Of a stretch of DNA of 64,000 nucleotides, positions 1 to 64,000 are shown piece by piece. The translations under genes and the position numbers were made by a program. Positions within the stretch are counted from its first letter, which is position 1; each line of letters begins with the position of its first letter. This DNA comes from Longimicrobium sp. (GTDB lineage Bacteria; Gemmatimonadota; Gemmatimonadetes; Longimicrobiales; Longimicrobiaceae), in contig DASUYB010000143.1 in assembly GCA_036377595.1 (NCBI GenBank), forward strand, positions 1 through 64,000, written 5' to 3'. Below the pieces are notes generated by a model, which saw only the letters and a program-made list of their open reading frames with translations, was not told the origin of the DNA and did no database searches.

Positions 1-54
1 CGTGCCTCCACAGTGCGGGCACGGCTCACTCTGCTTCGTGCGTTGGCGCGCCAT
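1..54 (-). CDS. N-terminus of a zinc-ribbon protein (partial)
   Basis: Only the first 18 codons are inside the window; the gene runs off the left edge. It reads M-A-R-Q-R-T-K-Q-S-E followed by PCPHCGGT, the first knuckle (CPxCG type) of a zinc ribbon. A purine-rich GGAGAGGGAG lies immediately before the ATG and can serve as ribosome binding site. The family cannot be determined from this stub. Confidence 0.55.
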   Translation of the reverse strand, partial: MARQRTKQSEPCPHCGGT

Positions 55-253
55 CTCCCTCTCCAGGCTTGGGGAAGCCAGCGAAACCCAGGCGCGAGAA
101 GCTATCTGTTCGATTCGTCCATGTCAAAGGGAGTCACTACCCACAGATCCTTCGGCCTGCAAGCTCCTGCGTCGACGCTGATTACGGTCTGACCGGCCTC
201 AGGATGACGTCCTTTCGGGCGTGACGGAGATGCATTCCAAGGAGAGCCGATGA

Positions 254-352
254 CCATCGCTGGAGAAGCGCGACGAGGCGCTGGCCGTCGAGCGCATGCG
301 CACGCACCTGGAAGGCGTCGAGGAGGTGCTGCGCCGGTGGAGCACCCGGTGA
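254..352 (+). pseudogene. possible remnant of a GntR-type regulator C-terminus
   Basis: This short frame has no start codon and is closed upstream by TGA at 251-253. It reads LEKRDEALAVERMRTHLEGV and then ends in an Arg/Trp-rich tail before TGA at 350-352. The pattern (acidic helix, M-R-x-H-L-x-G-V) resembles the last helix of FCD domains in GntR/FadR-type regulators. No DNA-binding or effector region is seen upstream, so at best this is a decayed fragment. It could also be a chance frame in GC-rich DNA. Confidence 0.25.
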
Positions 353-988
353 CGTGAAGTGCTGCGTGCTGAGTGCTGAGTGGCGGCGCGGCCGGCGAAC
401 TCTTGCGCGGCCGCGGGCTGGCCCCCTCCCCCGGCCCCTCCCCCGCTGCGCAGGGGAGGGGAGAACTCAGCGCCGAGAAGGCGTTGGCGCCGAGAGCGAG
501 CCACCCCGCCACGATCGCGGTGCACGTGAGTCTCGAGGTGCGGAATAAGTCTGAGCGGCAGACGGCACTAAACCCTCTCCCGTTATCGGGAGAGGGCGAG
601 CGCTCTAAGGCGCGGGGTGAGGGTGCCTGCGGCCGCGCCAGTCGTGCCACGACGGATCTTGGTGGGGATGTACGCCTACGCCGCGGACGCCGGGCGATGA
701 GGTACTTCACCAGGGGGCCGACAGATGGGGCGGTCCGCGCCGCGATGGACGGATCCGGCGCAGGACGGTCCGCCTCGGCGGGGGTTGACAGGGGAGATAG
801 ATTCGGGGACCGATCTGGCGGTGGAATCCGGCATTTCGCCGCGAAAAGTCCGGCGGGCCCTTTCGGAACATCAGGGAATTCGTTATTCTTAGGGCCTTCG
901 TTGGTGCGCGCCCTCGGGTGCGCTTCGGCGGCGAGTACGGTAACCAGCCGCTCGCCGCTTGCAGTCGGTGCCGGTTGTGGACAGCCAA
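353..988. other. non-coding stretch with two perfect hairpins
   Basis: No convincing gene is seen here. Two perfect inverted repeats stand out: CCCCTCCCC at 435-443 with GGGGAGGGG at 453-461, and CCCTCTCCCG at 573-582 with CGGGAGAGGG at 587-596 around a TTAT loop. They look like intergenic repeat or terminator-like hairpins. The 3' part must hold the promoter of the tRNA/rnpB block. TTGACA at 785-790 has no suitable -10 box 16-18 bp downstream, so no promoter is assigned. Confidence 0.5.
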
Positions 989-1072
989 GCTCCTGTGGCG
1001 GAACTGGTAGACGCGCTAGATTCAGGATCTAGTGGGCGCAAGCCCGTGGAGGTTCGAGTCCTCTCGGGAGCA
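989..1072 (+). tRNA. tRNA-Leu (anticodon CAG)
   Basis: The acceptor arm GCTCCTG pairs with CGGGAGC at 1065-1071, with A1072 as discriminator; CCA is not encoded. The D-loop contains CTGGTAGA. The anticodon stem CTAGA/TCTAG encloses TTCAGGA, placing CAG at 1023-1025. A long class-II variable arm (GGGC-GCAA-GCCC) and a T-loop TTCGAGT complete a leucine tRNA reading CUG. Confidence 0.97.
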
Positions 1073-1108
1073 CTGTCCGCGGCACGAACGCACCGGCTGG
1101 GTTGTGAT

Positions 1109-1192
1109 GCCCAGGTGCTGAAACTGGTAGACAGGCCAGACTAAGGATCTGGTGCCTTAACCGGCGTGGAGGTTCGAGTCCTCTCCTGGGCA
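1109..1192 (+). tRNA. tRNA-Leu (anticodon AAG)
   Basis: The acceptor arm GCCCAGG pairs perfectly with CCTGGGC at 1185-1191, followed by discriminator A1192. The D-arm CTG/CAG, class-II variable arm and T-loop TTCGAGT are intact. The anticodon stem CCAGA/TCTGG encloses CTAAGGA, so positions 34-36 are AAG. Bacterial CUU/CUC is normally read by a GAG tRNA. An A34 leucine tRNA is unusual and would need inosine formation or would read mainly CUU. It follows tRNA-Leu(CAG) by 36 nt, presumably in one transcript. Confidence 0.93.
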
Positions 1193-1211
1193 CTGCCTGA
1201 TTGAAAATACG

Positions 1212-1601
1212 GGTCGGGAGGCGAGTGAGGATCGCGGCGCGCCCTGAGCGCGTCGAGGAAAGTCCGAGCTCCGCAGGGCAGGGTGCCGGCTAACGGCCGG
1301 GCGCCGCAAGGCGACGGAAAGTGCCACAGAGAACAGACCGCCGATGGCCTCCGCTGGGGGCACAGGCAAGGGTGAAACGGTTGCGGTAAGAGCGCACCGC
1401 CCCGGCGGCAACGACGGGGGCAGGGCAAACCCCACCCGGAGCAAGGCCGAACAGGAACGAGGGGCGGCCCGCCCCGCGAAGGATCCAGGTCCTTCACAGT
1501 TCCGGGTAGGCCGCACGAGGCCGCCGGCAACGGCGGTCCCAGAGAAATGATCCTCGGCCCGGCAACGGGTCTACAGAACTCGGCTTATTCCGCCTCCCGC
1601 T
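1212..1601 (+). ncRNA. rnpB: RNase P RNA, bacterial type A
   Basis: This is the catalytic RNA that removes tRNA 5' leaders. Conserved blocks appear in order: GAGGAAAGTCCGAGCTCC near 1255, GGAAAGTGCCACAGAGAACA near 1316, GGTAAGAGCGCACCGC near 1384, GCAAGGCCGAACAGG near 1441, and ACAGAACTCGGCTTAT near 1572. The ends close by pairing CGGGAGGCG (1215-1223) with CGCCTCCCG (1591-1599), the P1 helix. It lies between tRNA genes, fitting its role in tRNA maturation. Confidence 0.96.
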
Positions 1602-1608
1602 CGACTGC

Positions 1609-1682
1609 GCGCCCGTAGCTCAGCTGGATAGAGCGCTAGCCTCCGGAGCTAGAGGTCACAGGTTCGAATCCTGTCGGGCGCA
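1609..1682 (+). tRNA. tRNA-Arg (anticodon CCG)
   Basis: The acceptor arm GCGCCCG pairs with CGGGCGC at 1675-1681; A1682 is the discriminator. The anticodon stem CTAGC/GCTAG encloses CTCCGGA, giving CCG at 1643-1645, which reads CGG. The T-loop TTCGAAT is standard. Its last 27-28 nt are repeated at 2986-3013, so this gene may be an integration target. Confidence 0.96.
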
Positions 1683-1695
1683 CTGAACGACATCA

Positions 1696-1737
1696 GAACC
1701 CCCGCGGTTGCTGCACTTGCAGCGGTCGCGGGGGTTC
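1696..1737 (+). terminator. hairpin terminator after the tRNA/rnpB block
   Basis: GAACCCCCGCG at 1696 pairs with CGCGGGGGTTC at 1727-1737, and the loop can pair further (TGC/GCA). No immediate U-run follows, but T-rich stretches occur 10-20 nt downstream. The position right after tRNA-Arg supports termination. Confidence 0.65.
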
Positions 1738-1847
1738 CTGCGTTTGGGCCTTTTTCGCGGCGTTCATATATTCGTCATCCGATCAGCGGATTTTCAGCAA
1801 GAGGACTCCGACTCGACGAGGGTACAGCGGGCCGATCGAGGCCGGAC

Positions 1848-2933
1848 GTGCGCCGCGGCCAGTCCCCGCAGCCGGCCTGCCCGCCGAAGCCCGGTGCCAT
1901 CACCTTCACGCGCATCCCGGCGGTGGGCCTCCTGAACGACCTGCACCGCCCGCTCCTGCGGCTGCTGGACGAGCGGACGAGCTTCGGAGAGGTGAGAAGC
2001 GCGGCGCAAGCGCTGTATGCGCGGCTCGCGGACGCCGCGGGGCTGGACGCCGGCGCGGCCGACCCGCGCCGGGAAGGGACCGGCACCAGCGCCGGGCGCG
2101 CCATTTCGCCGGTGGAGGCCGCGCGCTGCGTCCTGGATTTCTGGCGCACGGCGGCGTTCCTGCGCGGCGTGCTCGCCGCGCTCGAGGCGGCGCGAGGGCG
2201 CTTCCGGGAGACGCTGGAGGTGGTCTACGCGGGGACCGGCCCCTTCGCAACGCTCCTGCTTCCGCTGCTTCCGAGCCTCGCGCCGCGGGGCCTGCGCGTC
2301 ACCCTGATCGACCTGCACGGCCGGTCGACGGAGAGCGTGAGGCGGCTGGTGGCGGCGGTGGGCGTGGAGAGCACGGTGGCGGCGGTGGTGACCGCGGACG
2401 CCGCGAGGTACCGCCACGGCCGCGCCATCCATGTCGTCATCGCCGAGACGATGCAGCGGGCGCTGGAGAACGAGCCGCAGGTGGCGGTGTCGCGCAACCT
2501 GGCGGCGCAGCTCGCGCCGGGCGGAATCCTCGTCCCCGAGCGGGTTTCCGTACACCTGGGAACGTGGAGCATCGGGCAGCCCCGCGCGGGGCGGGAACGC
2601 CAGGTGGAACTGCTCCGGCTGCGCAGCAGCGTCGGGCGCGCGCCGCCGCGGATCCTCGGCGGCGGCCGGATGGTGACGGTCCCTCGCCCGCGCGGGAACG
2701 AGGGGCTTGCATTGCTCACCCGGGTGCGCGTGTTCGGCTGCCATCGCCTGGACGTGAACGACAGCGCGATCACCCTCCCGCGGGAGGTGCCGGCCCTCCT
2801 GGTTCACGCCGGCCGCCCGGTCCACGCGCGCTACGCCGTGGGGACACGGCCGGGCTTCACCTTTGCTCCCATGAGCGAGGGCGGCACGTCCCCATGGGCA
2901 GGGCATGACGGACGACCCGTCTGCATCGGGTGA
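1848..2933 (+). CDS. SAM-dependent methyltransferase-like protein
   Basis: The 361-aa product starts with GTG at 1848. The middle resembles a class I methyltransferase: a glycine-containing motif VVYAGTGPFATLLLPLL near residue 127, an acidic strand end (LIDLHGR) and a later HVVIAETMQRAL segment followed by LAPGGILVPE, typical of strand 4 and the PGG turn. The target is unknown. It is the only substantial gene between tRNA-Arg and the repeated tRNA 3' end at 2986-3013, so it may be cargo of a small integrated segment. The N-terminal 17 residues are poorly supported and a later start is possible. Confidence 0.6.
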   Translation: MRRGQSPQPACPPKPGAITFTRIPAVGLLNDLHRPLLRLLDERTSFGEVRSAAQALYARLADAAGLDAGAADPRREGTGTSAGRAISPVEAARCVLDFWRTAAFLRGVLAALEAARGRFRETLEVVYAGTGPFATLLLPLLPSLAPRGLRVTLIDLHGRSTESVRRLVAAVGVESTVAAVVTADAARYRHGRAIHVVIAETMQRALENEPQVAVSRNLAAQLAPGGILVPERVSVHLGTWSIGQPRAGRERQVELLRLRSSVGRAPPRILGGGRMVTVPRPRGNEGLALLTRVRVFGCHRLDVNDSAITLPREVPALLVHAGRPVHARYAVGTRPGFTFAPMSEGGTSPWAGHDGRPVCIG

Positions 2934-2985
2934 GCTTTAGGAGATTCTACCGGGAGGCGGGCGGGAGAGTACCTGGAGCCGAAGA

Positions 2986-3013
2986 TCACAGGTTCGAATC
3001 CTGTCCGGCGCAC
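2986..3013 (+). repeat. duplicated 3' end of tRNA-Arg (att-like site)
   Basis: These 28 nt match 1656-1683, the T-arm, 3' acceptor strand and next base of tRNA-Arg(CCG), with one mismatch (G to C in the acceptor). The sequence upstream does not fold into a tRNA. A displaced tRNA 3' end in direct orientation is the classic footprint of site-specific integration. The enclosed 1.3 kb carries no recognisable integrase, so any element is decayed or was mobilised in trans. Confidence 0.65.
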
Positions 3014-3043
3014 TCGCATCACCTCAGAGCCTCCGCCGACTCG

Positions 3044-4045
3044 ATGGACGTCCTCGTACTCTCCCAGGCGCAGGTCCAGGCACTGCTTCCGATGCCCGAC
3101 TGCATGGATGCCGTCGCCGGCGCATTGCGGGCGCTCTCCGCCGGCGACGCGCGGCTGCCGCTCCGCACCGTCGTGCCGCTTCCGGACGGCCGCGGCGTGT
3201 TCGGCGCGATGCCCGCCTGGGTCGGGGAGCCCGCGACGCTCGGGATCAAGGTGATCACCGTCTTTCCCGGGAACGAGGGGTCGCGGCTGGACTCCCACCA
3301 GGGGGCGGTGCTCCTCTTCGATCCCGAAGACGGCCGTCTGCTGGCGGTGCTCGACGCCAGCTCCATCACGGCCATACGCACCGCCGCCGCCTCGGGGGTC
3401 GCCACGCGGGCGCTGGCGCGCGAGGGCCCGGCCGACCTCGCGCTGCTGGGGGCGGGCGTTCAGGCGCTGACGCACCTGGAGGCGATGCGCGCGGCACGGC
3501 CGCTGGCGCGCATCCGCGTCTGGAGCCGCCGCGCCGAGCGGGCGCACGCCTTCGCCCGGACCGCGCGCGAGCGCCTGGGAGAGACGGCGGAGCCGGTCGA
3601 GCGGGCGGAAGACGCGGTGCGGGGTGCTTCGCTGGTGTGCACGGTCACCTCGTCCCGTGAGCCGGTGCTGCGCGGCGAGTGGCTGGCGCCGGGAGCGCAC
3701 GTGAACGCGGTGGGCGCCAGCCAGCGGACGGCGCGCGAGCTCGACGCCGAGGCGGTGCGCCGGGCCCGGCTCTTCGTGGACCGGCGCGAGTCGGCGCTGG
3801 CCGAGGCCGGCGACTTCCTCCAGGCCCGCGACGAGGGCGTGGTGGGGGATGACCACATCGTCGCCGAGCTCGGCGAGGTCCTGCTCGGCCGCAGCCCGGG
3901 GCGGCGGTCGCCCGAGGAGATCACCCTCTTCAAGTCCGTGGGAGTGGCCGTGGAGGACCTCGCGGCCGCACGCCTGGTCTACGCGCGGGCGATGGCCGCC
4001 GGCACCGGGACGCGCCTCGAGCTGGGCGGCGAGCGCGGCGACTGA
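3044..4045 (+). CDS. ornithine cyclodeaminase / mu-crystallin family protein
   Basis: The 333-aa product has the whole family architecture: an N-terminal substrate-binding half (LPLRTVVPLP..., GIKVITVFPGN, SHQGAVLLFD) and a Rossmann half beginning at DLALLGAGVQALTHLEAM for NAD(P). Members are ornithine cyclodeaminases, alanine dehydrogenases or ketimine reductases, so the substrate is not fixed by sequence. Start ATG 3044 gives the family-typical beginning VLVLSQAQV; longer upstream frames run through the tRNA fragment. A PLP-dependent dehydratase gene follows after 58 bp. This pairing also occurs in amino-acid and ectoine catabolism. Confidence 0.9.
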   Translation: MDVLVLSQAQVQALLPMPDCMDAVAGALRALSAGDARLPLRTVVPLPDGRGVFGAMPAWVGEPATLGIKVITVFPGNEGSRLDSHQGAVLLFDPEDGRLLAVLDASSITAIRTAAASGVATRALAREGPADLALLGAGVQALTHLEAMRAARPLARIRVWSRRAERAHAFARTARERLGETAEPVERAEDAVRGASLVCTVTSSREPVLRGEWLAPGAHVNAVGASQRTARELDAEAVRRARLFVDRRESALAEAGDFLQARDEGVVGDDHIVAELGEVLLGRSPGRRSPEEITLFKSVGVAVEDLAAARLVYARAMAAGTGTRLELGGERGD

Positions 4046-4103
4046 GAAAGGCGGCCGCACGTACGCCGCGGCACGGCCACGTTCGAACGTTCACGGAGGC
4101 AGC

Positions 4104-5078
4104 ATGCCGGCAGCGGTCCACGAGCTCTCCGCCCCCACCCTCGACGAGGTGCGCGACGCGGCGCGGCAGCTGCGGGGTGTGGCGGTGCGCACGCCGCTGG
4201 TACGGCTCCACCTCCCGGCCGGTGCGCCCGAGGTGTGGCTGAAGCTCGAGAACCTGCAGCCGATCGGCTCGTTCAAGCTGCGCGGCGCCGGCAACGTGAT
4301 GCTGAGCGCGCCGCGCGACCTGCTGCGGCGCGGCGTCTACACCGCCAGCGCCGGCAACATGGCACAGGGCGTGGCGTGGCTGGCGCGCGAGTTCGGCGTG
4401 CCCTGTACGGTGGTGGTCCCCGACCACGCCCCACAGGCCAAGCTGGCGGCCATCGAGCGGCTCGGCGGCCGCATGGTGAAGGTCCCGTTCGACCGCTGGT
4501 GGCAGGTGCTGGTGGAGCACGAGTACCCCGGCATCGAGGGGGTCTTCGTGCACCCGGTGTCGGATCGGGCGGTGATGGCCGGCAACGGCACCGTGGCGCT
4601 GGAGATCTTCGAGGACCTGCCGGACGCCGACGCGATCCTGGTCCCCTACGGCGGCGGCGGGCTGTCGGTGGGGATCGCCGCGGCCACGCGCGCGCTGCGG
4701 CCCGAGGCGAAGGTGTATGCCTGCGAGGTGGAGACGGCCGCGCCGCTGCGGGCCTCGCTGGCGGAGGGGAAAGCGGTGGCGTGCGAGTACGTCGCCAGCT
4801 TCGTGGACGGAATCGGGGGGAAGAGCGTGCTCACCGAGATCTGGCCGCTGGCCAGCACGCTGCTGTCGGGTGCGCTGACGGTCTCGCTCGAAGAGGTCGC
4901 GGCCGCGATCCGGCTGCTGGTGGAGCGGACCCGCGTGGTGGCGGAGGGAGCGGGCGCTGCTTCCGTCGCCGCGGCGCTCAAGGGTGTCGCGGACGCGCGG
5001 CGGGTCGTGTGCGTGGTCTCGGGCGGCAACATCGACCCGGCGAAGCTCGCCCGGATTCTCATGGGCGAGCTGCCCTAG
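4104..5078 (+). CDS. PLP-dependent threonine/serine dehydratase family protein
   Basis: This 324-aa fold-type II PLP enzyme has the Schiff-base lysine in SFKLRGA (near residue 56), the phosphate-binding loop YGGGGLSVG and the C-terminal SGGNID motif of threonine deaminases. There is no C-terminal ACT regulatory domain, so it resembles catabolic or biodegradative types. GGAGG at 4095-4099 positions ATG 4104. With the upstream ornithine cyclodeaminase homologue it probably forms a two-gene amino-acid catabolic operon ending at the terminator at 5096. Substrate specificity (Thr, Ser, hydroxyectoine-type) is not decidable here. Confidence 0.88.
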   Translation: MPAAVHELSAPTLDEVRDAARQLRGVAVRTPLVRLHLPAGAPEVWLKLENLQPIGSFKLRGAGNVMLSAPRDLLRRGVYTASAGNMAQGVAWLAREFGVPCTVVVPDHAPQAKLAAIERLGGRMVKVPFDRWWQVLVEHEYPGIEGVFVHPVSDRAVMAGNGTVALEIFEDLPDADAILVPYGGGGLSVGIAAATRALRPEAKVYACEVETAAPLRASLAEGKAVACEYVASFVDGIGGKSVLTEIWPLASTLLSGALTVSLEEVAAAIRLLVERTRVVAEGAGAASVAAALKGVADARRVVCVVSGGNIDPAKLARILMGELP

Positions 5079-5095
5079 ACGGCAGATCAACCTCG

Positions 5096-5128
5096 AAGCC
5101 CCGCTGCGCTCCTGCAGCGGGGCTTTCT
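5096..5128 (+). terminator. intrinsic terminator of the ocd-dehydratase operon
   Basis: AAGCCCCGCTG at 5096-5106 pairs with CAGCGGGGCTT at 5115-5125, followed by TTCTCGTG. It begins 18 nt after the dehydratase stop. Confidence 0.85.
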
Positions 5129-5460
5129 CGTGTCTGCGATTTTGCCCAATCGCCCTGTCCGGTGAAGTCGCGAAGACTCTACCAAAGGAGGAAGGAATGT
5201 CATTCCGAAGGCGCTGCGCCGCCCTGTCTTCCATGCCGAAGCCGTGGCGCCTGAGGAATCTGTGGCCGGCTTCCGAGCCACAGGCCGCCTGACGCTCGGA
5301 TGCATGCCACAGATTCCGCCGCGCGCCTGGCGCGAGCTGTTCGGCTACACCTGGACGGACGCGGATTCGGCGCATGTCGCAATGGTCCAGGCGGCGCGGG
5401 CGCGGAAGATCGCCGCGCCTGCGAACACGTTGATTCTGTTGGGTTGACGGGAGATGCTCA
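5129..5460. other. intergenic region with an inverted repeat and a possible gene remnant
   Basis: The main structure is GGAATCTGTGGC (5255-5266) with its inverted copy GCCACAGATTCC (5306-5317), plus internal complementarity, resembling a dispersed intergenic repeat. A short plus-strand frame ending at 5447 contains RELFGYTWTDADSAHVAMV and could be a decayed gene tail, but has no supported start. Nothing else is recognised. Confidence 0.45.
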
Positions 5461-5481
5461 TTGATCCAAATTTTGGATCAA
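5461..5481. promoter_or_regulatory. palindromic operator before the MNT/HEPN module
   Basis: The 10-bp arm TTGATCCAAA is followed after one T by its exact reverse complement TTTGGATCAA. It lies 20 bp before the start of the MNT-domain gene, which carries its own winged-helix region, so it is a likely autoregulatory operator. Its AT-rich sequence stands out in this GC-rich DNA. Confidence 0.65.
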
Positions 5482-5501
5482 ACCTTGATGCGAGGTGGTG
5501 A

Positions 5502-6125
5502 TTGTCGCGAAAGCCAGTGAGGGGGATGGAGAGGAGTGGACTGAGCGAGCTGCTGGCTTCGGCGGCGCTGGCCCGTCTGGTGGTGCACTTCGCGCTGAAT
5601 CCCGGGCGTATCGAGCACGTGCGCGCGCTCCAGCGCCGCTCCGGGCTCTCGATGAGCTCGCTGAACCGGGAGCTGAGACGGCTGGAGAGCCGCGGTCTCG
5701 TCGAGCGCGTCGATGCCGGAGGCCGGACGCTCTATCGCGCGGCGGATGCGCATCCTGCGTGGAAGACGCTTCGCCAGCTCGTCCGCGACTTCGCCGATCC
5801 CGCGGAAGTCGTCACCGAGGCGCTCGCGGGCATGCCGGGGATCGAGGCCGCGTTCGTCTTCGGCTCGTTCGCGCGTGGAGATGCGCGCGAGGACAGCGAC
5901 GTGGACGTGCTGGTGGTCGGCGACGCCGCGGCCGCGGGCGACGTGGGCCGCCAGGCGGCGGAAGCATCCGTGCTGCTGGGCCGCCCCGTCGAGGTGCGCG
6001 CCTACACGCGCGAGAAGCTCAGGCGGCAGCTCGCGGCGGGCAATGCCGTGCTCCAGCGCATCCTCTCCGGCCCCAAGCGCTGGCTGGTGGGCGACGAGGA
6101 CCATCTCGCGGAGGCTGCACAATGA
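5502..6125 (+). CDS. winged-helix / MNT-type nucleotidyltransferase (antitoxin-like)
   Basis: The 207-aa protein has two parts. Residues 1-90 form a winged-helix segment (ALQRRSGLSMSSLNRELRRL, then a wing with GGRTLYRA). Residues 105-190 carry the minimal nucleotidyltransferase signature FGSFARGDAREDSDVDVLVV, with the GSxxRG...DxD metal-binding residues intact. Such MNT proteins act as antitoxins, often by AMPylating the partner HEPN toxin. A TTG start at 5502 is preceded by GAGG at good spacing; ATG 5526 is an alternative. Its TGA overlaps the ATG of the HEPN frame, as in HEPN/MNT operons. Confidence 0.82.
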   Translation: MSRKPVRGMERSGLSELLASAALARLVVHFALNPGRIEHVRALQRRSGLSMSSLNRELRRLESRGLVERVDAGGRTLYRAADAHPAWKTLRQLVRDFADPAEVVTEALAGMPGIEAAFVFGSFARGDAREDSDVDVLVVGDAAAAGDVGRQAAEASVLLGRPVEVRAYTREKLRRQLAAGNAVLQRILSGPKRWLVGDEDHLAEAAQ

Positions 6126-6597
6126 ACTCGCAACGCATCGAGCGGCTGATCGAGTCGCGTAGCTTGGAAGAGGTTCACGGGGACGATGCGGAGAGATTGC
6201 CGCGATCTGGGCCGCCGCGCTGCGCGAGTGGTCGGATGCATCCGTCGCGGGACTGAGCGTCGCGGGCGCGTTCATGCACGTGTACCAGGCGGCGTTCCGT
6301 GCGGCCTCCGCGCTGGTCCGCGCAGCGGGTTATCGCATTCGCGGGGCCGTGGGCGGCCATCACTACGCCACGTTCTATGCCGCCGGGGCGCTTGGGGACG
6401 ACGATCTCGAGCGCGCCGCGGACGCGCTGCAGAACGTCCGGGGCGGGCGCCACGCCGCGCTGTACGGTGACGACGAAGAGTTGGAGCCGGAGGATCTCGA
6501 AGCAGCCCGCGAGCACGTTGCACGACTGCTCGCGCTCGTCCATTCCGCTTTAGTCGCTCAACGTCCGAGCTTGGCCGGACAACTCCATCCGCCCTGA
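6122..6597 (+). pseudogene. HEPN-domain toxin gene, frameshifted
   Basis: The frame from ATG 6122 reads MNSQRIERLIESRSLEEVHG and soon leaves the coding frame. A second frame, offset by two bases, continues GEIAAIWAAALREW and the HEPN helices up to the stop at 6597. Removing one AG from GAGAGATT near 6190-6197 restores a single ~157-residue protein. The HEPN R-x5-H motif is visible as RGAVGGHH. HEPN proteins are RNA-cleaving toxins silenced by the MNT partner. Here the toxin appears inactivated unless frameshifting occurs or this is a sequencing error. An internal ATG at 6274 could give a truncated product. Confidence 0.75.
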
Positions 6598-6623
6598 GAA
6601 AAGACCTCGGAAAAGTTGGCTCG

Positions 6624-6678
6624 CGCAGAACAGCAGAGGCAGCGGAGAAATCACCTCTGCTGCCTCTGCTGCTCTGCG
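6624..6678. terminator. long hairpin between convergent genes
   Basis: CGCAGAACAGCAGAGGCAG pairs with CTGCCTCTGCTGCTCTGCG with few interruptions. It lies between the end of the HEPN frame and the end of the minus-strand glycosyltransferase gene, so it can terminate both. It resembles the hairpins at 45411 and 60157. Confidence 0.7.
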
Positions 6679-6698
6679 TGAGATCTGCTGTTTCGGAT

Positions 6699-7877
6699 TT
6701 ATCGCGTCCCGGGCAGCACCGCGCGGCGCGTCGGCTCCCACACGTGGTCGTCGGCGCCGCGGATCAGGCGCATGAGGGCGCCGACCGCCGCCAGGTTCCC
6801 CCACACCGCGAACGCCGGCATCGCCACGAGGCGCGGCATCGGCTTCTCCTCGGGCCACATCCACCCGACGCCGGCCAGCACGGCCACGGCGAGCCCCGCG
6901 CCCAGCAGCGCCGCGGCCCAGGCGTGCGACGGCGCAAGCGCGGCCAGCGCCACGGCTGCCGGCACCGCGGCGACGGGAACGGCCCAGCGGCACACCTTGT
7001 GGCTCCACAGCTTCAGCGCGAACCCGCCGTGGCGCAGCGGGTTCAGCAGCCCGCGCCTGTACACCAGCGTCTCCATCCCGCGGCTGATCGTGCGCAGCTT
7101 GCGGCGGTACTCGCGGCGGAGCGACCCCGTGCGCGGCACCGTGCACAGCGCGTCGGCCGCCGACACGGCGCGGAAGCCGTGGTCGCGCGCGGTCAGCGGC
7201 GCGGCGAAGTCGCGGCTCAGGTGCGCGGGGAAGGGCACGCCGTGGAGGCCGATGCGGATGGCGTACAGGCATCCCGACGCGCCCACGATCCCGCCGAGCC
7301 GCGTCTCCAGGTCGCGGATCGTCATCTCCATCCCCACGTACCCCGTCTCCGCCACGTTCGCGTTCCCCTCCTCGGCCACGCTCACGTCGCGCCCCGACGC
7401 CACGCCCACCGACGGGTCGCCGAAGCGCCGCGCGAGCGCCATCAGCGCGCCGGGATGGACGCGGATCGACGCGTCGGTGTTCACCACCACCTCGCCGCGC
7501 AGGTGGGGGATGGCGGCGTTCTCGGCCGCCGTCTTCCCGCTGCGCGCCGGCATCCGCAGCAGCTCCACGCCGCGCTCCGCGTAGCCCTCCACCAGCGCGT
7601 CGGTGCCGTCGGTCGACGCGTCGGAGATCACCAGCACCTGCAGCCGCTCGCGCGGATAGTCGCACGCCAGCAGCGCGTCCAGCGCGCCGGGGAGCTGCGC
7701 CTCCTCGTTGTACGCGGGAAGGCTGACGCTGAGCAGCGGCCACTCCGCGGGATCAGCCGGCGGCGGCGGGGCGGGGCGGACGATCGCGATCGTTCGAAGC
7801 GCGAGCGGATACAGCGCGTACGCGTAGACGGCGAGCGCGAGCGGGAGGGCGGCCAGGGCGCAGGCGAGCAGGGTCAT
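6699..7877 (-). CDS. membrane-associated family 2 glycosyltransferase
   Basis: The 392-aa protein begins with a membrane helix (residues 5-30), then a GT-A domain with VSLPAYNEEAQL, VISDASTDGTD and VVNTDASI (the DxD-type nucleotide-sugar and metal site). A C-terminal region has three hydrophobic segments between residues 285 and 370. This layout fits a processive or membrane-anchored GT2 adding sugars at the cytoplasmic face. It is the last gene of the 15,031->6,699 operon and overlaps the preceding GT4 gene by 4 bp (ATGA). The sugar donor is unknown. Confidence 0.88.
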   Translation of the reverse strand: MTLLACALAALPLALAVYAYALYPLALRTIAIVRPAPPPPADPAEWPLLSVSLPAYNEEAQLPGALDALLACDYPRERLQVLVISDASTDGTDALVEGYAERGVELLRMPARSGKTAAENAAIPHLRGEVVVNTDASIRVHPGALMALARRFGDPSVGVASGRDVSVAEEGNANVAETGYVGMEMTIRDLETRLGGIVGASGCLYAIRIGLHGVPFPAHLSRDFAAPLTARDHGFRAVSAADALCTVPRTGSLRREYRRKLRTISRGMETLVYRRGLLNPLRHGGFALKLWSHKVCRWAVPVAAVPAAVALAALAPSHAWAAALLGAGLAVAVLAGVGWMWPEEKPMPRLVAMPAFAVWGNLAAVGALMRLIRGADDHVWEPTRRAVLPGTR

Positions 7878-9067
7878 CGGCTACGCGCGCGGGAGAGGGC
7901 GCGCCGGTAGAGGGTGTCGTGGGCATCGAGCCACGGGCCGGGCGCATACGCCGTCTCGATGCGCTCGCGCGCGCGGCGAGCGCGGTCGGCGGCACCGGCG
8001 GGGTCGCCGTACACGGCCTGGATGGCCGCGGCCAGCGCGTCGGGGCGCTCGGGGGGGACGAGCATCGCCGAGGAGGGCGAGACCACGTCGGGGACGCCGC
8101 CCACTGCCGCGGCCACGATCGGCGCGCCGGCGAACGCGGCCTCGAACAGCGTTACCGGCGTTCCCTCGGTGCGCGAGCTGAGCACCCACGCGTCGAACGC
8201 CGCCATCCACCGCCCGGCGCCGGCCACCGGTCCGCGCCAGTCGATCCGCCCCGCGACGCACAGCCGCTCCGCCCGCGCGGCCACCGCGCCGCGCTCGGGG
8301 CCGTCGCCGAGGACGACGAGCCGGATCGGGAGATCGGCCAGGTGCGGGAGCGCGTCCACCAGCACGTCGAGCCCCTTCTCCCGCGATACTCGGCCGACCC
8401 AGCCCAGCGCGAACACGCCGCCGCCGAGCCCCAGTTCGCGGCGGGCCTCGTCGCGCGCGAGCGGCGGCGCGCCCGGCGTCCATGCGTTGGCGATCACGCG
8501 CAGGCGGTCGGCGCGCACGCCGCGGCGCTCCAACTCCATCCCCATCCGCCGCGAGACCGCGACGACGGCGTCGAAGCGGCGCAGCGCCCGGCGCTGGAGC
8601 CACTCGTACACCCGGTTCTTCCAATCCCCACCCGTAAAGCCGTGCACGGTGGAGAGGGTGGGGATGCCCAGCCCGCGCGCCGCGGCGCCGTGCAGCACGT
8701 CCGCACGGTAGCCGTGGGTGTGGACGACGTCCGGCCGCAGCCGCGCGAGCAGCGCCCGCACCGCCGCGCGCTCGCGGCGATAGGCGCGCGCGGGGGGATC
8801 GACCACGTGCACGGAGACGCCGGTCTCCGTGAGCGCGGCGAGGAGCGGGTGCCCGTCCGCCGCGCCGGGATCCAGGATCGCCGCGAGATGGACGCGGTGT
8901 CCGCGCGCGGCCTGCCCGCCGGCCAGCATCTCCACCACCCGCTCCAGCCCGCCGAAGCGCGCCGGCGCGGCGAGGTGGACGATCGTGAGCGGGCGTCCGT
9001 CGTCCGTCGCGGCATCGGCGGCGCCGGGAGATCCGGGCGCGGCGGCGAGCGATTCGGCGAGCATCAT
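7874..9067 (-). CDS. family 4 glycosyltransferase
   Basis: This 397-aa GT-B enzyme has an N-terminal glycine motif (LAAPARFGGLERVVEML), a middle helix with VHTHGYRADVLH, and a C-terminal Rossmann domain with GWVGRVSREKGLDVL and the E-x7-E-like segment SSRTEGTPVTLFEAAFAGAP that binds the nucleotide sugar. It is predicted cytosolic, extending lipid-linked oligosaccharide. The start (two adjacent ATGs at 9067/9064) overlaps the deacetylase stop, implying translational coupling. Confidence 0.9.
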   Translation of the reverse strand: MMLAESLAAAPGSPGAADAATDDGRPLTIVHLAAPARFGGLERVVEMLAGGQAARGHRVHLAAILDPGAADGHPLLAALTETGVSVHVVDPPARAYRRERAAVRALLARLRPDVVHTHGYRADVLHGAAARGLGIPTLSTVHGFTGGDWKNRVYEWLQRRALRRFDAVVAVSRRMGMELERRGVRADRLRVIANAWTPGAPPLARDEARRELGLGGGVFALGWVGRVSREKGLDVLVDALPHLADLPIRLVVLGDGPERGAVAARAERLCVAGRIDWRGPVAGAGRWMAAFDAWVLSSRTEGTPVTLFEAAFAGAPIVAAAVGGVPDVVSPSSAMLVPPERPDALAAAIQAVYGDPAGAADRARRARERIETAYAPGPWLDAHDTLYRRALSRARSR

Positions 9068-10041
9068 CCCCTCCGCACCCCGGCGATGCGCAGCCGGAAG
9101 CCCTCGTCCGACACCCCCGCCGCCACGTTCAGCCGCGGCAGCGCGAACGGCCGCGTCCGCGCGACGGAGGGGACGAACGCGCCGCCGTCCACGCGGAACG
9201 CGCCCGTGTAGCCGGCGCGCGCCACCGCGTCCTCCACCGCGGCCGAGGTGTGGCCGTAGGGATAGGCGAGCCAGGGAAGCCCGTTCGCGAAGCGCTCGCG
9301 CAGCCAGGCGAGCGGCCGCGCGAGCTCCATCTCCAGCTCGTCGGGAGATAGCGCGGGGAGGCTGGTGTGGCTCCAGCCGTGCGGCGCCAGCGTGATTCCC
9401 GGCCGGCCGGCGGCGGCGCGCAGCTCGTCTTCCGTCGCGATATGCTGGTGCGCGGGGACGTCGTGGCGCGCGAGCCCGGCGGAGCTACCCCACGCGCGGA
9501 CGTCGTCCGGGCGCCCGCCGAGCACGTCCAGCGCATGTTCGCGGACCGATGGATCGAGCCCGTCCGCCCCCGCCAGCTCGTCCCACCACGGCGCGGTGCC
9601 GAGCAGCCCGGGGGCGACGAAGATCGTGGCCGGGAGGCCGCGCGTCTCCAGCTCGTCCACCCCCGCCGTCACCGCGCCCAGGCACGCGTCGTCGAAGGTG
9701 ATGACGGCGCGCGGGCGGTCGTCACCCGTGCGCTCGAAGGCCTGGGCGAGCGGGACGACGTGGTGTGTCCTGGCCAGCGCGTCGAGCTGCCGTGCGAAGG
9801 CGTCACGCGGGAGATGCAGGCTCGCGTCCCCGTGCACCCGCTCCCCGGCGGGGACGACGTTGTGCCAGGCGAGCACCAGCAGCCCCCGCGGCCGCAGCGC
9901 CAGCGCCAGGCGGTCGACCTGCGCGGCGGAGAGGGTGCGCTCGGCCACGCGCTTGATCACCGCGCGCAGCGGCGAGACGGGGCGGGCCTCGGCGCTACCC
10001 ACGGGCGCCCTCCGCGCGGCTTGCGTCCCCGCGCCGCTCAC
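9064..10041 (-). CDS. polysaccharide deacetylase (NodB homology domain)
   Basis: The 325-aa protein has the NodB core: ITFDDACLGAVTAGVDELE with the metal/catalytic aspartates, then LAPHGWSHTSLPALS with the H-x3-H pair, and a late AYPYGHTSAAVEDAV motif. It would remove acetyl groups from N-acetyl sugars in the polymer. GTG 10041 overlaps the TGA of the upstream GT4 gene (GTGA). No signal peptide is evident, so its site of action is unclear. Confidence 0.88.
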   Translation of the reverse strand: MSGAGTQAARRAPVGSAEARPVSPLRAVIKRVAERTLSAAQVDRLALALRPRGLLVLAWHNVVPAGERVHGDASLHLPRDAFARQLDALARTHHVVPLAQAFERTGDDRPRAVITFDDACLGAVTAGVDELETRGLPATIFVAPGLLGTAPWWDELAGADGLDPSVREHALDVLGGRPDDVRAWGSSAGLARHDVPAHQHIATEDELRAAAGRPGITLAPHGWSHTSLPALSPDELEMELARPLAWLRERFANGLPWLAYPYGHTSAAVEDAVARAGYTGAFRVDGGAFVPSVARTRPFALPRLNVAAGVSDEGFRLRIAGVRRG

Positions 10042-11282
10042 GCATGCGACACCTCCGCCACCGGCGCCGCGGCCACGCGCCCGGCCAGGACCGACGCGTA
10101 CACCGCCACCACCGCCGCCGCGCTGGCCTCGGGGCGGAAGCGCTCGCGCGCCTTGGCCCGCGCCGCATCCCCCAGCCGCGCGCGGAGATCCGCGTCCCGC
10201 GCCAGCCGCAGCATCGCCGCGGCCAGCACCGGGACGTCGCCCGGGGGGACGAGCACGCCGTCGATCCCGTCCGCCACCACCTCGCGCGGGCCGCCCGCGT
10301 CCGCCGCGATCACCGCGCGCCCGGCCGCCATCGCCTCGGGCACCACCATCCCGAAGGGCTCGGGGGTGATGGAGGCGTGCACCACCACGTCGAGCGCCGC
10401 GTAGCACGCCTCCACCTCCGCGCGGTATCCGGCGAAGGTGAAGCGGTGGGCGAAGGGCGATGTGGCGACGAGCGCGCGAATCGCGTCGAGGTAGCCGCGC
10501 GCGCCGTCCGACTCGTCGCCGACGACGACGGCGTGGAGCGAGGGCTCGTCCGCCATCGCGGCCAGCGCGGCGCGGGCGAACTCCATCTGCCCCTTCCAGG
10601 GGATCACGCGGCCGACGATTCCCACCGCTACCGCGCCGGGCGCGATCCCCCACTCCGCGCGCACGGCGTCGCGGCGCGATGCGGCGGCCTCGATCCGCTC
10701 CGCGTCGACCGGGTCGTGGACGATGGTGATCCGGTCGCGCGCGAGCAGCCCGTCCAGCGCCTCGGCCACGGCGCCGGAGACGGCGATCACCCGCGCCACG
10801 GGCCGCATCGCCCAGCGCATCGCGCGGCTGCGGTCCGCGTGGAAGTCGCGCGCGTGCACGACGCAGGGGACGCCCGTCACTCGCGACGCAAGCAGCGCCT
10901 CGGGCGGGGTGAAGCCGTTGTTCAGGTGGAGGAGATCGATCCGCTCGCGCCGCAGGAGCCAGGCGAGCCGCGCGGCGTTCTTCGCCGTGACCGCGAGGTC
11001 CGCCGCGGCCAGCGCCTTGAAGGCGACCCAGCGGAGCGCGCCGGTCCCCACGCGTGCCTCGATCGCGGCGCGCAGCCGGCCCAGCGAGCGGTAGTTCATC
11101 ACCCGGCGCAGGGAGCGGACGCGGCGGCCCGCCAGCCAGGTGCGCACGATCTCCGCGTCCTGGCTGGTGACGACCTGCACGTCGTGGCCGCGCAGCGCGC
11201 CGAGCGTCAGCGACAGGCTCTTGATCGCGCCGCCGAACCCGAGGCTGTAGTCCACGCAGAGGACGCGGGGGGCGGGGCTCAT
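10038..11282 (-). CDS. family 4 glycosyltransferase
   Basis: The 414-aa product starts MSPAPRVLCVDYSLGFGGAI, a GT-B glycine loop, and carries VVHARDFHADRSRAMRW, VGIVGRVIPWKGQMEFARA and the donor-site segment HASITPEPFGMVVPEAMAAG. It is a retaining GT4 enzyme probably adding one sugar of the repeat unit. It sits between the flippase and deacetylase genes in one minus-strand operon. Confidence 0.9.
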   Translation of the reverse strand: MSPAPRVLCVDYSLGFGGAIKSLSLTLGALRGHDVQVVTSQDAEIVRTWLAGRRVRSLRRVMNYRSLGRLRAAIEARVGTGALRWVAFKALAAADLAVTAKNAARLAWLLRRERIDLLHLNNGFTPPEALLASRVTGVPCVVHARDFHADRSRAMRWAMRPVARVIAVSGAVAEALDGLLARDRITIVHDPVDAERIEAAASRRDAVRAEWGIAPGAVAVGIVGRVIPWKGQMEFARAALAAMADEPSLHAVVVGDESDGARGYLDAIRALVATSPFAHRFTFAGYRAEVEACYAALDVVVHASITPEPFGMVVPEAMAAGRAVIAADAGGPREVVADGIDGVLVPPGDVPVLAAAMLRLARDADLRARLGDAARAKARERFRPEASAAAVVAVYASVLAGRVAAAPVAEVSHA

Positions 11283-11299
11283 CTCCGCACCGCGGGCGG

Positions 11300-12811
11300 T
11301 CACACCAGCCCCGGCTGGCGCCCGGCGTCGGCCGGGTAGGCCGGGCGCGCACGGCGGCGCAGGAAGCCGCGGAGCGCCGCCTTCGCCCCCGCGTCGAGCA
11401 CCTGCCACCCCACCACCAGCGTCGCCAGGGCCAGCAGCAGACCGAAGGCCAGCGAGGCGCGCAGGCTGGACGGCGTCACCAGCAGCCGCGCCGCCGACAC
11501 GCCCAGGAACAGCATCACCAGCACGGACACCCGCGCCCACGGATAGTGGATGCGGTAGGCCGCCTGCGAGAAGGCGTAGGTCAGCCCGAAGCGCAGCACG
11601 TACGCGCCGATGGTGGCCCAGGCGGCGCCCATCATCCCGAAGCGGGGGATGAGCAGCGCGTTCAGCAGGAGGGTGACGGCCACGCTGGCCACCGACACCC
11701 ACGCCAGCACCCCCGTCCGGCTGCGCAGGTACAGCCCCACGCAGGCGTACGCCGCCCACTGCTGCAGGATGGTGGCGACCAGGATCAGCGGCACCACCCG
11801 GTGCGCCGGGAGGAACTCGGGCGCCGCCATCACCGCCAGCACGTCGCGGATCACCGCCGTCATCAGCGCGGCGCCGCCCACCAGCACCAGGGAATAGTAG
11901 AGGAACATCCGCCGGTACACCTCGCCCGCGTCGGGGCGCCGGGCCACCTCGAAGCGCCGCGGCTCCCACACCTGGCTGAAGGGGACCACGGTGAGGGTGG
12001 AGAGGACGAAGGAGAAGCGGTAGGCCAGCGCGTACACCCCCACCGACGCGGTGTCGGTGAACCAGTTCAGGAAGTAGCGGTCGGAGAAGGTCAGCACGAA
12101 GCTCCCCAGCGACACCACGATCAGCGGCGCGCCGAAGCGGGCCAGCTGCCGGAAGCGGGGGAGCGAGAAGGCGACGCCCACGTGGCGCACCGTGTAGGCG
12201 CCGAGCGCCAGCGCGGAGGCCCCCGACACCAGCGCGTTGCCGAGCATCACCCCCTCCAGCCCCATCCCGCGGAACACCAGGAACCAGATGTTCAGCGACA
12301 GCTGCGCCACCAGCGTGGCCAGGTTGGCGGCCACGAACAGCACCGAGCGCTCGCGGATGCGCATCAGCAGCAGCCCGGGCGCTGCGGCCGACTGGAAGAA
12401 GTAGATCAGGAAGAAGATGCGGAAGTACTGCGGATCGGACGCGCCCCTGAACACCAGCTGGTTGAGCGGCCCGGCCAGCGCCATCCCGGCGAGCGCGGTG
12501 ACCAGGGCCAGCGCGGTGCTCCCCAGCGCGGCCGTGGCCAGCAGCTTCCGCCGGTCGGCTTCGCCGGAGAGCTCGGAGTAGAACTTGAACACGCCCGAGG
12601 CCAGCCCCACCCCCGCGATCATGGCGATCACGTCGATGGTCATCCCCAGCAGCTCCAGCACGCCGTAGTCCGCGGTGGACAGGAAGCGCGTGTAGACGGG
12701 GAGCATGAGGAAGCTGGCCAGCTTCCCCAGCATCAGCCCGGCGCCGTAGACCAGCGTGTGCCGCCCGACGGTCCTGAACTCGCTCTGCGCGGGCGCGGCG
12801 GACTCGCTCAC
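11300..12811 (-). CDS. polysaccharide flippase (Wzx-like, MATE superfamily)
   Basis: The 503-aa protein is almost entirely hydrophobic with about 12-14 membrane segments. It begins TVGRHTLVYGAGLMLGKLAS and MLPVYTRFLSTADYGVLELL, the hallmark N-terminus of the oligosaccharide flippase family. It should translocate the lipid-linked repeat unit to the periplasm. Start GTG 12811 overlaps the stop of the cytidylyltransferase gene by 4 bp (GTGA). Confidence 0.92.
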   Translation of the reverse strand: MSESAAPAQSEFRTVGRHTLVYGAGLMLGKLASFLMLPVYTRFLSTADYGVLELLGMTIDVIAMIAGVGLASGVFKFYSELSGEADRRKLLATAALGSTALALVTALAGMALAGPLNQLVFRGASDPQYFRIFFLIYFFQSAAAPGLLLMRIRERSVLFVAANLATLVAQLSLNIWFLVFRGMGLEGVMLGNALVSGASALALGAYTVRHVGVAFSLPRFRQLARFGAPLIVVSLGSFVLTFSDRYFLNWFTDTASVGVYALAYRFSFVLSTLTVVPFSQVWEPRRFEVARRPDAGEVYRRMFLYYSLVLVGGAALMTAVIRDVLAVMAAPEFLPAHRVVPLILVATILQQWAAYACVGLYLRSRTGVLAWVSVASVAVTLLLNALLIPRFGMMGAAWATIGAYVLRFGLTYAFSQAAYRIHYPWARVSVLVMLFLGVSAARLLVTPSSLRASLAFGLLLALATLVVGWQVLDAGAKAALRGFLRRRARPAYPADAGRQPGLV

Positions 12812-13707
12812 GGCGCCGCCGCGGGCACGGGGCGGCGCACCTCGGCGCGCGGCGCCAGCGACGCCGGGTCGAGCTGGTGCGCGGGCACGAAGGGCGGGGG
12901 CGCGTCGCTCCAGGTCTTCCACGGCGCGTCGCCCGCCTTCCACAGGCGGTTCAGGTCGATCACGTCCTTCATGGTGTCCATCGACTTCCAGAACCCGTCG
13001 TGGGGATAGATCCCCAGCTCGCGGTCGGCCACCAGCCGGTTCAGCGGGCGGTCCAGCTCCTCGTCGTCGCCGCCGAAGTAGGCCAGCGCCTCGCGGCTGA
13101 ACACGAAGAACCCGCCGTTGATGCGCCCGCCCAGCAGCGGCTTCTCGCGGAACTCGGTCACCGCGCCGTCCTCGGTCTCCACCACCCCGAAGGGCGAGGG
13201 GAGGGGCACGCCCACCAGCGTGGCCGCCCGCCCGCTGGCGCGGTGGAAGTCGACCACGCGGGGGATGGGGACGTCGGAGACGCCGTCGCCGTAGGTGGCC
13301 AGGAAAAGCTCCTCGCGCACGTAGCGCCCCGCGCGCGCGATCCGCCCGCCGGTCATGGTGTCCTGCCCCGTCCAGGCGAAGGTGATGCGCCACCCCTGCT
13401 CGTCGCCGCCGGGCTCGTGGTGGAACACGCGCTCGCCGCGCCCGTCCAGCGTCAGCGTGTAGTCGCAGCTCAGCCGGAAGTAGTTCTCGAAGTAGTCGGC
13501 GATCATCTCGCCCTTGTAGCCCAGCGCCAGCACGAAGTCGCGATACCCGTAGCGCGAGTAGTGCTTCATGATGTGCCACAGGATCGGCCGTCCGCCGATC
13601 TCCACCAGCGCCTTGGGGCGGAACTCGGTCTCCTCGCGCAGGCGCATCCCCGTGCCGCCGCAGAGGATGATGACCTTGTAGGGCGATCGTTCGACGGGTG
13701 TGGTCAC
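12808..13707 (-). CDS. sugar-1-phosphate cytidylyltransferase-like protein (RfbF family)
   Basis: The 299-aa nucleotidyltransferase has the glycine-rich start VIILCGGTGMRLREETEFRP and ALVEIGGRPILWHIMKHYS, characteristic of glucose-1-phosphate cytidylyltransferase, then ATYGDGVSDVPI (metal-binding aspartate) and FREKPLLGGRINGGFFVF. It should make a CDP-activated sugar or alcohol. No CDP-glucose 4,6-dehydratase is nearby. Its immediate neighbour is a CDP-glycerol glycerophosphotransferase-like protein, so an unusual CDP donor is plausible. GTG start; spacing to the upstream gene is 64 bp. Confidence 0.87.
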   Translation of the reverse strand: MTTPVERSPYKVIILCGGTGMRLREETEFRPKALVEIGGRPILWHIMKHYSRYGYRDFVLALGYKGEMIADYFENYFRLSCDYTLTLDGRGERVFHHEPGGDEQGWRITFAWTGQDTMTGGRIARAGRYVREELFLATYGDGVSDVPIPRVVDFHRASGRAATLVGVPLPSPFGVVETEDGAVTEFREKPLLGGRINGGFFVFSREALAYFGGDDEELDRPLNRLVADRELGIYPHDGFWKSMDTMKDVIDLNRLWKAGDAPWKTWSDAPPPFVPAHQLDPASLAPRAEVRRPVPAAAP

Positions 13708-13771
13708 GGGATGCGTCCTCGGCTGGAATCGGGTGCCGGCGCCCGCGGTCGGGCGGCCGGCGCGGATGAAG

Positions 13772-15031
13772 TCAGGCGGCCGTTGCCGCCGGCGCCGTGG
13801 CGGGGACGCGCTCGGCGTCCGGCTGCGGCGCCGCCCCGGCCAGCGCGCGGATGCGGTCGGCCACCGCCTGCGCGGAATCGTCCGGGTGCGCGTGGAAGAG
13901 CGCGTTCGCGTGCGCGCGCCGCTCCGCGTGCAGCGCGGGGCGGGCGAGCGCCTGCTCCAGGTGCACCAGCAGCTCGGCGAAGGTCTCGGGCGCCGGGCCG
14001 CCGAACGCCTCGTCCAGGTCGTACAGGAAGCCGCGCTCGCCCTGGTACTCGGCCCGGTCGTACACGAAGTGGATCACCGGCCGGTCGAGGAGGAGGAAGT
14101 CGATGTAGATGCTGGAGTAGTCGGTCACCAGCACGTCGGCCACGCGCAGCGCCATGGCCACGTCGGGCAGCTCGTTCACCTGGATGAACGCGCCCGAGCC
14201 GTACTCGCGGGTGTAGGCGGCGTGCTCGCGCACGTTCGAGTGCCCGCGGATCCCCAGCACCGCGCCGTGCGCCGCCAGCAGCTCCTCCAGCGCCGCCGTC
14301 TCGCCGGCGGTGAAGGCGTAGTGGGTGCGCCCGGCCCTGCGCCAGGTGGGCGCGTACAGCACCAGCCGCCGCCCGGCCACCTCGCGCCGCAGCCCCTCCA
14401 GCATCCGCCGGTAGTCGGCGGGGAGCCGCTCCTCGGGCTCCACGATGAAGTCGTTGCGGGGGAGCCCGGTCAGCCACACGCGCTCCGCCGGCACGGGCGC
14501 GTAGGCCTGCGCCATGATCTCGCGGTCGCGCTCCGACGAGCAGAGGGTGGCGGCGTAGCGCGGCGTCTCGCGGGCCCACCAGTCCTCGCCCGGCGCCATG
14601 CGGCAGATCCGCCGCAGCGCCACCCCGTGCGAGAGCTGCACGATGCGGTGCTTGGCGGTCAGGAAGCGGCTGTAGCTGCACATGTTGCGCAGGCTGTAGC
14701 CGATCACCACCACCGCGGCGCGGGCCATCCAGTACATCCCCCGCGGCGACCCGGCGTCGACGATGTGCACGTTCGCGCCCTCGACCGGCCGCACCGGCGC
14801 GACGCCGCCCCGGGTGAGCACCACCTTGCGGATCGACGGGTCGTCCTTCACCCGCTCGAACACCGCGCGCGGGTTGTCGAGGGTGTGGGGATAGGTTCCC
14901 CAGGTGCAGAAGCACCAGGTGGAGCGGTCGACGGGGAGAAGCCGCTCCATCGGCACGAACATGGCGGCGCGCGCCCATTCCACCACGCCCGCGCCCGCGC
15001 GCCGCACGGCCTTCGGCATCCAGTTCATCAT
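13772..15031 (-). CDS. CDP-glycerol/ribitol phosphotransferase-like (TagB/TagF family)
   Basis: The 419-aa protein matches the polymerase domain of TagB/TagF: VQLSHGVALRRICRM (the W/L-H-G motif), WLTGLPRNDFIVEPEE, VLYAPTWR, IRGHSNVREHA and VADVLVTDYSSIYIDFLLLDRPVIHF, all in the expected order. Such enzymes transfer alditol phosphate from CDP-alditols to a lipid-linked acceptor, as in teichoic acids and some capsules. As first gene of its operon it lies behind a sigma54-like promoter and palindrome. ATG 15031 or 15028 is the start; no strong ribosome binding site is visible. Confidence 0.86.
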   Translation of the reverse strand: MMNWMPKAVRRAGAGVVEWARAAMFVPMERLLPVDRSTWCFCTWGTYPHTLDNPRAVFERVKDDPSIRKVVLTRGGVAPVRPVEGANVHIVDAGSPRGMYWMARAAVVVIGYSLRNMCSYSRFLTAKHRIVQLSHGVALRRICRMAPGEDWWARETPRYAATLCSSERDREIMAQAYAPVPAERVWLTGLPRNDFIVEPEERLPADYRRMLEGLRREVAGRRLVLYAPTWRRAGRTHYAFTAGETAALEELLAAHGAVLGIRGHSNVREHAAYTREYGSGAFIQVNELPDVAMALRVADVLVTDYSSIYIDFLLLDRPVIHFVYDRAEYQGERGFLYDLDEAFGGPAPETFAELLVHLEQALARPALHAERRAHANALFHAHPDDSAQAVADRIRALAGAAPQPDAERVPATAPAATAA

Positions 15032-15199
15032 CGCGTGGCCGATCCCATCGGATGGAAGGCCGCGGTCCGGTCCGTCCCGGCGCTGGGCGCGGGAGGGCGG
15101 AGACTGCGGCGGCCGTTCGTCATTGTGCGGTGAGCGTGGGAGGGAGAAGAAAGCATTCCCGGCGTGGTGCCCGTCCGGCTGGAGCGGCAGACGGACTGT

Positions 15200-15214
15200 T
15201 CAATCGCCGTGCCT
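15200..15214 (-). promoter_or_regulatory. sigma54-like promoter of the 15,031->6,699 operon
   Basis: Read on the minus strand: AGGCAC-N5-TTGA, close to TGGCAC-N5-TTGC. It lies about 170 bp before the TagF-like gene and 95 bp downstream of a perfect palindrome. Confidence 0.55.
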
Positions 15215-15296
15215 CCGGGTGGTGATCTCCAAGTTGTTGTCGTATGGGGATTTATCCTCCGGGCGAAGCGGCTTCGCGTGCGGGCGGGGCGCGGGG

Positions 15297-15318
15297 GGTG
15301 TTGCGCGGATGCAACACC
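15297..15318. promoter_or_regulatory. perfect palindrome, candidate activator site
   Basis: GGTGTTGC-GCGGAT-GCAACACC: two exact 8-bp arms around 6 bp, upstream of the sigma54-like site at 15200. Nearly the same element stands before the Wzc-like gene at 57503. The 15032-15354 gap otherwise holds no gene. Confidence 0.65.
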
Positions 15319-15354
15319 ACGCCGTCCGCCCGTCCGGCGAGGGAGCCCGCGGCC

Positions 15355-16173
15355 TCAGGCGGCCGCGTCGCCTGAAGCTCCGGGCGAGTCCTCGCGGGGA
15401 CGTGTCAGGAGCACGACGAAGGTCTCCCGCGCCTCGCGCAGCACCGTCGCCTCGCCGAGCCCCGCGTCGCGCATCAGCGCCAGGCAGCGGTCGGTGTCGC
15501 AGAGCCCGGGGTGCAGCTCGACCACCACCGTGCCGACCCGGCCCAGCAGCGCGCCGTAGCTCTCGGCGAAGCGCTCCTCCGAGCCCTCGATGTCGCATTT
15601 CAGCAGGTCGATCGGCTCGCCGGCGGGAAGGAGCGCGTCCAGATCGACGAACGCCACCTCCGTTCCCGTCCCGTCGGCGGCCAGCCCGTTCTGGGGATGG
15701 AAGTCGCCCTCGCGCAGCCGCGCGCTGCCGCTCCGCTCCCCCGCCAGGCCGTGCACCAGCCGCACCTGCTCGTGCAGCCCGTTGGCCTCCACCACGCGCT
15801 GCGCGGCCTCGCGGCTCAAGCCCGGGCTTCCCTCCACCATGGTCACGTGGAACGGCCGCTCCGGCGACGCCAGCCGCAGCCGGTGAACCAGGCGCAGGGT
15901 GAAGTATCCCACGTTGGCCCCCAGGTCCAGCACCCGCAGCGGCGCGCCGGCGGGCGCGCGGCCCAGCGCGGTGTCGATGGCCAGGTCGTACTCGCCGTCG
16001 ACGAAGATCTCGTTGTACAGGTACCAGTCGGCGGCGCCGCGCACCCACAGGGTGAGGCCGGACTGCAGCCGCCACTGCAGGTCCAGCTCGTCGAGGCCCG
16101 CCGCCCGGCGGATGCGCGAGCGGATGGCGCGGGGCACGACCGCGTGGTAGGCGCTGCGGAGGGGGGTGCGCAT
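15355..16173 (-). CDS. FkbM-family methyltransferase
   Basis: The 272-aa protein carries SAM motif I in RVLDLGANVGYFTLRLV, then MVEGSPGLSREAAQRVVEANG, FVDLDALLPAGEPIDLLKCDIEGSEE and VVVELHPGLCD, the full FkbM pattern. FkbM enzymes O-methylate sugars or polyketides, so it probably decorates the polysaccharide. It is the last gene of the 22,178->15,355 operon, 41 bp after the GT2 gene. ATG 16173 is chosen because conservation starts near there. Confidence 0.88.
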   Translation of the reverse strand: MRTPLRSAYHAVVPRAIRSRIRRAAGLDELDLQWRLQSGLTLWVRGAADWYLYNEIFVDGEYDLAIDTALGRAPAGAPLRVLDLGANVGYFTLRLVHRLRLASPERPFHVTMVEGSPGLSREAAQRVVEANGLHEQVRLVHGLAGERSGSARLREGDFHPQNGLAADGTGTEVAFVDLDALLPAGEPIDLLKCDIEGSEERFAESYGALLGRVGTVVVELHPGLCDTDRCLALMRDAGLGEATVLREARETFVVLLTRPREDSPGASGDAAA

Positions 16174-16214
16174 GGGAACGTCCCGTGACGGTGAAAATGG
16201 AGATGCGGCTGCGG

Positions 16215-17177
16215 CTAGGCCGCGCGGAGGCCGCGCGGCAGCGCCAGCAGCGCCAGGTTCTTCAGCGCGCTGAGCCGTGCCCCGGCGAAGCCGGCCGCGC
16301 GGAGGTAGGCCGCGGCGGCCAGCCTGCGCCGGCCGTCGGCCGCGTCCTGCAGCCCCGCGCCCACCCAGGCGCGGCCGGTCCGGCGCCGCAGCGCCGCGCG
16401 CTGGCCGCGGGTCAGCGGCTCGCCGGCCAGCAGGCGGAGCGCGGCCAGGTGCGCGTGCGCCATGTCGGACAGGTCGCGGGTGGCGTTGTCGCCGTGGCGG
16501 CGGACCTCCACCAGCGGGTCGCGCACGAACGCCACGCCGCCGCGGCGAAACGCGCGCAGGCAGAAGTGCATGTCCTCGCAGATCCCGTAGCGCAGCCCTG
16601 CGCGCACCCGCGCCTTTTCCGGAAACGCCAGCCCGCGCAGCGCCTCGGCGCGGAACAGGAGGGTCTGCACCCACGCCGGGATCTCGCCAAAGGAGACCAG
16701 CGTGCTGAACGCGTCGCCCTCGATCCGCTCGCCCGCGCCCGCGGCGGTAGGCGTCGTCGGCACCCGCGCCAGCTCGGGATAGAAGGTGAACTGGTCGAGC
16801 GGAAACACGCCCTTCTCGTCGAAGCGCACGAAGTTTGAGAACACGGCGGCCAGCGAGGGATCGCCCTCCAGGACGCCGAGCTGGCGGCGAAGCTTGTCGG
16901 GGCGCCAGCGGTCGTCGGCGTCCAGGAAGGCCACGTAGCGGCCGCGGGCGCGCGCCAGCCCCTCGTTGCGCGCGGCGCTGATCCCGCGGTTGGGCGTGCG
17001 CACCACCTCCAGGCGCGGGTCGCGCAGCGCGGCCAGCACCTCGGGGGTGTCGTCGGTCGAGCCGTCGTCCACCACCACGATCTGCAGGTCGTCCACCCCC
17101 TGCGCCTGCACGCTTTCCACCGCCTCGCGGACGAAGCGCCCGTAGTTGTAGGTGGTGATGACGACGGTGGTGCGCAT
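16215..17177 (-). CDS. family 2 glycosyltransferase
   Basis: The 320-aa GT-A protein has VVITTYNYGRFVREAVESV at its start, VVVDDGSTDDTPEV, RNEGLARARGRYVAFLDADD (DxD) and an acceptor-domain ICEDMHFCLRAF with the catalytic-base ED. It is soluble with no membrane helix. It likely adds one residue to the repeat unit. It follows the ATP-grasp gene by 25 bp. Confidence 0.9.
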   Translation of the reverse strand: MRTTVVITTYNYGRFVREAVESVQAQGVDDLQIVVVDDGSTDDTPEVLAALRDPRLEVVRTPNRGISAARNEGLARARGRYVAFLDADDRWRPDKLRRQLGVLEGDPSLAAVFSNFVRFDEKGVFPLDQFTFYPELARVPTTPTAAGAGERIEGDAFSTLVSFGEIPAWVQTLLFRAEALRGLAFPEKARVRAGLRYGICEDMHFCLRAFRRGGVAFVRDPLVEVRRHGDNATRDLSDMAHAHLAALRLLAGEPLTRGQRAALRRRTGRAWVGAGLQDAADGRRRLAAAAYLRAAGFAGARLSALKNLALLALPRGLRAA

Positions 17178-17202
17178 GGGGACGAAGGCGGTGGTGCCCG
17201 GG

Positions 17203-18462
17203 TCAGCGCCGGCGGAGCCAGTCCGCCGATTCGCGCAGGAAGGGAAGGGGATCGGACCAGCGGAATACCTCCGCCCGGCTCCCCGGCGCCGCCGCGGCGC
17301 GGAAGAAGTCGAGCACCGCGCGCATGCGCCCCGGCGCGCCGCCGGGGAGCGCCAGCTCGGACGGCGAGCGGCGGAGGCGCAGGAGGAGGTGGTCGACCTC
17401 ACCCCACTCCCAGCGGCTGCGGATCCCCACGCGCCAGGGCGGCGGATCGCCCGCCGGTTTCGCATCCCCCACCAGCAGCGCGGGGAAGTCCACGCCGGCG
17501 TCGGCCGCCAGCTGGAGCGATCCCCAGAAGCGGCCGTTGATCTCCATCAGGTACGGCGTGCCGGTGGCCGCGTCGAGCTTGTACTCCACCATCGCCACCC
17601 CCTCCCACCCGAACTCGGCCAGCAGAGCGCGCGAGCGCTCCAGCAGCTCCGGCGGCAGCGGCGTGCTCTCGCGGTAGACGCTGACCCCGCCCGACGGCGG
17701 CTTCTCGCGGATGCGGCGGTGCGCGAACGCGGCGGCCACCTCGCCGTCGCGGAGGAGGAGGAAGACGCCGATGCCGGGGCCCGTGATCCGCTCCTGCAGC
17801 AGGAGCGGATACGCGGCCGCGGGGATCGTCTCCGCGATCGACGCGAGCTCGTCGGCGTCCGACGCGTACGCGACGGACGTCTTCACCCGCCGCCCGCCCG
17901 CGTCGGCGACCGAGCGCGAGGGCTTCACCACCAGGGGAAAGCGCAGCCCGCCGGCGGCCGCCGCGCACTCGTCCGCGTCGTAGACGGCGCGCTGCGCGGG
18001 GACGTGGATCCCCACCCGCGCCGCGACCGTGGCGACGGCGGCCTTGTCGCAGACGCGGCGGAACGCCTCCGCGCCGGGGAAGGGGATCTGGATCCCCGCG
18101 AACCGCTCGCGCCGGGGGAGAATCGCCAGCAGCGCCGCTTCGGAGACGGGGAGGAGCACGTCCGCGCCCCACGCCGCCGCGCACCCGGCGACGGCGTCCG
18201 CGAACGCGCCGGGGTCCGCCAGCGGGTCGGGGACGCGCGCCTGTCCGCGGCACCAGCGCGAGGCGCCGGCCAGCGACCGCGTGCGCGCCGAGCAGACGTG
18301 CACGCGGTGCCCCGTCGCGCCCAGCGACCGCACGATGGCCAGCGCCGCCCGCTGCTCGCCGTCCGTCACCAGCACCGTCGCGTGCGGGCGGCGCACGTCA
18401 CGAGGGCGAGCGGGGCGCAACGACGTCTCCGCGGCTCCGCTGCGCATCTCCGTGACGGTCAT
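17203..18462 (-). CDS. ATP-grasp enzyme
   Basis: The 419-aa protein has a pre-ATP-grasp Rossmann part (VLVTDGEQRAALAIVRSLG), then the ATP-grasp core: FPLVVKPSRSVADAGGRRVK (ATP-binding lysine), LLLQERITGPGIGVFLLL and MVEYKLDAATGTPYLMEING (Mg-binding E and N). It is carboxylate-amine/thiol ligase-like, similar to proteins found in polysaccharide clusters, perhaps attaching an amino acid or other group to a sugar. The substrate is unknown. It lies between two GT2 genes in a compact operon. Confidence 0.85.
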   Translation of the reverse strand: MTVTEMRSGAAETSLRPARPRDVRRPHATVLVTDGEQRAALAIVRSLGATGHRVHVCSARTRSLAGASRWCRGQARVPDPLADPGAFADAVAGCAAAWGADVLLPVSEAALLAILPRRERFAGIQIPFPGAEAFRRVCDKAAVATVAARVGIHVPAQRAVYDADECAAAAGGLRFPLVVKPSRSVADAGGRRVKTSVAYASDADELASIAETIPAAAYPLLLQERITGPGIGVFLLLRDGEVAAAFAHRRIREKPPSGGVSVYRESTPLPPELLERSRALLAEFGWEGVAMVEYKLDAATGTPYLMEINGRFWGSLQLAADAGVDFPALLVGDAKPAGDPPPWRVGIRSRWEWGEVDHLLLRLRRSPSELALPGGAPGRMRAVLDFFRAAAAPGSRAEVFRWSDPLPFLRESADWLRRR

Positions 18463-18487
18463 GGACGGGGGATCGGGAGAAGGGGGA

Positions 18488-19534
18488 TCACGCGCCCGCC
18501 GGCCGCAGCCCGCGGAGCGCGCGCTTCAGGCGGTGGAGCCCGCGCAGGACCGGCGGCGGCGCGAGCGACGCCAGCAGGAGCGCGGCCGACCGCGCCGTCG
18601 GCGCCGCGCCGCGGCGGTGGTCGCGCAGCGCGGCGCGCGCGCCACGGCCGTCCAGCGAGCTGAGCCGCGCGTACGCCAGGCGGAGCTGCAGCCGCGCGCG
18701 GCCGCCGCGGTAGGCCTGCGTCTCGGCCGGGGTGAGCGCCGGCCGCAGCCGCGCCGCGCGGTCCAGGATCTCCAGCGCCAGGGTCACCAGCCGCGCATCG
18801 CCTTCGGACGAGACGATGGAGGCGTGGCCGACGCGGTAGTCCAGCAGCGCGTCCAGCACCACGGCCACGGGCGCATCCGCCGCCGTGCGGAGGAAGAACT
18901 CGGTCTCCTCCGCCGCCCGCAGCGACTCGTCGAACCCGCCCACGTGCTCCACCAGCGCGCGCGCCACCACCGCGGACGACGGGAGCGCCACGTTCCCCTG
19001 CAGCAGAAGGCCGAAGGCGTCGCCCGTGAACACGGGGACGGCGCCGCCGGCCGTGTGCACCGTCTCGCCGCGCAGCCAGCGGCCGAAGTGCGCCTCGGGC
19101 GGCGCGCCGCTCTCCGCGAACACGGCGAACACGCGCGGAAACCCCAGGTGCGGCGCGGGGAGGGGCCGCCCCTGCGGGTCGATCAGCCCGCACCCGCTCA
19201 CCGTCCATGCCGCGCCGGTGGCCTCGAGCGCGGCCAGTTGCACCTCGAGCTTGCGGGGGCGCCATACGTCGTCCGAGTCGCAGAACGCGATCCAGTCGCC
19301 CGCCGCCTCGGCGATCCCGCGGTTGCGCGCGGCCGACAGCCCGCGGTTCTCCTGGCGGATGGTGCGCACCGGCGCGGGAAAGCGCGCGCAGACGGCCGGC
19401 GTGTCGTCCGTCGACCCGTCGTCGACGATGATGACCTCGAGCGGCGGCACCGTCTGCGCCAGGATGGAGCGGACGGTGGGCTCCAGCAGGTCGCCGCGGT
19501 TGTACGCGGGGATCACCACGCTCACCGCAGCCAC
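18488..19534 (-). CDS. family 2 glycosyltransferase
   Basis: The 348-aa GT-A enzyme begins VSVVIPAYNRGDLLEPTV, then VIIVDDGSTDDTPAV, RNRGIAEAAGDWIAFCDSDD and a late LRAAEETEFFLRTA motif. GTG 19534 is chosen because AAGGAGG sits exactly 6 nt upstream; GTG 19525 overlaps the GT4 stop and is an alternative. It belongs to the 22,178->15,355 operon. Confidence 0.88.
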   Translation of the reverse strand: MAAVSVVIPAYNRGDLLEPTVRSILAQTVPPLEVIIVDDGSTDDTPAVCARFPAPVRTIRQENRGLSAARNRGIAEAAGDWIAFCDSDDVWRPRKLEVQLAALEATGAAWTVSGCGLIDPQGRPLPAPHLGFPRVFAVFAESGAPPEAHFGRWLRGETVHTAGGAVPVFTGDAFGLLLQGNVALPSSAVVARALVEHVGGFDESLRAAEETEFFLRTAADAPVAVVLDALLDYRVGHASIVSSEGDARLVTLALEILDRAARLRPALTPAETQAYRGGRARLQLRLAYARLSSLDGRGARAALRDHRRGAAPTARSAALLLASLAPPPVLRGLHRLKRALRGLRPAGA

Positions 19535-20721
19535 GCCGCGCCTCCTTCCGCCGAGGCCGCAAGCGCCGCCTCGTCGCGCCCCGGATCGGACGATGCGGCG
19601 CGTGCGCGGCCGCGTCTGCCCGCGGTGACGGCGTGGTACAGCCGCTCGTACGCGCGCACCTGCGCGTCCACGCTGAAGCGCTCGCACGCGGCACGCGCCG
19701 CCGCGGCACCCAGCCGCGCGCGCAAGGCGGCGTCGCCGTGGACGCGGGCGAGGGCGTCCGCCACGGCCCGCGGCGAGCCGTTCTCCACCAGCAGCCCCGT
19801 CGCCCCGTCGTCCATCAGCTCCTCGGGGCCGCCGCAGCGCGTGGCGACGACGGGAAGCCCCATCGCCATGGCCTGCACCGTGGAGAGCGAGAAGCCTTCG
19901 CTGCGCGAGGTCAGCGCGAACGCGTCCGACGCGGCCAGCACCCCCGCCACGTCCTCGCGGAAGCCGGCGAAGGTCACCCTCTCCCCGATCCCCAGTTCCG
20001 AGCGCCGTGCGAGGAGATCGTCGTACAGCGCGCCCTTCGCCTCGCCCGCGATCACCACACGGAGGTCGGGGACGCGGTCGCGGAGGAGGGCGGCGGCGCG
20101 CAGCAGCACGTCGTAGCCCTTGGCCTCGCGCACGTTACCCACGGCGGCGATCACGAACGCGTCGTCGCCGATCCCCAGCTCGCGGCGGAGCGACGGGTCG
20201 CGGCGCGGGGTGAAGCGTGTGGGGTCGATGCCGTTGGGGATGACCTCGGTGAGGCCGGCGCGCAGCCCGCCCTGGGCCAGCACCTGACGGCGGAGGGCCT
20301 CGGAGACGAAGACGACGCGGCGCAGCCCGCGGTTGAGCAGCGCCGCCTTGAGCGCGCGGTGGCGCTCGACCGACAGGTCGCCCGCGCCGTGCAGCGTGGC
20401 CACCGCGGGCGTGCCGGTGACCGCGCCCACGATGCTGGCGGTGACCGCCGGGCCCAGATAGTGGCCGTGGATCACGTCCACCCGCTCCGCGCGGACGAGA
20501 CGGGCCAGCCGCGCGTAGTAGCCCACCTCGAAGGGCCGCAGCGTGGGGACGATGACGGGCTCCACGCCGCACTCGCGCAGCCGCGCGTTGATCCATCCCT
20601 CGTCGGGAACGACGGCCACGGAGCGCCAGCGGTCGGCGTCCAGCCCGCGCACCAGGTCCACGAGCACCGTCTCGGCGCCGCCCGGGCCGCCGGTGTTGAT
20701 CAGGTGCAGGACGGTCTTCAT
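19522..20721 (-). CDS. family 4 glycosyltransferase
   Basis: The 399-aa GT-B enzyme starts MKTVLHLINTGGPGGAETVL, with VIHGHYLGPAVTASIVG, VFVSEALRRQVL, VIPNGIDPTRFTP, AAVGNVREAKGYDVLL and LTSRSEGFSLSTVQAMAMGLP, a full GT4 signature. It is cytosolic and acts in repeat-unit synthesis. ATG 20721 overlaps the stop of the Wzy-like gene by 4 bp (ATGA). Confidence 0.92.
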   Translation of the reverse strand: MKTVLHLINTGGPGGAETVLVDLVRGLDADRWRSVAVVPDEGWINARLRECGVEPVIVPTLRPFEVGYYARLARLVRAERVDVIHGHYLGPAVTASIVGAVTGTPAVATLHGAGDLSVERHRALKAALLNRGLRRVVFVSEALRRQVLAQGGLRAGLTEVIPNGIDPTRFTPRRDPSLRRELGIGDDAFVIAAVGNVREAKGYDVLLRAAALLRDRVPDLRVVIAGEAKGALYDDLLARRSELGIGERVTFAGFREDVAGVLAASDAFALTSRSEGFSLSTVQAMAMGLPVVATRCGGPEELMDDGATGLLVENGSPRAVADALARVHGDAALRARLGAAAARAACERFSVDAQVRAYERLYHAVTAGRRGRARAASSDPGRDEAALAASAEGGAAWLR

Positions 20722-22178
20722 CCCCAGCCCCCGCCGCGCCCGGCCAGCGCGGCGCGCGGCTCCGCGGGCGCGAGCTGAGGCCCAGCCGGCTCCTCCGCCT
20801 CCGCCGGCGCCGCGGCGGCGCGCTTGCGGGCGTCGAGCGCCGCGTTGTGGAGCGCCGAGGTCAGGGCCAGGTTGATCCAGAAGAACGGGTAGTACAGGAC
20901 GGTGACGAAGAAGCCGCTGGCCAGGAACCCGACCAGCGCGCCGTCCAGCCCGTGCGCGCTGTCGTGCAGGAAGCGGTTGCCTCCGCCGGGAAGCGACTGC
21001 GCGATCTTCCGCGTGCGCCGGTTCACCACCAGCGTGGCGCCGATCATCCCCACGAAGCCCAGCAGCCCCGTGTACCCCATCTCGGCGCCCGCCTCGAGGA
21101 AGATGTTGTGCGGGAGCGCGCGGTATCCCCAGTTGGCCTGGTGGTAGTCGGGCCAGTTGGCGTATCCGATCCCCAGCACCGGGTAGTCGCGCATGATCTC
21201 GCGTCCGCGCTTCCAGTACTCCTTGCGATTGACCGAGGTGTTGTCGGTGCCCGCGGTCTGGAAGCGCGCCTTCTGCTCGGGGGGGAGGATGACGAGCACG
21301 AACACCGTCAGCAGCGCGGTACCCAGCAACGCGCGCGCCCGGTAGCGGCTCTTCAGCAGCATCCACAGCGCCACCGCCGCCAGCCCGAGCACCGCGCCGC
21401 GCGAGCTCGAGGCCACGATCCCCGTAACCGCCGTCACCGCCATCGTCCAGAACAGCGCCTTCGTCAGCTTTCCCCAGTGCGGCGACAGCGCGGTGACGAA
21501 GAAGATCACCATCGGCAGGTAGATGCACATCTGCACGCCGAACTCGCCGGAGTTCTGGAACCATCCCGGCGCGCCCGTGGTCCCCCAGTCGCGGAAGATG
21601 AAGCCGTCCTGGGCCCACGAGCGGGTGCCGTGCTGCGACATCTTGAACGAGTAGACGAGGAAGCTCAGCAGGAACACCAGGAAGCGCCGCTCGGTGTTCA
21701 CGATGCTGGAGATCAGCAGGTAGATCAGAACCCAGGAGAAGTACTCCTGCAGCTTGGCGAACGACGCCTCGGGCTTCCACGCGAACACCGACGACGCCAG
21801 CAGGACGACCGTGTAGGCGCCCAGCATGGCGTCGGCCACCGTGTGCAGGCGGATCCGCCCGCCCTCCAGCACCAGGTAGGCGATGACGGTCAGGATCACG
21901 CAGATGAGCGCCCAGGGCGGGCCCACCAGCGAGTCGTAGATGGACTGCGGGCGGACGTACTCCAGGAACAGGTAGCCGCAGATCAGCCAGAACGACGCCG
22001 GCTGCGTCTTCAGGAACTCCCAGATCTCGCCGGGGCGAAGCGCGTACAGCGCGTCGGCGGCGCCGGCCGCGGGCGCGGCCCGCGCGGCGGCACGGGAGCG
22101 CGCCGGCCGGCGCCCGCGCCTGAAGCCTTCGTACGTTGCGACGATCTCGGCGGCGGTGACGTTGTGGGGTGCGTCCAT
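20718..22178 (-). CDS. O-antigen ligase / polymerase-like membrane protein (Wzy/WaaL)
   Basis: The 486-aa polytopic protein has about ten membrane helices and a conserved periplasmic loop (GREIMRDYPVLGIGYANWP, then ALPHNIFLEAGAEMGYTGLL) that matches the PF04932-type H-N-x2-L-E-x3-E-x-G motif. It should polymerise or ligate repeat units in the periplasm. ATG 22178 is chosen; a longer frame upstream is low-complexity and runs into regulatory DNA. It is the first gene of its operon. Confidence 0.9.
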   Translation of the reverse strand: MDAPHNVTAAEIVATYEGFRRGRRPARSRAAARAAPAAGAADALYALRPGEIWEFLKTQPASFWLICGYLFLEYVRPQSIYDSLVGPPWALICVILTVIAYLVLEGGRIRLHTVADAMLGAYTVVLLASSVFAWKPEASFAKLQEYFSWVLIYLLISSIVNTERRFLVFLLSFLVYSFKMSQHGTRSWAQDGFIFRDWGTTGAPGWFQNSGEFGVQMCIYLPMVIFFVTALSPHWGKLTKALFWTMAVTAVTGIVASSSRGAVLGLAAVALWMLLKSRYRARALLGTALLTVFVLVILPPEQKARFQTAGTDNTSVNRKEYWKRGREIMRDYPVLGIGYANWPDYHQANWGYRALPHNIFLEAGAEMGYTGLLGFVGMIGATLVVNRRTRKIAQSLPGGGNRFLHDSAHGLDGALVGFLASGFFVTVLYYPFFWINLALTSALHNAALDARKRAAAAPAEAEEPAGPQLAPAEPRAALAGRGGGWG

Positions 22179-22291
22179 GCGGGGGTCGGGTCGGGGAAGG
22201 CGGCCCCGGGAGGAATGCGTGGGCGCCCGGCCGGCGCGCGCGTTGGGAGCACGACGCGCGCCCGCGCGGGGCGCAGGCACGCCCGTCCGCC

Positions 22292-22306
22292 GCGCCGCCC
22301 GTTCCG
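22292..22306 (-). promoter_or_regulatory. weak sigma54-like promoter of the 22,178->15,355 operon
   Basis: Minus strand: CGGAAC-N5-GCGC, keeping GG-N10-GC. It is supported mainly by its 94-bp distance from the palindrome at 22388. In GC-rich DNA such a match can be chance. Confidence 0.3.
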
Positions 22307-22387
22307 CGCGCCCGTCCAGCATCCGCGCGGAAAATCGCCCGGCCACGGCGATGCCGCCCGCGCCTGCCCGGGACGCACGTCACGCTG

Positions 22388-22409
22388 AGTGATGCGCGCG
22401 CGCAACACC
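22388..22409. promoter_or_regulatory. imperfect palindrome, candidate activator site
   Basis: AGTGATGC-GCGCGC-GCAACACC keeps one exact arm and 6/8 of the other, with the same 6-bp spacer as 15297 and 57503. It stands 210 bp before the Wzy-like gene. Confidence 0.45.
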
Positions 22410-22521
22410 CGTCGCATCCCCGCGGCGGAGCGGGGAGGCGCGGGCGGCGAAGTCCAGCGCGCGCATTAGCTTCCCCATGTCGCCCCGCGATCCGGCGGCG
22501 GATCGGGAGGATCCGGGGGCG

Positions 22522-23265
22522 TCAGGCGACGCCGGCGGCGATCTCCGTCGCCTGGGGAGAGGGGGCGGACGGAGCCGCCGCGAGCAGCTCCACCCCGTGG
22601 CGGCGGAAGAGCGCGGCCGCGGGCTCCAGCGGCCGCCAGCGCACGAATCCGCGCAGCGGCGGCATCTCGACCACGGTAAGCACGCCCACCGCGCGGAAGC
22701 CGATGCGCAGGAAGGTCCGCGCGGCGGGGAGGTTGTTCAGGTAGCACTCCGCCCACACCCGCTCCACCCCCTCGGCGAACGAGCGCTCCAGCAGGTGGTG
22801 CATGGTGCGCTTGTTCAGCCCCGCGCGGCGGAACGCCGGCGCCACCCCCGCGCGGAGAATGCGCGCCTCGCGCTCCAGCATCCGCCCGTAGTAGGTGGGA
22901 AAGCCCTCCGCCGTGCCGAACTGCATCCAGCAATAGCAGGCGACGTCTCCGTCGATCGTCCCCACCACCGCCTCCTCGCCCCAGCCGAAGGGGGCGTGGA
23001 AGGTGTCGGTGAGGCCGGGATACCACGCGGCGTCGATTCCCCCACGGAAGCGCTCCATCTCCGCGAAGGTGCGCACGCGGTGCAGCTCCAGTGGCGGCCC
23101 CTGCGGCCGCGGCGCCGCGGCGAACCCCGCGGGCGTGGCCGCGAAGACGAGCTCGCGGCGCCAGAGCGTGCTCTCCGCCAGGAAGCGCAGCTTTCCCGCG
23201 AGGCCGACGTAGCGCGGACCGGTGAAGCCCTTGCCGCGCAGGCGCGCGGCCACGCCGCTCAGCAC
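22522..23265 (-). CDS. GNAT-family N-acyltransferase
   Basis: The 247-aa protein has a GNAT-like core: LRAGVAPAFRRAGLNKRTMH (acyl-CoA pyrophosphate loop, R/Q-x2-G-x-G/A variant) followed by AECYLNNLPAARTFLRIGFRAVG, the C-terminal half of the fold. It probably acylates an amino sugar or other small group. GTG 23265 is preceded by TGAGG at 5-nt spacing. It is the last gene of the 28,802->22,522 operon, 7 bp after the FemAB-like gene. Confidence 0.8.
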   Translation of the reverse strand: MLSGVAARLRGKGFTGPRYVGLAGKLRFLAESTLWRRELVFAATPAGFAAAPRPQGPPLELHRVRTFAEMERFRGGIDAAWYPGLTDTFHAPFGWGEEAVVGTIDGDVACYCWMQFGTAEGFPTYYGRMLEREARILRAGVAPAFRRAGLNKRTMHHLLERSFAEGVERVWAECYLNNLPAARTFLRIGFRAVGVLTVVEMPPLRGFVRWRPLEPAAALFRRHGVELLAAAPSAPSPQATEIAAGVA

Positions 23266-23272
23266 GCGCGCC

Positions 23273-24283
23273 TCACGCGGGCTGGGCGGCGGGCTCCGCG
23301 GCGGTGCGCAGCCGGCGGAAGTGCCGGTCGCGGTAGATGCGCCGCGCGGTCTGCAGGAAGGGGAGCGCGCTGCGGTGGAAGGTCGGGTGCGGCACGTCCC
23401 CGCCCCCGAACTTGTTCTTGAACTGGCTGGTGCCGCCGCACATGTCGTACGCCGCGATCCCGTTCTCCGCGGCGAAGCGGATCACCTCCCAGTGCAGCGC
23501 CTCGTTGGGGCACAGGTGCTGGTGCCGCAGCCAGCTGGCCGCGCCCCAGAAGTAGATGCAACGCGCGTCGTAGGGGAACAGCCCCGCCGCCAGCACCTCG
23601 CCGTCCTTCCGCGCCCAGAGCGGGAGGAGGCGCCCCGCCGGCGTCAGCCGCTCGAACAGCGAGCGCGGGCGCTCGATCCCGAACGGCCGCACCATCCCCT
23701 GCTTGCCGTAGACCTCGCCGAACTGGTCGTAGAAGTGGTCAACGATCGCGGGATCGTCCGTCCGCTCCACCACCACGCCGCCCTTCTCCGCCTTGCGCAC
23801 GCGGTTGCGCGCCTCGCCCCGCAGCGCCGCCCACGCCTCGCCGGGCGACGGGGGGACGGGAACGAGGTGGGTGACGCCGTCCTGCACCTGGAATCCCATC
23901 TCCGCCATCATCCCCTGCTCGAGCGAGGGATGGCCGAGCTCCAGGTGGAGGAAGTGGCGGGGTCCGGAGAGGCGGACGAGCGCATCGATCACCTCGCGCA
24001 TCTCGATCCCCTCCCGCACCAGCGGCCCCATCCAGTTCGTCCCCGTTCCTCCCAGCGGGCTGCCGTGGATGGGCACCATCATCCGCGTGATGCGCAGCCC
24101 GCAGTGCACGCCCACCCGCTCGCCGTCGCGGACGATGTCGAAGCAGGCGATCCGCCCGTCGGGGTGGATGTCGAGCACGTGGTCCAGCCAGGCGCTCTCG
24201 TGGAAGAGCGTCTTGCCGGGATACGCGCGGACGACCTCGTCCCAGTCCGCGGGACGCCCGGGGAGCGGCACAAAGCGGATCAT
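23273..24283 (-). CDS. FemAB / GNAT-like aminoacyl- or acyltransferase
   Basis: The 336-aa protein resembles FemAB-type tandem GNAT proteins: LFHESAWLDHVLDIHPDGRI at the start, a middle helix with RGEARNRVRKAEKGGVVVER, GEVLAAGLFPYDARCIYFWG and NEALHWEVIRFAAENGI, then GTSQFKNKFGG. Relatives transfer amino acids or acyl groups onto cell-envelope precursors. Its start overlaps the preceding gene (ATGA). A second FemAB-like gene lies at 34553. Confidence 0.83.
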   Translation of the reverse strand: MIRFVPLPGRPADWDEVVRAYPGKTLFHESAWLDHVLDIHPDGRIACFDIVRDGERVGVHCGLRITRMMVPIHGSPLGGTGTNWMGPLVREGIEMREVIDALVRLSGPRHFLHLELGHPSLEQGMMAEMGFQVQDGVTHLVPVPPSPGEAWAALRGEARNRVRKAEKGGVVVERTDDPAIVDHFYDQFGEVYGKQGMVRPFGIERPRSLFERLTPAGRLLPLWARKDGEVLAAGLFPYDARCIYFWGAASWLRHQHLCPNEALHWEVIRFAAENGIAAYDMCGGTSQFKNKFGGGDVPHPTFHRSALPFLQTARRIYRDRHFRRLRTAAEPAAQPA

Positions 24284-25302
24284 GCGGCCGCGCGGGTGCG
24301 GGGGGACGGGAACCGCGCGCGAAGCAGGGTAACGAGGTGTCGCATCTCCAGTCCCCACCGGGTGATGGGCGAAATCTCCGCCGTGCCGCGGGCCGCCAAC
24401 TGGTGCTCGAGGATGGCGGACGCGGGGACGAACCAGCCGTCGCGGCCGGCCACGTGCCGCAGCGCGTCCTCCACCTCGGGATCGACCCGGCCGCCGCGCG
24501 CGAACCCCTTGCCCAGATGCGTGGAGAGGATGCAGGCGCCGCCTTCTTCCACGAGTCGATCGACGGCCGGGCGCGTGACCAGCCGCTTGAACGCGGCGGC
24601 GTCGGGCGCGTCGGCGGTGCTGAACCAGTGCTGCACCCACGGCGTCGACCCCAGGCGATACGGACCGTGCGGAGGGATGGCGCCGGAGTTCAGCACGGGG
24701 AAGGTGAAGCCGCGCACGAACCTGAAGCGCGCGCGGCACGCGTCGCCCCAGAAGCGGGGAGAGGTGGCGACGTGCCCGTCGAACCGCGGCCGCCGCGCGA
24801 TGCGCTCTGCGGCGAGCAGGGGAAGGCGGAGGAGCGCCGTGCGGTAGCGGTGCGCGCCCCAGTACAGGTTCTCGCCGTTCTGCCCGTGGTTGCAGTGAAT
24901 GGACATCGGCGCGCCGACCTGCTCGTCCAGGAAGCGCAGGCCGCGCAGCGTCCGCTCGCGGTCGCTGGTTTCCATCGTGGCGCCGTGGAAGGCGAGTTCG
25001 AACCCGCGCTCCACCAGCCCGCGCACGAAATCGAGGTATTCGGGATCCTGCAGCGTCGCCCCCGCGAAGTACAGGTCGCTTCCCTCCGGGCAGTCCAGCG
25101 GCCACGCCGTCTTCGTGGTCCGCATCCCCAGCGAGTGCAGGAGATCGTAGACCGGCCGCACGTTCTCCACCGTGGCGTCGTCGGTGTCGTCGAGGATGGT
25201 GAAGGCGAAGCGCTTCCCGCCCGGATACAGGCCGCCGCCGCGAACGGCTGCGTCCGCGGCGGACGAGGGAGAGGGCGGGGGAGAGAGGACGGCGGACATC
25301 AT
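24280..25302 (-). CDS. NodB-like / polysaccharide deacetylase-fold protein
   Basis: The 340-aa protein begins its core with FAFTILDDTDDATVENVRPV, a divergent form of the NodB aspartate motif, and continues with LLHSLGMRTTKTAWPL, ERGFELAFHGATMETSD (histidine), SIHCNHGQNGENLYWG and ACILSTHLGKGFA. It looks like a divergent beta/alpha-barrel deacetylase; activity is not certain. Tandem ATGs at 25302/25299 follow GGAG and overlap the upstream stop (TGATG). Confidence 0.72.
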   Translation of the reverse strand: MMSAVLSPPPSPSSAADAAVRGGGLYPGGKRFAFTILDDTDDATVENVRPVYDLLHSLGMRTTKTAWPLDCPEGSDLYFAGATLQDPEYLDFVRGLVERGFELAFHGATMETSDRERTLRGLRFLDEQVGAPMSIHCNHGQNGENLYWGAHRYRTALLRLPLLAAERIARRPRFDGHVATSPRFWGDACRARFRFVRGFTFPVLNSGAIPPHGPYRLGSTPWVQHWFSTADAPDAAAFKRLVTRPAVDRLVEEGGACILSTHLGKGFARGGRVDPEVEDALRHVAGRDGWFVPASAILEHQLAARGTAEISPITRWGLEMRHLVTLLRARFPSPRTRAAA

Positions 25303-26339
25303 CACTCCGGCACCGCGGGCGCGACGGCCGCCGCGGGGAGCGCGCGACCGCGCGGCGTGGCGAGGAGGTCGTCGAGCTCGCGGACCAGGTCGTCGCGCAG
25401 CCGCTCCTCGCCGCCCAACGACAGGGCGAAGCGGCGCCCGCGTTCGCCGATCTCCGCGCGGAACGCCGCGTCCAGGGCCACGCGGGCGACGGCGGCGCGC
25501 AGCGCGTCCGCATCAGCGGGCGGGACGATCGCGGCGACCGTGTCGTCCAGAACGTCGCGCGTGGCCGCCGACTCGGTGATGATCACCGGCTTCCCCATCG
25601 CCATGGCCACCAGCAGCGTGCTGATCCCCGACGGCGAGAGCATCCCGGGGACGATGGGAAGCACCACCGCGCGGCAGCGGGCGATCCACGCGTTCCACGA
25701 GGCGGGCGTGCCGTCGTCCGCCACCCGCTCCACGTTCTCCGGCCAGTCGACGGCATCCTCCCGCGTCCCGTGCTCCTCCACGCGTCCCCACGGCGCCAGC
25801 ACGACGCAGCGGTGCGGCGATCCGCGGAACGCACCGCACAGCGTGGTGAAGTCGCGGTTCGATCTCCCGCAGGCCAGGAAGAACCCCTCGTCCACGGTCT
25901 CCGTCCGCAGCACCTGGTCGTGCGTGTTGACCTTGAAGGGGACGTAGCGCACGCGGTCCGGCGGGATGGCGTAAACGCGGCGCAGCTCCGCCGTGTCGCG
26001 GAAATAGAAGACGAAGCGGTCCACCGCGCCCAGCAGCCAGCGGCGCACGGCAAAGCGCATCCGGCCGCGCGCGGCTTCGGGGCGGGTGAGCACCAGGTCG
26101 GCGGAAAGGATGCGGCAACGGGCGAAGGGGAGGAGCTTCTTCGCCGCGCAGAGCAGCAGGAGCGAGCGCACGTCGATGTTCAGCAGCGCCGCGTCGTACC
26201 GCCACACCGCGAGGCAGCGCGCGACCGCCCGCCACCCGCGGGCGCGGTCCGCGCGCACGGGCGTGACGGCGCGGCCGCCGAGCGTGCGGCCGTCCAGCCA
26301 CGGCGTGTTGGTCAGCACGCGGAGCGGGGGCGGGCTCAT
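25302..26339 (-). CDS. GT-B type glycosyltransferase
   Basis: The 345-aa product has an atypical N-terminal half (LRVLTNTPWLDGRTLGGRAV) but a GT1/GT4-like C-terminal domain: FFLACGRSNRDFTTLCGAF, VVLAPWG, and VLPIVPGMLSPSGISTLLVA followed by MAMGKPVIITESAATRDVLD, the donor-binding region. It probably adds a sugar in the same pathway as its operon neighbours. GTG 26342 is an alternative start. Confidence 0.8.
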   Translation of the reverse strand: MSPPPLRVLTNTPWLDGRTLGGRAVTPVRADRARGWRAVARCLAVWRYDAALLNIDVRSLLLLCAAKKLLPFARCRILSADLVLTRPEAARGRMRFAVRRWLLGAVDRFVFYFRDTAELRRVYAIPPDRVRYVPFKVNTHDQVLRTETVDEGFFLACGRSNRDFTTLCGAFRGSPHRCVVLAPWGRVEEHGTREDAVDWPENVERVADDGTPASWNAWIARCRAVVLPIVPGMLSPSGISTLLVAMAMGKPVIITESAATRDVLDDTVAAIVPPADADALRAAVARVALDAAFRAEIGERGRRFALSLGGEERLRDDLVRELDDLLATPRGRALPAAAVAPAVPE

Positions 26340-26346
26340 CACCGGC

Positions 26347-27378
26347 TCACTTGCGGTAGCGGCGCCCCTTCCCGGACGCGATCAGCGCCAGGGAATGGAG
26401 CCGGGCCCAGTAGTACAGCCAGTACAGGGCCAGGTTGGGCGCCAGCGCGGCCACCCGCCGCGCCTTCGCGCAGCGGTACGCCACCGTGGCCGCGGGCACG
26501 GCCAGCTGCAGCGCCAGCGCGCCGCCCAGCGCGGCGGGGAGGGGAACGCCCGGCCGGAAGAGGAGCGCCACGCCAGCCAGCGTGCAGGCCAGATGCGCCG
26601 CCATCATCGCCAGCGGCCGGTCGAACCGCGGGCCGCCGACGGTGGCGAACATCCCCAGCCCGTGCCACACGGTGCGGCGCCAGAACTCCCGGATCGAGCG
26701 CGGGTTCCCCAGGTGTACCACCGACACACGCGCGCATTCCCAGATGGGGAGCCGCGCCTCCAGCAGCCGCCGCCCGATCTCCGAGTCCTCGCCCGTGGCC
26801 AGGTCTTCGCGGAACCCGCCGACCGCGTCGAACGCCGCGCGCGAGATGAAGAAGTTCGCCGAGTTGAGGTAGTGCACGAACCGGTCGCGGCCCACGAAGT
26901 GGAGCGCGTCCCAGGCCGCCTCGATCCAGTGCCCCCCTTCCGGCGCCCGCGCCTCGCACCCGGTGGCGGCCGCGCCCGTCCGCCCCAGCGCCGCGATGGC
27001 CTCCTCGAGGTAGCCCTCGGGGACCAGGCAGTCCGCGTCGACGAAGGCGAGGTACGCCCCGCCGCCCTCGCGCGCGCCGGCGTTGCGCAGCGCCCCGATG
27101 CTGCCACCTTCCCGCCGGATCACCCGCACCCCGTCCGGCTCCAGGCTGCGGAGGAACTCGTACGAGCCGTCGGTGGAGCCGTGGTCGACGTACACGACCT
27201 CGGCATTGCCCCAGCACCGTGCCGCCGCGAGCACCGACGGAACGGTGTCGCGCAGGTAGCGCATGGTGTTCAGCACCGGCACCACGAGGGTGACGCCCGC
27301 CGCGCGCGTCTCCACGCCGGGCGCGCCGGATGCCGCGGCGCGGGCCTCGTCCGCCGCGGGGAGAGAGACCGCGCTCAC
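26347..27378 (-). CDS. family 2 glycosyltransferase with C-terminal membrane helices
   Basis: The 343-aa protein has a 28-residue Ala-rich leader, then VTLVVPVLNTMRYLRDTVPS, VVYVDHGSTDGSYEFL, GALRNAGAREGGGAYLAFVD with the D-A-D site, and ATGEDSEIGRRLLEA. Two or three hydrophobic segments follow after residue 240. GTG 27378 overlaps the stop of the CapK-like gene (GTGA). Confidence 0.87.
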   Translation of the reverse strand: MSAVSLPAADEARAAASGAPGVETRAAGVTLVVPVLNTMRYLRDTVPSVLAAARCWGNAEVVYVDHGSTDGSYEFLRSLEPDGVRVIRREGGSIGALRNAGAREGGGAYLAFVDADCLVPEGYLEEAIAALGRTGAAATGCEARAPEGGHWIEAAWDALHFVGRDRFVHYLNSANFFISRAAFDAVGGFREDLATGEDSEIGRRLLEARLPIWECARVSVVHLGNPRSIREFWRRTVWHGLGMFATVGGPRFDRPLAMMAAHLACTLAGVALLFRPGVPLPAALGGALALQLAVPAATVAYRCAKARRVAALAPNLALYWLYYWARLHSLALIASGKGRRYRK

Positions 27379-28802
27379 GCGGCGGCCTCCCACGCGAAGC
27401 GGCAGCCGTGCTCCACGCGCGACACCACCCAGCGGAACTTCCCCGAGCGCTCGCGCGGGATCGAGTCCACGCGCTCGATCTCCACCGCCATCCCCGCGCC
27501 CAGCCGCGCGGCCAGTTGCGCCACCAGCGCGGCCTCGTCGCCGGCGGTGAACGCTTCGCCCGCCACCAGCTTCACCTGCAGCCGGTCGGCGCGGTCCTGC
27601 ACCAACTGCGACTCCCGGATCTGCGGATAGGGCTTGAAGGGATGGGTGAGCACCGAGGGCGAGATCATCCGTCCGTCCGGCGTCACCACGATGTCCTCGG
27701 CCTTGGTGGTCACCGGCTCGATGCGCGCCAGGGTGCGGCCGCAGGCGCAGGGCTCGCGGCGGATTGCGGTCACGTCGCCCGTGCGGTAGCGCAGCAGCGG
27801 CATGGCCGTGTTGTGCAGCGACGTCCCCACCAGCCAGCCGGGCGTCCCGTCGGGCACCGGGTTCCCCTCGTCGTCCACCACCTCGGCCACGCCGTACTCC
27901 TCGGCCAGGTGCTTCCCGTCGTGCGCGGCGCACTCGGTGGCGAAGAGGGTGCGCTCGGCGTGGCCGTAAAAGTCGAACGGCACGCACCCGAACGCGGCCT
28001 CCATCGCCTCGCGCTGCACCTGGTGCAGCGTCTCCGACGAGGTGAACACCGCGCGCAACGGCAGCGTCTCGCCGCGCGCCAGCAGGTGCCGGGCGAGGAT
28101 GAAGAGGGTGGAGGGATACCCTTCAAGGAAGCGCAGTCCGCGGCGGCGGATCTCGTCCACGTAGCGCGGCAGGTGCTGCGGGGACAGGTGGAACGACGAG
28201 AACCAGACCTGGCGGTGGACCGCGTTCACCCGCCAGAACGGCGGGCGGGCGGCGTCCGTGGGCACGATCACCCGCCCCAGGAGGAGGCCGATCCAATCGC
28301 GCTCGCCCATTCCGCCCCACGCTTTCTGGCGGCGGTCGACTGCGTCGTTCATGACACAGGTGTTGCGGGTGTACCACAGGGAGAGGGGGGATCCCGTCGT
28401 CCCGCTGGTGTGCCCGTGCGCCCAACTCCGCCCCGGCCGGGGCTTCGTCCAGAGTTCCGCCGCCCGCCCGCGCACCGTCTCCTTGTCCAGCAGCGGCAGC
28501 CGGGGGAGGTCGGCGACTCCGCGGACGTCGGCGGCGCCGACGCCGGCTTCGTCCATCACCCGGCGGTACCAGCGACTGCGCTCGTACGCCACGCGCACCA
28601 CCTCGCGCAGGCGGTCGTCCTGCCACGCGCGCAGCCGCTCGGCGGGCCAGCGCTCCGACTCGGCCAGCAGCGCCACGGCCGCCCTGTACGGCGCGCCGCG
28701 GCGGTAGGCGGAGATGCGAAGTCCATAGGCGTTCAGCAGGAGCGTCTGTGCCCAGGCGGGAGAGCGCCGGTACAGCGCGTCGGAAGAGATCGAGAGGGGC
28801 AT
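27375..28802 (-). CDS. CapK / phenylacetate-CoA ligase-like adenylating enzyme
   Basis: The 475-aa protein belongs to the adenylate-forming superfamily: HTSGTTGSPLSLWYTRNTCV is the P-loop-like A3 motif, FDFYGHAERTLFATEC corresponds to the A5 region and LLRYRTGDVTAIRREPCACG to the A7 motif with a Cys-rich insert. CapK-like proteins occur in capsule loci and probably activate an acyl or amino-acid group for transfer onto the polymer. It is the first gene of the 28,802->22,522 operon and divergent from the DUF362 gene. Confidence 0.87.
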   Translation of the reverse strand: MPLSISSDALYRRSPAWAQTLLLNAYGLRISAYRRGAPYRAAVALLAESERWPAERLRAWQDDRLREVVRVAYERSRWYRRVMDEAGVGAADVRGVADLPRLPLLDKETVRGRAAELWTKPRPGRSWAHGHTSGTTGSPLSLWYTRNTCVMNDAVDRRQKAWGGMGERDWIGLLLGRVIVPTDAARPPFWRVNAVHRQVWFSSFHLSPQHLPRYVDEIRRRGLRFLEGYPSTLFILARHLLARGETLPLRAVFTSSETLHQVQREAMEAAFGCVPFDFYGHAERTLFATECAAHDGKHLAEEYGVAEVVDDEGNPVPDGTPGWLVGTSLHNTAMPLLRYRTGDVTAIRREPCACGRTLARIEPVTTKAEDIVVTPDGRMISPSVLTHPFKPYPQIRESQLVQDRADRLQVKLVAGEAFTAGDEAALVAQLAARLGAGMAVEIERVDSIPRERSGKFRWVVSRVEHGCRFAWEAAA

Positions 28803-28861
28803 CCGGACGGGAAGGGCTCGGGAGGACCGCCGCCGGCGCGCGGCGGCGGCCGCCCTGCGGG

Positions 28862-28876
28862 GCAAGGACGATGCCC
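28862..28876 (-). promoter_or_regulatory. sigma54-like promoter of the 28,802->22,522 operon
   Basis: Minus strand: GGGCAT-N5-TTGC, keeping GG-N10-GC and the full TTGC. It ends 60 bp before the CapK-like start. No matching palindrome is visible upstream, unlike the other sites. Confidence 0.4.
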
Positions 28877-29002
28877 GTTCCGCCCCACGCGCAGCCGCGT
28901 TCGGGGCGCGAGGCACGGATCTTCCGCCCCGTCGCCGCCGGGCCGCACCCCTCCCCGGAGCCGCCCGCCCCGCCACTCCGCTCCCCCCGGGATCCGACCC
29001 TG

Positions 29003-30472
29003 ATGAACGTGGTATCCGTGTGCCGCGACGGCGCCTTGGCGTACCCCGCGCCGCACGACCACTCGCCGCCGGAGCCGTTCCCCGAATCGCCCTTCCCCGG
29101 CGCGCCCCCGGGTGGCAACCGCGTCTACGCCCTGGTCCGCCGCGCGCTGCAGGCGTCCGGCGCCGATGCGGGCCGCTTCGGCACCCCCGCGTGGAACCCG
29201 CTGGGCGAGTGGATTTTGCCCGGCCAGCGCGTGTTCGTGCTTCCCAACCTGGTGGTGGAGCGGCGGCCGGGCGAGCCGGAGGCGGACTTCCGGGGGAAGT
29301 GCACGCACGGCTCGGTGCTCCGTGCCGTGCTCGACTACGCGGCGCTCGCCGCGGGCGGGGCCGAGCGGGTGCGGTTCGGCAACGCGTCGCTGCAGTCGTG
29401 CGACTACGCGTCGGTGGCGGCGGAGACGGGCGCGGCGGCGGTGGGCGCCTTCTGGGCGGAGCACGACGGTGACCGCGGCCCGCTCGACCTGCGTGCCACG
29501 GTGACCCGGTGGACCCGCTTCGGCGCGTTGCTGGAGCGCCGGACACGCCACCCCGAAGACGTGGTGCACGTGGACCTGGGGGCGGACAGCCTGCTCGACG
29601 AACTGTACCGCGGCGGCCCGGCGCCGGAGTTCCGGGTGGGCGACTACGACCACCGCGAGATGGCCGAGTACCACGCCCCCGGCCGCCACGTCTACGCAGT
29701 GCACCGGGCCGTGCTCGAGGCCGATGCCATCGTAAGCGTACCCAAGCTCAAGACGCACGAGAAGGTGGGGATCACCTGCGCGCTGAAGGGCACCGTGGGC
29801 GCCATCGCCCGCAAGGAATGCCTGGCTCACCACCGCAAGGGCGGTGCGGGGCAAGGTGGAGATGAGTACCCCGGCGGCACCCCCGTCCACCTGCTGGCGT
29901 CGGAGATGGCGGACCGGGTGACGACGATGGACGCCGGAGTGGGCGCGAACCTGGTCCGGGTAGCCAGCAAGGGGCTGTACCGCGCGCTGCGCGTGGGGCC
30001 GGGAATCATGGCGGGGGGATGGCACGGCAACGACACCGCGTGGAGGATGGCGCTCGACATCGCCCGCATCCTCCGCTTCGCGCGGGCGGACGGCACGCTG
30101 GCGTCCACGCCGCAGCGCACGCACCTGGTGCTGGTGGACGGGATCGTGGGCGGCGAGGCGGAGGGGCCGGTGTATCCGCGCGGCAACCCCTGCGGGGCGG
30201 TGGTCTTCGGCAGCGACCCGGTGTGGGCCGACGTGGCGTGCGCGCGGGTGATGGGCTTCGATCCCGCCGCCATTCCCCTGGTGGCCCGGGCGCTCGACCC
30301 GCTGCCGTACCCCGCGACGGAACTGCGCGAAGGTGACGTGCACGTGATGGTGGACGGAAGCCCCGCCGGCCTGGAGGACCTCAACCGGGTGCTGGAGCGC
30401 GGCTTCGTTCCGCCCAAGGGATGGAAGGGACATGTGGAGGCCGGCCGCCTTGGGACCGCCGCGATCGACTGA
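29003..30472 (+). CDS. DUF362 domain-containing protein
   Basis: The 489-aa protein carries the DUF362 signature: VFVLPNLVVERRPG with a nearby HGSVLRAVLDYA, then EADAIVSVPKLKTHEKVGIT and CALKGTVGAIARKECLAHH, and late LVLVDGIVGGEAEGPVYPRG and CGAVVFGSDPVWADVACAR. DUF362 function is unknown; some members have ferredoxin domains, absent here. It is transcribed divergently from the CapK operon. ATG 29003 is chosen because upstream sequence is intergenic in character. Confidence 0.88.
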   Translation: MNVVSVCRDGALAYPAPHDHSPPEPFPESPFPGAPPGGNRVYALVRRALQASGADAGRFGTPAWNPLGEWILPGQRVFVLPNLVVERRPGEPEADFRGKCTHGSVLRAVLDYAALAAGGAERVRFGNASLQSCDYASVAAETGAAAVGAFWAEHDGDRGPLDLRATVTRWTRFGALLERRTRHPEDVVHVDLGADSLLDELYRGGPAPEFRVGDYDHREMAEYHAPGRHVYAVHRAVLEADAIVSVPKLKTHEKVGITCALKGTVGAIARKECLAHHRKGGAGQGGDEYPGGTPVHLLASEMADRVTTMDAGVGANLVRVASKGLYRALRVGPGIMAGGWHGNDTAWRMALDIARILRFARADGTLASTPQRTHLVLVDGIVGGEAEGPVYPRGNPCGAVVFGSDPVWADVACARVMGFDPAAIPLVARALDPLPYPATELREGDVHVMVDGSPAGLEDLNRVLERGFVPPKGWKGHVEAGRLGTAAID

Positions 30473-30822
30473 GCGCCGCCGCAACCGTTGGAGTCCGGTG
30501 GTCAGGAGACGTGGTGGACCTATCCCCTCGCGCAATCCCCAGGATGTCTCAACAGCATTGAATCTCACGGAGGGAACAGAGGGAACGGAGGAAATCAGGT
30601 CGGTCCTCCCTTCCCCTCCGTTCCCTCCGTGTGGTTTATTTTTAACCGTGATTCGAATAGCACGGTCATCCGTCGAATCCGGGCTACGCGGAGCCGCGGA
30701 GGACGCGGAGACGAACCCTCGTGCAGTTCTCCGTGTTCTCCGCGTGAGGAAAAGCAGCTCTCGACTCCGCACGGTAGCCTGACCCGAAGGGGATGAGCCG
30801 GCTCCGGAGGCGCAATGCACCA
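30473..30822. repeat. two imperfect long hairpins between convergent genes
   Basis: Between the DUF362 stop and the Big2 lipoprotein stop lie two repeat-like hairpins. One spans about 30563-30632, where CACGGAGGGAAC pairs with GTTCCCTCCGTG and a T-rich TTTATTTTTAA follows. The other spans about 30684-30748 (ACGCGGAG... with CTCCGCGT). They match the style of the hairpins at 45411, 54152 and 60157. The first looks like a plus-strand terminator. Confidence 0.6.
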
Positions 30823-30854
30823 CGGCCCGGGATCCGATCGGGATCCCGGGCCGC
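30823..30854 (-). terminator. terminator of the Big2 lipoprotein gene
   Basis: CGGCCCGGGATCC pairs with GGATCCCGGGCCG around a 5-6 nt loop, 25 bp beyond the minus-strand stop. Confidence 0.7.
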
Positions 30855-30878
30855 CGCGCGTGAGAGCGTCCGCGCCGC

Positions 30879-32693
30879 TTACGGCAGGCGCCCGGTCGAG
30901 AGGCTCACGTTGTCCCAGTAGCGATACTCGTCGAAGGTCCCGTTGTAGTTGACCTGGTCGCCCACCATGAAGTACCGGAAGCGCTGGGCCGACGGGCTGT
31001 ACGTCCACCCGGGGTCGCTCCAGCGGAAGTCCGTCTTCTCGTACAGGAGCCGGCCGTCCACCCAGATCCGCACGATGCCGTCGCTGGACGTGTACGCGGA
31101 GTTGAGCGTGATCTGCATCTCCACCTGGTACCAGCGCCCCGGCTGCAGCGTGCCCAGCTCCGGCGACATCACCTCCACCGCCCGCCCGTCGGTGCCCACG
31201 TAGCCGCCCGAGAACTTGAGCGCGTATCCGAACGAGGTCAGGATCGCCCAGAACTCCGGCACCCCGGTGCTCAGGTCGCGCTGCCAGTACAGCAGCTTGC
31301 GCGCGGCCTGCTCCGAGCCCGCCAAGGGCGGCGCAAAGTACACGTCGCCGCGGAAGAAGATGCTCTGCCCCAGCCCGATTCCCGGCACGTACTCGGCCCC
31401 GAACGAGCGGTTGAGGTCGGCCGCGGTCCCCGCGTAGTGGATCTTCACCACCTTGCCGTGGCCGCCGCCGGTGGGGTCCGTCGCCACCGACAGGTCGTTG
31501 GGCGCCTGGGTGTAGGGGTAGACGTACGGCAGCAGGCTGCCGTTCTCGAAGTCGCTCGAAGCCAGCACCGTGGCCGTGCCCGGGGTGCCGCCGCTGGTGG
31601 CCGTCTTCACCGTCACCGGCGCGGTGGCGGTCTTCCCCTCGGCCGTGGCGGTGATGGTGGCCGAGCCGTCGGCCAGCGCGAACACCACGCCCAGCGGCGA
31701 CACGTTGGCCACCGTCGGGTTGCTGCTGCTCCAGGTGACCACGCGACCGGTCAGCGCGGTGCCGTTCGCGTCCTTGGCGATGGCCGAGGCCTGGGCGTTC
31801 TGCCCGGGCGCCAGGGTGAAGGACGAGGGCGATATCGAAAGGGTGGCGATGGGCGTCTGCTGCACGCTCACCTGCGACTGCCCGGCCGCGCCCGACGCGG
31901 CGGTGGCGGTCACCATGGCGCTTCCCTCGGCCACGGAGTGGACCACGCCCGACGGGTCGACGGTGGCCACGGCCGGGTTCGACGACGCCCAGGTGTAGCT
32001 GGTGCCGGGCACGGCCGAGCCGCCGGCGTCGGAAGCGACGGCCGACAGGTTGAGCGTCTGCCCGGTGGCGAGGGTGACGGCGGCGGGCGAGATGGCCACC
32101 GCCGTGACGAGCTGGACGACCTGGATCATGGACGTGTCCGCCTTTCCGCCTGCGGCGGCCACCACACGGGCAAGGCCGGTGCCGCGGGCGCGGACCAGCC
32201 CGGCGGGGGTCACGGACACGACGGTGCTGTCGGCGGTGCTGAACGAGGGGACGGCGTTGACCTGCTTCCCGGTTCCGTCGTAGGCGGTGGCGCTCAGCTG
32301 CACGCTGTCGCCGATGGCCTTCAGGATGTATGCGTCGGGGGTCACCACCACGCTGGCGATCTGCCTCGGCTTCACCCGCACCGTGGCGGTGCTGGCGGCC
32401 TTGCCGTATACCGCGGTGACGGTCGCCTCGCCGTCCTTCAGCCCGGTGACGTTGCCACTGGCATCGATCGTGGCCACGGAGGGCGCCGAGGTGCGCCACT
32501 CGGGCGAGCCGCCGCCCGACACCGTGGCGGTCAGGTGCGCGGTCTCGCCGGGCGCCAGCTCCACCTCGGGCGTGGCGATCTGGATGAAGACCTCGCGCGT
32601 GGATCCCACGGCCGAGCCGCTGCCGTCGCATGCCGCCAGGGCGGCCGCGGCGGCGGCGGGGATCACGATACGAAGCTTCCGAAACAGGTTCAT
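30879..32693 (-). CDS. Big2 (bacterial Ig-like) surface lipoprotein with lectin-like C-terminus
   Basis: The 604-aa product has a lipoprotein signal peptide ending ALAAC (Cys 22). Four Ig-like group 2 repeats follow between about residues 35 and 365, each with the W-x-S-S-N/D-x-x-V-A-x-V-x-x-x-G core, e.g. TWSSSNPTVANVSPLGVV. Residues 380-604 look like a concanavalin-A-like/polysaccharide-lyase-type jelly roll (SIFFRGDVYFAPPLAG, GRWYQVEMQITLNS). It is likely a surface adhesin or polysaccharide-binding protein. A c-di-GMP-I riboswitch candidate lies in its 5' leader, fitting c-di-GMP-controlled adhesion. GGAG lies 9 nt before ATG 32693. Confidence 0.87.
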   Translation of the reverse strand: MNLFRKLRIVIPAAAAAALAACDGSGSAVGSTREVFIQIATPEVELAPGETAHLTATVSGGGSPEWRTSAPSVATIDASGNVTGLKDGEATVTAVYGKAASTATVRVKPRQIASVVVTPDAYILKAIGDSVQLSATAYDGTGKQVNAVPSFSTADSTVVSVTPAGLVRARGTGLARVVAAAGGKADTSMIQVVQLVTAVAISPAAVTLATGQTLNLSAVASDAGGSAVPGTSYTWASSNPAVATVDPSGVVHSVAEGSAMVTATAASGAAGQSQVSVQQTPIATLSISPSSFTLAPGQNAQASAIAKDANGTALTGRVVTWSSSNPTVANVSPLGVVFALADGSATITATAEGKTATAPVTVKTATSGGTPGTATVLASSDFENGSLLPYVYPYTQAPNDLSVATDPTGGGHGKVVKIHYAGTAADLNRSFGAEYVPGIGLGQSIFFRGDVYFAPPLAGSEQAARKLLYWQRDLSTGVPEFWAILTSFGYALKFSGGYVGTDGRAVEVMSPELGTLQPGRWYQVEMQITLNSAYTSSDGIVRIWVDGRLLYEKTDFRWSDPGWTYSPSAQRFRYFMVGDQVNYNGTFDEYRYWDNVSLSTGRLP

Positions 32694-32796
32694 CTTTCTC
32701 GTCTCCAGTCCAATTGCTGTCGGTTGTCCGACCGGACCGGCCATTTTCCGCCATGACAGACGGGGCCGCCGGGAGGGACTCCTCGCTAGGGGAAGT

Positions 32797-32900
32797 CGAC
32801 CTCGCTGGCGGCCCGGCGGACGTGGCAGGACGAGTCCCGCGGTAGTCCCGTAGCTCTGCGTCGCCGCCTTTCGGCGGTTTTGCTCTGAGCAGCTGTGTCG
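32797..32900 (-). ncRNA. c-di-GMP-I (GEMM) riboswitch candidate
   Basis: On the minus strand the 104-nt element is closed by CGAC/GTCG and GCTG/CAGC pairs. It contains GAGCAAAACC, a GAAA tetraloop hairpin CCGCC-GAAA-GGCGG, then the hallmark GACGCAGAGCTACGGGACTA and a late CGCCGGGCCGCC. Order and sequence follow the GEMM-I consensus (GGCAAACC, GNRA hairpin, GACGCAAAGCC, receptor, GCCGGGC). It precedes the Big2 lipoprotein by 104 nt. Confidence 0.82.
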
Positions 32901-32970
32901 AGGGGCGTGCCCGACCCGGCGCCCTGGATGGCGGGCGCGCGGTGGGCCTCGGGTTGTCGAGTTTTGCGGC

Positions 32971-33004
32971 AAAAAGAAAAGCAACGGGCATTCCAGCCCG
33001 TTGC
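32971..33004 (-). terminator. intrinsic terminator upstream of the riboswitch
   Basis: Minus strand: GCAACGGGC-TGGAAT-GCCCGTTGC followed by TTTTCTTTTT. It is a perfect 9-bp stem with a U-run, the best terminator in the window, and lies 70 nt before the riboswitch. Confidence 0.85.
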
Positions 33005-33044
33005 CTGTGCGCTCGCCGCTGCGCAAGTGCTTACATCACAAGCA
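33005..33044 (-). ncRNA. possible short RNA or attenuated leader
   Basis: A minus-strand RNA starting near 33044 from the promoter at 33051-33079 would reach the terminator at 32971 after about 70 nt. It contains two small hairpins, GCTT-GTGATGT-AAGC and TGCGC-N8-GCGCA. It could be an independent sRNA or the terminated leader of the Big2 transcript. Confidence 0.4.
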
Positions 33045-33050
33045 GTTGCA

Positions 33051-33079
33051 AAGATATTGCAGAAGCATTTGTTTGTCTA
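33051..33079 (-). promoter_or_regulatory. sigma70-type promoter
   Basis: Minus strand: TAGACA at 33079-33074, a 17-bp spacer, then TATCTT at 33056-33051. It lies in a local AT-rich patch, unusual for this window, and points toward the terminator and riboswitch. Confidence 0.5.
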
Positions 33080-33112
33080 CCCCCCTCTTGCATGCCGCAA
33101 CGATTCACGCAA

Positions 33113-33146
33113 AACGACCACGCGAAATGTGATACGTGGTCGCCCG
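33113..33146 (-). terminator. hairpin downstream of the aminotransferase operon
   Basis: CGACCACG and CGTGGTCG form a perfect 8-bp stem; on the minus strand TTTTGCG follows. It probably ends the 36,459->33,315 transcript. The rest of 33150-33310 shows nothing recognisable beyond a GCTTAT/ATAAGC hairpin. Confidence 0.55.
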
Positions 33147-33314
33147 TGAAGTGCTCGCGGACCAGACTGCCGCGGCACTGCTTATCGAAGCATAAGCTCA
33201 GGAAAAAGAACGTATTACGCAGATGGGCGAAGGTCGCGGAGAATCGAGCCCCTCTGCTACGTCAGTTGCTGCGCGTGGGGACGGTCTTCCATGATCCGGA
33301 GGTGAGGGAAGGGA

Positions 33315-34553
33315 CTACACGTACACCGGCGGCTCGGTCGGATCGACGTCCATGCTGCCGTCGAATCCGCGCGCGGGAATCGGCGGCGTCGTGCCGCCGT
33401 GGAGCATGGAGACGATCGCCTCCAGGTCACGCGGCGTGAGACGGGAGTGCGTCGGAAGGGTCACCAGCCGCGCGGCGAGCTCCTCGGCGCCGGGCCAGCG
33501 CCGCTCGGGGCCGGCCAGCCGCGGCCGGACGGCGTCGAGCGAGCCAAGCGGCGTGGGATAGCCGCGGATGACGCCGAGCCGCGCCGCCTCCGCGGGGAGC
33601 GCGCGGTCGAGGAGGACGGGGAGGCGGAGGAAGCCCGGGTCCGCGCCGTCGACCGGGCGCATGCGGCGGATGCCGGGGATGCCGGAGATCGCGTCCAGCA
33701 GCGCGCGCGCGTTCCGGCGGCGCGCGTCGGCCTCGCGCTCGGCGGCGGCGCGGGTGCGGCGCAGCAGGACCGCGGCGGTGCGGGGAAGGGCGGACGGCGG
33801 GCGGGGGGGATGGTACACCGTCTCGCCCAGCGCCAGCCCGGGGACGGCGGCGGGGAGCGCGTACAGCGACGGCCGCCCCAGCATCCACTGCGCGGCCGCC
33901 ACGGCGACATTCGCGAACTCCTCCATCGTCCCCGCCGCGGGGATCGCGGGGAGCTCGATCTCCGCCGCGCGGGAGAGGAGCGCGCCGCCGCGGCCGCCGG
34001 TCCATCCCTTCCCGCGCCCGAAGCTGAGGACCGACAGCGCGCCGAATCCCCCCGCCGCCCGCCCGCGCCACGCCGCGCCGTGCCCCTGCGCCGCGTCCTC
34101 GATCACTATCGCCCCGTGCTTCTGCGCCAGCGAGAGCACGTCCCTCCACGCCGGGGGATATCCGTACGTCCACGCGGCCACCATCACGCGCGCGCCCGCC
34201 GCCAGCACGCGCTCGAGCGAGTCCAGGTCGGGCGAGAGGGTGAGCGGGTCGACGTCGTACAGGGCGATGGGCACGTCCGCGCCCACCGCCGCCGACGCCA
34301 CCTCGAAACAGGTGTACGCGGGGAGGGCCACGGGCGCGGAGGCGTCCCCCGCGGCAGCGTGCGCGGCGGAGACGGCCAGCTGCAGCGCCTGGGTGCCGCT
34401 GCCACAGAGGAGGCCGGACGCCGCGCCGTGCCGCGCCGCCAGCAGCGCGAGCAGCCGGTCGGCGCCGCCGCGGGCGGGGCGGAGCGCGGCGCCCGTGGCG
34501 GCCAGCAGCGCGCGCGGCGCCAGCGGCGAGTACGCGGCGAGCTGGCGGCGCAT
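33315..34553 (-). CDS. DegT/DnrJ/EryC1-family PLP aminotransferase
   Basis: The 412-aa protein follows the sugar aminotransferase pattern: SGTQALQLAVSAAHA (cofactor phosphate site), VALPAYTCFEVASAAV, VIEDAAQGHGAAWRGRAAGG and LSFGRGKGWTGGRGGALL with the presumed PLP lysine. DegT enzymes aminate keto-sugars, though some act on other substrates. It overlaps the FemAB gene by 1 bp and so belongs to the exosortase-associated deacetylase/FemAB operon. The C-terminus ends in a Pro/Asp-rich tail. Confidence 0.84.
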   Translation of the reverse strand: MRRQLAAYSPLAPRALLAATGAALRPARGGADRLLALLAARHGAASGLLCGSGTQALQLAVSAAHAAAGDASAPVALPAYTCFEVASAAVGADVPIALYDVDPLTLSPDLDSLERVLAAGARVMVAAWTYGYPPAWRDVLSLAQKHGAIVIEDAAQGHGAAWRGRAAGGFGALSVLSFGRGKGWTGGRGGALLSRAAEIELPAIPAAGTMEEFANVAVAAAQWMLGRPSLYALPAAVPGLALGETVYHPPRPPSALPRTAAVLLRRTRAAAEREADARRRNARALLDAISGIPGIRRMRPVDGADPGFLRLPVLLDRALPAEAARLGVIRGYPTPLGSLDAVRPRLAGPERRWPGAEELAARLVTLPTHSRLTPRDLEAIVSMLHGGTTPPIPARGFDGSMDVDPTEPPVYV

Positions 34554-35614
34554 CAGGGGAAGTGGCGGGAGAGCGCGGGGCCCAGGCGGTTCGCGACCGC
34601 CATCGGCAGGCGGCGCCAGGCGGAGACGGCCAGCCGGTACGCCGCGCCGTCGGCCGAGGGCGTCCCCGCGTCTCCGCCGGGCGACCAGGTGATCCAGGGG
34701 AGCACGGCCTCGGTGCCGCCCCACTGCTGCTTGAAGCGGTGCGTGGGGCCCCCCGGCGTGCATCGCCCGAACGAGAACACGCGCTGCCCGCGGGCGATCG
34801 CCTCGCGCATCAGCCCCCAGTACAGCAGCATGTTGGGCGCGGCCGCGTTGTGCTCGCGCAGCGACGACGCCCAGGTGATCTCCATCTCCCCGCCGGAAAG
34901 GAGACAGCAGGCACCGGCGACCGGCTCGGCGCCGCGGTACACGGCCGCGAACACGGTCTCGCCGCCGAAGTGCCGGGCGATCGCGGCGAACCAGGGGCGG
35001 GGGAGGACGGGCGTGCCCAGGTCGCGCATGTTGCGCGCGAACACCGCGTAGAACGCGTCGAGCTCGCCGTGGCCGCAGCGGAACTCCATCCCCTCCTTCT
35101 GCGGCCGCTTGATCTGGCTGCGGAGCTTGGCGCGGAAGCCCTTCTCCCACAGCTCCTCCGCCGTGCCGGGGAGGGCGAGGTAGCTGCCGACCTTGCGCGG
35201 CGGCGCCGTCGCGGCGGGGAAGGGGAGGTCCGCGCGGAGGCGCAGCTCCAGCACCTTCGCGCCCGATCGCTTCGCCTCCTCCAGCGCGTGCGTGGCGAGA
35301 AGCGCGCGCGCCTTTTCGTCCCCCAGCGGTCCGCCGTCGTTCAGGAAGGGCATGGAGACGAGGTGGTGGCCCGTCAGCCGGCTGCGCACGCGGACGAGGG
35401 GAAGCACGCCGCGCCACTCGCCCTCCTCGTCCTCCGCCGCCCAGAGCAGCGTCTCGTGGCCCAGCACGTCGGCCATCACCGCGCGCCAGGCGGCCCGGTG
35501 GCAGAGCGTGGCGCCCTCGCCGCCGCGCACGAACGCGTCCCACCGCGCCGCGTCGTCCGTCGCCGCGACGCGGAGCGTGGAGGCGGGCGCGGCGGTCAGG
35601 CCGGGAGCGGGCAC
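34553..35614 (-). CDS. FemAB family protein, exosortase/PEP-CTERM-system type
   Basis: The 353-aa protein matches FemAB-like proteins found beside exosortase systems: ATLCHRAAWRAVMADVLGHE, SMPFLNDGGPLGD, FRAKLRSQIKRPQKEGMEFR, AVFARNMRDLGTPVLPRPWF and SFGRCTPGGPTHRFKQQWGG. It probably transfers an amino acid or acyl group during exopolysaccharide synthesis. GTG 35614 overlaps the deacetylase frame by 19 bp and has GAGG upstream. The order deacetylase-FemAB recurs in such loci. Confidence 0.87.
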   Translation of the reverse strand: MPAPGLTAAPASTLRVAATDDAARWDAFVRGGEGATLCHRAAWRAVMADVLGHETLLWAAEDEEGEWRGVLPLVRVRSRLTGHHLVSMPFLNDGGPLGDEKARALLATHALEEAKRSGAKVLELRLRADLPFPAATAPPRKVGSYLALPGTAEELWEKGFRAKLRSQIKRPQKEGMEFRCGHGELDAFYAVFARNMRDLGTPVLPRPWFAAIARHFGGETVFAAVYRGAEPVAGACCLLSGGEMEITWASSLREHNAAAPNMLLYWGLMREAIARGQRVFSFGRCTPGGPTHRFKQQWGGTEAVLPWITWSPGGDAGTPSADGAAYRLAVSAWRRLPMAVANRLGPALSRHFP

Positions 35615-36459
35615 GGCGCCTCGGCGGGGTGCGGGGAAGCGGCGAGCCCGAGCGTGCGGGCGATGGGCTGGAAGCGGAACTCGCCCAGCAGGCGCCGCAG
35701 CCGCGGGACGGTGCGCGTCAGCCCGCCGTAGTGGCGCAGGCGCGTCTTCGGCGACACGCGGAAGCGCGGCTGCTCCGGGTCCAGCTCCCACGGGTGGATG
35801 TAGAAGGTGCCGGGGACGCCGCGCCGCTCCGCCTGCCGCAGCGCGTTGGCCACGACGCCGAACGGCAGCAGACGCAGGAACGCGCCGCCGCCGGCCGGAA
35901 AGACGCGCCCCGCGACGCGCAGGGTGGCGGGGGGAAGCTCGTGCAGCGTCCCGGCCTCGCGGGCGATGCGGTGCGGGTCGCGCGCGTCCGCGGGCCAGCC
36001 GTGGCCACGGCCGGGAAAGACGCTGGAGTCGTACGCGTAGCCCTCCTCCAGCAGCGCGTCGAACGCCCACGCGCGCTCGGGGGTGATGGAGAAGCTCGGC
36101 GCGCGGTACCCCAGCACCGGCGCGCCACCGGCGTCTTCCAGCGCCGCTTTCGAGTCACGGATCGACGCTCGGAACTGCTCCGGCGTCAGCGACGACACCC
36201 GCTCGTGGCCCCACCCGTGCGACGCCACTTCGTGCCCCGCGGCCGCGACGTCGTGCACCAGCGCGGGGAGCCGCGCGGCGACCCAGCCGAGGACGAAGAA
36301 GGTGCCCGTCGCGCCGTGCCCGGCGAGCAGGTCCAGCAGCCGGCGCGTGGACGCGTCGACGCGGCTGGGGAGGCGCTCCCAGTCGGCGCGCGGCACGTAC
36401 GGTTCCAGCGCGTGGACCTGGAAGTGCTCCTCGACGTCTACCGTGAAGTGGTGATTCAT
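35596..36459 (-). CDS. polysaccharide deacetylase, exosortase (XrtA)-system type
   Basis: The 287-aa protein begins at once with FTVDVEEHFQVHALEP, the D-V-E-x-x-F start typical of deacetylases in PEP-CTERM loci, then SHGWGHERVSSLTPEQF (metal histidines), LGYRAPSFSITPERAW and a C-terminal FYIHPWELDPEQPR region of the DUF3473 kind. It would de-N-acetylate the exopolysaccharide. It is first in its operon; a candidate sigma54 site and palindrome lie upstream. Confidence 0.9.
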   Translation of the reverse strand: MNHHFTVDVEEHFQVHALEPYVPRADWERLPSRVDASTRRLLDLLAGHGATGTFFVLGWVAARLPALVHDVAAAGHEVASHGWGHERVSSLTPEQFRASIRDSKAALEDAGGAPVLGYRAPSFSITPERAWAFDALLEEGYAYDSSVFPGRGHGWPADARDPHRIAREAGTLHELPPATLRVAGRVFPAGGGAFLRLLPFGVVANALRQAERRGVPGTFYIHPWELDPEQPRFRVSPKTRLRHYGGLTRTVPRLRRLLGEFRFQPIARTLGLAASPHPAEAPCPLPA

Positions 36460-36553
36460 GATGGGCGGGTGGCGGAATCCGGCGGATGGCGCGCACTACC
36501 CGCGTGCACGGAGCGCGCCCGCGATCGCCCGGGGCCGCCGCGATGGCGATGTT

Positions 36554-36568
36554 GCCGCGCTGGCGCCG
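36554..36568 (-). promoter_or_regulatory. weak sigma54-like promoter of the deacetylase operon
   Basis: Minus strand: CGGCGC-N5-CGGC, keeping GG-N10-GC only. It is supported by the palindrome at 36628, 72 bp further upstream. Confidence 0.28.
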
Positions 36569-36627
36569 AATCTCCGCCCTTCTCGCGATCCGGAGATGGC
36601 GCGGGGAGAAGCCCGTCTCCGCCCGAA

Positions 36628-36649
36628 GGTGATGCATGGATGCAACACC
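36628..36649. promoter_or_regulatory. palindrome, candidate activator site
   Basis: GGTGATGC-ATGGAT-GCAACACC: one exact arm and 7/8 of the other, 6-bp spacer. It overlaps the ATG of the VanZ-like gene, so it could serve the minus-strand deacetylase operon or repress the plus-strand gene. Confidence 0.5.
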
Positions 36650-37665
36650 CCCTCGAACCGACGATCCTGATCTCCCCGTCTCGCTTGAAATCGCCTGATC
36701 GGCTGCAGCGTCTGGCCTCCCTCGCCGTCGTCGCCGCCGTGCTGGCGGCGGTGCTGGTGCAGCAGCCGGGCGAGGGCGCCGCCGTCTCCTTCTGCGTCGC
36801 GTGTGGCGAGCGCGGGGTGGCGGACGCGCTGCGCAACCTCCTCCTCTTCGTTCCCGTGGGGATGGCGGCGGCGGGATGGTTCCGCGCCTCCGCGGCCACC
36901 GTGGCGGCGTGCGCGGCGATGTCGCTGGGCGTCGAGGTCGCGCAGTTGTGGATCCCCGGACGCGATCCGGCATTGAGCGATCTCCTCTTCAACACCCTCG
37001 GCGCGGCGGCGGGCGTGGCCCTGGCGCGCTCGCGGGCGGCGTGGCTGCGTCTCCAGCGGCGCGCGGCGGGGCGGCTGTCGCTCGCCTGGGCCGCGCTGGT
37101 GTGGATCGCCGTTGCGGCGACGGGGGTGCTGCTCGCGCCGCCCGCGGGCTCGCAGCGCAGGGTGACCGGGACGCGGGAGGGAGACGACGTCGTGCTCCAC
37201 GTCTACACTCGCGCGGCGCGGGTCCGGCTCGACCAGCCGGTCGTGCGCTGGCGCGATGCGTACGCGGGGACAGCGGCGGACGCGGCGGATCCCCCGGTCG
37301 CCGTGCGCGATCGGGGCACCTGGTGCGCACGGGCAGGCTCGCGGCAGCGCTGCGGGCTGGGCGCGACGGCGGGCGGCGGCTGGTCGGTGCTCGCCTATCC
37401 CGACGCGCTGGCGGCGCGGTTCGGCGCGCTGGCGGACGCGGCGTGGGTGGCGCTCCTCTTCCTTCCGTTGGGATTCTGGTTCCGCCGCGGCCGGATCTCC
37501 GCGGTCGCGGCCGCCAGCGCGCTCGGCGCGCTCGCCGTCATCCCCGTGGCGGGGATGCTGGCGGGCACGCCGGCGCTGGAATGGGCGGGAGCGGGCGTGG
37601 GGATGATGGCGGGCGCGGCGCTCGCGCGACTGGCCAGGCCGGCCGCCGGGGGGGACGCTCAGTAG
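36640..37665 (+). CDS. VanZ-like membrane protein
   Basis: The 341-aa protein has a VanZ-type N-terminal half: helix 1, then GVADALRNLLLFVPVGMAAA, SLGVEVAQLWIPGRDPALSD and LLFNTLGAAAGVALA (the D-x2-x-N-x-x-G motif). A soluble domain with two Cys (residues 225-255) and two or three further helices follow. VanZ-like proteins recur near exosortase genes, but their role is unknown. Its stop overlaps the convergent L,D-transpeptidase stop by 7 bp. The start codon is uncertain because it overlaps a regulatory palindrome. Confidence 0.78.
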   Translation: MQHPLEPTILISPSRLKSPDRLQRLASLAVVAAVLAAVLVQQPGEGAAVSFCVACGERGVADALRNLLLFVPVGMAAAGWFRASAATVAACAAMSLGVEVAQLWIPGRDPALSDLLFNTLGAAAGVALARSRAAWLRLQRRAAGRLSLAWAALVWIAVAATGVLLAPPAGSQRRVTGTREGDDVVLHVYTRAARVRLDQPVVRWRDAYAGTAADAADPPVAVRDRGTWCARAGSRQRCGLGATAGGGWSVLAYPDALAARFGALADAAWVALLFLPLGFWFRRGRISAVAAASALGALAVIPVAGMLAGTPALEWAGAGVGMMAGAALARLARPAAGGDAQ

Positions 37666-38414
37666 ACGTACACCGGGGTGCCGACCGGGACGCTGCGGTA
37701 GAGGAACTCGAGATCCGAATCCAGCAGGCGCATGCAGCCGTGCGTGGCCGGCCGGCCCACCGACGCCTCCTCGGGGGTGCCGTGCAGGTAGATGCCGTTG
37801 CCGGTGTCGAGCTTGTAGTTGCCCAGGATCCCCGGCATGCTGCGGTTCACGCTCCCCGGCGGCGGCGCGAAGAGGGTGTCGCCGAACACCGCCTCGTCGC
37901 CGCGGGCCACCGGGTGCCAGCTCCCGTCCGGCGCCACGCGGCCGACCACGCCTCCGCGCGTGGTCACGTATCCCCCCTCGGCGACGGGGACGCGCTGGCC
38001 GCCGCGCAGCCAGACCAGCTTCCATCCCTGCAGCGCCGCCAGTTCGATGTAGTGCCAGTCGGGCGCCGACCACATCGGGTTGCGCTCCTTGCCGATCACC
38101 CGGCGCACCCCGCGGGGGGTGGTGAAGTCCCACGACTGCCCCTCGTACTCCATCACCACCTCCTTGCCGACGGCCACCGGCGCGGTGTAGAGCATCGTCT
38201 GCCCGTCCATCAGCCAGAGCTGGCGGTCGTCCACCGACACCAGCACGCGCAGCCCGGGCGCGCTGATGGCCTGCTGGCGCAGCGGGGTGACGGGGCCCGG
38301 CGCGGCCTCGGGGCCGGGGAGCACCGACCGGCCCAGCAGCGCGGGCTGCGCGGCGGCCTGGGTTGCGGCGAGGGCGAGCCCCGCGAGCGCGGGGAGCAGG
38401 GTGGGGATGCGCAT
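37659..38414 (-). CDS. L,D-transpeptidase (YkuD)
   Basis: The 251-aa secreted protein has a signal peptide (MRIPTLLPALAGLALAATQA) and a YkuD domain with LVSVDDRQLWLMDGQTML, YLHGTPEEASVGRPATHGC and MRLLDSDLEFLY. The H-G-x-G/P...S/T-H-G-C-x-R catalytic pattern is intact (nucleophile Cys). It cross-links peptidoglycan or attaches proteins to it in the periplasm. ATG 38414 is preferred; GTG 38426 is an alternative. Confidence 0.9.
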   Translation of the reverse strand: MRIPTLLPALAGLALAATQAAAQPALLGRSVLPGPEAAPGPVTPLRQQAISAPGLRVLVSVDDRQLWLMDGQTMLYTAPVAVGKEVVMEYEGQSWDFTTPRGVRRVIGKERNPMWSAPDWHYIELAALQGWKLVWLRGGQRVPVAEGGYVTTRGGVVGRVAPDGSWHPVARGDEAVFGDTLFAPPPGSVNRSMPGILGNYKLDTGNGIYLHGTPEEASVGRPATHGCMRLLDSDLEFLYRSVPVGTPVYVY

Positions 38415-38437
38415 CGGGCTCTTCACTGAACGGGCGC

Positions 38438-38471
38438 GGCGGCCGGGTGCGCGACGATGCGCCCGGCCGCC
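38438..38471 (-). terminator. hairpin after the first PEP-CTERM gene
   Basis: GGCGGCCGGGTGCGC pairs with GCGCCCGGCCGCC (one mismatch or bulge) around GACGAT. There is no U-run on the minus strand. Confidence 0.5.
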
Positions 38472-38495
38472 CCGCGCTTCTTCGTTCCAACCGGC

Positions 38496-39245
<750 letters not shown>

Positions 39246-39344
39246 GAGGACCTCGTGGGTGGCGACAGGCCGGGCCGCTCGGAAACCGCCATGCGGCGCC
39301 GGCTCGGCACGAATGCAGACGGAACGTCTTCGCCGCACCCCGAA

Positions 39345-39359
39345 GCAACGCCGATACCA
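39345..39359 (-). promoter_or_regulatory. sigma54 promoter of the first PEP-CTERM gene
   Basis: Minus strand: TGGTAT-N5-TTGCT, an excellent match to TGGYRN-N5-TTGCW, 100 bp before the start codon. A related palindrome lies 52 bp upstream (39399). Confidence 0.72.
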
Positions 39360-39398
39360 CCTCTAAATGCATGTGAAACCAAGGATTTTCCTGCCCCG

Positions 39399-39420
39399 GG
39401 TGTCGCGCCGCCGCCACAAC
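39399..39420. promoter_or_regulatory. degenerate palindrome, candidate activator site
   Basis: GGTGTCGC-GCCGCC-GCCACAAC keeps 7/8 and 6/8 of the arms found at 15297 and the same spacer length. Confidence 0.4.
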
Positions 39421-39547
39421 CGCGCGCTGCCCGCAACGCCGCACCGTGACAGTCCCGCAACAGTGGAGGGCGGAACGCCGTGGCGCGGAGTGCGCGAAAT
39501 CTACACAAATGGAGCGGCGCGAACGGAGCAGTCGCTGGTGTTTTCGA

Positions 39548-39775
39548 TCGATGAAGAGATCGATTCGGGTCGTGCTCCTGAACCGCCGGGATGATCCGTT
39601 TCGGGGAGAGGGTGATCAGGAGATCATGATCGCGGATCGAATCTGGGGATCGGGAGATCGGGAAGGAGATTAGATCGGGCGATCGGGACCCCGGAGATCG
39701 CGATCCGGTGATCGGAATCGAGGCGGGATAGAGATCGAATCCCGTCGATGCCGTGGGTCAGGTGAACCGGTGATC
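39548..39775. repeat. GATC-dense patch
   Basis: About sixteen GATC tetranucleotides occur in 230 bp, many as GATCGGG or AGATCG, with no clear period. The patch fills the gap between the PEP-CTERM promoter and the end of the phosphatase gene. No gene is seen in it. Confidence 0.6.
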
Positions 39776-40405
39776 GGAGAGAGCGCGCGCGAGCTCGCGG
39801 ATGCAGCGGTCGATGCGCTCGTAGCTGCGGATGTACGCGTCCGTGCGGCGCCCCCACGGGTCGGAGATGGAGCGCGTCTCGATCGGCTCGGGATCCAGGT
39901 CCCCGAGCACGACCACGTCCGCCGGCTCGCGGTCGAAGCCGCGGATCACGGCGCGCGCCTGCTCGGGCGTCATCACCACCACCAGCGCCGTCGCGTCCAC
40001 CCGCTCGCGCGACAGGAGCGATGAGCGGTGCGCGGAGAGGTCGATCCCGCGCGCGCGGGCGGCGGCCAGCGCCTCGGCCGGGGCGGGGCGGTCGGGGCCG
40101 ATGAACCCCGCCGAGCTCACCTTCACCCGCGCGCGCGGCAGGTCGGGGAGCGCGCGGAGAAAGGCCCCCGCCGCGTACGGGCTCCGGCAGATGTTCCCCT
40201 GGCAGAGGAAGAGCACGGACGCGGGAAGACCGCGCTCCCGCAGCTGCCGCAGCGCGGCGCGGCGCCGGCCGGTGTGCAGCGCGCGCTCGGGCGCGTGCCG
40301 CACCCACTTCAGCGTGCGGCGCAGCGGCGGCCAGGCCAGCGTGGCGCGGAGAAGGCCCTCCCGGCGGGCGGCGACGCCCGTGTCGAGCGGGGTGGAGGCG
40401 TTCAC
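39758..40405 (-). CDS. low-molecular-weight protein tyrosine phosphatase (Wzb-like)
   Basis: The 215-aa protein has the P-loop FLCQGNICRSPYAAG (C68-x5-R74) and the general-acid SDPWGRRTDAY typical of LMW phosphatases. In capsule systems such an enzyme dephosphorylates the Wzc tyrosine kinase; a Wzc-like protein is encoded at 57683. It has a ~60-residue Arg-rich N-terminal extension beyond the usual ~150 aa. GTG 40405 is the start; a later one near residue 60 would give the usual length but has no clear ribosome site. Confidence 0.87.
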   Translation of the reverse strand: MNASTPLDTGVAARREGLLRATLAWPPLRRTLKWVRHAPERALHTGRRRAALRQLRERGLPASVLFLCQGNICRSPYAAGAFLRALPDLPRARVKVSSAGFIGPDRPAPAEALAAARARGIDLSAHRSSLLSRERVDATALVVVMTPEQARAVIRGFDREPADVVVLGDLDPEPIETRSISDPWGRRTDAYIRSYERIDRCIRELARALSDHRFT

Positions 40406-40553
40406 GGCGGTGGGATGCGGAAGGTGGGCGGGCGCGAATGCCCGTCCGGCGGGAACTTCCGTGCCGGTTCGCCGGGAGATTCGCCCGCTTGCGCGAAGCC
40501 CAATCGCCACGCGCCTCTCCGCGCCGTCCGGGGATTGTCGGGGATGCGCAACG

Positions 40554-40570
40554 GGTGTTGCGACCACACC
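40554..40570. promoter_or_regulatory. compact palindrome related to the activator sites
   Basis: GGTGTTG-CGA-CCACACC resembles the arms seen elsewhere but with a 3-bp spacer; a GCAAC half-site also precedes it. It lies about 105 bp before the sigma54-like site at 40665. Confidence 0.3.
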
Positions 40571-40664
40571 ACGGGCGTCGTGCCCGTGCGACGAAGGAGC
40601 CGGAACGCGCGAAAGGCGCGGCGGTGCACGGATTCCGTGTCGATATCCGGGATTGGAGCGTCGG

Positions 40665-40679
40665 GGGCACGCCCCCTGC
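40665..40679 (+). promoter_or_regulatory. sigma54-like promoter of the outer-membrane protein gene
   Basis: GGGCAC-N5-CTGC matches the -24/-12 pattern in 8 of 10 consensus positions, 62 bp before ATG 40741. High GC makes chance matches possible. Confidence 0.4.
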
Positions 40680-40740
40680 CCGGTTCGGGGGCCGCTGTTC
40701 CCGCTGCAGCATCCGGCTCCTTTCCCTGCGGCCTCCCCTC

Positions 40741-43698
40741 ATGGCATTCCTCGCCCGCCGTTCCACGGTGCCGCTCCTGGCGGCCTGCCTCGCCGTCGCG
40801 CCTCCCCTCCGCGCGCAGAGCCTGACGGCCGGCGCCCTGGCGGGGGTGGCGCGCGACCCGCGCGGCACCCCCGTCGCCGGCGCGCTGGTCACCATCACCG
40901 AGGCGCCCGGCGGCGTCGCCCGCACCGCCAACACCGACGGCGGCGGCGGCTTCGGCGTGCGGCTCCTTCCGCCCGGCACCTACGACGTGCTGGTGGAGCG
41001 GATCGGCTTCCAGCCCCTTCGCGTCACCGGCGTTCCCGTCTCTCCCGGCCAGACCACGCAGCTCGACGCGGCGCTGACCGCCGCGGCTGCGGCCGACCGC
41101 GTGGAGGCCGTTCCCTTCCGCGCCGGCGTGCGCGGCGGCTTCGGGCCGCCCTCGGCGCTGCGCTTCGCCGCGGGCGACCTCGACGCGCTCCCCGCCGAGC
41201 GGCGCGAACTCGGCACCGTCCTCTCCTTCGCGCCGCTTCTCGCCCCGGGCGGTGACCTCTTCTCCGCGCGGCGCGTGGTGGTCGACGGCGTCCCCTTCCG
41301 CGCGGTCCCGCTTCCCGCCGGCTTCCCCGACCCGCTGGGAACCGCGGCCTTCGCCTGGCGCTTCCTGGAGCGCGCCGAGGTCCTGTCCGCCCCCGCCGAC
41401 GTGGAGTGGGGCGGTGCCGCGCCGGCCACGCTGCACGCCTTCACCCGCCGCGGCGGCCGCGCCTTCGCGGCCGACGCGGGCGCGTGGTGGTCGGGCGGGT
41501 CGCTGCCGGCCGCCGACGGCTTCGCGTCGGGCGGCTCGCACTCGGGCCTCGAGGGCGGGGCGACCCTCGGCGGGCCGCTGGGGCAGGGCGCGGGCGAGTT
41601 CGTGCTGGGCGCCGAGGTGCGCTCGCTCGACACGCCGCTGCAGCTTTCCTCCCGCGCGGGCGAGTTCGCGTCCACCGTCGCCACGGTGGCGCTCGATTCG
41701 TTCGGCGTGGCGCTGGCGGGCACGCCGGAGCGGGTGAAGACGGAGCTGGGCTCGGCCTTCGCGCGCTTCGACTGGCGCTCGGCGGGGGGGCAGGCGTTCT
41801 CCGTCCGCGCGGCGGGATCGACCCTGCTGACCCCCGAGCGGCGCGCCTTCACCGACCTGGCCGAGGGTGGCGGCAGCGCGAAGGGGAGCGACCTCCTGGC
41901 CTCCGCCGCGCTGGCGGTGCCGGTCGACAACGACATCGGCATCGAGCTCCGCGGGACCTTCGAGAACAGCACGCGCAGCTACGACTCGGGCGACACGGCG
42001 TTCGCGCTCACCCGCATCGTCTCGGGCGCGCTGGGCTTCGGCGCGCACGAAGGCTTTCCCGGCAAGTTCTCGCGGATGTCGTCGGGCGGAACGGCGGTGG
42101 CGCACGTCCGCGCGGGACGGCACCTGTTCAAGGCGGGCGGCGGCGGCGAGCTGGTGAACCACGACCGCGCGTTCGCCCCCGGCGCCACCGGCGAGTTCAC
42201 CTTCTCGGGCACCGACGACTTCGCGCGCGGGCTGGGCGTGTTCGCGCAGACGCTGGGCGCGTCGCCGTCGGTCTCCTTCTCCGTCCCCCGCGTATGGGCG
42301 TTCGCGCAGGACACCTGGACGCCGCGGCCGGGGATCGAGCTGGCGCTGGGCGTGCGCTGGGACATGGAGAAGATCCCCGCGAGCGACATCCCCCTCGATC
42401 TCGACTGGGGCGTGCGTACGGGGATCGCCACCTCGTCGGTGCGCCCCAACGCCAACCGCATCGCGCCGCGCGGGTCGCTCACCATCGCTCCCGCGGGCGG
42501 CGCGTGGCGGCTGCGCGCGGAGGGCGGCGTCTACACCGGCGAGTCCGACCCCGGCGTGCTGGCCGAGGCGGTGGGAAGCAGCGCCGCGCTGCGCATCCGC
42601 CGCGGGGTGGACGTCCCCTGGACCTGGGGCGCGGCGCCGGACTCGGCGGCGGTCCCCGGCACCACGCGCACGCTCACGCTGCTCACGCCCGAGTGGGGGC
42701 CGCCCCGCGCCGCGCGCGCCGGGCTCTCGCTCAGCCACGCCCTCCCCGGCGCCACGACGCTGCACGTGGGCGCGGAGTGGCGCAGGACGGACTTCCTCCC
42801 GCGCCGCGCGGACCTGAACCTCCTTCCCGGGCCCACGGCGCAGGACCAGTACGGGCGCCCGCTCTTCGGCACGCTGGTGCAGCGGGGGACGCTCCTCCTG
42901 GCCCAGCCGGGGACGGGGCGCCGCTTCACCGACTTCGACCGGGTGAGCGCCATCGACCTGGACGGGTGGATGGAGTGGGCCGCGGCCACCGTGGCCATCG
43001 AGCGGCGCCCGGCCACGGGGCTGCGGCTGATGGCCGGCTACACCTTCTCCCGCACGCGCGACAACCTGCTCACCGCCGGCGTCTCGGCGCCGGGCGACCT
43101 CCCCGTTCCCTTCCTGGCCGACGGCGCGGACTGGAGCGAGGGGCGCTCGTCGCTCGACGTGCCGCACCGGGGCGTGCTGCTGGCCGAGCTGCGCGGCGGG
43201 GGGAGATGGGCGCCGTCGCTGGCCGCCGTCTACCGCGCGCGCTCGGGCGATCCGTTCACCGCCGGCTTCCGCGCCGGCGTGGACGCCAACGGCGACGGCT
43301 CGGCCAGCAACGACCCCGCCTTCGTCGATCCGTCCGTCCCCGGCTACTCCGAGGTGGCCGCGGGCTGGTCGTGCCTGTCGTCGCAGCAGGGCGGCTTCGC
43401 GGTGCGCAACGGCTGCCGCGGGCCGACCGTGCAGTCGCTCGACCTGCGGCTGGGGGTGGACGTGCTGCGCAGCGGGAACCACGCGGCGCGGCTCACCATC
43501 GACGGACTGAACCTGGTCGGTGGCGAGCGCGGGCCGGTGGACGCCGCGCTGTACCTCGTGGACCCGGCCCGCGCGCTCTCCACCGACGCGCAGGGGCGCG
43601 TGGTGGTTCCGCTCGTGGCCAACCCCGGCTTCGGGGAGCCCCTCCTGCGCCGCGCCACCGGGCGCACGGTGCGCATCGGCCTTCAGCTCGCCTACTGA
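40741..43698 (+). CDS. TonB-dependent-receptor-like outer-membrane beta-barrel protein
   Basis: The 985-aa protein has a signal peptide (cleavage near RAQ, residue 26) and an N-terminal carboxypeptidase-regulatory-like domain (GVARDPRGTPVAGALVTITE, LPPGTYDVLVERIGFQ). A plug-like segment follows (RRVVVDGVPFRAVPLP), then a long barrel rich in alternating aromatic strands (LMAGYTFSRTRDNLLTAG, VWAFAQDTWTPRPGIELALG). No clear TonB box is seen. It may export, anchor or take up polysaccharide. The lipoprotein gene starts 3 bp after its stop. Confidence 0.84.
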   Translation: MAFLARRSTVPLLAACLAVAPPLRAQSLTAGALAGVARDPRGTPVAGALVTITEAPGGVARTANTDGGGGFGVRLLPPGTYDVLVERIGFQPLRVTGVPVSPGQTTQLDAALTAAAAADRVEAVPFRAGVRGGFGPPSALRFAAGDLDALPAERRELGTVLSFAPLLAPGGDLFSARRVVVDGVPFRAVPLPAGFPDPLGTAAFAWRFLERAEVLSAPADVEWGGAAPATLHAFTRRGGRAFAADAGAWWSGGSLPAADGFASGGSHSGLEGGATLGGPLGQGAGEFVLGAEVRSLDTPLQLSSRAGEFASTVATVALDSFGVALAGTPERVKTELGSAFARFDWRSAGGQAFSVRAAGSTLLTPERRAFTDLAEGGGSAKGSDLLASAALAVPVDNDIGIELRGTFENSTRSYDSGDTAFALTRIVSGALGFGAHEGFPGKFSRMSSGGTAVAHVRAGRHLFKAGGGGELVNHDRAFAPGATGEFTFSGTDDFARGLGVFAQTLGASPSVSFSVPRVWAFAQDTWTPRPGIELALGVRWDMEKIPASDIPLDLDWGVRTGIATSSVRPNANRIAPRGSLTIAPAGGAWRLRAEGGVYTGESDPGVLAEAVGSSAALRIRRGVDVPWTWGAAPDSAAVPGTTRTLTLLTPEWGPPRAARAGLSLSHALPGATTLHVGAEWRRTDFLPRRADLNLLPGPTAQDQYGRPLFGTLVQRGTLLLAQPGTGRRFTDFDRVSAIDLDGWMEWAAATVAIERRPATGLRLMAGYTFSRTRDNLLTAGVSAPGDLPVPFLADGADWSEGRSSLDVPHRGVLLAELRGGGRWAPSLAAVYRARSGDPFTAGFRAGVDANGDGSASNDPAFVDPSVPGYSEVAAGWSCLSSQQGGFAVRNGCRGPTVQSLDLRLGVDVLRSGNHAARLTIDGLNLVGGERGPVDAALYLVDPARALSTDAQGRVVVPLVANPGFGEPLLRRATGRTVRIGLQLAY

Positions 43699-43700
43699 CA

Positions 43701-45227
43701 ATGCGCCGCCCCGCCACCCTCGCCGCCCTGGCGCTCGCCGCCCTCGCCGCCTGCGAGTCCGTCCCCGACCCCGTGTCCATCACGGGCGTGGGGAAGGCTG
43801 CCGGCTTCGCCTACCTCGACCGCAACGGCAGCGGCGTGCTGGACGGCGGCGACCGGCCGTACCGCAACCTCTCCGTCTCGCTGGTCGAGCTCTCGTCGGG
43901 GAGCGTGGCCGCCACGGTCACCACCGACTCCACCGGGCTCTACCTGTTCGAAGACGTTCCCGTGGGCCGCTACCGCATCCGCGTGGACGCGGCGCAGCTC
44001 GGCGACAGCGTGCGGGTGACGCAGGGGCAGGACAGCACCATCACCGTGGCCTTCTCGGACTCGCTGGCGCCGCAGGTGCGGCTGCAGCTGGCGTATCCGC
44101 TGCGCACGATCGCGCAGGTGCGCGCGGCGCCGGCGGGAACGCCGGTGCTGTTCGCCGCGCGCGTGGTGGGCCTGGTGGGCGACACCGCCTTCTTCTGGGA
44201 CGGCAGCCGGGCGATCCGCGCGCCGAAGGCCACGATCGGCGCGCCGAACCCGCCGGTGGACCTGGCGGGCGACAGCGTGCGCGTGGTCGGGCGCACCGCG
44301 CGGGCGGGAACGCTGCCGATCCTCGACTCGGCCTCCATCATCCCGCTCTCCGCCCTCGCCGTTCCCGCGCCGCCGCCGGTGGCGAGCGGGGCCGCGGCCG
44401 GGGCCAGCGGCGGCACGCTCGACGCCGCGGCGGTGCACGTCGCCGCGGCCACCATCCTCGACTCGCTCTTCGTCGACGGCGTGGGCTACCTGCGCGTGGA
44501 CGACGGCTCGGGCCCGCTGGACGTGCGCCTGGGCGTGGGCGTGCACGTCACCCCGCTCCCCTTCCAGCCGGGGGTGGTGATGAACCTCTCCGGCCTGCTG
44601 GTGCCGTCATCCACGGCGGGGAAGTGGGTGCTGGTGCCGCGCGAGAACGCGGACCTGGAGATCACCACCCTCACGTCGCCGTTCGCGCCGGCGGTGCCCA
44701 CGAACGTGACCGTGTCGGCGGTGGACTCGACGGTCACGCTGGGATGGACCGACGCCAGCGGCAACGAGACCGGCTTCCAGGTGGACCGCCGCGGCGGCGG
44801 CACGCCGTTCTTCGGCCGGGTGGCCAACCCGGGTCCGAACGCGACGGGGCTGACCGACCCGGTGCTGGGGAACTCGTTCTACGGCTACCGCGTGCGTGCC
44901 TGCAACGGCCTCGTCTGCTCCGCGTGGACCGACGAGGTGACGGTGGCCACCGTCCCAGCGGCGCCCACGCAGCTGCAGGCGATCGCGCGGTCGCTGGCCA
45001 TCGACCTCGGGTGGCGCGACCAGTCGCGGGTGGAGTCGCGCTTCGAGATCCAGCGCAAGAACTCGGGCGGCACCTTCGTGGACCTGGCGCAGACCGGCGG
45101 CGACGTGGTGACGTACCACGACGCGCCGCTCCCCGCGGGCACGCCGCAGACGTACCGGGTGCGCGCCTGCAACGCCGCCGGGTGCTCGCCCTACGGCAAC
45201 GAGGCCACCGCCACCCCGACGCCGTAG
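43701..45227 (+). CDS. surface lipoprotein with carboxypeptidase-like and two FN3 domains
   Basis: The 508-aa product has lipobox LAALAAC (Cys 18), a SdrD-B/carboxypeptidase-regulatory-like domain (AGFAYLDRNGSGVLDGGDRP, TDSTGLYLFEDVPVGRYRIR), a middle OB-like or unknown domain (ILDSLFVDGVGYLRVDDGSG), and two fibronectin type III domains with paired cysteines (GYRVRACNGLVCSAWTDEV, TYRVRACNAAGCSPYGNEA). It is probably the partner of the adjacent outer-membrane protein. Confidence 0.83.
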   Translation: MRRPATLAALALAALAACESVPDPVSITGVGKAAGFAYLDRNGSGVLDGGDRPYRNLSVSLVELSSGSVAATVTTDSTGLYLFEDVPVGRYRIRVDAAQLGDSVRVTQGQDSTITVAFSDSLAPQVRLQLAYPLRTIAQVRAAPAGTPVLFAARVVGLVGDTAFFWDGSRAIRAPKATIGAPNPPVDLAGDSVRVVGRTARAGTLPILDSASIIPLSALAVPAPPPVASGAAAGASGGTLDAAAVHVAAATILDSLFVDGVGYLRVDDGSGPLDVRLGVGVHVTPLPFQPGVVMNLSGLLVPSSTAGKWVLVPRENADLEITTLTSPFAPAVPTNVTVSAVDSTVTLGWTDASGNETGFQVDRRGGGTPFFGRVANPGPNATGLTDPVLGNSFYGYRVRACNGLVCSAWTDEVTVATVPAAPTQLQAIARSLAIDLGWRDQSRVESRFEIQRKNSGGTFVDLAQTGGDVVTYHDAPLPAGTPQTYRVRACNAAGCSPYGNEATATPTP

Positions 45228-45247
45228 ATCGCGATCGATCACGGCGA

Positions 45248-45287
45248 GATCCGGCCCCGGACGCGACGACGTGTCCGGGGCCGGATC
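45248..45287 (+). terminator. terminator of the OMP-lipoprotein operon
   Basis: A 15-bp perfect stem: GATCCGGCCCCGGAC with GTCCGGGGCCGGATC, 20 bp after the stop. Confidence 0.8.
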
Positions 45288-45410
45288 TCATCGAAAAGAA
45301 GATCACACACAGGGCACAGAGGAAGACGGAGCCACAGAGAACTCAGCGCTGAGTTTCCCTGTGATTCCGTTTCTCTGATCCCGTGCCGCTAGATCCGAGG
45401 AAACAGCGAG

Positions 45411-45483
45411 TCTCACGCAGAGTCAGCAGGGTCAGCAGAGAACTGCAGCTTTTCTCTGCTGACCCTGCTGACTCTGCGTGAGA
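45411..45483. repeat. 30-bp perfect inverted repeat (dispersed hairpin copy 1)
   Basis: TCTCACGCAGAGTCAGCAGG continues to a 30-nt arm, repeated inverted after a 13-nt loop. It sits between convergent genes and ends 9 bp from the histidine kinase stop. Almost the same hairpin occurs at 60157-60229. A weaker hairpin precedes it near 45300-45380. Confidence 0.9.
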
Positions 45484-45492
45484 CCATCGAAC

Positions 45493-46224
45493 TCAGTCCA
45501 CGCGCGGAACCTCGATGCGGAAGATCGAACCGCGAGGCGCGCGCGGCCGCAGCGCGATGGTCCCGCCGTGCACGCCCTCGACGATCTGCCGCACCAGCAG
45601 CAACCCCAGCCCGCTCCCGCCCGGCCGCGTGGTGAACGGCCGCGTGAACAGCCCGGGAAGGTGCTCGGGCGCGATCCCCGGCCCGTCGTCCCACACCGAG
45701 ATCCGCACCCGGTCGCCCGCCGCGCGCACCACCACGCCGGCCGATCCGCCGGAGCCGACCGCCTCGACGGCGTTCAGCACCAGGTTGCGGACCGCCCGCA
45801 CCAGCAGCGCGTGGTTCCCGCGCACCCGCACCCGCTCGCCCGGCACGGGAAGCGCCATCTCCAGCACCGCCGCGGACGGGTGCGCCACGCCGCGCACCGC
45901 CTCGGCCGCCGCGTCGCCGGCGTCGACCACGTCCAGCGGCATCCCGCCGGGAAGCGCGCGCAGCTCGTGGACGGCGCGCGCCACCTCGCCCGCGGCCGCG
46001 AACGCGCGCTCGGCCAGGTCGCCCGCGCGCCCCGCCAGCCGCTCCTCGGCCAGCAGGTAGAGCAGCCCCACCAGCGTGGACACGGGCGTGGCCAGCTCGT
46101 GCGCCAGGAACGCGGAAAGCTGCGCCTCGGCCTCGGGCCCGGGCGCAGCGGGTGGAGACGCGGCGCGCTCCGCCGCGGCGCGGGGAAAGAGCGGGACGGC
46201 GGGCGCGCGGAGCTCGTCGGGCAT
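45493..46224 (-). CDS. soluble histidine kinase
   Basis: The 243-aa protein has a HisKA-type helix with LSAFLAHELATPVSTLVGLL (His 42), an N-box VRNLVLNAVEAVGSGG, a G1 box SVWDDGPGIAPEHLP and G2 GGSGLGLLLVRQIVEG. It has no sensor or membrane domain. ATG 46224 begins MPDELRAPAV; an upstream GTG-rich extension is unlikely. No response regulator is adjacent; its partner may be the sigma54 regulator at 55359. Confidence 0.88.
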   Translation of the reverse strand: MPDELRAPAVPLFPRAAAERAASPPAAPGPEAEAQLSAFLAHELATPVSTLVGLLYLLAEERLAGRAGDLAERAFAAAGEVARAVHELRALPGGMPLDVVDAGDAAAEAVRGVAHPSAAVLEMALPVPGERVRVRGNHALLVRAVRNLVLNAVEAVGSGGSAGVVVRAAGDRVRISVWDDGPGIAPEHLPGLFTRPFTTRPGGSGLGLLLVRQIVEGVHGGTIALRPRAPRGSIFRIEVPRVD

Positions 46225-46309
46225 GCGGGAGCAGGGGAGGGGTGTGGCACAACCGGACCACGACCGACGGCGCGGAGGACCCGGGGTGGGAAGTCCCCGG
46301 CCGATGCAA

Positions 46310-46339
46310 GGCGCGGGACGGCGAATGCCGCCCCGCGCC
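46310..46339 (-). terminator. hairpin after the second PEP-CTERM gene
   Basis: GGCGCGGGACGGC pairs with GCCGCCCCGCGCC (one G-U), 20 bp past the stop. Confidence 0.55.
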
Positions 46340-46359
46340 CTGGTACGAACCGTCACGCC

Positions 46360-47139
46360 TCAGGCTGCGGCCGTGCCGCCGCCCTTCGCGTCTTCACGGC
46401 GCCGGCGGCGGCGATACGCGCCCGCCAGCCCGGCCAGCCCGGTCCCCACCAGCGCCAGCGTCACCGGCTCGGGCGTGGTAACGCCCGGATCGCAGTCCAC
46501 GCTGGTGGTGCACTTCACCGACCCCAGGTCGCTCTGGGCGTGGATCTGGATCTGCGTGTTGGTCAGGTCCAGGTCCCAGGCGCCGGTCATGCTGAAGGTC
46601 ATGACCACCCAGTCACCGCCGCCCAGGTTGCTGACGCCCGAGGTGCCGCAGGTGGGCGTCATCCACAGGTCGTTCCCGCCGCCGGGCAGCGCGTTGCCGC
46701 AGCTGCTGGCGATCGACCCGTCGTTCCCGTTCACTCCCGCGTCGAAGTCCAGCCCGAACGCGCCGCCGGAGCCGGGGACGTTCGTGATCTTCCACTTGGG
46801 CGGCGGGTTCGACGAGTTCGAGGTGCGGTACGGGCCGTCCATCGTGGTGACCGTCCCCTCCACCGCGTCGGGGATCAGGTTGTCCTCGTTCAGGTTGAAG
46901 AACGAGATCGAGGTCCACACGAAGTTCTGGTACGAGCCGTACAGCCCCGACAGGTTCTGGATCGACAGGGTGACGGTGGTGCCCGACACCAGCAGCTTCA
47001 CCGATCCGCAGGTGGTGAGGCCCGGAAGCCCCGGCCCACAGATGTTCAGCCACTCCCTGTAGTTCGGGTCGGCGTGGGCGGGATTGGCGGTTGCCGCGCA
47101 AAGCGCGAGCACCGCCGCGGCTACGGCTTTTCTGCGCAT
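46360..47139 (-). CDS. PEP-CTERM sorting-domain protein
   Basis: The 259-aa exported protein has a signal peptide (MRRKAVAAAVLALCAATANPAHA), a ~195-residue beta-rich domain with several cysteines (YREWLNICGPGLPGLTTCGS, LTNTQIQIHAQSDLGSVKC) and the C-terminal signal TPEPVTLALVGTGLAGLAG followed by six arginines. It should be cleaved by the exosortase and may become part of the extracellular matrix. GGAGG lies 6 nt before ATG 47139. A short tail follows the Arg cluster. Confidence 0.93.
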   Translation of the reverse strand: MRRKAVAAAVLALCAATANPAHADPNYREWLNICGPGLPGLTTCGSVKLLVSGTTVTLSIQNLSGLYGSYQNFVWTSISFFNLNEDNLIPDAVEGTVTTMDGPYRTSNSSNPPPKWKITNVPGSGGAFGLDFDAGVNGNDGSIASSCGNALPGGGNDLWMTPTCGTSGVSNLGGGDWVVMTFSMTGAWDLDLTNTQIQIHAQSDLGSVKCTTSVDCDPGVTTPEPVTLALVGTGLAGLAGAYRRRRRREDAKGGGTAAA

Positions 47140-47271
47140 TCACTACCTCCGCGCGTAAGAGGGGTGCGGCGGGCGCCGGACGGGTCGAAGAGGTGAGTCC
47201 GGAGGGGATGCCTGCAACCGCGGGCGGATGCCCCGCCCGATCGGGGCAGAGCCTTGCGCCATGCTCCCACC

Positions 47272-47286
47272 GCAATGCCCGCGCCC
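47272..47286 (-). promoter_or_regulatory. sigma54-like promoter of the second PEP-CTERM gene
   Basis: Minus strand: GGGCGC-N5-TTGC with GG-N10-GC, 133 bp before the start. Confidence 0.5.
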
Positions 47287-47391
47287 TCGCGAGGCCCGGT
47301 GGGGCATCCTCCGGCACTGCTTCTCATCGCGTGACACAGCAACGACTTATGGAGATTTGAGGATCGTGCGGGCCGCGTGGTGTGGCGCACG

Positions 47392-47413
47392 TTTGTGGGC
47401 CGCCCGCAACACT
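47392..47413. promoter_or_regulatory. degenerate activator half-site
   Basis: One good arm (GCAACACT) with a poorly matching partner, 118 bp upstream of the sigma54-like site at 47272. GGTGTGGC at 47379 may be a further half-site. Confidence 0.25.
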
Positions 47414-47525
47414 GGTCGTGGTGCGCCTGCACCGCCGTCGCAGCGCCGCAACAGGTGCGGTCGCTTGCCGTGCATTCCCAGGTCGGTCGACACGAGGTCC
47501 GAACTGGAATGAGATCCAACGAGAA

Positions 47526-47556
47526 GCCGCCGCCGCGCGTGGTGCGCGGCGGCGGC
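47526..47556 (-). terminator. hairpin after the 158-aa gene
   Basis: GCCGCCGCCGCGC pairs perfectly with GCGCGGCGGCGGC around GTGGT, 33 bp past the minus-strand stop; TTCTCG follows. Confidence 0.6.
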
Positions 47557-47589
47557 GGTGGCCTCGGGGGGACGAGGCGAGGCGTGCGG

Positions 47590-48066
47590 TCAGCCGACCA
47601 CGGTGCCACCGGCCATGGGGCGGTGGCTGGCGCTCTCGACGCCCAGCTCGGCCGCCACCCGCGCCAGCGCGGCGACCACGGGGCGGAGCGAGCGGGTGAC
47701 GCCGCGCACCGTCACCGTCATCATCGACGCGTCCACCGAGCGCAGCAGCTCGCCGCTCGACATGGTCAGCAGGTCGCCGAACGGGGCCATGTGGTTGGGC
47801 GCCAGCGGCGAGGCCTCGCCCAGCCCCAGCCGCCCCAGCAGGTGGTCGGCCTCGGCCGAGGCGTAGCGGTCGCTGGCGCGGCGCCCGAAGCGCCACAGCA
47901 GGTACGAGATCTTGAGCGCCAGGTGCGCCACCGCCTGCGCCAGCACGGCCGCGTCGGCGTCGTCGGCCCCTGGAGCGCGCGACTCCAGCTCGTCGGCGGT
48001 CTCGAGCGCCAGCGTGCAAAGGCTCTCGATTTCCCGCTCCAGGATGTGCAGGCGGATGGGGTTCAT
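47590..48066 (-). CDS. unknown 158-aa protein under a sigma54-type promoter
   Basis: I do not recognise the family. The protein looks soluble and mainly helical: IRLHILEREIESLCTLALET, AVLAQAVAHLALKISYLLWR and LRPVVAALARVAAELGVESA are amphipathic helices, with a central MAPFGDLLTMSSGELLRSVD segment. No signal peptide or metal motif is seen. It has one of the best sigma54-type promoters in the window (48224), so it is probably co-regulated with the PEP-CTERM system. GAGG is 5 nt before ATG 48066. Confidence 0.75.
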   Translation of the reverse strand: MNPIRLHILEREIESLCTLALETADELESRAPGADDADAAVLAQAVAHLALKISYLLWRFGRRASDRYASAEADHLLGRLGLGEASPLAPNHMAPFGDLLTMSSGELLRSVDASMMTVTVRGVTRSLRPVVAALARVAAELGVESASHRPMAGGTVVG

Positions 48067-48223
48067 GGACGCCTCGTGTGAGTCGTGGGGGTGCGGCGGG
48101 AAGAAAAGGTCGCCGCCGCGTCCGCGCAAGGGTGGTGTAAACTTCCGCTCCCCTCGCGCTCCACGCCTGGCCCCAAACGATTGGCGGAGCCAGGTGAATG
48201 CAGGGGATTGCCTGGCCTGTCGG

Positions 48224-48238
48224 CAAGGCCCGCGCCAG
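48224..48238 (-). promoter_or_regulatory. sigma54 promoter of the 158-aa gene
   Basis: Minus strand: TGGCGC-N5-TTGC, only one deviation from TGGCAC-N5-TTGC. It lies 158 bp before the start codon, within a gene-free gap (48067-48313) that otherwise shows nothing distinct. Confidence 0.65.
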
Positions 48239-48313
48239 CACTTTTTTCGGCTTCGGGACTGCACTCGCGCCCGCGCGTGATGCGCGCGAGGCGCGACGAT
48301 TGTGGCGGCATGG

Positions 48314-50554
48314 CTACAGCGGCTGTCCCGCGGTCACCATCCGCCGGGCCTCCTCGGCGTCCACCGGGCCGCCCACGAAGAAGCCCTGCACGAAGTCGCA
48401 CCCCAGGTCGCGCAGGCTTCCCATCTGCTCCTCGGTCTCCACCCCGCTGGCCACCACGGGGAGGTTCAGCGCGTGCGCCAGGCTCACGATGGCGCGCAGC
48501 ACCTCGGGGTCGGCCGCCGACTGCGCCAGCACCGAGCGGTGCACCTTCACCGCGTCCACCTCCAGCCGCCACAGCGAGCCGGGCGTCGAGCCCACCGTGC
48601 CGTACTGGTCCACCTGCACCACCACGCCCAGCGCGCGCAGGCCGCGGAGGACCTCTTCCACGCGCGGGTCGCCGAGCACCGCCTCCGACACCTCCAGGCG
48701 CAGCAGCGACGGCTTGGCGCCGGTCTCGGCCAGCACGCGGCGCACGTTCTCGACCCCGTCGGGCGACAGCAGCTCGCGCACCGACACGTTCACGCTGACC
48801 CGCGGCGAGCGGTCGCCGAACTGGCGCTGCCAGGCGTACAGCTGCCGGCAGGCCTCGCGCAGCACCCAGCGGTCGATCGCGGCCACCAGCCCCGTGTCCT
48901 CGGCCACCGGCACGAACTGGCCGGCCGAGAGGGTTCCCCGCTCGGGGTGGCGCCAGCGCACCAGCGCCTCGAACGAGGTGATGTGCCCCGTCTCCACCGA
49001 GATCACCGGCTGGTACTGCAGCGTCAGCCCGTCGCCGCGCACGGCCGTGCGGAGATCGGACTCGAGCTGCAGCCGCGCCAGCGTGCTCTCGTGCATCTCG
49101 CGGTCGAACAGCTCGTAGCGCGCCTTGCCGCCCTCCTTGGCGCGGTACAGCGCGGTGTCGGCCTGGCGCATCAGCTCGCCCAGGTCGTTCCCCGCGGTGG
49201 AGCTCACGGCGATGCCGATGCTGGTCGACACGAACAGCTCGTGCGGCGACAGCCGGAAGGGCGACACCAGCTCGGCGCGGATCCGGTCGGCCACGCGGGT
49301 CACGTCGCCCGGGTCGTGGATGGAGTGCAGGAGCACGGTGAACTCGTCGCCGCCCAGCCGGCACACGGTGTCGCCCGGTCGCACGCAGCGCTGCAGCCGC
49401 GCGGCGATGTCGATCAGCACGCGGTCGCCCAGCTCGTGCCCCATCTGGTCGTTCACGCGCTTGAAGTCGTCCACGTCCACCAGCAGCAGCGCGAACAGCG
49501 CCCCGGGCTCGCGGGTGGCGGCGCGGGCGGTGTGCTGCAGGCGGTCCAGGAAGAGCGCGCGGTTGGGAAGGCCGGTCAGCGGGTCGTGCAGCGCCTCGTG
49601 GGCCAGCTGCTCCTCGAGCCGCTTCTGGCGGGTGACGTCGCGGGCCAGCCCCTGCACCCCCGCCTCGGCGCCCTCGCGGCGCACGGGCGACTCGATCAGC
49701 TCCAGGAACACGGTGCGGCCGCTGCGGTGGCGGAAGCAGGACACGCGCGCGCCGTCGTGGTCGCCGCCCATCCCGTCGCGGCCGGGGATCTCGGGCTGCC
49801 CCGCGTCGGCCAGGCGGCAGAGCGGCGTGCCCACCAGCTCGTCGGGCGCGTAGCCCAGCACGCGGCTGACGCCGGGAGACACGTACTCCAGCACCCCCTC
49901 GGCGTCCTGGTGGTAGAAGAAGAGCGCGGCGCTCCCGTCCACCACGTGGCGCAGGATCTCGCCGGCGGCGTGCGCGGCGCCGGCGGCCGGCTCGGGCACC
50001 AGGTACAGAAGCGTGCACCCCTCGGGGAGCGCGGCCAGGCGCACGGTGGCGTCCTGGCGCTGCCCGTCGCGGCGCGCCAGGGCCAGCGACACCTCCTGGG
50101 TGGCGCCGGCGCGGGCGGCGTCGATCGCCTCCTGCGCGCGGGTGCGGTCCTCGGGCCAGATCAGCGAAAGGAAGGGGGCCTCGATCAGCGAGACGGCGGG
50201 CGCGTGCCAGAGGTGGCGGCAGGCGGGGTTGGCCGCGGCCACCCGCCCCCACGCGTCCACGGCGATCACCGCGTTCGGGTCGCTCAGGAACACGCCCCGG
50301 TAGTCCAGGCCTTCCGGGGCGCACTCCACCGGGGCGCCTCCCGTCTGCGCCGTCACGCCGGAGGGGAGCCGCTCCGGCCGCGCGATGTCGGCGGGCACAC
50401 TCGTTGGCTCCGGTGCGCGGGTAGAAGGAGGGCCGGCGGGTTGCCGGGGCGGATGAGCGCCAGTGTGGGGGGCAAGAAGCACGCAACCGTCCGGGGTCAC
50501 GCGGTGAAAGGACCGATGCTGCGCAAGTCGTTTTCCGGCAGGGTGATGCGACAT
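48314..50554 (-). CDS. PAS-PAS-GGDEF-EAL protein with a degenerate EAL domain
   Basis: The product is up to 746 aa. Two PAS domains (about residues 88-200 and 210-325) are followed by a GGDEF domain with intact LGGDEFTVLL (near residue 400) and an EAL domain (SFEALVRWRHP near 527). The diguanylate cyclase site is complete. In the EAL domain the loop-6 DDFGTG motif reads VDQYGTVGST, the lysine motif K-I-D reads KVH, and AEGVE reads ASGVE, so phosphodiesterase activity is doubtful. The start is uncertain: GTG 50398 has GGAG upstream and lies after the candidate sigma54 site at 50523. Confidence 0.9.
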   Translation of the reverse strand: MSHHPAGKRLAQHRSFHRVTPDGCVLLAPHTGAHPPRQPAGPPSTRAPEPTSVPADIARPERLPSGVTAQTGGAPVECAPEGLDYRGVFLSDPNAVIAVDAWGRVAAANPACRHLWHAPAVSLIEAPFLSLIWPEDRTRAQEAIDAARAGATQEVSLALARRDGQRQDATVRLAALPEGCTLLYLVPEPAAGAAHAAGEILRHVVDGSAALFFYHQDAEGVLEYVSPGVSRVLGYAPDELVGTPLCRLADAGQPEIPGRDGMGGDHDGARVSCFRHRSGRTVFLELIESPVRREGAEAGVQGLARDVTRQKRLEEQLAHEALHDPLTGLPNRALFLDRLQHTARAATREPGALFALLLVDVDDFKRVNDQMGHELGDRVLIDIAARLQRCVRPGDTVCRLGGDEFTVLLHSIHDPGDVTRVADRIRAELVSPFRLSPHELFVSTSIGIAVSSTAGNDLGELMRQADTALYRAKEGGKARYELFDREMHESTLARLQLESDLRTAVRGDGLTLQYQPVISVETGHITSFEALVRWRHPERGTLSAGQFVPVAEDTGLVAAIDRWVLREACRQLYAWQRQFGDRSPRVSVNVSVRELLSPDGVENVRRVLAETGAKPSLLRLEVSEAVLGDPRVEEVLRGLRALGVVVQVDQYGTVGSTPGSLWRLEVDAVKVHRSVLAQSAADPEVLRAIVSLAHALNLPVVASGVETEEQMGSLRDLGCDFVQGFFVGGPVDAEEARRMVTAGQPL
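50523..50537 (-). promoter_or_regulatory. weak sigma54-like site before the GGDEF-EAL gene
   Basis: Minus strand: CGGAAA-N5-TTGC with GG-N10-GC. If real, translation must start downstream of 50510. Confidence 0.3.
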
Positions 50555-50591
50555 CCCTGCGGCGGAGGCGGCGGTGCGAACGGCGTTCGGC

Positions 50592-50613
50592 GGTGCGGCA
50601 CGCGCTCAACAGG
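50592..50613. promoter_or_regulatory. degenerate palindrome, candidate activator site
   Basis: GGTGCGGC-ACGCGC-TCAACAGG keeps the 8-6-8 layout with 6/8 matching arms, 67 bp upstream of 50537. The 50620-50926 stretch holds no recognised gene. Confidence 0.25.
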
Positions 50614-50926
50614 TGCGGCACGCGGGGGCGCTTCCGGCGCGCCGGCGCGTTGCAGATGAGACGAGAATCTCAAGCTGCGACGCGGAAACTCGTCGCCTTC
50701 GTCCGGTCTCCGCGCCCGCCCGATCGGGCGGAAAACGCCTCGATCTCGCCTCGAGTCAGCGGCATCGGCAGGATCGACGATCGGATCAACGGCAGTCTCC
50801 GCCGCTCCACGCGAGAGCCTTCCGCTCGAGCCACCCTGCGGCGAAGGGCCCACCCGTGCGGGGAAGGCCCTTCCGCGGTCCATCGGTCGTGCGAGCGAGG
50901 GAGCGGAGGCGTCCCCGCGACCGCCC

Positions 50927-50962
50927 GTCCCGCGTCCGCCCGGGGAATCGGGCGGACGGGAC
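50927..50962 (-). terminator. terminator of the exosortase operon
   Basis: GTCC..CGTCCGCCCG pairs with CGGGCGGACGGGAC around GGGAAT, directly after the last gene of the 53,858->50,971 operon. Confidence 0.65.
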
Positions 50963-50970
50963 ACGCTGCG

Positions 50971-51498
50971 TCAGGTGGCGTTTTCCTTGAGGCGCGGCGC
51001 CACCAGCACGCTGTCGGCGCGGGCGGACTTGCGCGCGCCCACCACCGTCTTCTCGCGGCGCGTGGCCCTCCACCCCGCCAGGCCCAGCGCGGCCGCGCTG
51101 GGAATGATCAGCGCCGCCATCAGCAGCGCGGTGCCGGCCGCCGTGGTCATCTGAGAACGCATGCGCGGGTCGACCATCGCCCGCAGCTGCAGGAAGTCCA
51201 TGCTGAACATGGCCGCCACCACCACGCCGCCCACCGCGATCAGCAGGCAGAGCGTGGCCAGCGTGCGCACGGTGCGCCGGTGCTCGAGCGCCACGCCGGC
51301 CAGCATGGCCAGCAGGATCCCCAGCAGCGGGGTGACTAGCGTCTTCAGCACCAGTCCGCCCACGCCGAAGCGCCAGGAGAGCTCGCCCGGCTGGAAGGGC
51401 CACGAGCCGGCGCCCACCTCGATCGCGGGAACCAGCGCGATCATCGCCGCCACGGGATACACGGCCAAAAGCACGGGCCGGCGGTTCATCTCGTCCAT
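50971..51498 (-). CDS. unknown four-helix membrane protein in the exosortase operon
   Basis: The 175-aa protein has four predicted membrane helices: VLLAVYPVAAMIALVPAIEV, VLKTLVTPLLGILLAMLAGV, LATLCLLIAVGGVVVAAMFS and ALLMAALIIPSAAALGLAGW. A Lys/Arg-rich C-terminal tail follows. I do not recognise a family. It lies 50 bp after EpsI in the same orientation, so it may assist exosortase or export. ATG 51498 has GGAG 6 nt upstream; ATG 51510 is an alternative. Confidence 0.75.
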   Translation of the reverse strand: MDEMNRRPVLLAVYPVAAMIALVPAIEVGAGSWPFQPGELSWRFGVGGLVLKTLVTPLLGILLAMLAGVALEHRRTVRTLATLCLLIAVGGVVVAAMFSMDFLQLRAMVDPRMRSQMTTAAGTALLMAALIIPSAAALGLAGWRATRREKTVVGARKSARADSVLVAPRLKENAT

Positions 51499-51548
51499 GG
51501 GAAGCTCCATCTCCTTGCCGGGTGGGGATTGAAATGCGGCCCAGGGCT

Positions 51549-52190
51549 TCACCCGGGCTGGGGGAGCGCCCGCGCCACGGCCGGAACCGCCGTGAGGGCG
51601 GCGCGCACCGCCACCTCTTCCGCGCGGGCCTCGCTTCCGTCCACCGGAACGATCACCCGCACCAGTGCCTCCTCGGTGCGGCGCCGGAGCGCCGCGTCGC
51701 GCAGGAGGTTCCACTTCACCGCGTACTCGTCCGCCGTCACCCGGCCCCGCCCCTGGTACCAGTACAGCACCAGCGCGCGCTGCCCCTCGTTCTGCAGCAG
51801 CGCCCGGTTCACCGTCACCGGGCCGGCCGCCGTGGCCACGCGCATCGTCCGCGTCGTCAGCACCTCCCACCCCGCGCCGGGAAGGCAGTTCTTCGGCGAG
51901 TGGATGGTCCGCCCCTGCGCCTGGCTGCGGTAGTAGCCCACGTAGAGGGAGAAGGCCGCGGCGGCGCCGGGCTGGGCGTAGACGCGCATCAGGTAGTCGT
52001 CCATCCCCGCCACGCGCCGCTCCTCGTCGCCGATCTGGCGGTCGCGCCCGACCCAGGCGCCGATGCGCGCGGGGACGGCCTCGGCCAGCGGCACCTGCAG
52101 GGGGAGCGAGCGCTGCCGCCCCGAGGCGGCCACCAGCAGCGCGCCGGCGGCCAGCACGGTGGCGGGGGCCCACCAGCGCCGGGCGCTCAC
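51549..52190 (-). CDS. epsI: EpsI family protein (exosortase-associated)
   Basis: The 213-aa protein has an N-terminal membrane anchor (WWAPATVLAAGALLVAAS) and the EpsI core: LPLQVPLAEAVPARIGAWVG, DYLMRVYAQPG, SLYVGYYRSQAQGRTIHSPK, then NCLPGAGWEV and VLYWYQGRGRVTADEYAVKW. EpsI is often fused or adjacent to exosortases; its molecular role is unsettled. GTG 52190 overlaps the exosortase stop by 4 bp (GTGA). Confidence 0.92.
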   Translation of the reverse strand: MSARRWWAPATVLAAGALLVAASGRQRSLPLQVPLAEAVPARIGAWVGRDRQIGDEERRVAGMDDYLMRVYAQPGAAAAFSLYVGYYRSQAQGRTIHSPKNCLPGAGWEVLTTRTMRVATAAGPVTVNRALLQNEGQRALVLYWYQGRGRVTADEYAVKWNLLRDAALRRRTEEALVRVIVPVDGSEARAEEVAVRAALTAVPAVARALPQPG

Positions 52191-53086
52191 GCGGCCTCCG
52201 GCACGAAGCGGCGCTCCACGCGCGTGAGCCCGGCGGCGATGGCGCCCAGGATGGCCAGCGCGGCCAGGTAGATCAGCCACCCCTCGGTCAGGTGCATGAA
52301 CCCGTCGCCCAGGCGGGGGTCCACGAACACCACCAGGAAGCCGGTGAGGAAGACGCGCACGCCGTTCAGCAGCACGGCCACCGGAAGCGCCAGCGCCAGC
52401 AGCACGCCGCGCGCCGTCGCCGTGCGCAGCCACAGCCCCCCGGCGAGCAGGGCGATGGCCAGCAGCGCCGAGAGCGAGCGCAGCCCGCTGCACGCCTCGG
52501 TCACGAACAGGCTGCGGCCGGGGAGGTTGATCACGTTCCCCGTGAGCTCCACCGGGATGTTGCGCCAGTGCAGCATGGCCGCGCCCAGCGCCGAGGCCTT
52601 GAACTGCAGCGGCAGCGCCAGCGAGGCCATCACCACGGCGGGAAGGGGGATGCAGAGCACCAGCAGCCCGAACGGGAGCCACCAGCGCGCCACCTGCCGC
52701 CATCCCCACACGAACACGACCAGCGCGGCCAGCGCCACGAGCAGCGACAGCCGCATGGTGAAGAGCTCGGCGGCCAGGCCGGAGAGCCACCTCAGGCCGA
52801 CGGCGCCCGCCAGCAGCGCCACGCCGGCGCCCTGCCGGGGCGCGGGGCGGGCGACGAGGCCGGCGCGCCAGGCCAGCCACGCGGCCACGGGGGCCAGCAG
52901 GAGGCCGTGGCCCGCGTTGGGGTCGCTCCACCAGTCGCGCGCCAGCGTGGCGGCGGGGCGCCAGAACAGCACCGCGAACGCCGCCGCGGCGATCACCGGG
53001 GCGGCGGCTGCGGTCGCGCCGGCCAGGCGGGCCCGGGCGCGCGGCGCGGCGGAAAGCGCCAGCTCGGTCACGGCATCACCAACCAC
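52187..53086 (-). CDS. xrt: exosortase
   Basis: The 299-aa integral membrane protein has about eight helices and the catalytic triad of exosortases: Cys 199 in FVTEACSGLRSL, Arg 244 in LLNGVRVFLTGF and His 265 in DGFMHLTEGW. It is a transpeptidase-like enzyme that cleaves PEP-CTERM signals at the membrane; the substrates in this window are at 38496 and 46360. It overlaps the sugar transferase gene by 11 bp and EpsI by 4 bp. The subtype is not assigned from sequence alone, although the neighbouring deacetylase and FemAB genes are the kinds seen with XrtA. Confidence 0.94.
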   Translation of the reverse strand: MVGDAVTELALSAAPRARARLAGATAAAAPVIAAAAFAVLFWRPAATLARDWWSDPNAGHGLLLAPVAAWLAWRAGLVARPAPRQGAGVALLAGAVGLRWLSGLAAELFTMRLSLLVALAALVVFVWGWRQVARWWLPFGLLVLCIPLPAVVMASLALPLQFKASALGAAMLHWRNIPVELTGNVINLPGRSLFVTEACSGLRSLSALLAIALLAGGLWLRTATARGVLLALALPVAVLLNGVRVFLTGFLVVFVDPRLGDGFMHLTEGWLIYLAALAILGAIAAGLTRVERRFVPEAA

Positions 53087-53858
53087 CGCGGCGCAGGACC
53101 ACCGTGGGCACGGTGCGCAGCAGGATGGCCAAGTCGCGCCGCACCGAGCGGGTGGCGATGTACTCCAGGTCCAGCTGCACCTTGCCGCGCACGTCGTCGA
53201 GCGAGCGGTCGTAGGGCTGGTTCACCTGCGCCCACCCGGTGATGCCGGGAAGGACGCGCTGGCGCTCGGCGTAGCGGTCCACCTGCTCGCGCAGTTCGGC
53301 GAAGATGCGGGGCTGCTCGGGGCGCGGGCCCACCAGGTTCATGTCGCCGCGCAGCACGTTGAACAGCTGCGGGAGCTCGTCGAGCCGGTACTTGCGCAGC
53401 ATCCGGCCCAGGCGGGTCACGCGGGGGTCGTCGGGCTGCGCCCACACCTGCAGGCGGTCGTCCGACGAGGCGGTCATCGTGCGGAACTTGTACATGGTGA
53501 AGAGCCGGCCGCCGTAGTCGAAGGTCCGGCGCCAGCGGTTGTCGGCGCTTCCCGGGGCGCGGCGGTCGACCCCCACGCGTACCTGGCGGAAGATGACGGG
53601 GCCGCGCGAGGTGAGCTTCACCAGCAGGGCGATCAGCAGCATCAGCGGCGCGGCCAGCGCCAGGAGCAGGAGCGCCGCGGCCACGTTCAGCGCGCGGACC
53701 GCGTCCACGTCCAGCCGCACGCCCTGGAACGGGCGGGGGATGGACAGCTCGGGCACGGGGGCCGGCGAGATCACCAGCTCGTCGGCGGTCACGAGGCGGG
53801 GGTAGGTGAAGGACGCCCGTGGAAGGCTCCGGCGTCGCGTCGCGGTCTCGGGGGGCAC
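53076..53858 (-). CDS. initiating sugar transferase (polyprenyl phosphate sugar-1-phosphate transferase)
   Basis: The 260-aa protein has one membrane helix (AAALLLLALAAPLMLLIALL) and the bacterial sugar transferase domain: LTSRGPVIFRQVRVGVD, FTMYKFRTMTASSDDR, LRKYRLDELPQLFNVLRGDM, NLVGPRPEQPRIF and PGITGWAQVNQPY. It loads the first sugar phosphate onto undecaprenyl phosphate. GTG 53858 (GGAG 9 nt upstream) is preferred over a TTG at 53924 because it lies downstream of the candidate sigma54 site. Confidence 0.92.
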   Translation of the reverse strand: MPPETATRRRSLPRASFTYPRLVTADELVISPAPVPELSIPRPFQGVRLDVDAVRALNVAAALLLLALAAPLMLLIALLVKLTSRGPVIFRQVRVGVDRRAPGSADNRWRRTFDYGGRLFTMYKFRTMTASSDDRLQVWAQPDDPRVTRLGRMLRKYRLDELPQLFNVLRGDMNLVGPRPEQPRIFAELREQVDRYAERQRVLPGITGWAQVNQPYDRSLDDVRGKVQLDLEYIATRSVRRDLAILLRTVPTVVLRRGGW

Positions 53859-53930
53859 GTCTGGGGGCTCCGGCGAGGGTGGTCCGTGGCAGGGCCTGCG
53901 AGTCGCGGCGTGCCACCAAGGCAATGCCCG

Positions 53931-53945
53931 TGCGCGGCGGTGCCA
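53931..53945 (-). promoter_or_regulatory. sigma54-like promoter of the exosortase operon
   Basis: Minus strand: TGGCAC-N5-CGCA. The -24 half is perfect, the -12 half is poor. A palindrome lies 95 bp upstream. Confidence 0.45.
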
Positions 53946-54028
53946 TTCACATAACCAGTTGAACCGTAATCACTTGGGTGGTTCGGGCGGTCCGAGGGTG
54001 CCGTTCCGGACGTGGTGGCCCGCCCACA

Positions 54029-54049
54029 GGTGTGGCGAGAGCCCACACC
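54029..54049. promoter_or_regulatory. perfect palindrome, candidate activator site
   Basis: GGTGTGG-CGAGAGC-CCACACC: two exact 7-bp arms around 7 bp, similar to the 15297/57503 element, upstream of the sugar transferase-exosortase operon. A GC-rich GTGGCGC...GCGCCAC palindrome follows at once. Confidence 0.5.
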
Positions 54050-54151
54050 GGTGGCGCGCGCGCGCCACAGCCGTCGCGATCTTCCGCAACACCCCGTCCG
54101 GAGACCTTCGCGATCTCCACGCCTCGGTGCACACGTGATAGAGACAGAAAG

Positions 54152-54246
54152 TCTCACGCGGAGGCGCGGAGAACAGCGGAGGAGGTTCGTCACGACGTGA
54201 GTTCTCCGCGTCTCCGTGTCTCCGCGTCTCCGCGGCTCCGCGTGAG
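54152..54246. repeat. dispersed hairpin repeat (imperfect)
   Basis: The outer arms TCTCACGCGGAG and CTCCGCGTGAG pair and the interior repeats CGCGGAG/CTCCGCG units. The same ends occur at 30684 and near 60255. Confidence 0.65.
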
Positions 54247-54277
54247 GCCTCTTTTCATCCTGTACCGGGACGAAACG

Positions 54278-54312
54278 AAGCCCTCTCCCGCGTTGCGGCG
54301 GCGAGAAGGCTT
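54278..54312 (-). terminator. terminator of the RR-HK operon
   Basis: GAAGCC-x-TCTC pairs with GAGA-x-GGCTTC, 25 bp after the histidine kinase stop. Confidence 0.5.
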
Positions 54313-54337
54313 CGGGATGAGATGATGCTGGAAGCAG

Positions 54338-55348
54338 CTACGGCTGCTCGGCGCGGGGGAGGTGCAGGGTGAACCAGAAGCGGGTGCCGTCGCCCGGCGT
54401 GCTCTCGACGGAGAGCTCGCCGTCCATCTGGCCCAGCAGCTTGCGGCAGATGCCCAGCCCCAGGCCGGTGCCCGAGAAGCCGTAGCCGCGGCGGTGCGGG
54501 CGCGGGCGGTAGAGGCCGCCCACCGCGTCCAGCGCCTCGGGCGCGATGCCGCGGCCGGTGTCGCGCACCGAGAAGCGCACGCGGGCGTCGCCGTCGGCCT
54601 CGGCCGTGAGCTCCACCCACCCGCTGTCGGTGGAGTGCAGCGCGTTGACCGCCAGGTTCAGCATCACCCGGCTGAGCGCCACCGCGTCGCCCAGGCGGTG
54701 GTCGTCGCGCAGCACGTGCAGGCGGATTTCCACCCCCTTCTCCTCGGCCAGCGGCGCCACCACGTCGCGCAGCGAGTCGAAGAGCGAGCGCAGCGACAGC
54801 GGCGAGCGCTCGCCGCCCGCGCCGGCGCCGCGGTTCAGCTCGATGGTGTCGCTGACCAGCGCCACCATCCCCAGCGCGGCGCTGTAGATGATCCCCACCT
54901 GCCGGCGCTGCGACTCGGAGAGCGCGCCGCTCTGCCCCTCGCGCAGCGCGCCGGCCAGGAAGAGGATGGAGGTGAGGGGGCTGCGCAGGTCGTGCGCGAA
55001 CTCGGCCAGCGGCTCCAGCGGCGACGGCCCGCCGCCGGGGTTCAGCAGCTGGTCGCGGACGCGGTCGAAGGCGCCCAGCACCGCGGCCGCCTCGGCCGGC
55101 GAGGGCGCGTCGTCGTCCGCCGCCAGCCACCCGGCCACCACGGCGGCGCGCAGCCGGTCCAGCAGCACCAGGGGATAGCTGGGCGCCAGCGTGGCGGGCC
55201 GCGCGGCCTCGGCGGCCACGCGGCCCGTCAGCTCCGAGAGGAGCACGGCGTCGCCCGCGCTGCGGGCGACGCCGTCGGCTGCCTGCTGGAGGGTGCCGGA
55301 CGCCCCGGTGCTCGGCTCGGCCGGGGCGGCGGGTTCGGCGGTGGCCAT
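54338..55348 (-). CDS. histidine kinase paired with the sigma54 response regulator
   Basis: The 336-aa protein has an N-terminal ~100-residue helical region without a known sensor fold, HisKA with [20 protein letters not shown] (His 119), N-box [15 protein letters not shown]1 [14 protein letters not shown] and G2 [20 protein letters not shown]. No membrane helix is seen, so it should sense a cytoplasmic signal or partner. It starts 10 bp after the response regulator stop and is clearly co-transcribed. Functionally it fits the PrsK slot of PEP-CTERM systems. Confidence 0.92.
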
Positions 55349-55358
55349 GCGGTCTGCT

Positions 55359-56855
<1,497 letters not shown>

Positions 56856-56919
56856 CGCGAGCTCCGGGTGGGCTCCGGACGATGATCTCCGGACCGACGA
56901 TGGAATGGCGGATGGCATG

Positions 56920-57480
56920 AACGCGAGCCGGGGAGCAGGTCGCGGTGGGCACGCCGGGCGACCTTGCCGCCGCGTTCCCCGTGCCGGGCGAGCTTCCGGG
57001 CGCCGGTCGGGGCGCCCCGCTTTCGCACGGTCCGGGCCTTTCCGGAAGCACTCCGGCGGCGTAGCGGCCGGGGGAGCGTGCATCGGGTTTAGGGGGGCGA
57101 AGCGGCCGGCCGCGGGGTGAGGGCCGGGGCAAGAGGCGGACCAGACGTGCGGGAGAGGGCTGTCGTGGGCCTGCAAGAAATTGCTGCATAAACAGATATG
57201 CGTCAAGCCAGTCGCACGTTCGGCCATCCGGACGCAGGAGACGGCTGGAACGCCGCGTTGCAGGATTGTATCGAAACGTGCTCTCCCGGGTTCGCACGCG
57301 AGTGTCCGCGCACCTGCGAGCCGCACGGGTTTCGCGCCCGCAATCCCGATCCTAGCGCGACAAACATCCGCTGTAAAGCTTCTCGTTCGTCTCCGCGCGA
57401 GACTCGGCGGAAAAGCCGCATGCGGCCGGATACGGCGCGGGACGCGGGGAAACGCGTCGTCGGCGGAAGCGGGGGAGCGG
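56920..57480. other. divergent intergenic region
   Basis: This is the gap between the response regulator and Wzc-like genes. I see no gene here. The region 57160-57400 is less GC-rich and may contain the response-regulator promoter, but no convincing -35/-10 or sigma54 element was found for it. Confidence 0.4.
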
Positions 57481-57502
57481 GGAGGGCCGGGTGGTGCCCA
57501 CA

Positions 57503-57524
57503 GGTGTTGCGCGCGTGCAACACT
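57503..57524. promoter_or_regulatory. near-perfect palindrome, candidate activator site
   Basis: GGTGTTGC-GCGCGT-GCAACACT: 7-bp arms are exact, and the sequence is almost identical to the element at 15297 although 42 kb apart. It lies 88 bp upstream of the sigma54-like site at 57600. Confidence 0.65.
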
Positions 57525-57599
57525 CCGCCGTGCCCGGGCGGGGGCCGTGCGGCGGGCCGGGGAGAGCGGCTACGCGCGCGCGTGCGGTGCGGCGCGCTC

Positions 57600-57614
57600 C
57601 GGCCCCGTCGTTGC
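57600..57614 (+). promoter_or_regulatory. sigma54 promoter of the Wzc-like gene
   Basis: CGGCCC-N5-TTGC keeps GG-N10-GC and a perfect TTGC, 69 bp before ATG 57683. Confidence 0.55.
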
Positions 57615-57682
57615 GATAGCCGCGCGGCGCGGCGCCCGCGGTCCGCGCGGCGCCTCCCTCCCGAACGTCGGACGCGATTCCC

Positions 57683-60064
57683 ATGCAGACCCTTCCCGCC
57701 CCGCTCCAGCCGACACCTCCGCTTCCCGACCGCCCGCGCGCCGGGCTGTCGCTGGACGACGCCCCCCGCCGGGGGCGCAACACGGGGCTGCAGCGCATCG
57801 CCGCCACGCTCTACCGCTTCCGCTGGTTCCTGCCGATCCCGGTGGCGCTGGGGGTGGGCGCCGGCTTCCTGGCCGCGCGCCAGGCGCGCCCCGAGTACGC
57901 GGCCCGCTCCACCATCTGGATCGACGCCAGCGGCGGCACCATGGGGATGAGCCAGGGCGGCCCGCTGCGCTCGCCCGAGCTCCTGCAGTCGCGCGCGTGG
58001 GTGGAGCTGCTGCGCTCGTACACGGTGCTGGACCCGGTCGTCCGCACCGAGAAGCTGTACCTGACCTACGGCTCGGCCTCGGCCGGGCGGCTCTTCGCCG
58101 ACTTCCAGCTGGCCGAGCGCTTCCGCCCCGGCGAGTACCGGCTGAGCGCGGAGCCGGGCGGGCGCTACCGCCTGGCCACGCGCGCGGGCGCCACCATGGA
58201 GGTGGGGCGGCTGGGCGGCGCGGTGGGCGCCAACGTGGGCTTCCGCTGGCACCCCGACGCGGCGCTGCTGCGGCGCCTGGAGCGGATCGACTTCACCGTG
58301 GTGACCCCGCGCGACGCCGCGGTGCGGCTGGCGGGCGAGCTGGTGACGGGGATGGGCGACAACGGCAACTTCCTGCGGCTGGAGCTGCGGGGGACCGAGC
58401 CGGCGCGCATCACCTCCACCCTCAACACCCTCACCGACCGCTACGTGCAGGTGGCGGGCGACCTCAAGCGCTCGCGCCTGCAGGAGCTGGAGCGCATCCT
58501 GGGCGAGCAGCTGGGCTACGCGGCGGGGAGCCTGGCGCGCGAGGAGGCGGCGCTGCAGGGCTTCCGCGTGCGCACCATCACGCTGCCGACGGACCGCGGC
58601 TCGCCGGTGACGCCGGGGCTCGAGGTCACGCAGAACCCGGTGCTGTCGAACTTCTTCTCGCTGAACATGGAGCGCGAGCAGATCCAGCGCGACCGCGACG
58701 ACCTGGCCCGCGCGCTCTCGCAGGACGCCGCCACGGTCTCGACGGTCGAGGCCATCCCCTCGGTGCAGAAGTCGTCGGCGCTGGTGCAGGCGCTGAGCGA
58801 GCTGACGCAGAAGCGCGCCGAGGAGCGGGCGATGAGCGGGCAGTTCACCGACCTGTACGTGCCGCTGCAGCGGCTGCGCGAGCAGGTGCGGACGCTCGAG
58901 CGGCAGACCATCCCCACGCTGTCGGCGCGGCTCGACGCCGAGCTGGCCGGGCGCCAGCACGCCATCGACGGGCTGATCCAGTCGGCCTCCACGCAGCTGC
59001 GCGGGATCCCGCCGCGGGCCATCGAGGAGGCGCGCCTGACGCGGCGGGTGGAGATCGCGCAGGACCTGTACAAGCTCCTGCAGCAGCGGCACGAGGAGGC
59101 GCGGCTGGCGGCGGTCACCACCATCCCCGACGTGCGGGTGCTGGACCGCGCCACCGAGCCCTACTCGCCGGTGCGCGACCCGCGGCTGCAGCTGATCCTG
59201 CTCTTCTCCCTGGCGGGGCTGGCGGCGGGCGTGCTGGGCGCGATGCTGTACGACCGCGCCAACCCGCGGCTGGCGTATCCCGAGCAGGTCACCGAGGGGC
59301 TGGGGCTGCCGATCCTGGGCGCCATCCCGCGGGCCCGCTCGGTGGGCGCGGGCGCGCGGGCGTCGTCGGTGTCGCCCGAGCTCCCCGAGGCGTTCCGGGC
59401 GCTGCGGCTGGGGCTGGTGCACGCCAGCGGCACCGCGGGCCCGCTGGTGGTCACCATCACCAGCCCGGGGAGCGGCGACGGCAAGTCGTTCGTGTCCGCC
59501 AACCTGGCGCTGACCTTCGCCGAGCAGGGGCACCGGGTGCTGCTGATCGACGCCGACCTGCGGCGCGGCACGCTGCACCGCGTCCTGGGCGTGGAGCGGA
59601 AGCCGGGCTTGAGCGACTACCTGGCGGGGAATGCCACGCGGGCCGACGTGGTCCAGCGCACGCCGTACGAGGGCGTGCACATGATCGCGGGGGGCACGCG
59701 GGCGGGGCGGGGGCCGGAGCTGCTGAGCACGCCGGCCATGGCCGAGCTGCTGGCCGACCTGCGCTCGGCGTACCGGGTGATCCTGATCGACAGCCCGCCG
59801 ATCGGGGCGTGCGTGGACCCGCTGGTGCTGGCCACGCTCAGCCGCGACATGCTGATGGTGCTGCGCAACGGCGCCACCGACCGGCAGCTGGCCGAGTGGA
59901 ACCTGGACCTGGTGGACCGGCTGCCGATCCGCGTGCTGGGCGCGGTGATCAATGGCATCGCCGCCAAGGGCGCCTACCGCGCCTACCGTTACTTGAAGGG
60001 CTACGACTACCAGGCGCTGCCTGAGGACTCCACCTCCGCGCCGAGGCTGCAGCCGGTGGCGTAA
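57683..60064 (+). CDS. Wzc-like polysaccharide co-polymerase with BY-kinase domain
   Basis: The 793-aa protein has a membrane helix near residue 50 (WFLPIPVALGVGAGFLAARQ), a Wzz-like periplasmic region with long coiled-coil segments (residues 260-490), a second helix (LILLFSLAGLAAGVLGAMLY) and a cytoplasmic BY-kinase: Walker A SPGSGDGKSFVSANLA, A' LLIDADLRRGTLHRVLG, Walker B VILIDSPPIG, and a short tyrosine cluster AYRAYRYLKGYDYQ. It controls chain length and export by autophosphorylation; the phosphatase at 39758 would reverse it. The Tyr cluster is shorter than in classic Wzc. Confidence 0.94.
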   Translation: MQTLPAPLQPTPPLPDRPRAGLSLDDAPRRGRNTGLQRIAATLYRFRWFLPIPVALGVGAGFLAARQARPEYAARSTIWIDASGGTMGMSQGGPLRSPELLQSRAWVELLRSYTVLDPVVRTEKLYLTYGSASAGRLFADFQLAERFRPGEYRLSAEPGGRYRLATRAGATMEVGRLGGAVGANVGFRWHPDAALLRRLERIDFTVVTPRDAAVRLAGELVTGMGDNGNFLRLELRGTEPARITSTLNTLTDRYVQVAGDLKRSRLQELERILGEQLGYAAGSLAREEAALQGFRVRTITLPTDRGSPVTPGLEVTQNPVLSNFFSLNMEREQIQRDRDDLARALSQDAATVSTVEAIPSVQKSSALVQALSELTQKRAEERAMSGQFTDLYVPLQRLREQVRTLERQTIPTLSARLDAELAGRQHAIDGLIQSASTQLRGIPPRAIEEARLTRRVEIAQDLYKLLQQRHEEARLAAVTTIPDVRVLDRATEPYSPVRDPRLQLILLFSLAGLAAGVLGAMLYDRANPRLAYPEQVTEGLGLPILGAIPRARSVGAGARASSVSPELPEAFRALRLGLVHASGTAGPLVVTITSPGSGDGKSFVSANLALTFAEQGHRVLLIDADLRRGTLHRVLGVERKPGLSDYLAGNATRADVVQRTPYEGVHMIAGGTRAGRGPELLSTPAMAELLADLRSAYRVILIDSPPIGACVDPLVLATLSRDMLMVLRNGATDRQLAEWNLDLVDRLPIRVLGAVINGIAAKGAYRAYRYLKGYDYQALPEDSTSAPRLQPVA

Positions 60065-60096
60065 GGCAGCGAGTGCGGAAGTGCGTGAGTGCGATA

Positions 60097-60130
60097 GTGC
60101 GCCGGCGTCGAGAGATGCCGGCGCACTTTG
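60097..60130 (+). terminator. terminator of the Wzc-like gene
   Basis: GTGCGCCGGC pairs with GCCGGCGCAC, followed by TTTGC, 33 bp after the stop. Confidence 0.8.
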
Positions 60131-60156
60131 CACTCTGGGATAATGAAAACTGCAAG

Positions 60157-60230
60157 TCTCACGCAGAGTCAGCAGGGTCAGCAGAGAACTGCAGCTGTTT
60201 CTCTGCTGACCCTGCTGACTCTGCGTGAGG
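60157..60230. repeat. 29-bp perfect inverted repeat (dispersed hairpin copy 2)
   Basis: Arms and most of the loop are the same as at 45411-45483 (loop 14 nt instead of 13). It lies between convergent genes. A half-copy CTCCGCGGCTCCGCGTGAGG follows near 60265. Confidence 0.9.
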
Positions 60231-60324
60231 TCGAAGTTCTTTCCTTCCGCAGTCCGCCGCGTCTCCGCGGCTCCGCGTGAGGCCCTTCATCGCCTGGGGA
60301 CCGCGAGGAGAGCATGGGAGAACG

Positions 60325-60360
60325 CGAAGAGCCCCGGCCGTGTGAGACCGGGGCTCTTCG
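60325..60360 (-). terminator. terminator of the degenerate GGDEF gene
   Basis: CGAAGAGCCCCGG pairs perfectly with CCGGGGCTCTTCG, 30 bp past the minus-strand stop. Confidence 0.8.
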
Positions 60361-60390
60361 TGGGATCCGAGGCGTGGGGGCTCGGGGAAA

Positions 60391-61368
60391 TCAGGCGGGT
60401 GGGGCAGGGGCGGCCGCGGCGGGCTCGACGGCGATCTCGACGTGATGGGCGCCGTTGCCGTTCTTCGTCTTCCCGTTCCCGCTCCCCTTGCCGTGCCCGA
60501 GCGCGGCGTGCAGGTCGTCGGCGGCGTGGGCCAGCAGGTCGGCCGCCTGCACCCGCGGCGTTCCCGAGCCGTCGATGGCGAAGCGCCCCGCGTACACCCG
60601 CGGCGCGGGCGCGCCGTCGCGCGCCAGCTCGCGCTGCACCGTGCCGCAGAGCCGCTCGGCCAGCCGCTCGGCGCCCTCCCACCCGGTGGCCGGTGCCAGC
60701 ACCGCGAACTCGCCGCGGCTGATCAGCCCGATCACGTCGGAGGTGCGCCCGGTCAGCCGCAGCAGCTCGGCCACGCTGTCGGTGCGCCCGTCCATCCCCA
60801 CGCCCTCGCCCGACGTGTCGGCGTGGAAGGCGATGCAGGCGAGCGGACGGTGGTTGCGGTACGCGTCGGCCACCATCTCCTGCGCCCGCCGCACCAGCCC
60901 CGCCGCGTTGTACAGCCCGCTGGCCGCGTCCAGCAGCCCCCGCTCCTCGGCCGCCGCCACCTCGCGCCGCACGGAGGCCAGGGCGCGCACCTTCAGCACC
61001 AGCTCCTCGGGGTCGAGGGGGAACCCGAACGCGTCCCACGCCCCGGCGCGCATCGCCGCCAGCCGGTCCATCCGCGAGATGGTGCCCGCCGAGGCCACCA
61101 GCACCGGCGTGCTCGAGCCCAGGCGAGGATGCGCGCGCAGCGCGCGGCACAGCGCCTCGGTGCCGTCGAGCCCGTGCTCGGCCTCGAGCAGCACCACGTC
61201 GGGCTCCAGCTCGTCGAAGCGCGCGTAGGCGTCGTCGTGGTCCGACGCGCGCGCCACCAGGCAGCCGTACGGGGTCAGGATGCTCTCGAACGAGCGAGCC
61301 AGCCATTCCGTGCGGCTGTACACCAGCACCGTGGGGGGGTGTGCGGGGGAAGTCGGGATCGAGGGCAT
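60391..61368 (-). CDS. degenerate receiver-GGDEF protein
   Basis: The 325-aa protein has a receiver-like fold (TVLVYSRTEWLARSFESILT; PDVVLLEAEHGLDG) in which the acidic pocket (DD) is YSRT and the phospho-acceptor Asp is Glu 62. The GGDEF-like domain reads ISRGEFAVLAP (residues 216-226), so the catalytic GG[D/E]EF is lost. It should not be phosphorylated or make c-di-GMP and may be a binding or scaffold protein. The C-terminus is a low-complexity G/N/K and Ala-Pro tail. It diverges from the Wza-like gene. ATG 61368 starts at the conserved region. Confidence 0.85.
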   Translation of the reverse strand: MPSIPTSPAHPPTVLVYSRTEWLARSFESILTPYGCLVARASDHDDAYARFDELEPDVVLLEAEHGLDGTEALCRALRAHPRLGSSTPVLVASAGTISRMDRLAAMRAGAWDAFGFPLDPEELVLKVRALASVRREVAAAEERGLLDAASGLYNAAGLVRRAQEMVADAYRNHRPLACIAFHADTSGEGVGMDGRTDSVAELLRLTGRTSDVIGLISRGEFAVLAPATGWEGAERLAERLCGTVQRELARDGAPAPRVYAGRFAIDGSGTPRVQAADLLAHAADDLHAALGHGKGSGNGKTKNGNGAHHVEIAVEPAAAAPAPPA

Positions 61369-61578
61369 CGCTCGGATGGTGTGGGGGCGCCCGGCGCGGA
61401 CATGGGGGGCAGGTCCGTGCCGGACGCGGGGGGAATTTGCGGCGGGGGACTGCACGACCCGTGCTGCGTGCTCCGGCGTGCGAAAGCCAAGCATTTGCAG
61501 CTATTTAGCCGAAAGGAGACAGGCTGCGGGTGCTGCGTGCGCCCGACACCTGTGCGGTCGCGCCCGTCCCACGCGCAG

Positions 61579-61600
61579 CATGTTGCACGCGCGCCACACC
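61579..61600. promoter_or_regulatory. degenerate palindrome, candidate activator site
   Basis: CATGTTGC-ACGCGC-GCCACACC: 6/8 and 7/8 matching arms with the 6-bp spacer, 106 bp upstream of the sigma54-like site at 61694. The 61369-61578 stretch of the divergent region holds no gene. Confidence 0.4.
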
Positions 61601-61693
61601 TGGCGGGCGGCGCCGACGGCCGGGGGCGCCGCGCGGGCGGGCGCGCGGGGAGAAAGCGCCCGTGCGGCCAGCGTTTTCGCCGCGGCGGCGCCC

Positions 61694-61708
61694 CGGCACC
61701 AACGTTGA
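61694..61708 (+). promoter_or_regulatory. sigma54-like promoter of the Wza-like gene
   Basis: CGGCAC-N5-TTGA, the same -12 variant as at 15200, 70 bp before ATG 61778. Confidence 0.5.
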
Positions 61709-61777
61709 TCTTCCCTGCCGCCGCCGGCCGCCCGCCGTCCTCCGGCGGCCGCCTTCCCACGCCCGGAGCACCATCCC

Positions 61778-62560
61778 ATGAAGCCCATCCAGCGATCCCT
61801 CCTCGTCCTGGCCGCCGCGCTGCTGGCCGGCACCGCCGGCGCGCGCGCGCAGGCCGCCGCCCAGCCCGGGTGGGACCCCGGCCGGGTGCAGCTGAACCGC
61901 GCCGACCTGCAGGCGCTGCTGGCCAGCTACGAGCAGGCCGCCACCTCGCCCGCGCACAGCGAACGCTACCGCGCCCAGGCCCGCGTCCGCGCCGAGGCCA
62001 TCCGCACCCGCCTGCAGGAAGGCGACGTGCAGCCGGGCGACCAGGTGGCGCTGCTGGTGGAGGGGCAGGAGGCGCTGACCGACACCTTCACCGTGCGCGA
62101 GGGGAGCGTGATCTTCCTCCCGCAGATCGGCGACGTGCCGGTGCGCGGGCTGCTGCGCTCGGAGCTGGAGGGGCGCCTGCGCGAGCACCTGTCGAAGTAC
62201 CTGCGCAACCCCGTGGTGCGCGCGCGGCCGCTGGTGCGGGTGGCGGTGGAGGGCGAGGTGGGGCGTCCCGGCTGGTACGTGGTGCCGGCCGACGCGCTGG
62301 TGACGGACGTGCTGATGCTGGCCGGCGGGCCGCAGTCGAACACGTCGACGGCGCGGCTGCGGATCGAGCGCCAGGGCGTGCCGGTGTGGCAGGGGCCCAT
62401 CCTGGCCGAGGCGCTGGCGCAGGGGCGGACGCTGGACGCCATGGGCATCCACCCCGGCGACCGCTTCTTCCTTCCCGGGAAGCCGGCCAACGCGGCGGGG
62501 ACGGTGATGCGCGGGCTGCCGGTGGTGCTGTCGCTGGTGCTGGCCGCCTCGCGGCTGTAG
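61778..62560 (+). CDS. polysaccharide export protein (Wza/OPX-like)
   Basis: The 260-aa exported protein has a signal peptide (MKPIQRSLLVLAAALLAGTA, cleavage near ARAQA), a Poly_export domain (VQPGDQVALLVEGQEALTDT, REGSVIFLPQIGDVPVRGLL) and an SLBB domain (RVAVEGEVGRPGWYVVPADA, VTDVLMLAGGPQSNTSTARL). A C-terminal hydrophobic segment (VMRGLPVVLSLVLAASRL) could insert in a membrane. It is shorter than classic Wza and has no lipobox. It would form the periplasmic/outer export channel with the Wzc-like protein. Confidence 0.92.
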   Translation: MKPIQRSLLVLAAALLAGTAGARAQAAAQPGWDPGRVQLNRADLQALLASYEQAATSPAHSERYRAQARVRAEAIRTRLQEGDVQPGDQVALLVEGQEALTDTFTVREGSVIFLPQIGDVPVRGLLRSELEGRLREHLSKYLRNPVVRARPLVRVAVEGEVGRPGWYVVPADALVTDVLMLAGGPQSNTSTARLRIERQGVPVWQGPILAEALAQGRTLDAMGIHPGDRFFLPGKPANAAGTVMRGLPVVLSLVLAASRL

Positions 62561-62572
62561 GCGCGGTGAAAA

Positions 62573-62597
62573 GCTCCGGCGCGTCAGGCGCCGGAGC
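62573..62597 (-). terminator. terminator overlapping the 3' end of the 92-aa gene
   Basis: GCTCCGGCG pairs with CGCCGGAGC; on the minus strand TTTTCACC follows. The stem includes the last codons and stop of the 62584 gene and can also act on the Wza transcript. Confidence 0.7.
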
Positions 62598-62862
62598 CGT
62601 TGCCGTTGTGCGAAAGCTCGGCGCCCACGGCGCGCTCCAGCAGGTCGGGCCACACCTCGTCGAGCGAGCGGACGCCCAGCAGGCGCTCGGTGTAGCCGTT
62701 CCCGCGGAGGGCGCAGCGCACGATCAGGCCGCCGCGGAAGTGCGGATGGCGGCTCCACCCGGCGGGGTCGGCGTACATGAGACGGGCGTACGCGTCCCGC
62801 GCGGCGGGCGGAAGCCACTGCCGCAGGAAGGCTGAGACCTCGTCGCGGGTCGTGGGGTCCAT
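62584..62862 (-). CDS. unknown 92-aa protein
   Basis: I do not recognise it. It reads MDPTTRDEVSAFLRQWLPPA, then ARDAYARLMYADPAGW, GGLIVRCALRGNGYTERLLG and a polar NGNGSG tail. It is soluble, with no motif for metal or nucleotide binding. Coding character and the terminator at its end support a real gene. The start ATG 62862 lies 127 bp from the divergent epimerase gene. Confidence 0.65.
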   Translation of the reverse strand: MDPTTRDEVSAFLRQWLPPAARDAYARLMYADPAGWSRHPHFRGGLIVRCALRGNGYTERLLGVRSLDEVWPDLLERAVGAELSHNGNGSGA

Positions 62863-62988
62863 GGCTGGGCGATGCTGACTGGCAGGAGAGTCCCCGTCCC
62901 AAACCCGCAGCATCCCGCGTGCCGCGCGGCGCCGCCCCATCGCACGAATCTTTCCCATCTCGATCTTCCCACCTTGATTATACGAACA

Positions 62989-63999
62989 ATGGCTGATAAG
63001 GGCCTGCGGGTACTGGTGACCGGGGGTGCGGGATTCATCGGCTCCCATGTGGCCGCGGCGTACGTGCGGCGCGGCGATTCCGTGACGGTGCTCGACTCCC
63101 TGGTGCACGGCTCGCGCGACCGCGTCCCGGCCGGGGCGGAGCTGGTGGAGATGGACGTGCGGGATGCGGCCGCCGCCGAGCTGGTGCGCGACGGCTGCTT
63201 CGACGTGGTGAGCCTGCACGCCGCCCAGATCGACGTGCGCGACTCCGTCGCCCGCCCGCGCTTCGACGCCTCGGTGAACCTCGACGGGCTGCTGAACCTG
63301 CTCGAGGCGGTGCGCGCGGCGGGGCGGGGGCGGGTGGTCTTCGCCTCGTCCGGCGGCGCCATCTACGGCAACGCGCGCACGCGGCCGACGCGCGAGGGCG
63401 CGGCCAAGCGGCCGGAGAGCCCGTACGGCGTGGGGAAGCTGGCGGGCGAGCACTATCTCCATGCCTTCCACCGCACGCACAGGCTCGACTACGTGGCCCT
63501 GCGCTACGCCAACGTCTACGGCCCGGGGCAGGACCCCAACGGCGAGGGCGGCGTGGTGGCCGTCTTCTGCTCGCGGCTGGCGGAGGGCGCGCCGCTCACC
63601 GTCTACGGCGACGGCGAGCAGACGCGCGACTACGTGCACGTGGCCGACGTGGTGCGCGCGAACCTGCTCGTCTCCGGCCTCGCGCTGCCGCCGGGCGGCT
63701 CGGTGGACGCGCGCGCGTTCAACGTGGGGACGGGGACGGAGACCTCCGTCAACGCCTTGGCGTCGGTGCTGATGGGCGTCGCCCACGCGCCCGCCATCGT
63801 CCGTCGCGCGCCGGCGCGCCCCGGCGAGGTGCGCCGCTCCTGCCTGGGCGCGGAGAAGCTGCGGCGGCTGGGATGGCGTCCCGGGCTGACGCTCGAGGAG
63901 GGGATGCGCGAGACCTTTGCCTGGGTGCGCGCGCAGTCCGCCGCGCCGGCCGAGCCTACGCCGTCCAAGCGCCGCGTCCGCGTCCCCGCCGTGATCTGA
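62989..63999 (+). CDS. NAD-dependent nucleotide-sugar epimerase/dehydratase (GalE-like SDR)
   Basis: The 336-aa extended SDR has the NAD loop VLVTGGAGFIGSHVAAAYV, FASSGGAIYGNARTRPT (catalytic Ser), the YxxxK pair in PESPYGVGKLAGEHYLHA, ALRYANVYGPGQDPNGEGGV, and DGEQTRDYVHVADVVRANL. It most resembles UDP-glucose 4-epimerase-like enzymes and would supply a sugar nucleotide. The start follows an AT-rich stretch (TTGATTATACGAAC). It ends one base before the window edge and is complete. Confidence 0.92.
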   Translation: MADKGLRVLVTGGAGFIGSHVAAAYVRRGDSVTVLDSLVHGSRDRVPAGAELVEMDVRDAAAAELVRDGCFDVVSLHAAQIDVRDSVARPRFDASVNLDGLLNLLEAVRAAGRGRVVFASSGGAIYGNARTRPTREGAAKRPESPYGVGKLAGEHYLHAFHRTHRLDYVALRYANVYGPGQDPNGEGGVVAVFCSRLAEGAPLTVYGDGEQTRDYVHVADVVRANLLVSGLALPPGGSVDARAFNVGTGTETSVNALASVLMGVAHAPAIVRRAPARPGEVRRSCLGAEKLRRLGWRPGLTLEEGMRETFAWVRAQSAAPAEPTPSKRRVRVPAVI

Positions 64000-64000
64000 A

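Follow-up and report, generated by a model that had tools for sequence, protein, structure and literature searches.

A putative c-di-GMP-I (GEMM-I) riboswitch lies upstream of a lipoprotein gene in Longimicrobium sp. (Gemmatimonadota), and the locus raises the question of which cyclic dinucleotide this RNA reads and how the signal would control the gene. The window, that is, the whole stretch of DNA analyzed, comprises 64,000 nucleotides (contig DASUYB010000143.1), and all positions are given in its numbering.

Aptamer Family and Fold

When the window was searched with cmscan, the sole riboswitch match was to RF01051 (c-di-GMP-I) on the minus strand at 32894–32804. It covers the full length of the model (positions 1–87) with a score of 53.3 bits against a gathering threshold of 35 (E = 1.3e-7). 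The covariance check named in the original prediction was thus passed, and the element is a member of the GEMM-I family. The predicted span, 32797–32900, had the right locus with limits a few bases too wide on either side. All the motif strings quoted in support were found on the minus strand in the consensus order, and the P1 that had been thought plausible is formed by GCUG (32893–32890) and CAGC (32807–32804). The whole genome has nine RF01051 matches.

The aptamer (32804–32894, minus strand) was aligned with 38 relatives. The 39 sequences share the GEMM-I architecture of P1, P2 with a GNRA loop, and P3, with 95.9% of the cells paired and double changes at 14 of the 22 pairs; P1, P2 and P3 covary. 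The window aptamer has an A26–C41 mismatch at the base of P2.

Ligand Pocket

The key ligand-recognition positions in GEMM-I are G20, C92, A47, and A48 (PMC3764141), and we used Vc2 numbering anchored on the conserved positions given in that work. A47 and C92 (32808, minus strand), the latter being the Watson–Crick partner of the second ligand base, are unchanged in the window aptamer. The alignment shows that position 20 (32884, minus strand) is A, not G, with GAGCAAAACC in place of the consensus GGCAAA, and that position 48 (32856, minus strand) is G, not A, with GACGCAGAGC in place of GACGCAAAGC. The element had been described as consensus GEMM-I, which is correct for the family but not for the pocket; both changes lie within the quoted strings and were overlooked. 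As two of the four key contact bases are changed, the ligand must be tested, and c-di-GMP should not be assumed. The other long GAAA-loop aptamers of this genome, L003 and L005, are G20/A48. The genome also has a tandem of two short GCGA-loop GEMM-I aptamers (L004, G000:C120:10675–10839), and L006 is a short-type aptamer with A20.

A20 is a marker of cGAMP-sensing GEMM-I variants (PMC9481103) and the specificity base of the known cGAMP riboswitches (PMC9481103, PMC6274999). In the structurally characterized cGAMP riboswitch, from Geobacter, position 48 is an A, numbered A42 in that RNA (PMC6274999). Compared with this GEMM-Ib pocket, the window aptamer has the A20 but has G48 instead of A48. 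In the Cd1 riboswitch, the mutation G11A, which corresponds to G20A, does not abolish c-di-GMP binding (PMC9262584). This result, together with a covariance score well over the threshold, is consistent with an ordinary c-di-GMP-I riboswitch in which A20/G48 is a neutral lineage marker that leaves binding unaffected, and the distribution of the two bases among relatives bears on that reading.

A20/G48 Across Genomes

We collected 209 aptamers (150 A20/G48, 56 G20/A48, three A20/A48, and no G20/G48); many of these came from patterns that fix the letters at 20 and 48, and a fairer count is that of the 62 others, which were retrieved through their family score or their location. Among these 62, there are 18 A20/G48, 42 G20/A48, two A20/A48, and no G20/G48. 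The co-change has a Fisher p of 1e-13, uncorrected for relatedness and in a set for which some genomes were picked for holding an A20/G48 copy. Of 395 Gemmatimonadota genomes, 53 have the A20/G48 pair, and random drift of one copy was therefore rejected as the origin of A20; the pair is also present in records labeled Nitrospirota, Deltaproteobacteria, Desulfuromonadales, and Zixibacteria, among others.

In the 39-sequence alignment, P1 of the A20/G48 aptamers is a continuous helix of five pairs, with 97.9% of the cells paired and double changes at three pairs; such a continuous P1 was not seen in the G20/A48 set. Two short GCGA-loop aptamers (G011:C64 and G016:C23) have a canonical-type P1, yet carry A20/G48. 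Their sequences suggest that the pair of changes had more than one origin.

The genes downstream differ as well. In Gemmatimonadota, 55 proteins encoded behind A20/G48 aptamers were selected, and 41 of them have Big2 domains, compared with 2 of 22 for G20/A48 aptamers (p = 2e-7); the counts are approximate, as each protein is the longest ORF near its aptamer, hand-filtered for plausibility. Downstream of the G20/A48 aptamers, we instead found M23 peptidases, GGDEF/EAL/PAS proteins, and GH26. In 74 of 146 A20/G48 aptamers, a downstream segment can pair with the 3′ end of the aptamer and leads into a T-run; this is a lower bound because the 3′-end finder overlooks some. Shuffled sequences gave 1 of 146. 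Downstream of G20/A48 aptamers, the same arrangement occurs in 3 of 54 cases. About half of the A20/G48 aptamers are thus predicted to have a terminator that uses the 3′ strand of P1, and these would be ON switches.

Judged by these sequence comparisons, A20/G48 is a distinct and widespread GEMM-I subtype. Changes at positions 20 and 48 almost always go together, in different phyla and on both P1 backgrounds, and the subtype is set apart by its form of P1, its usual targets, and how often a terminator follows. These features make a neutral lineage marker improbable.

The A20/G48 and G20/A48 aptamers are often found together in one genome or even in a single leader. For neighboring aptamers separated by at most 300 nt, A20/G48 is followed by G20/A48 in nine cases and the reverse order occurs in two; like pairs number seven for A20/G48 and two for G20/A48. 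The retention of two subtypes in one genome or leader argues against a single ligand, unless their affinities differ.

Leader and Regulated Gene

About 110 nt separate the end of the aptamer from the ATG (32693), and a Shine–Dalgarno-like GGAG (32703–32706, minus strand) lies 9 nt 5′ of this codon. The 3′ end of the aptamer, GGGCCGCC, can pair with GGCGGCCC in a competing hairpin (32750–32826, minus strand; −38.3 kcal/mol, z = −2.57), which we propose as the expression platform. This hairpin is terminator-like with a poor U-tract, and its counterpart in the G011 orthologue is likewise without a good T-run. A further hairpin (32705–32740, minus strand; −18.3 kcal/mol, z = −2.44) is located directly 5′ of the ribosome-binding site, and its arms are kept in G011. 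Because the U-tract is poor, termination in the window is uncertain, and the case for an ON switch acting through a terminator is weaker here than in the relatives; translational control through the hairpin at the ribosome-binding site is possible. The weak T-runs in both genomes and the mismatch at the base of P2 could also point to a decayed copy that has retained its aptamer, lost the terminator U-tract, and ceased to switch. The G011 orthologue keeps the aptamer and both hairpins despite a diverged flanking leader sequence, and we consider such decay very unlikely.

A scan for sigma-70 promoters gave one weak match (33079–33051), located 5′ of a terminator-like hairpin, and no promoter was assigned from it. 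One such hairpin, AACGGGCTGGAATGCCCGTTGC, is seen at 32979–33006 (minus strand), some 115 nt 5′ of the aptamer, and the G011 orthologue has a similar hairpin with a weaker T-run at the equivalent place.

The regulated gene (30879–32693, minus strand) encodes a 604-residue lipoprotein (LAAC, Cys22) with Big2 repeats (Pfam Big_2, E = 4e-33), which is probably a surface or matrix protein. The proposal that a Big2 lipoprotein is the target is borne out, with the aptamer in its leader and the same pairing in the Gemmatimonadota targets counted above. The C-terminal region matches Polysacc_lyase below the Pfam cut-off (E = 2e-5) and weakly resembles the alginate lyase 6kcw (E = 0.004); a single-sequence fold of this domain reached a pLDDT of 34 and was set aside. 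Four genomes have homologues of the C-terminal domain, at five places in total, and these follow A20/G48 aptamers with the same orientation. The nearby genes (25302–36459) include a glycosyltransferase, a DegT aminotransferase, and a polysaccharide deacetylase with DUF3473, and this is an exopolysaccharide-type gene neighborhood. GGDEF proteins had been expected in the same locus; there is one GGDEF-EAL protein (48314–50554), but it is about 16 kb from the aptamer and the link is weak. Three tRNA genes and an RNase P RNA gene are located at the start of the window (989–1682).

GGDEF Enzymes and the Ligand

In the window's genome, the GGDEF domains whose motif is readable have D at the selectivity position. 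A pattern search for Hypr-type (S348) GGDEF domains in the window's genome found none. Fifteen GGDEF domains of this genome have the canonical GHxxGD, and L021 also has the D despite an altered motif. In a positive control, the Hypr pattern was found in 56 of 58 genomes from the order of a Desulfuromonadales genome, which shows that the pattern works. Given the canonical D and the lack of a Hypr match, c-di-GMP is the leading candidate for the ligand in the window's genome, and cGAMP is its main rival.

The rival reading is that the A20/G48 subtype is a 3′,3′-cGAMP riboswitch with a specificity akin to that of Geobacter GEMM-Ib, the source of the ligand being a Hypr GGDEF or, for Gemmatimonadota, a different enzyme, for instance a CD-NTase or an N348 GGDEF. 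A20, as the published marker, speaks for it and counts against c-di-GMP. So does the presence of Hypr-type GGDEF domains (GHxxGS plus GGDEF) in five of the six A20/G48 genomes tested outside Gemmatimonadota and Desulfuromonadales, and the mixed tandems and the coexistence with the G20 subtype hint at two inputs. Against this, G48 would be an extra change that cGAMP does not need, the solved riboswitch having A48. Within Gemmatimonadota, the Hypr signature occurs in 12 of 395 genomes and in 3 of the 53 A20/G48 carriers (p = 0.21), leaving 50 carriers, including the window's genome, without it; a Hypr GGDEF as the general partner is unsupported there. A GGDEF with GHxxGN (N348) is present in 19 of the 53 carriers, which favors cGAMP at a Fisher p of 4e-5 that is confounded by kinship. 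This candidate partner was also rejected, as it is absent from the window's family and the association is confounded. A further point against cGAMP is that 31 carriers have neither the S348 nor the N348 form. We regard cGAMP as a real possibility, though short of an even chance.

The selectivity position is N in a family of GHxxGN GGDEF domains (L314–L343; Gemmatimonadota, mostly family f4), and this motif makes them candidate enzymes of altered specificity. Hypr-type domains (GHLAGS plus GGDEF; L235–L239) were seen in G010, G012, G013, G014, and G007; these genomes belong to the same genus as the window's genome, apart from one that shares its family.

To the model in which c-di-GMP is the ligand, we assign about an even chance. 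Here, the cyclic dinucleotide would bind at the three-way junction and stabilize P1 (GCUG/CAGC), and the 3′ strand of P1 would be withheld from the GGGCCGCC/GGCGGCCC hairpin. With the hairpin blocked, the Big2 lipoprotein would be expressed at high signal, presumably as an ON switch. The c-di-GMP would be read through a remodeled pocket in which A20 and G48 may compensate for one another. A broader reading, which we consider less likely than not, is that A20/G48 is a separate GEMM-I specificity class (for cGAMP from a non-Hypr source or another cyclic dinucleotide) and that the Gemmatimonadota leaders with A20/G48 followed by G20/A48 are natural two-input gates through which two cyclic dinucleotides control surface lipoproteins.

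Because two ligand-contact bases change together across several phyla, co-evolution of the pocket can be tested here in a riboswitch that is already well studied. With cGAMP as the ligand, these bacteria would be making it without a recognized synthase; with c-di-GMP, A20 on its own would be an unsafe guide for annotating cGAMP riboswitches. A Big2 lipoprotein family across Gemmatimonadota is also marked as a target of cyclic dinucleotides.

Comparison with Known Systems

The window aptamer shares with Vc2 and Vc1 of Vibrio cholerae (RF01051) the three-helix fold, the GAAA loop and its receptor, A47, C92, the C22–G45 pair, and a surface-protein target. It differs in having A20/G48 rather than G20/A48 and a continuous P1 without the bulged A95. 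With the Geobacter c-AMP-GMP (cGAMP) GEMM-Ib riboswitches it shares A20, and the known members of that group are ON switches that act through a terminator, like the layout proposed here. In contrast to that group, the window has G48 where the solved member has A48, and the Hypr GGDEF search of its genome was negative. Tandem c-di-GMP-I riboswitches have been described as 347 doublets (PMC9481103), and relatives of the window likewise have two GEMM-I aptamers per leader. In these relatives, an A20/G48 aptamer is paired with a following G20/A48 aptamer, whereas the leader in the window has a single aptamer.
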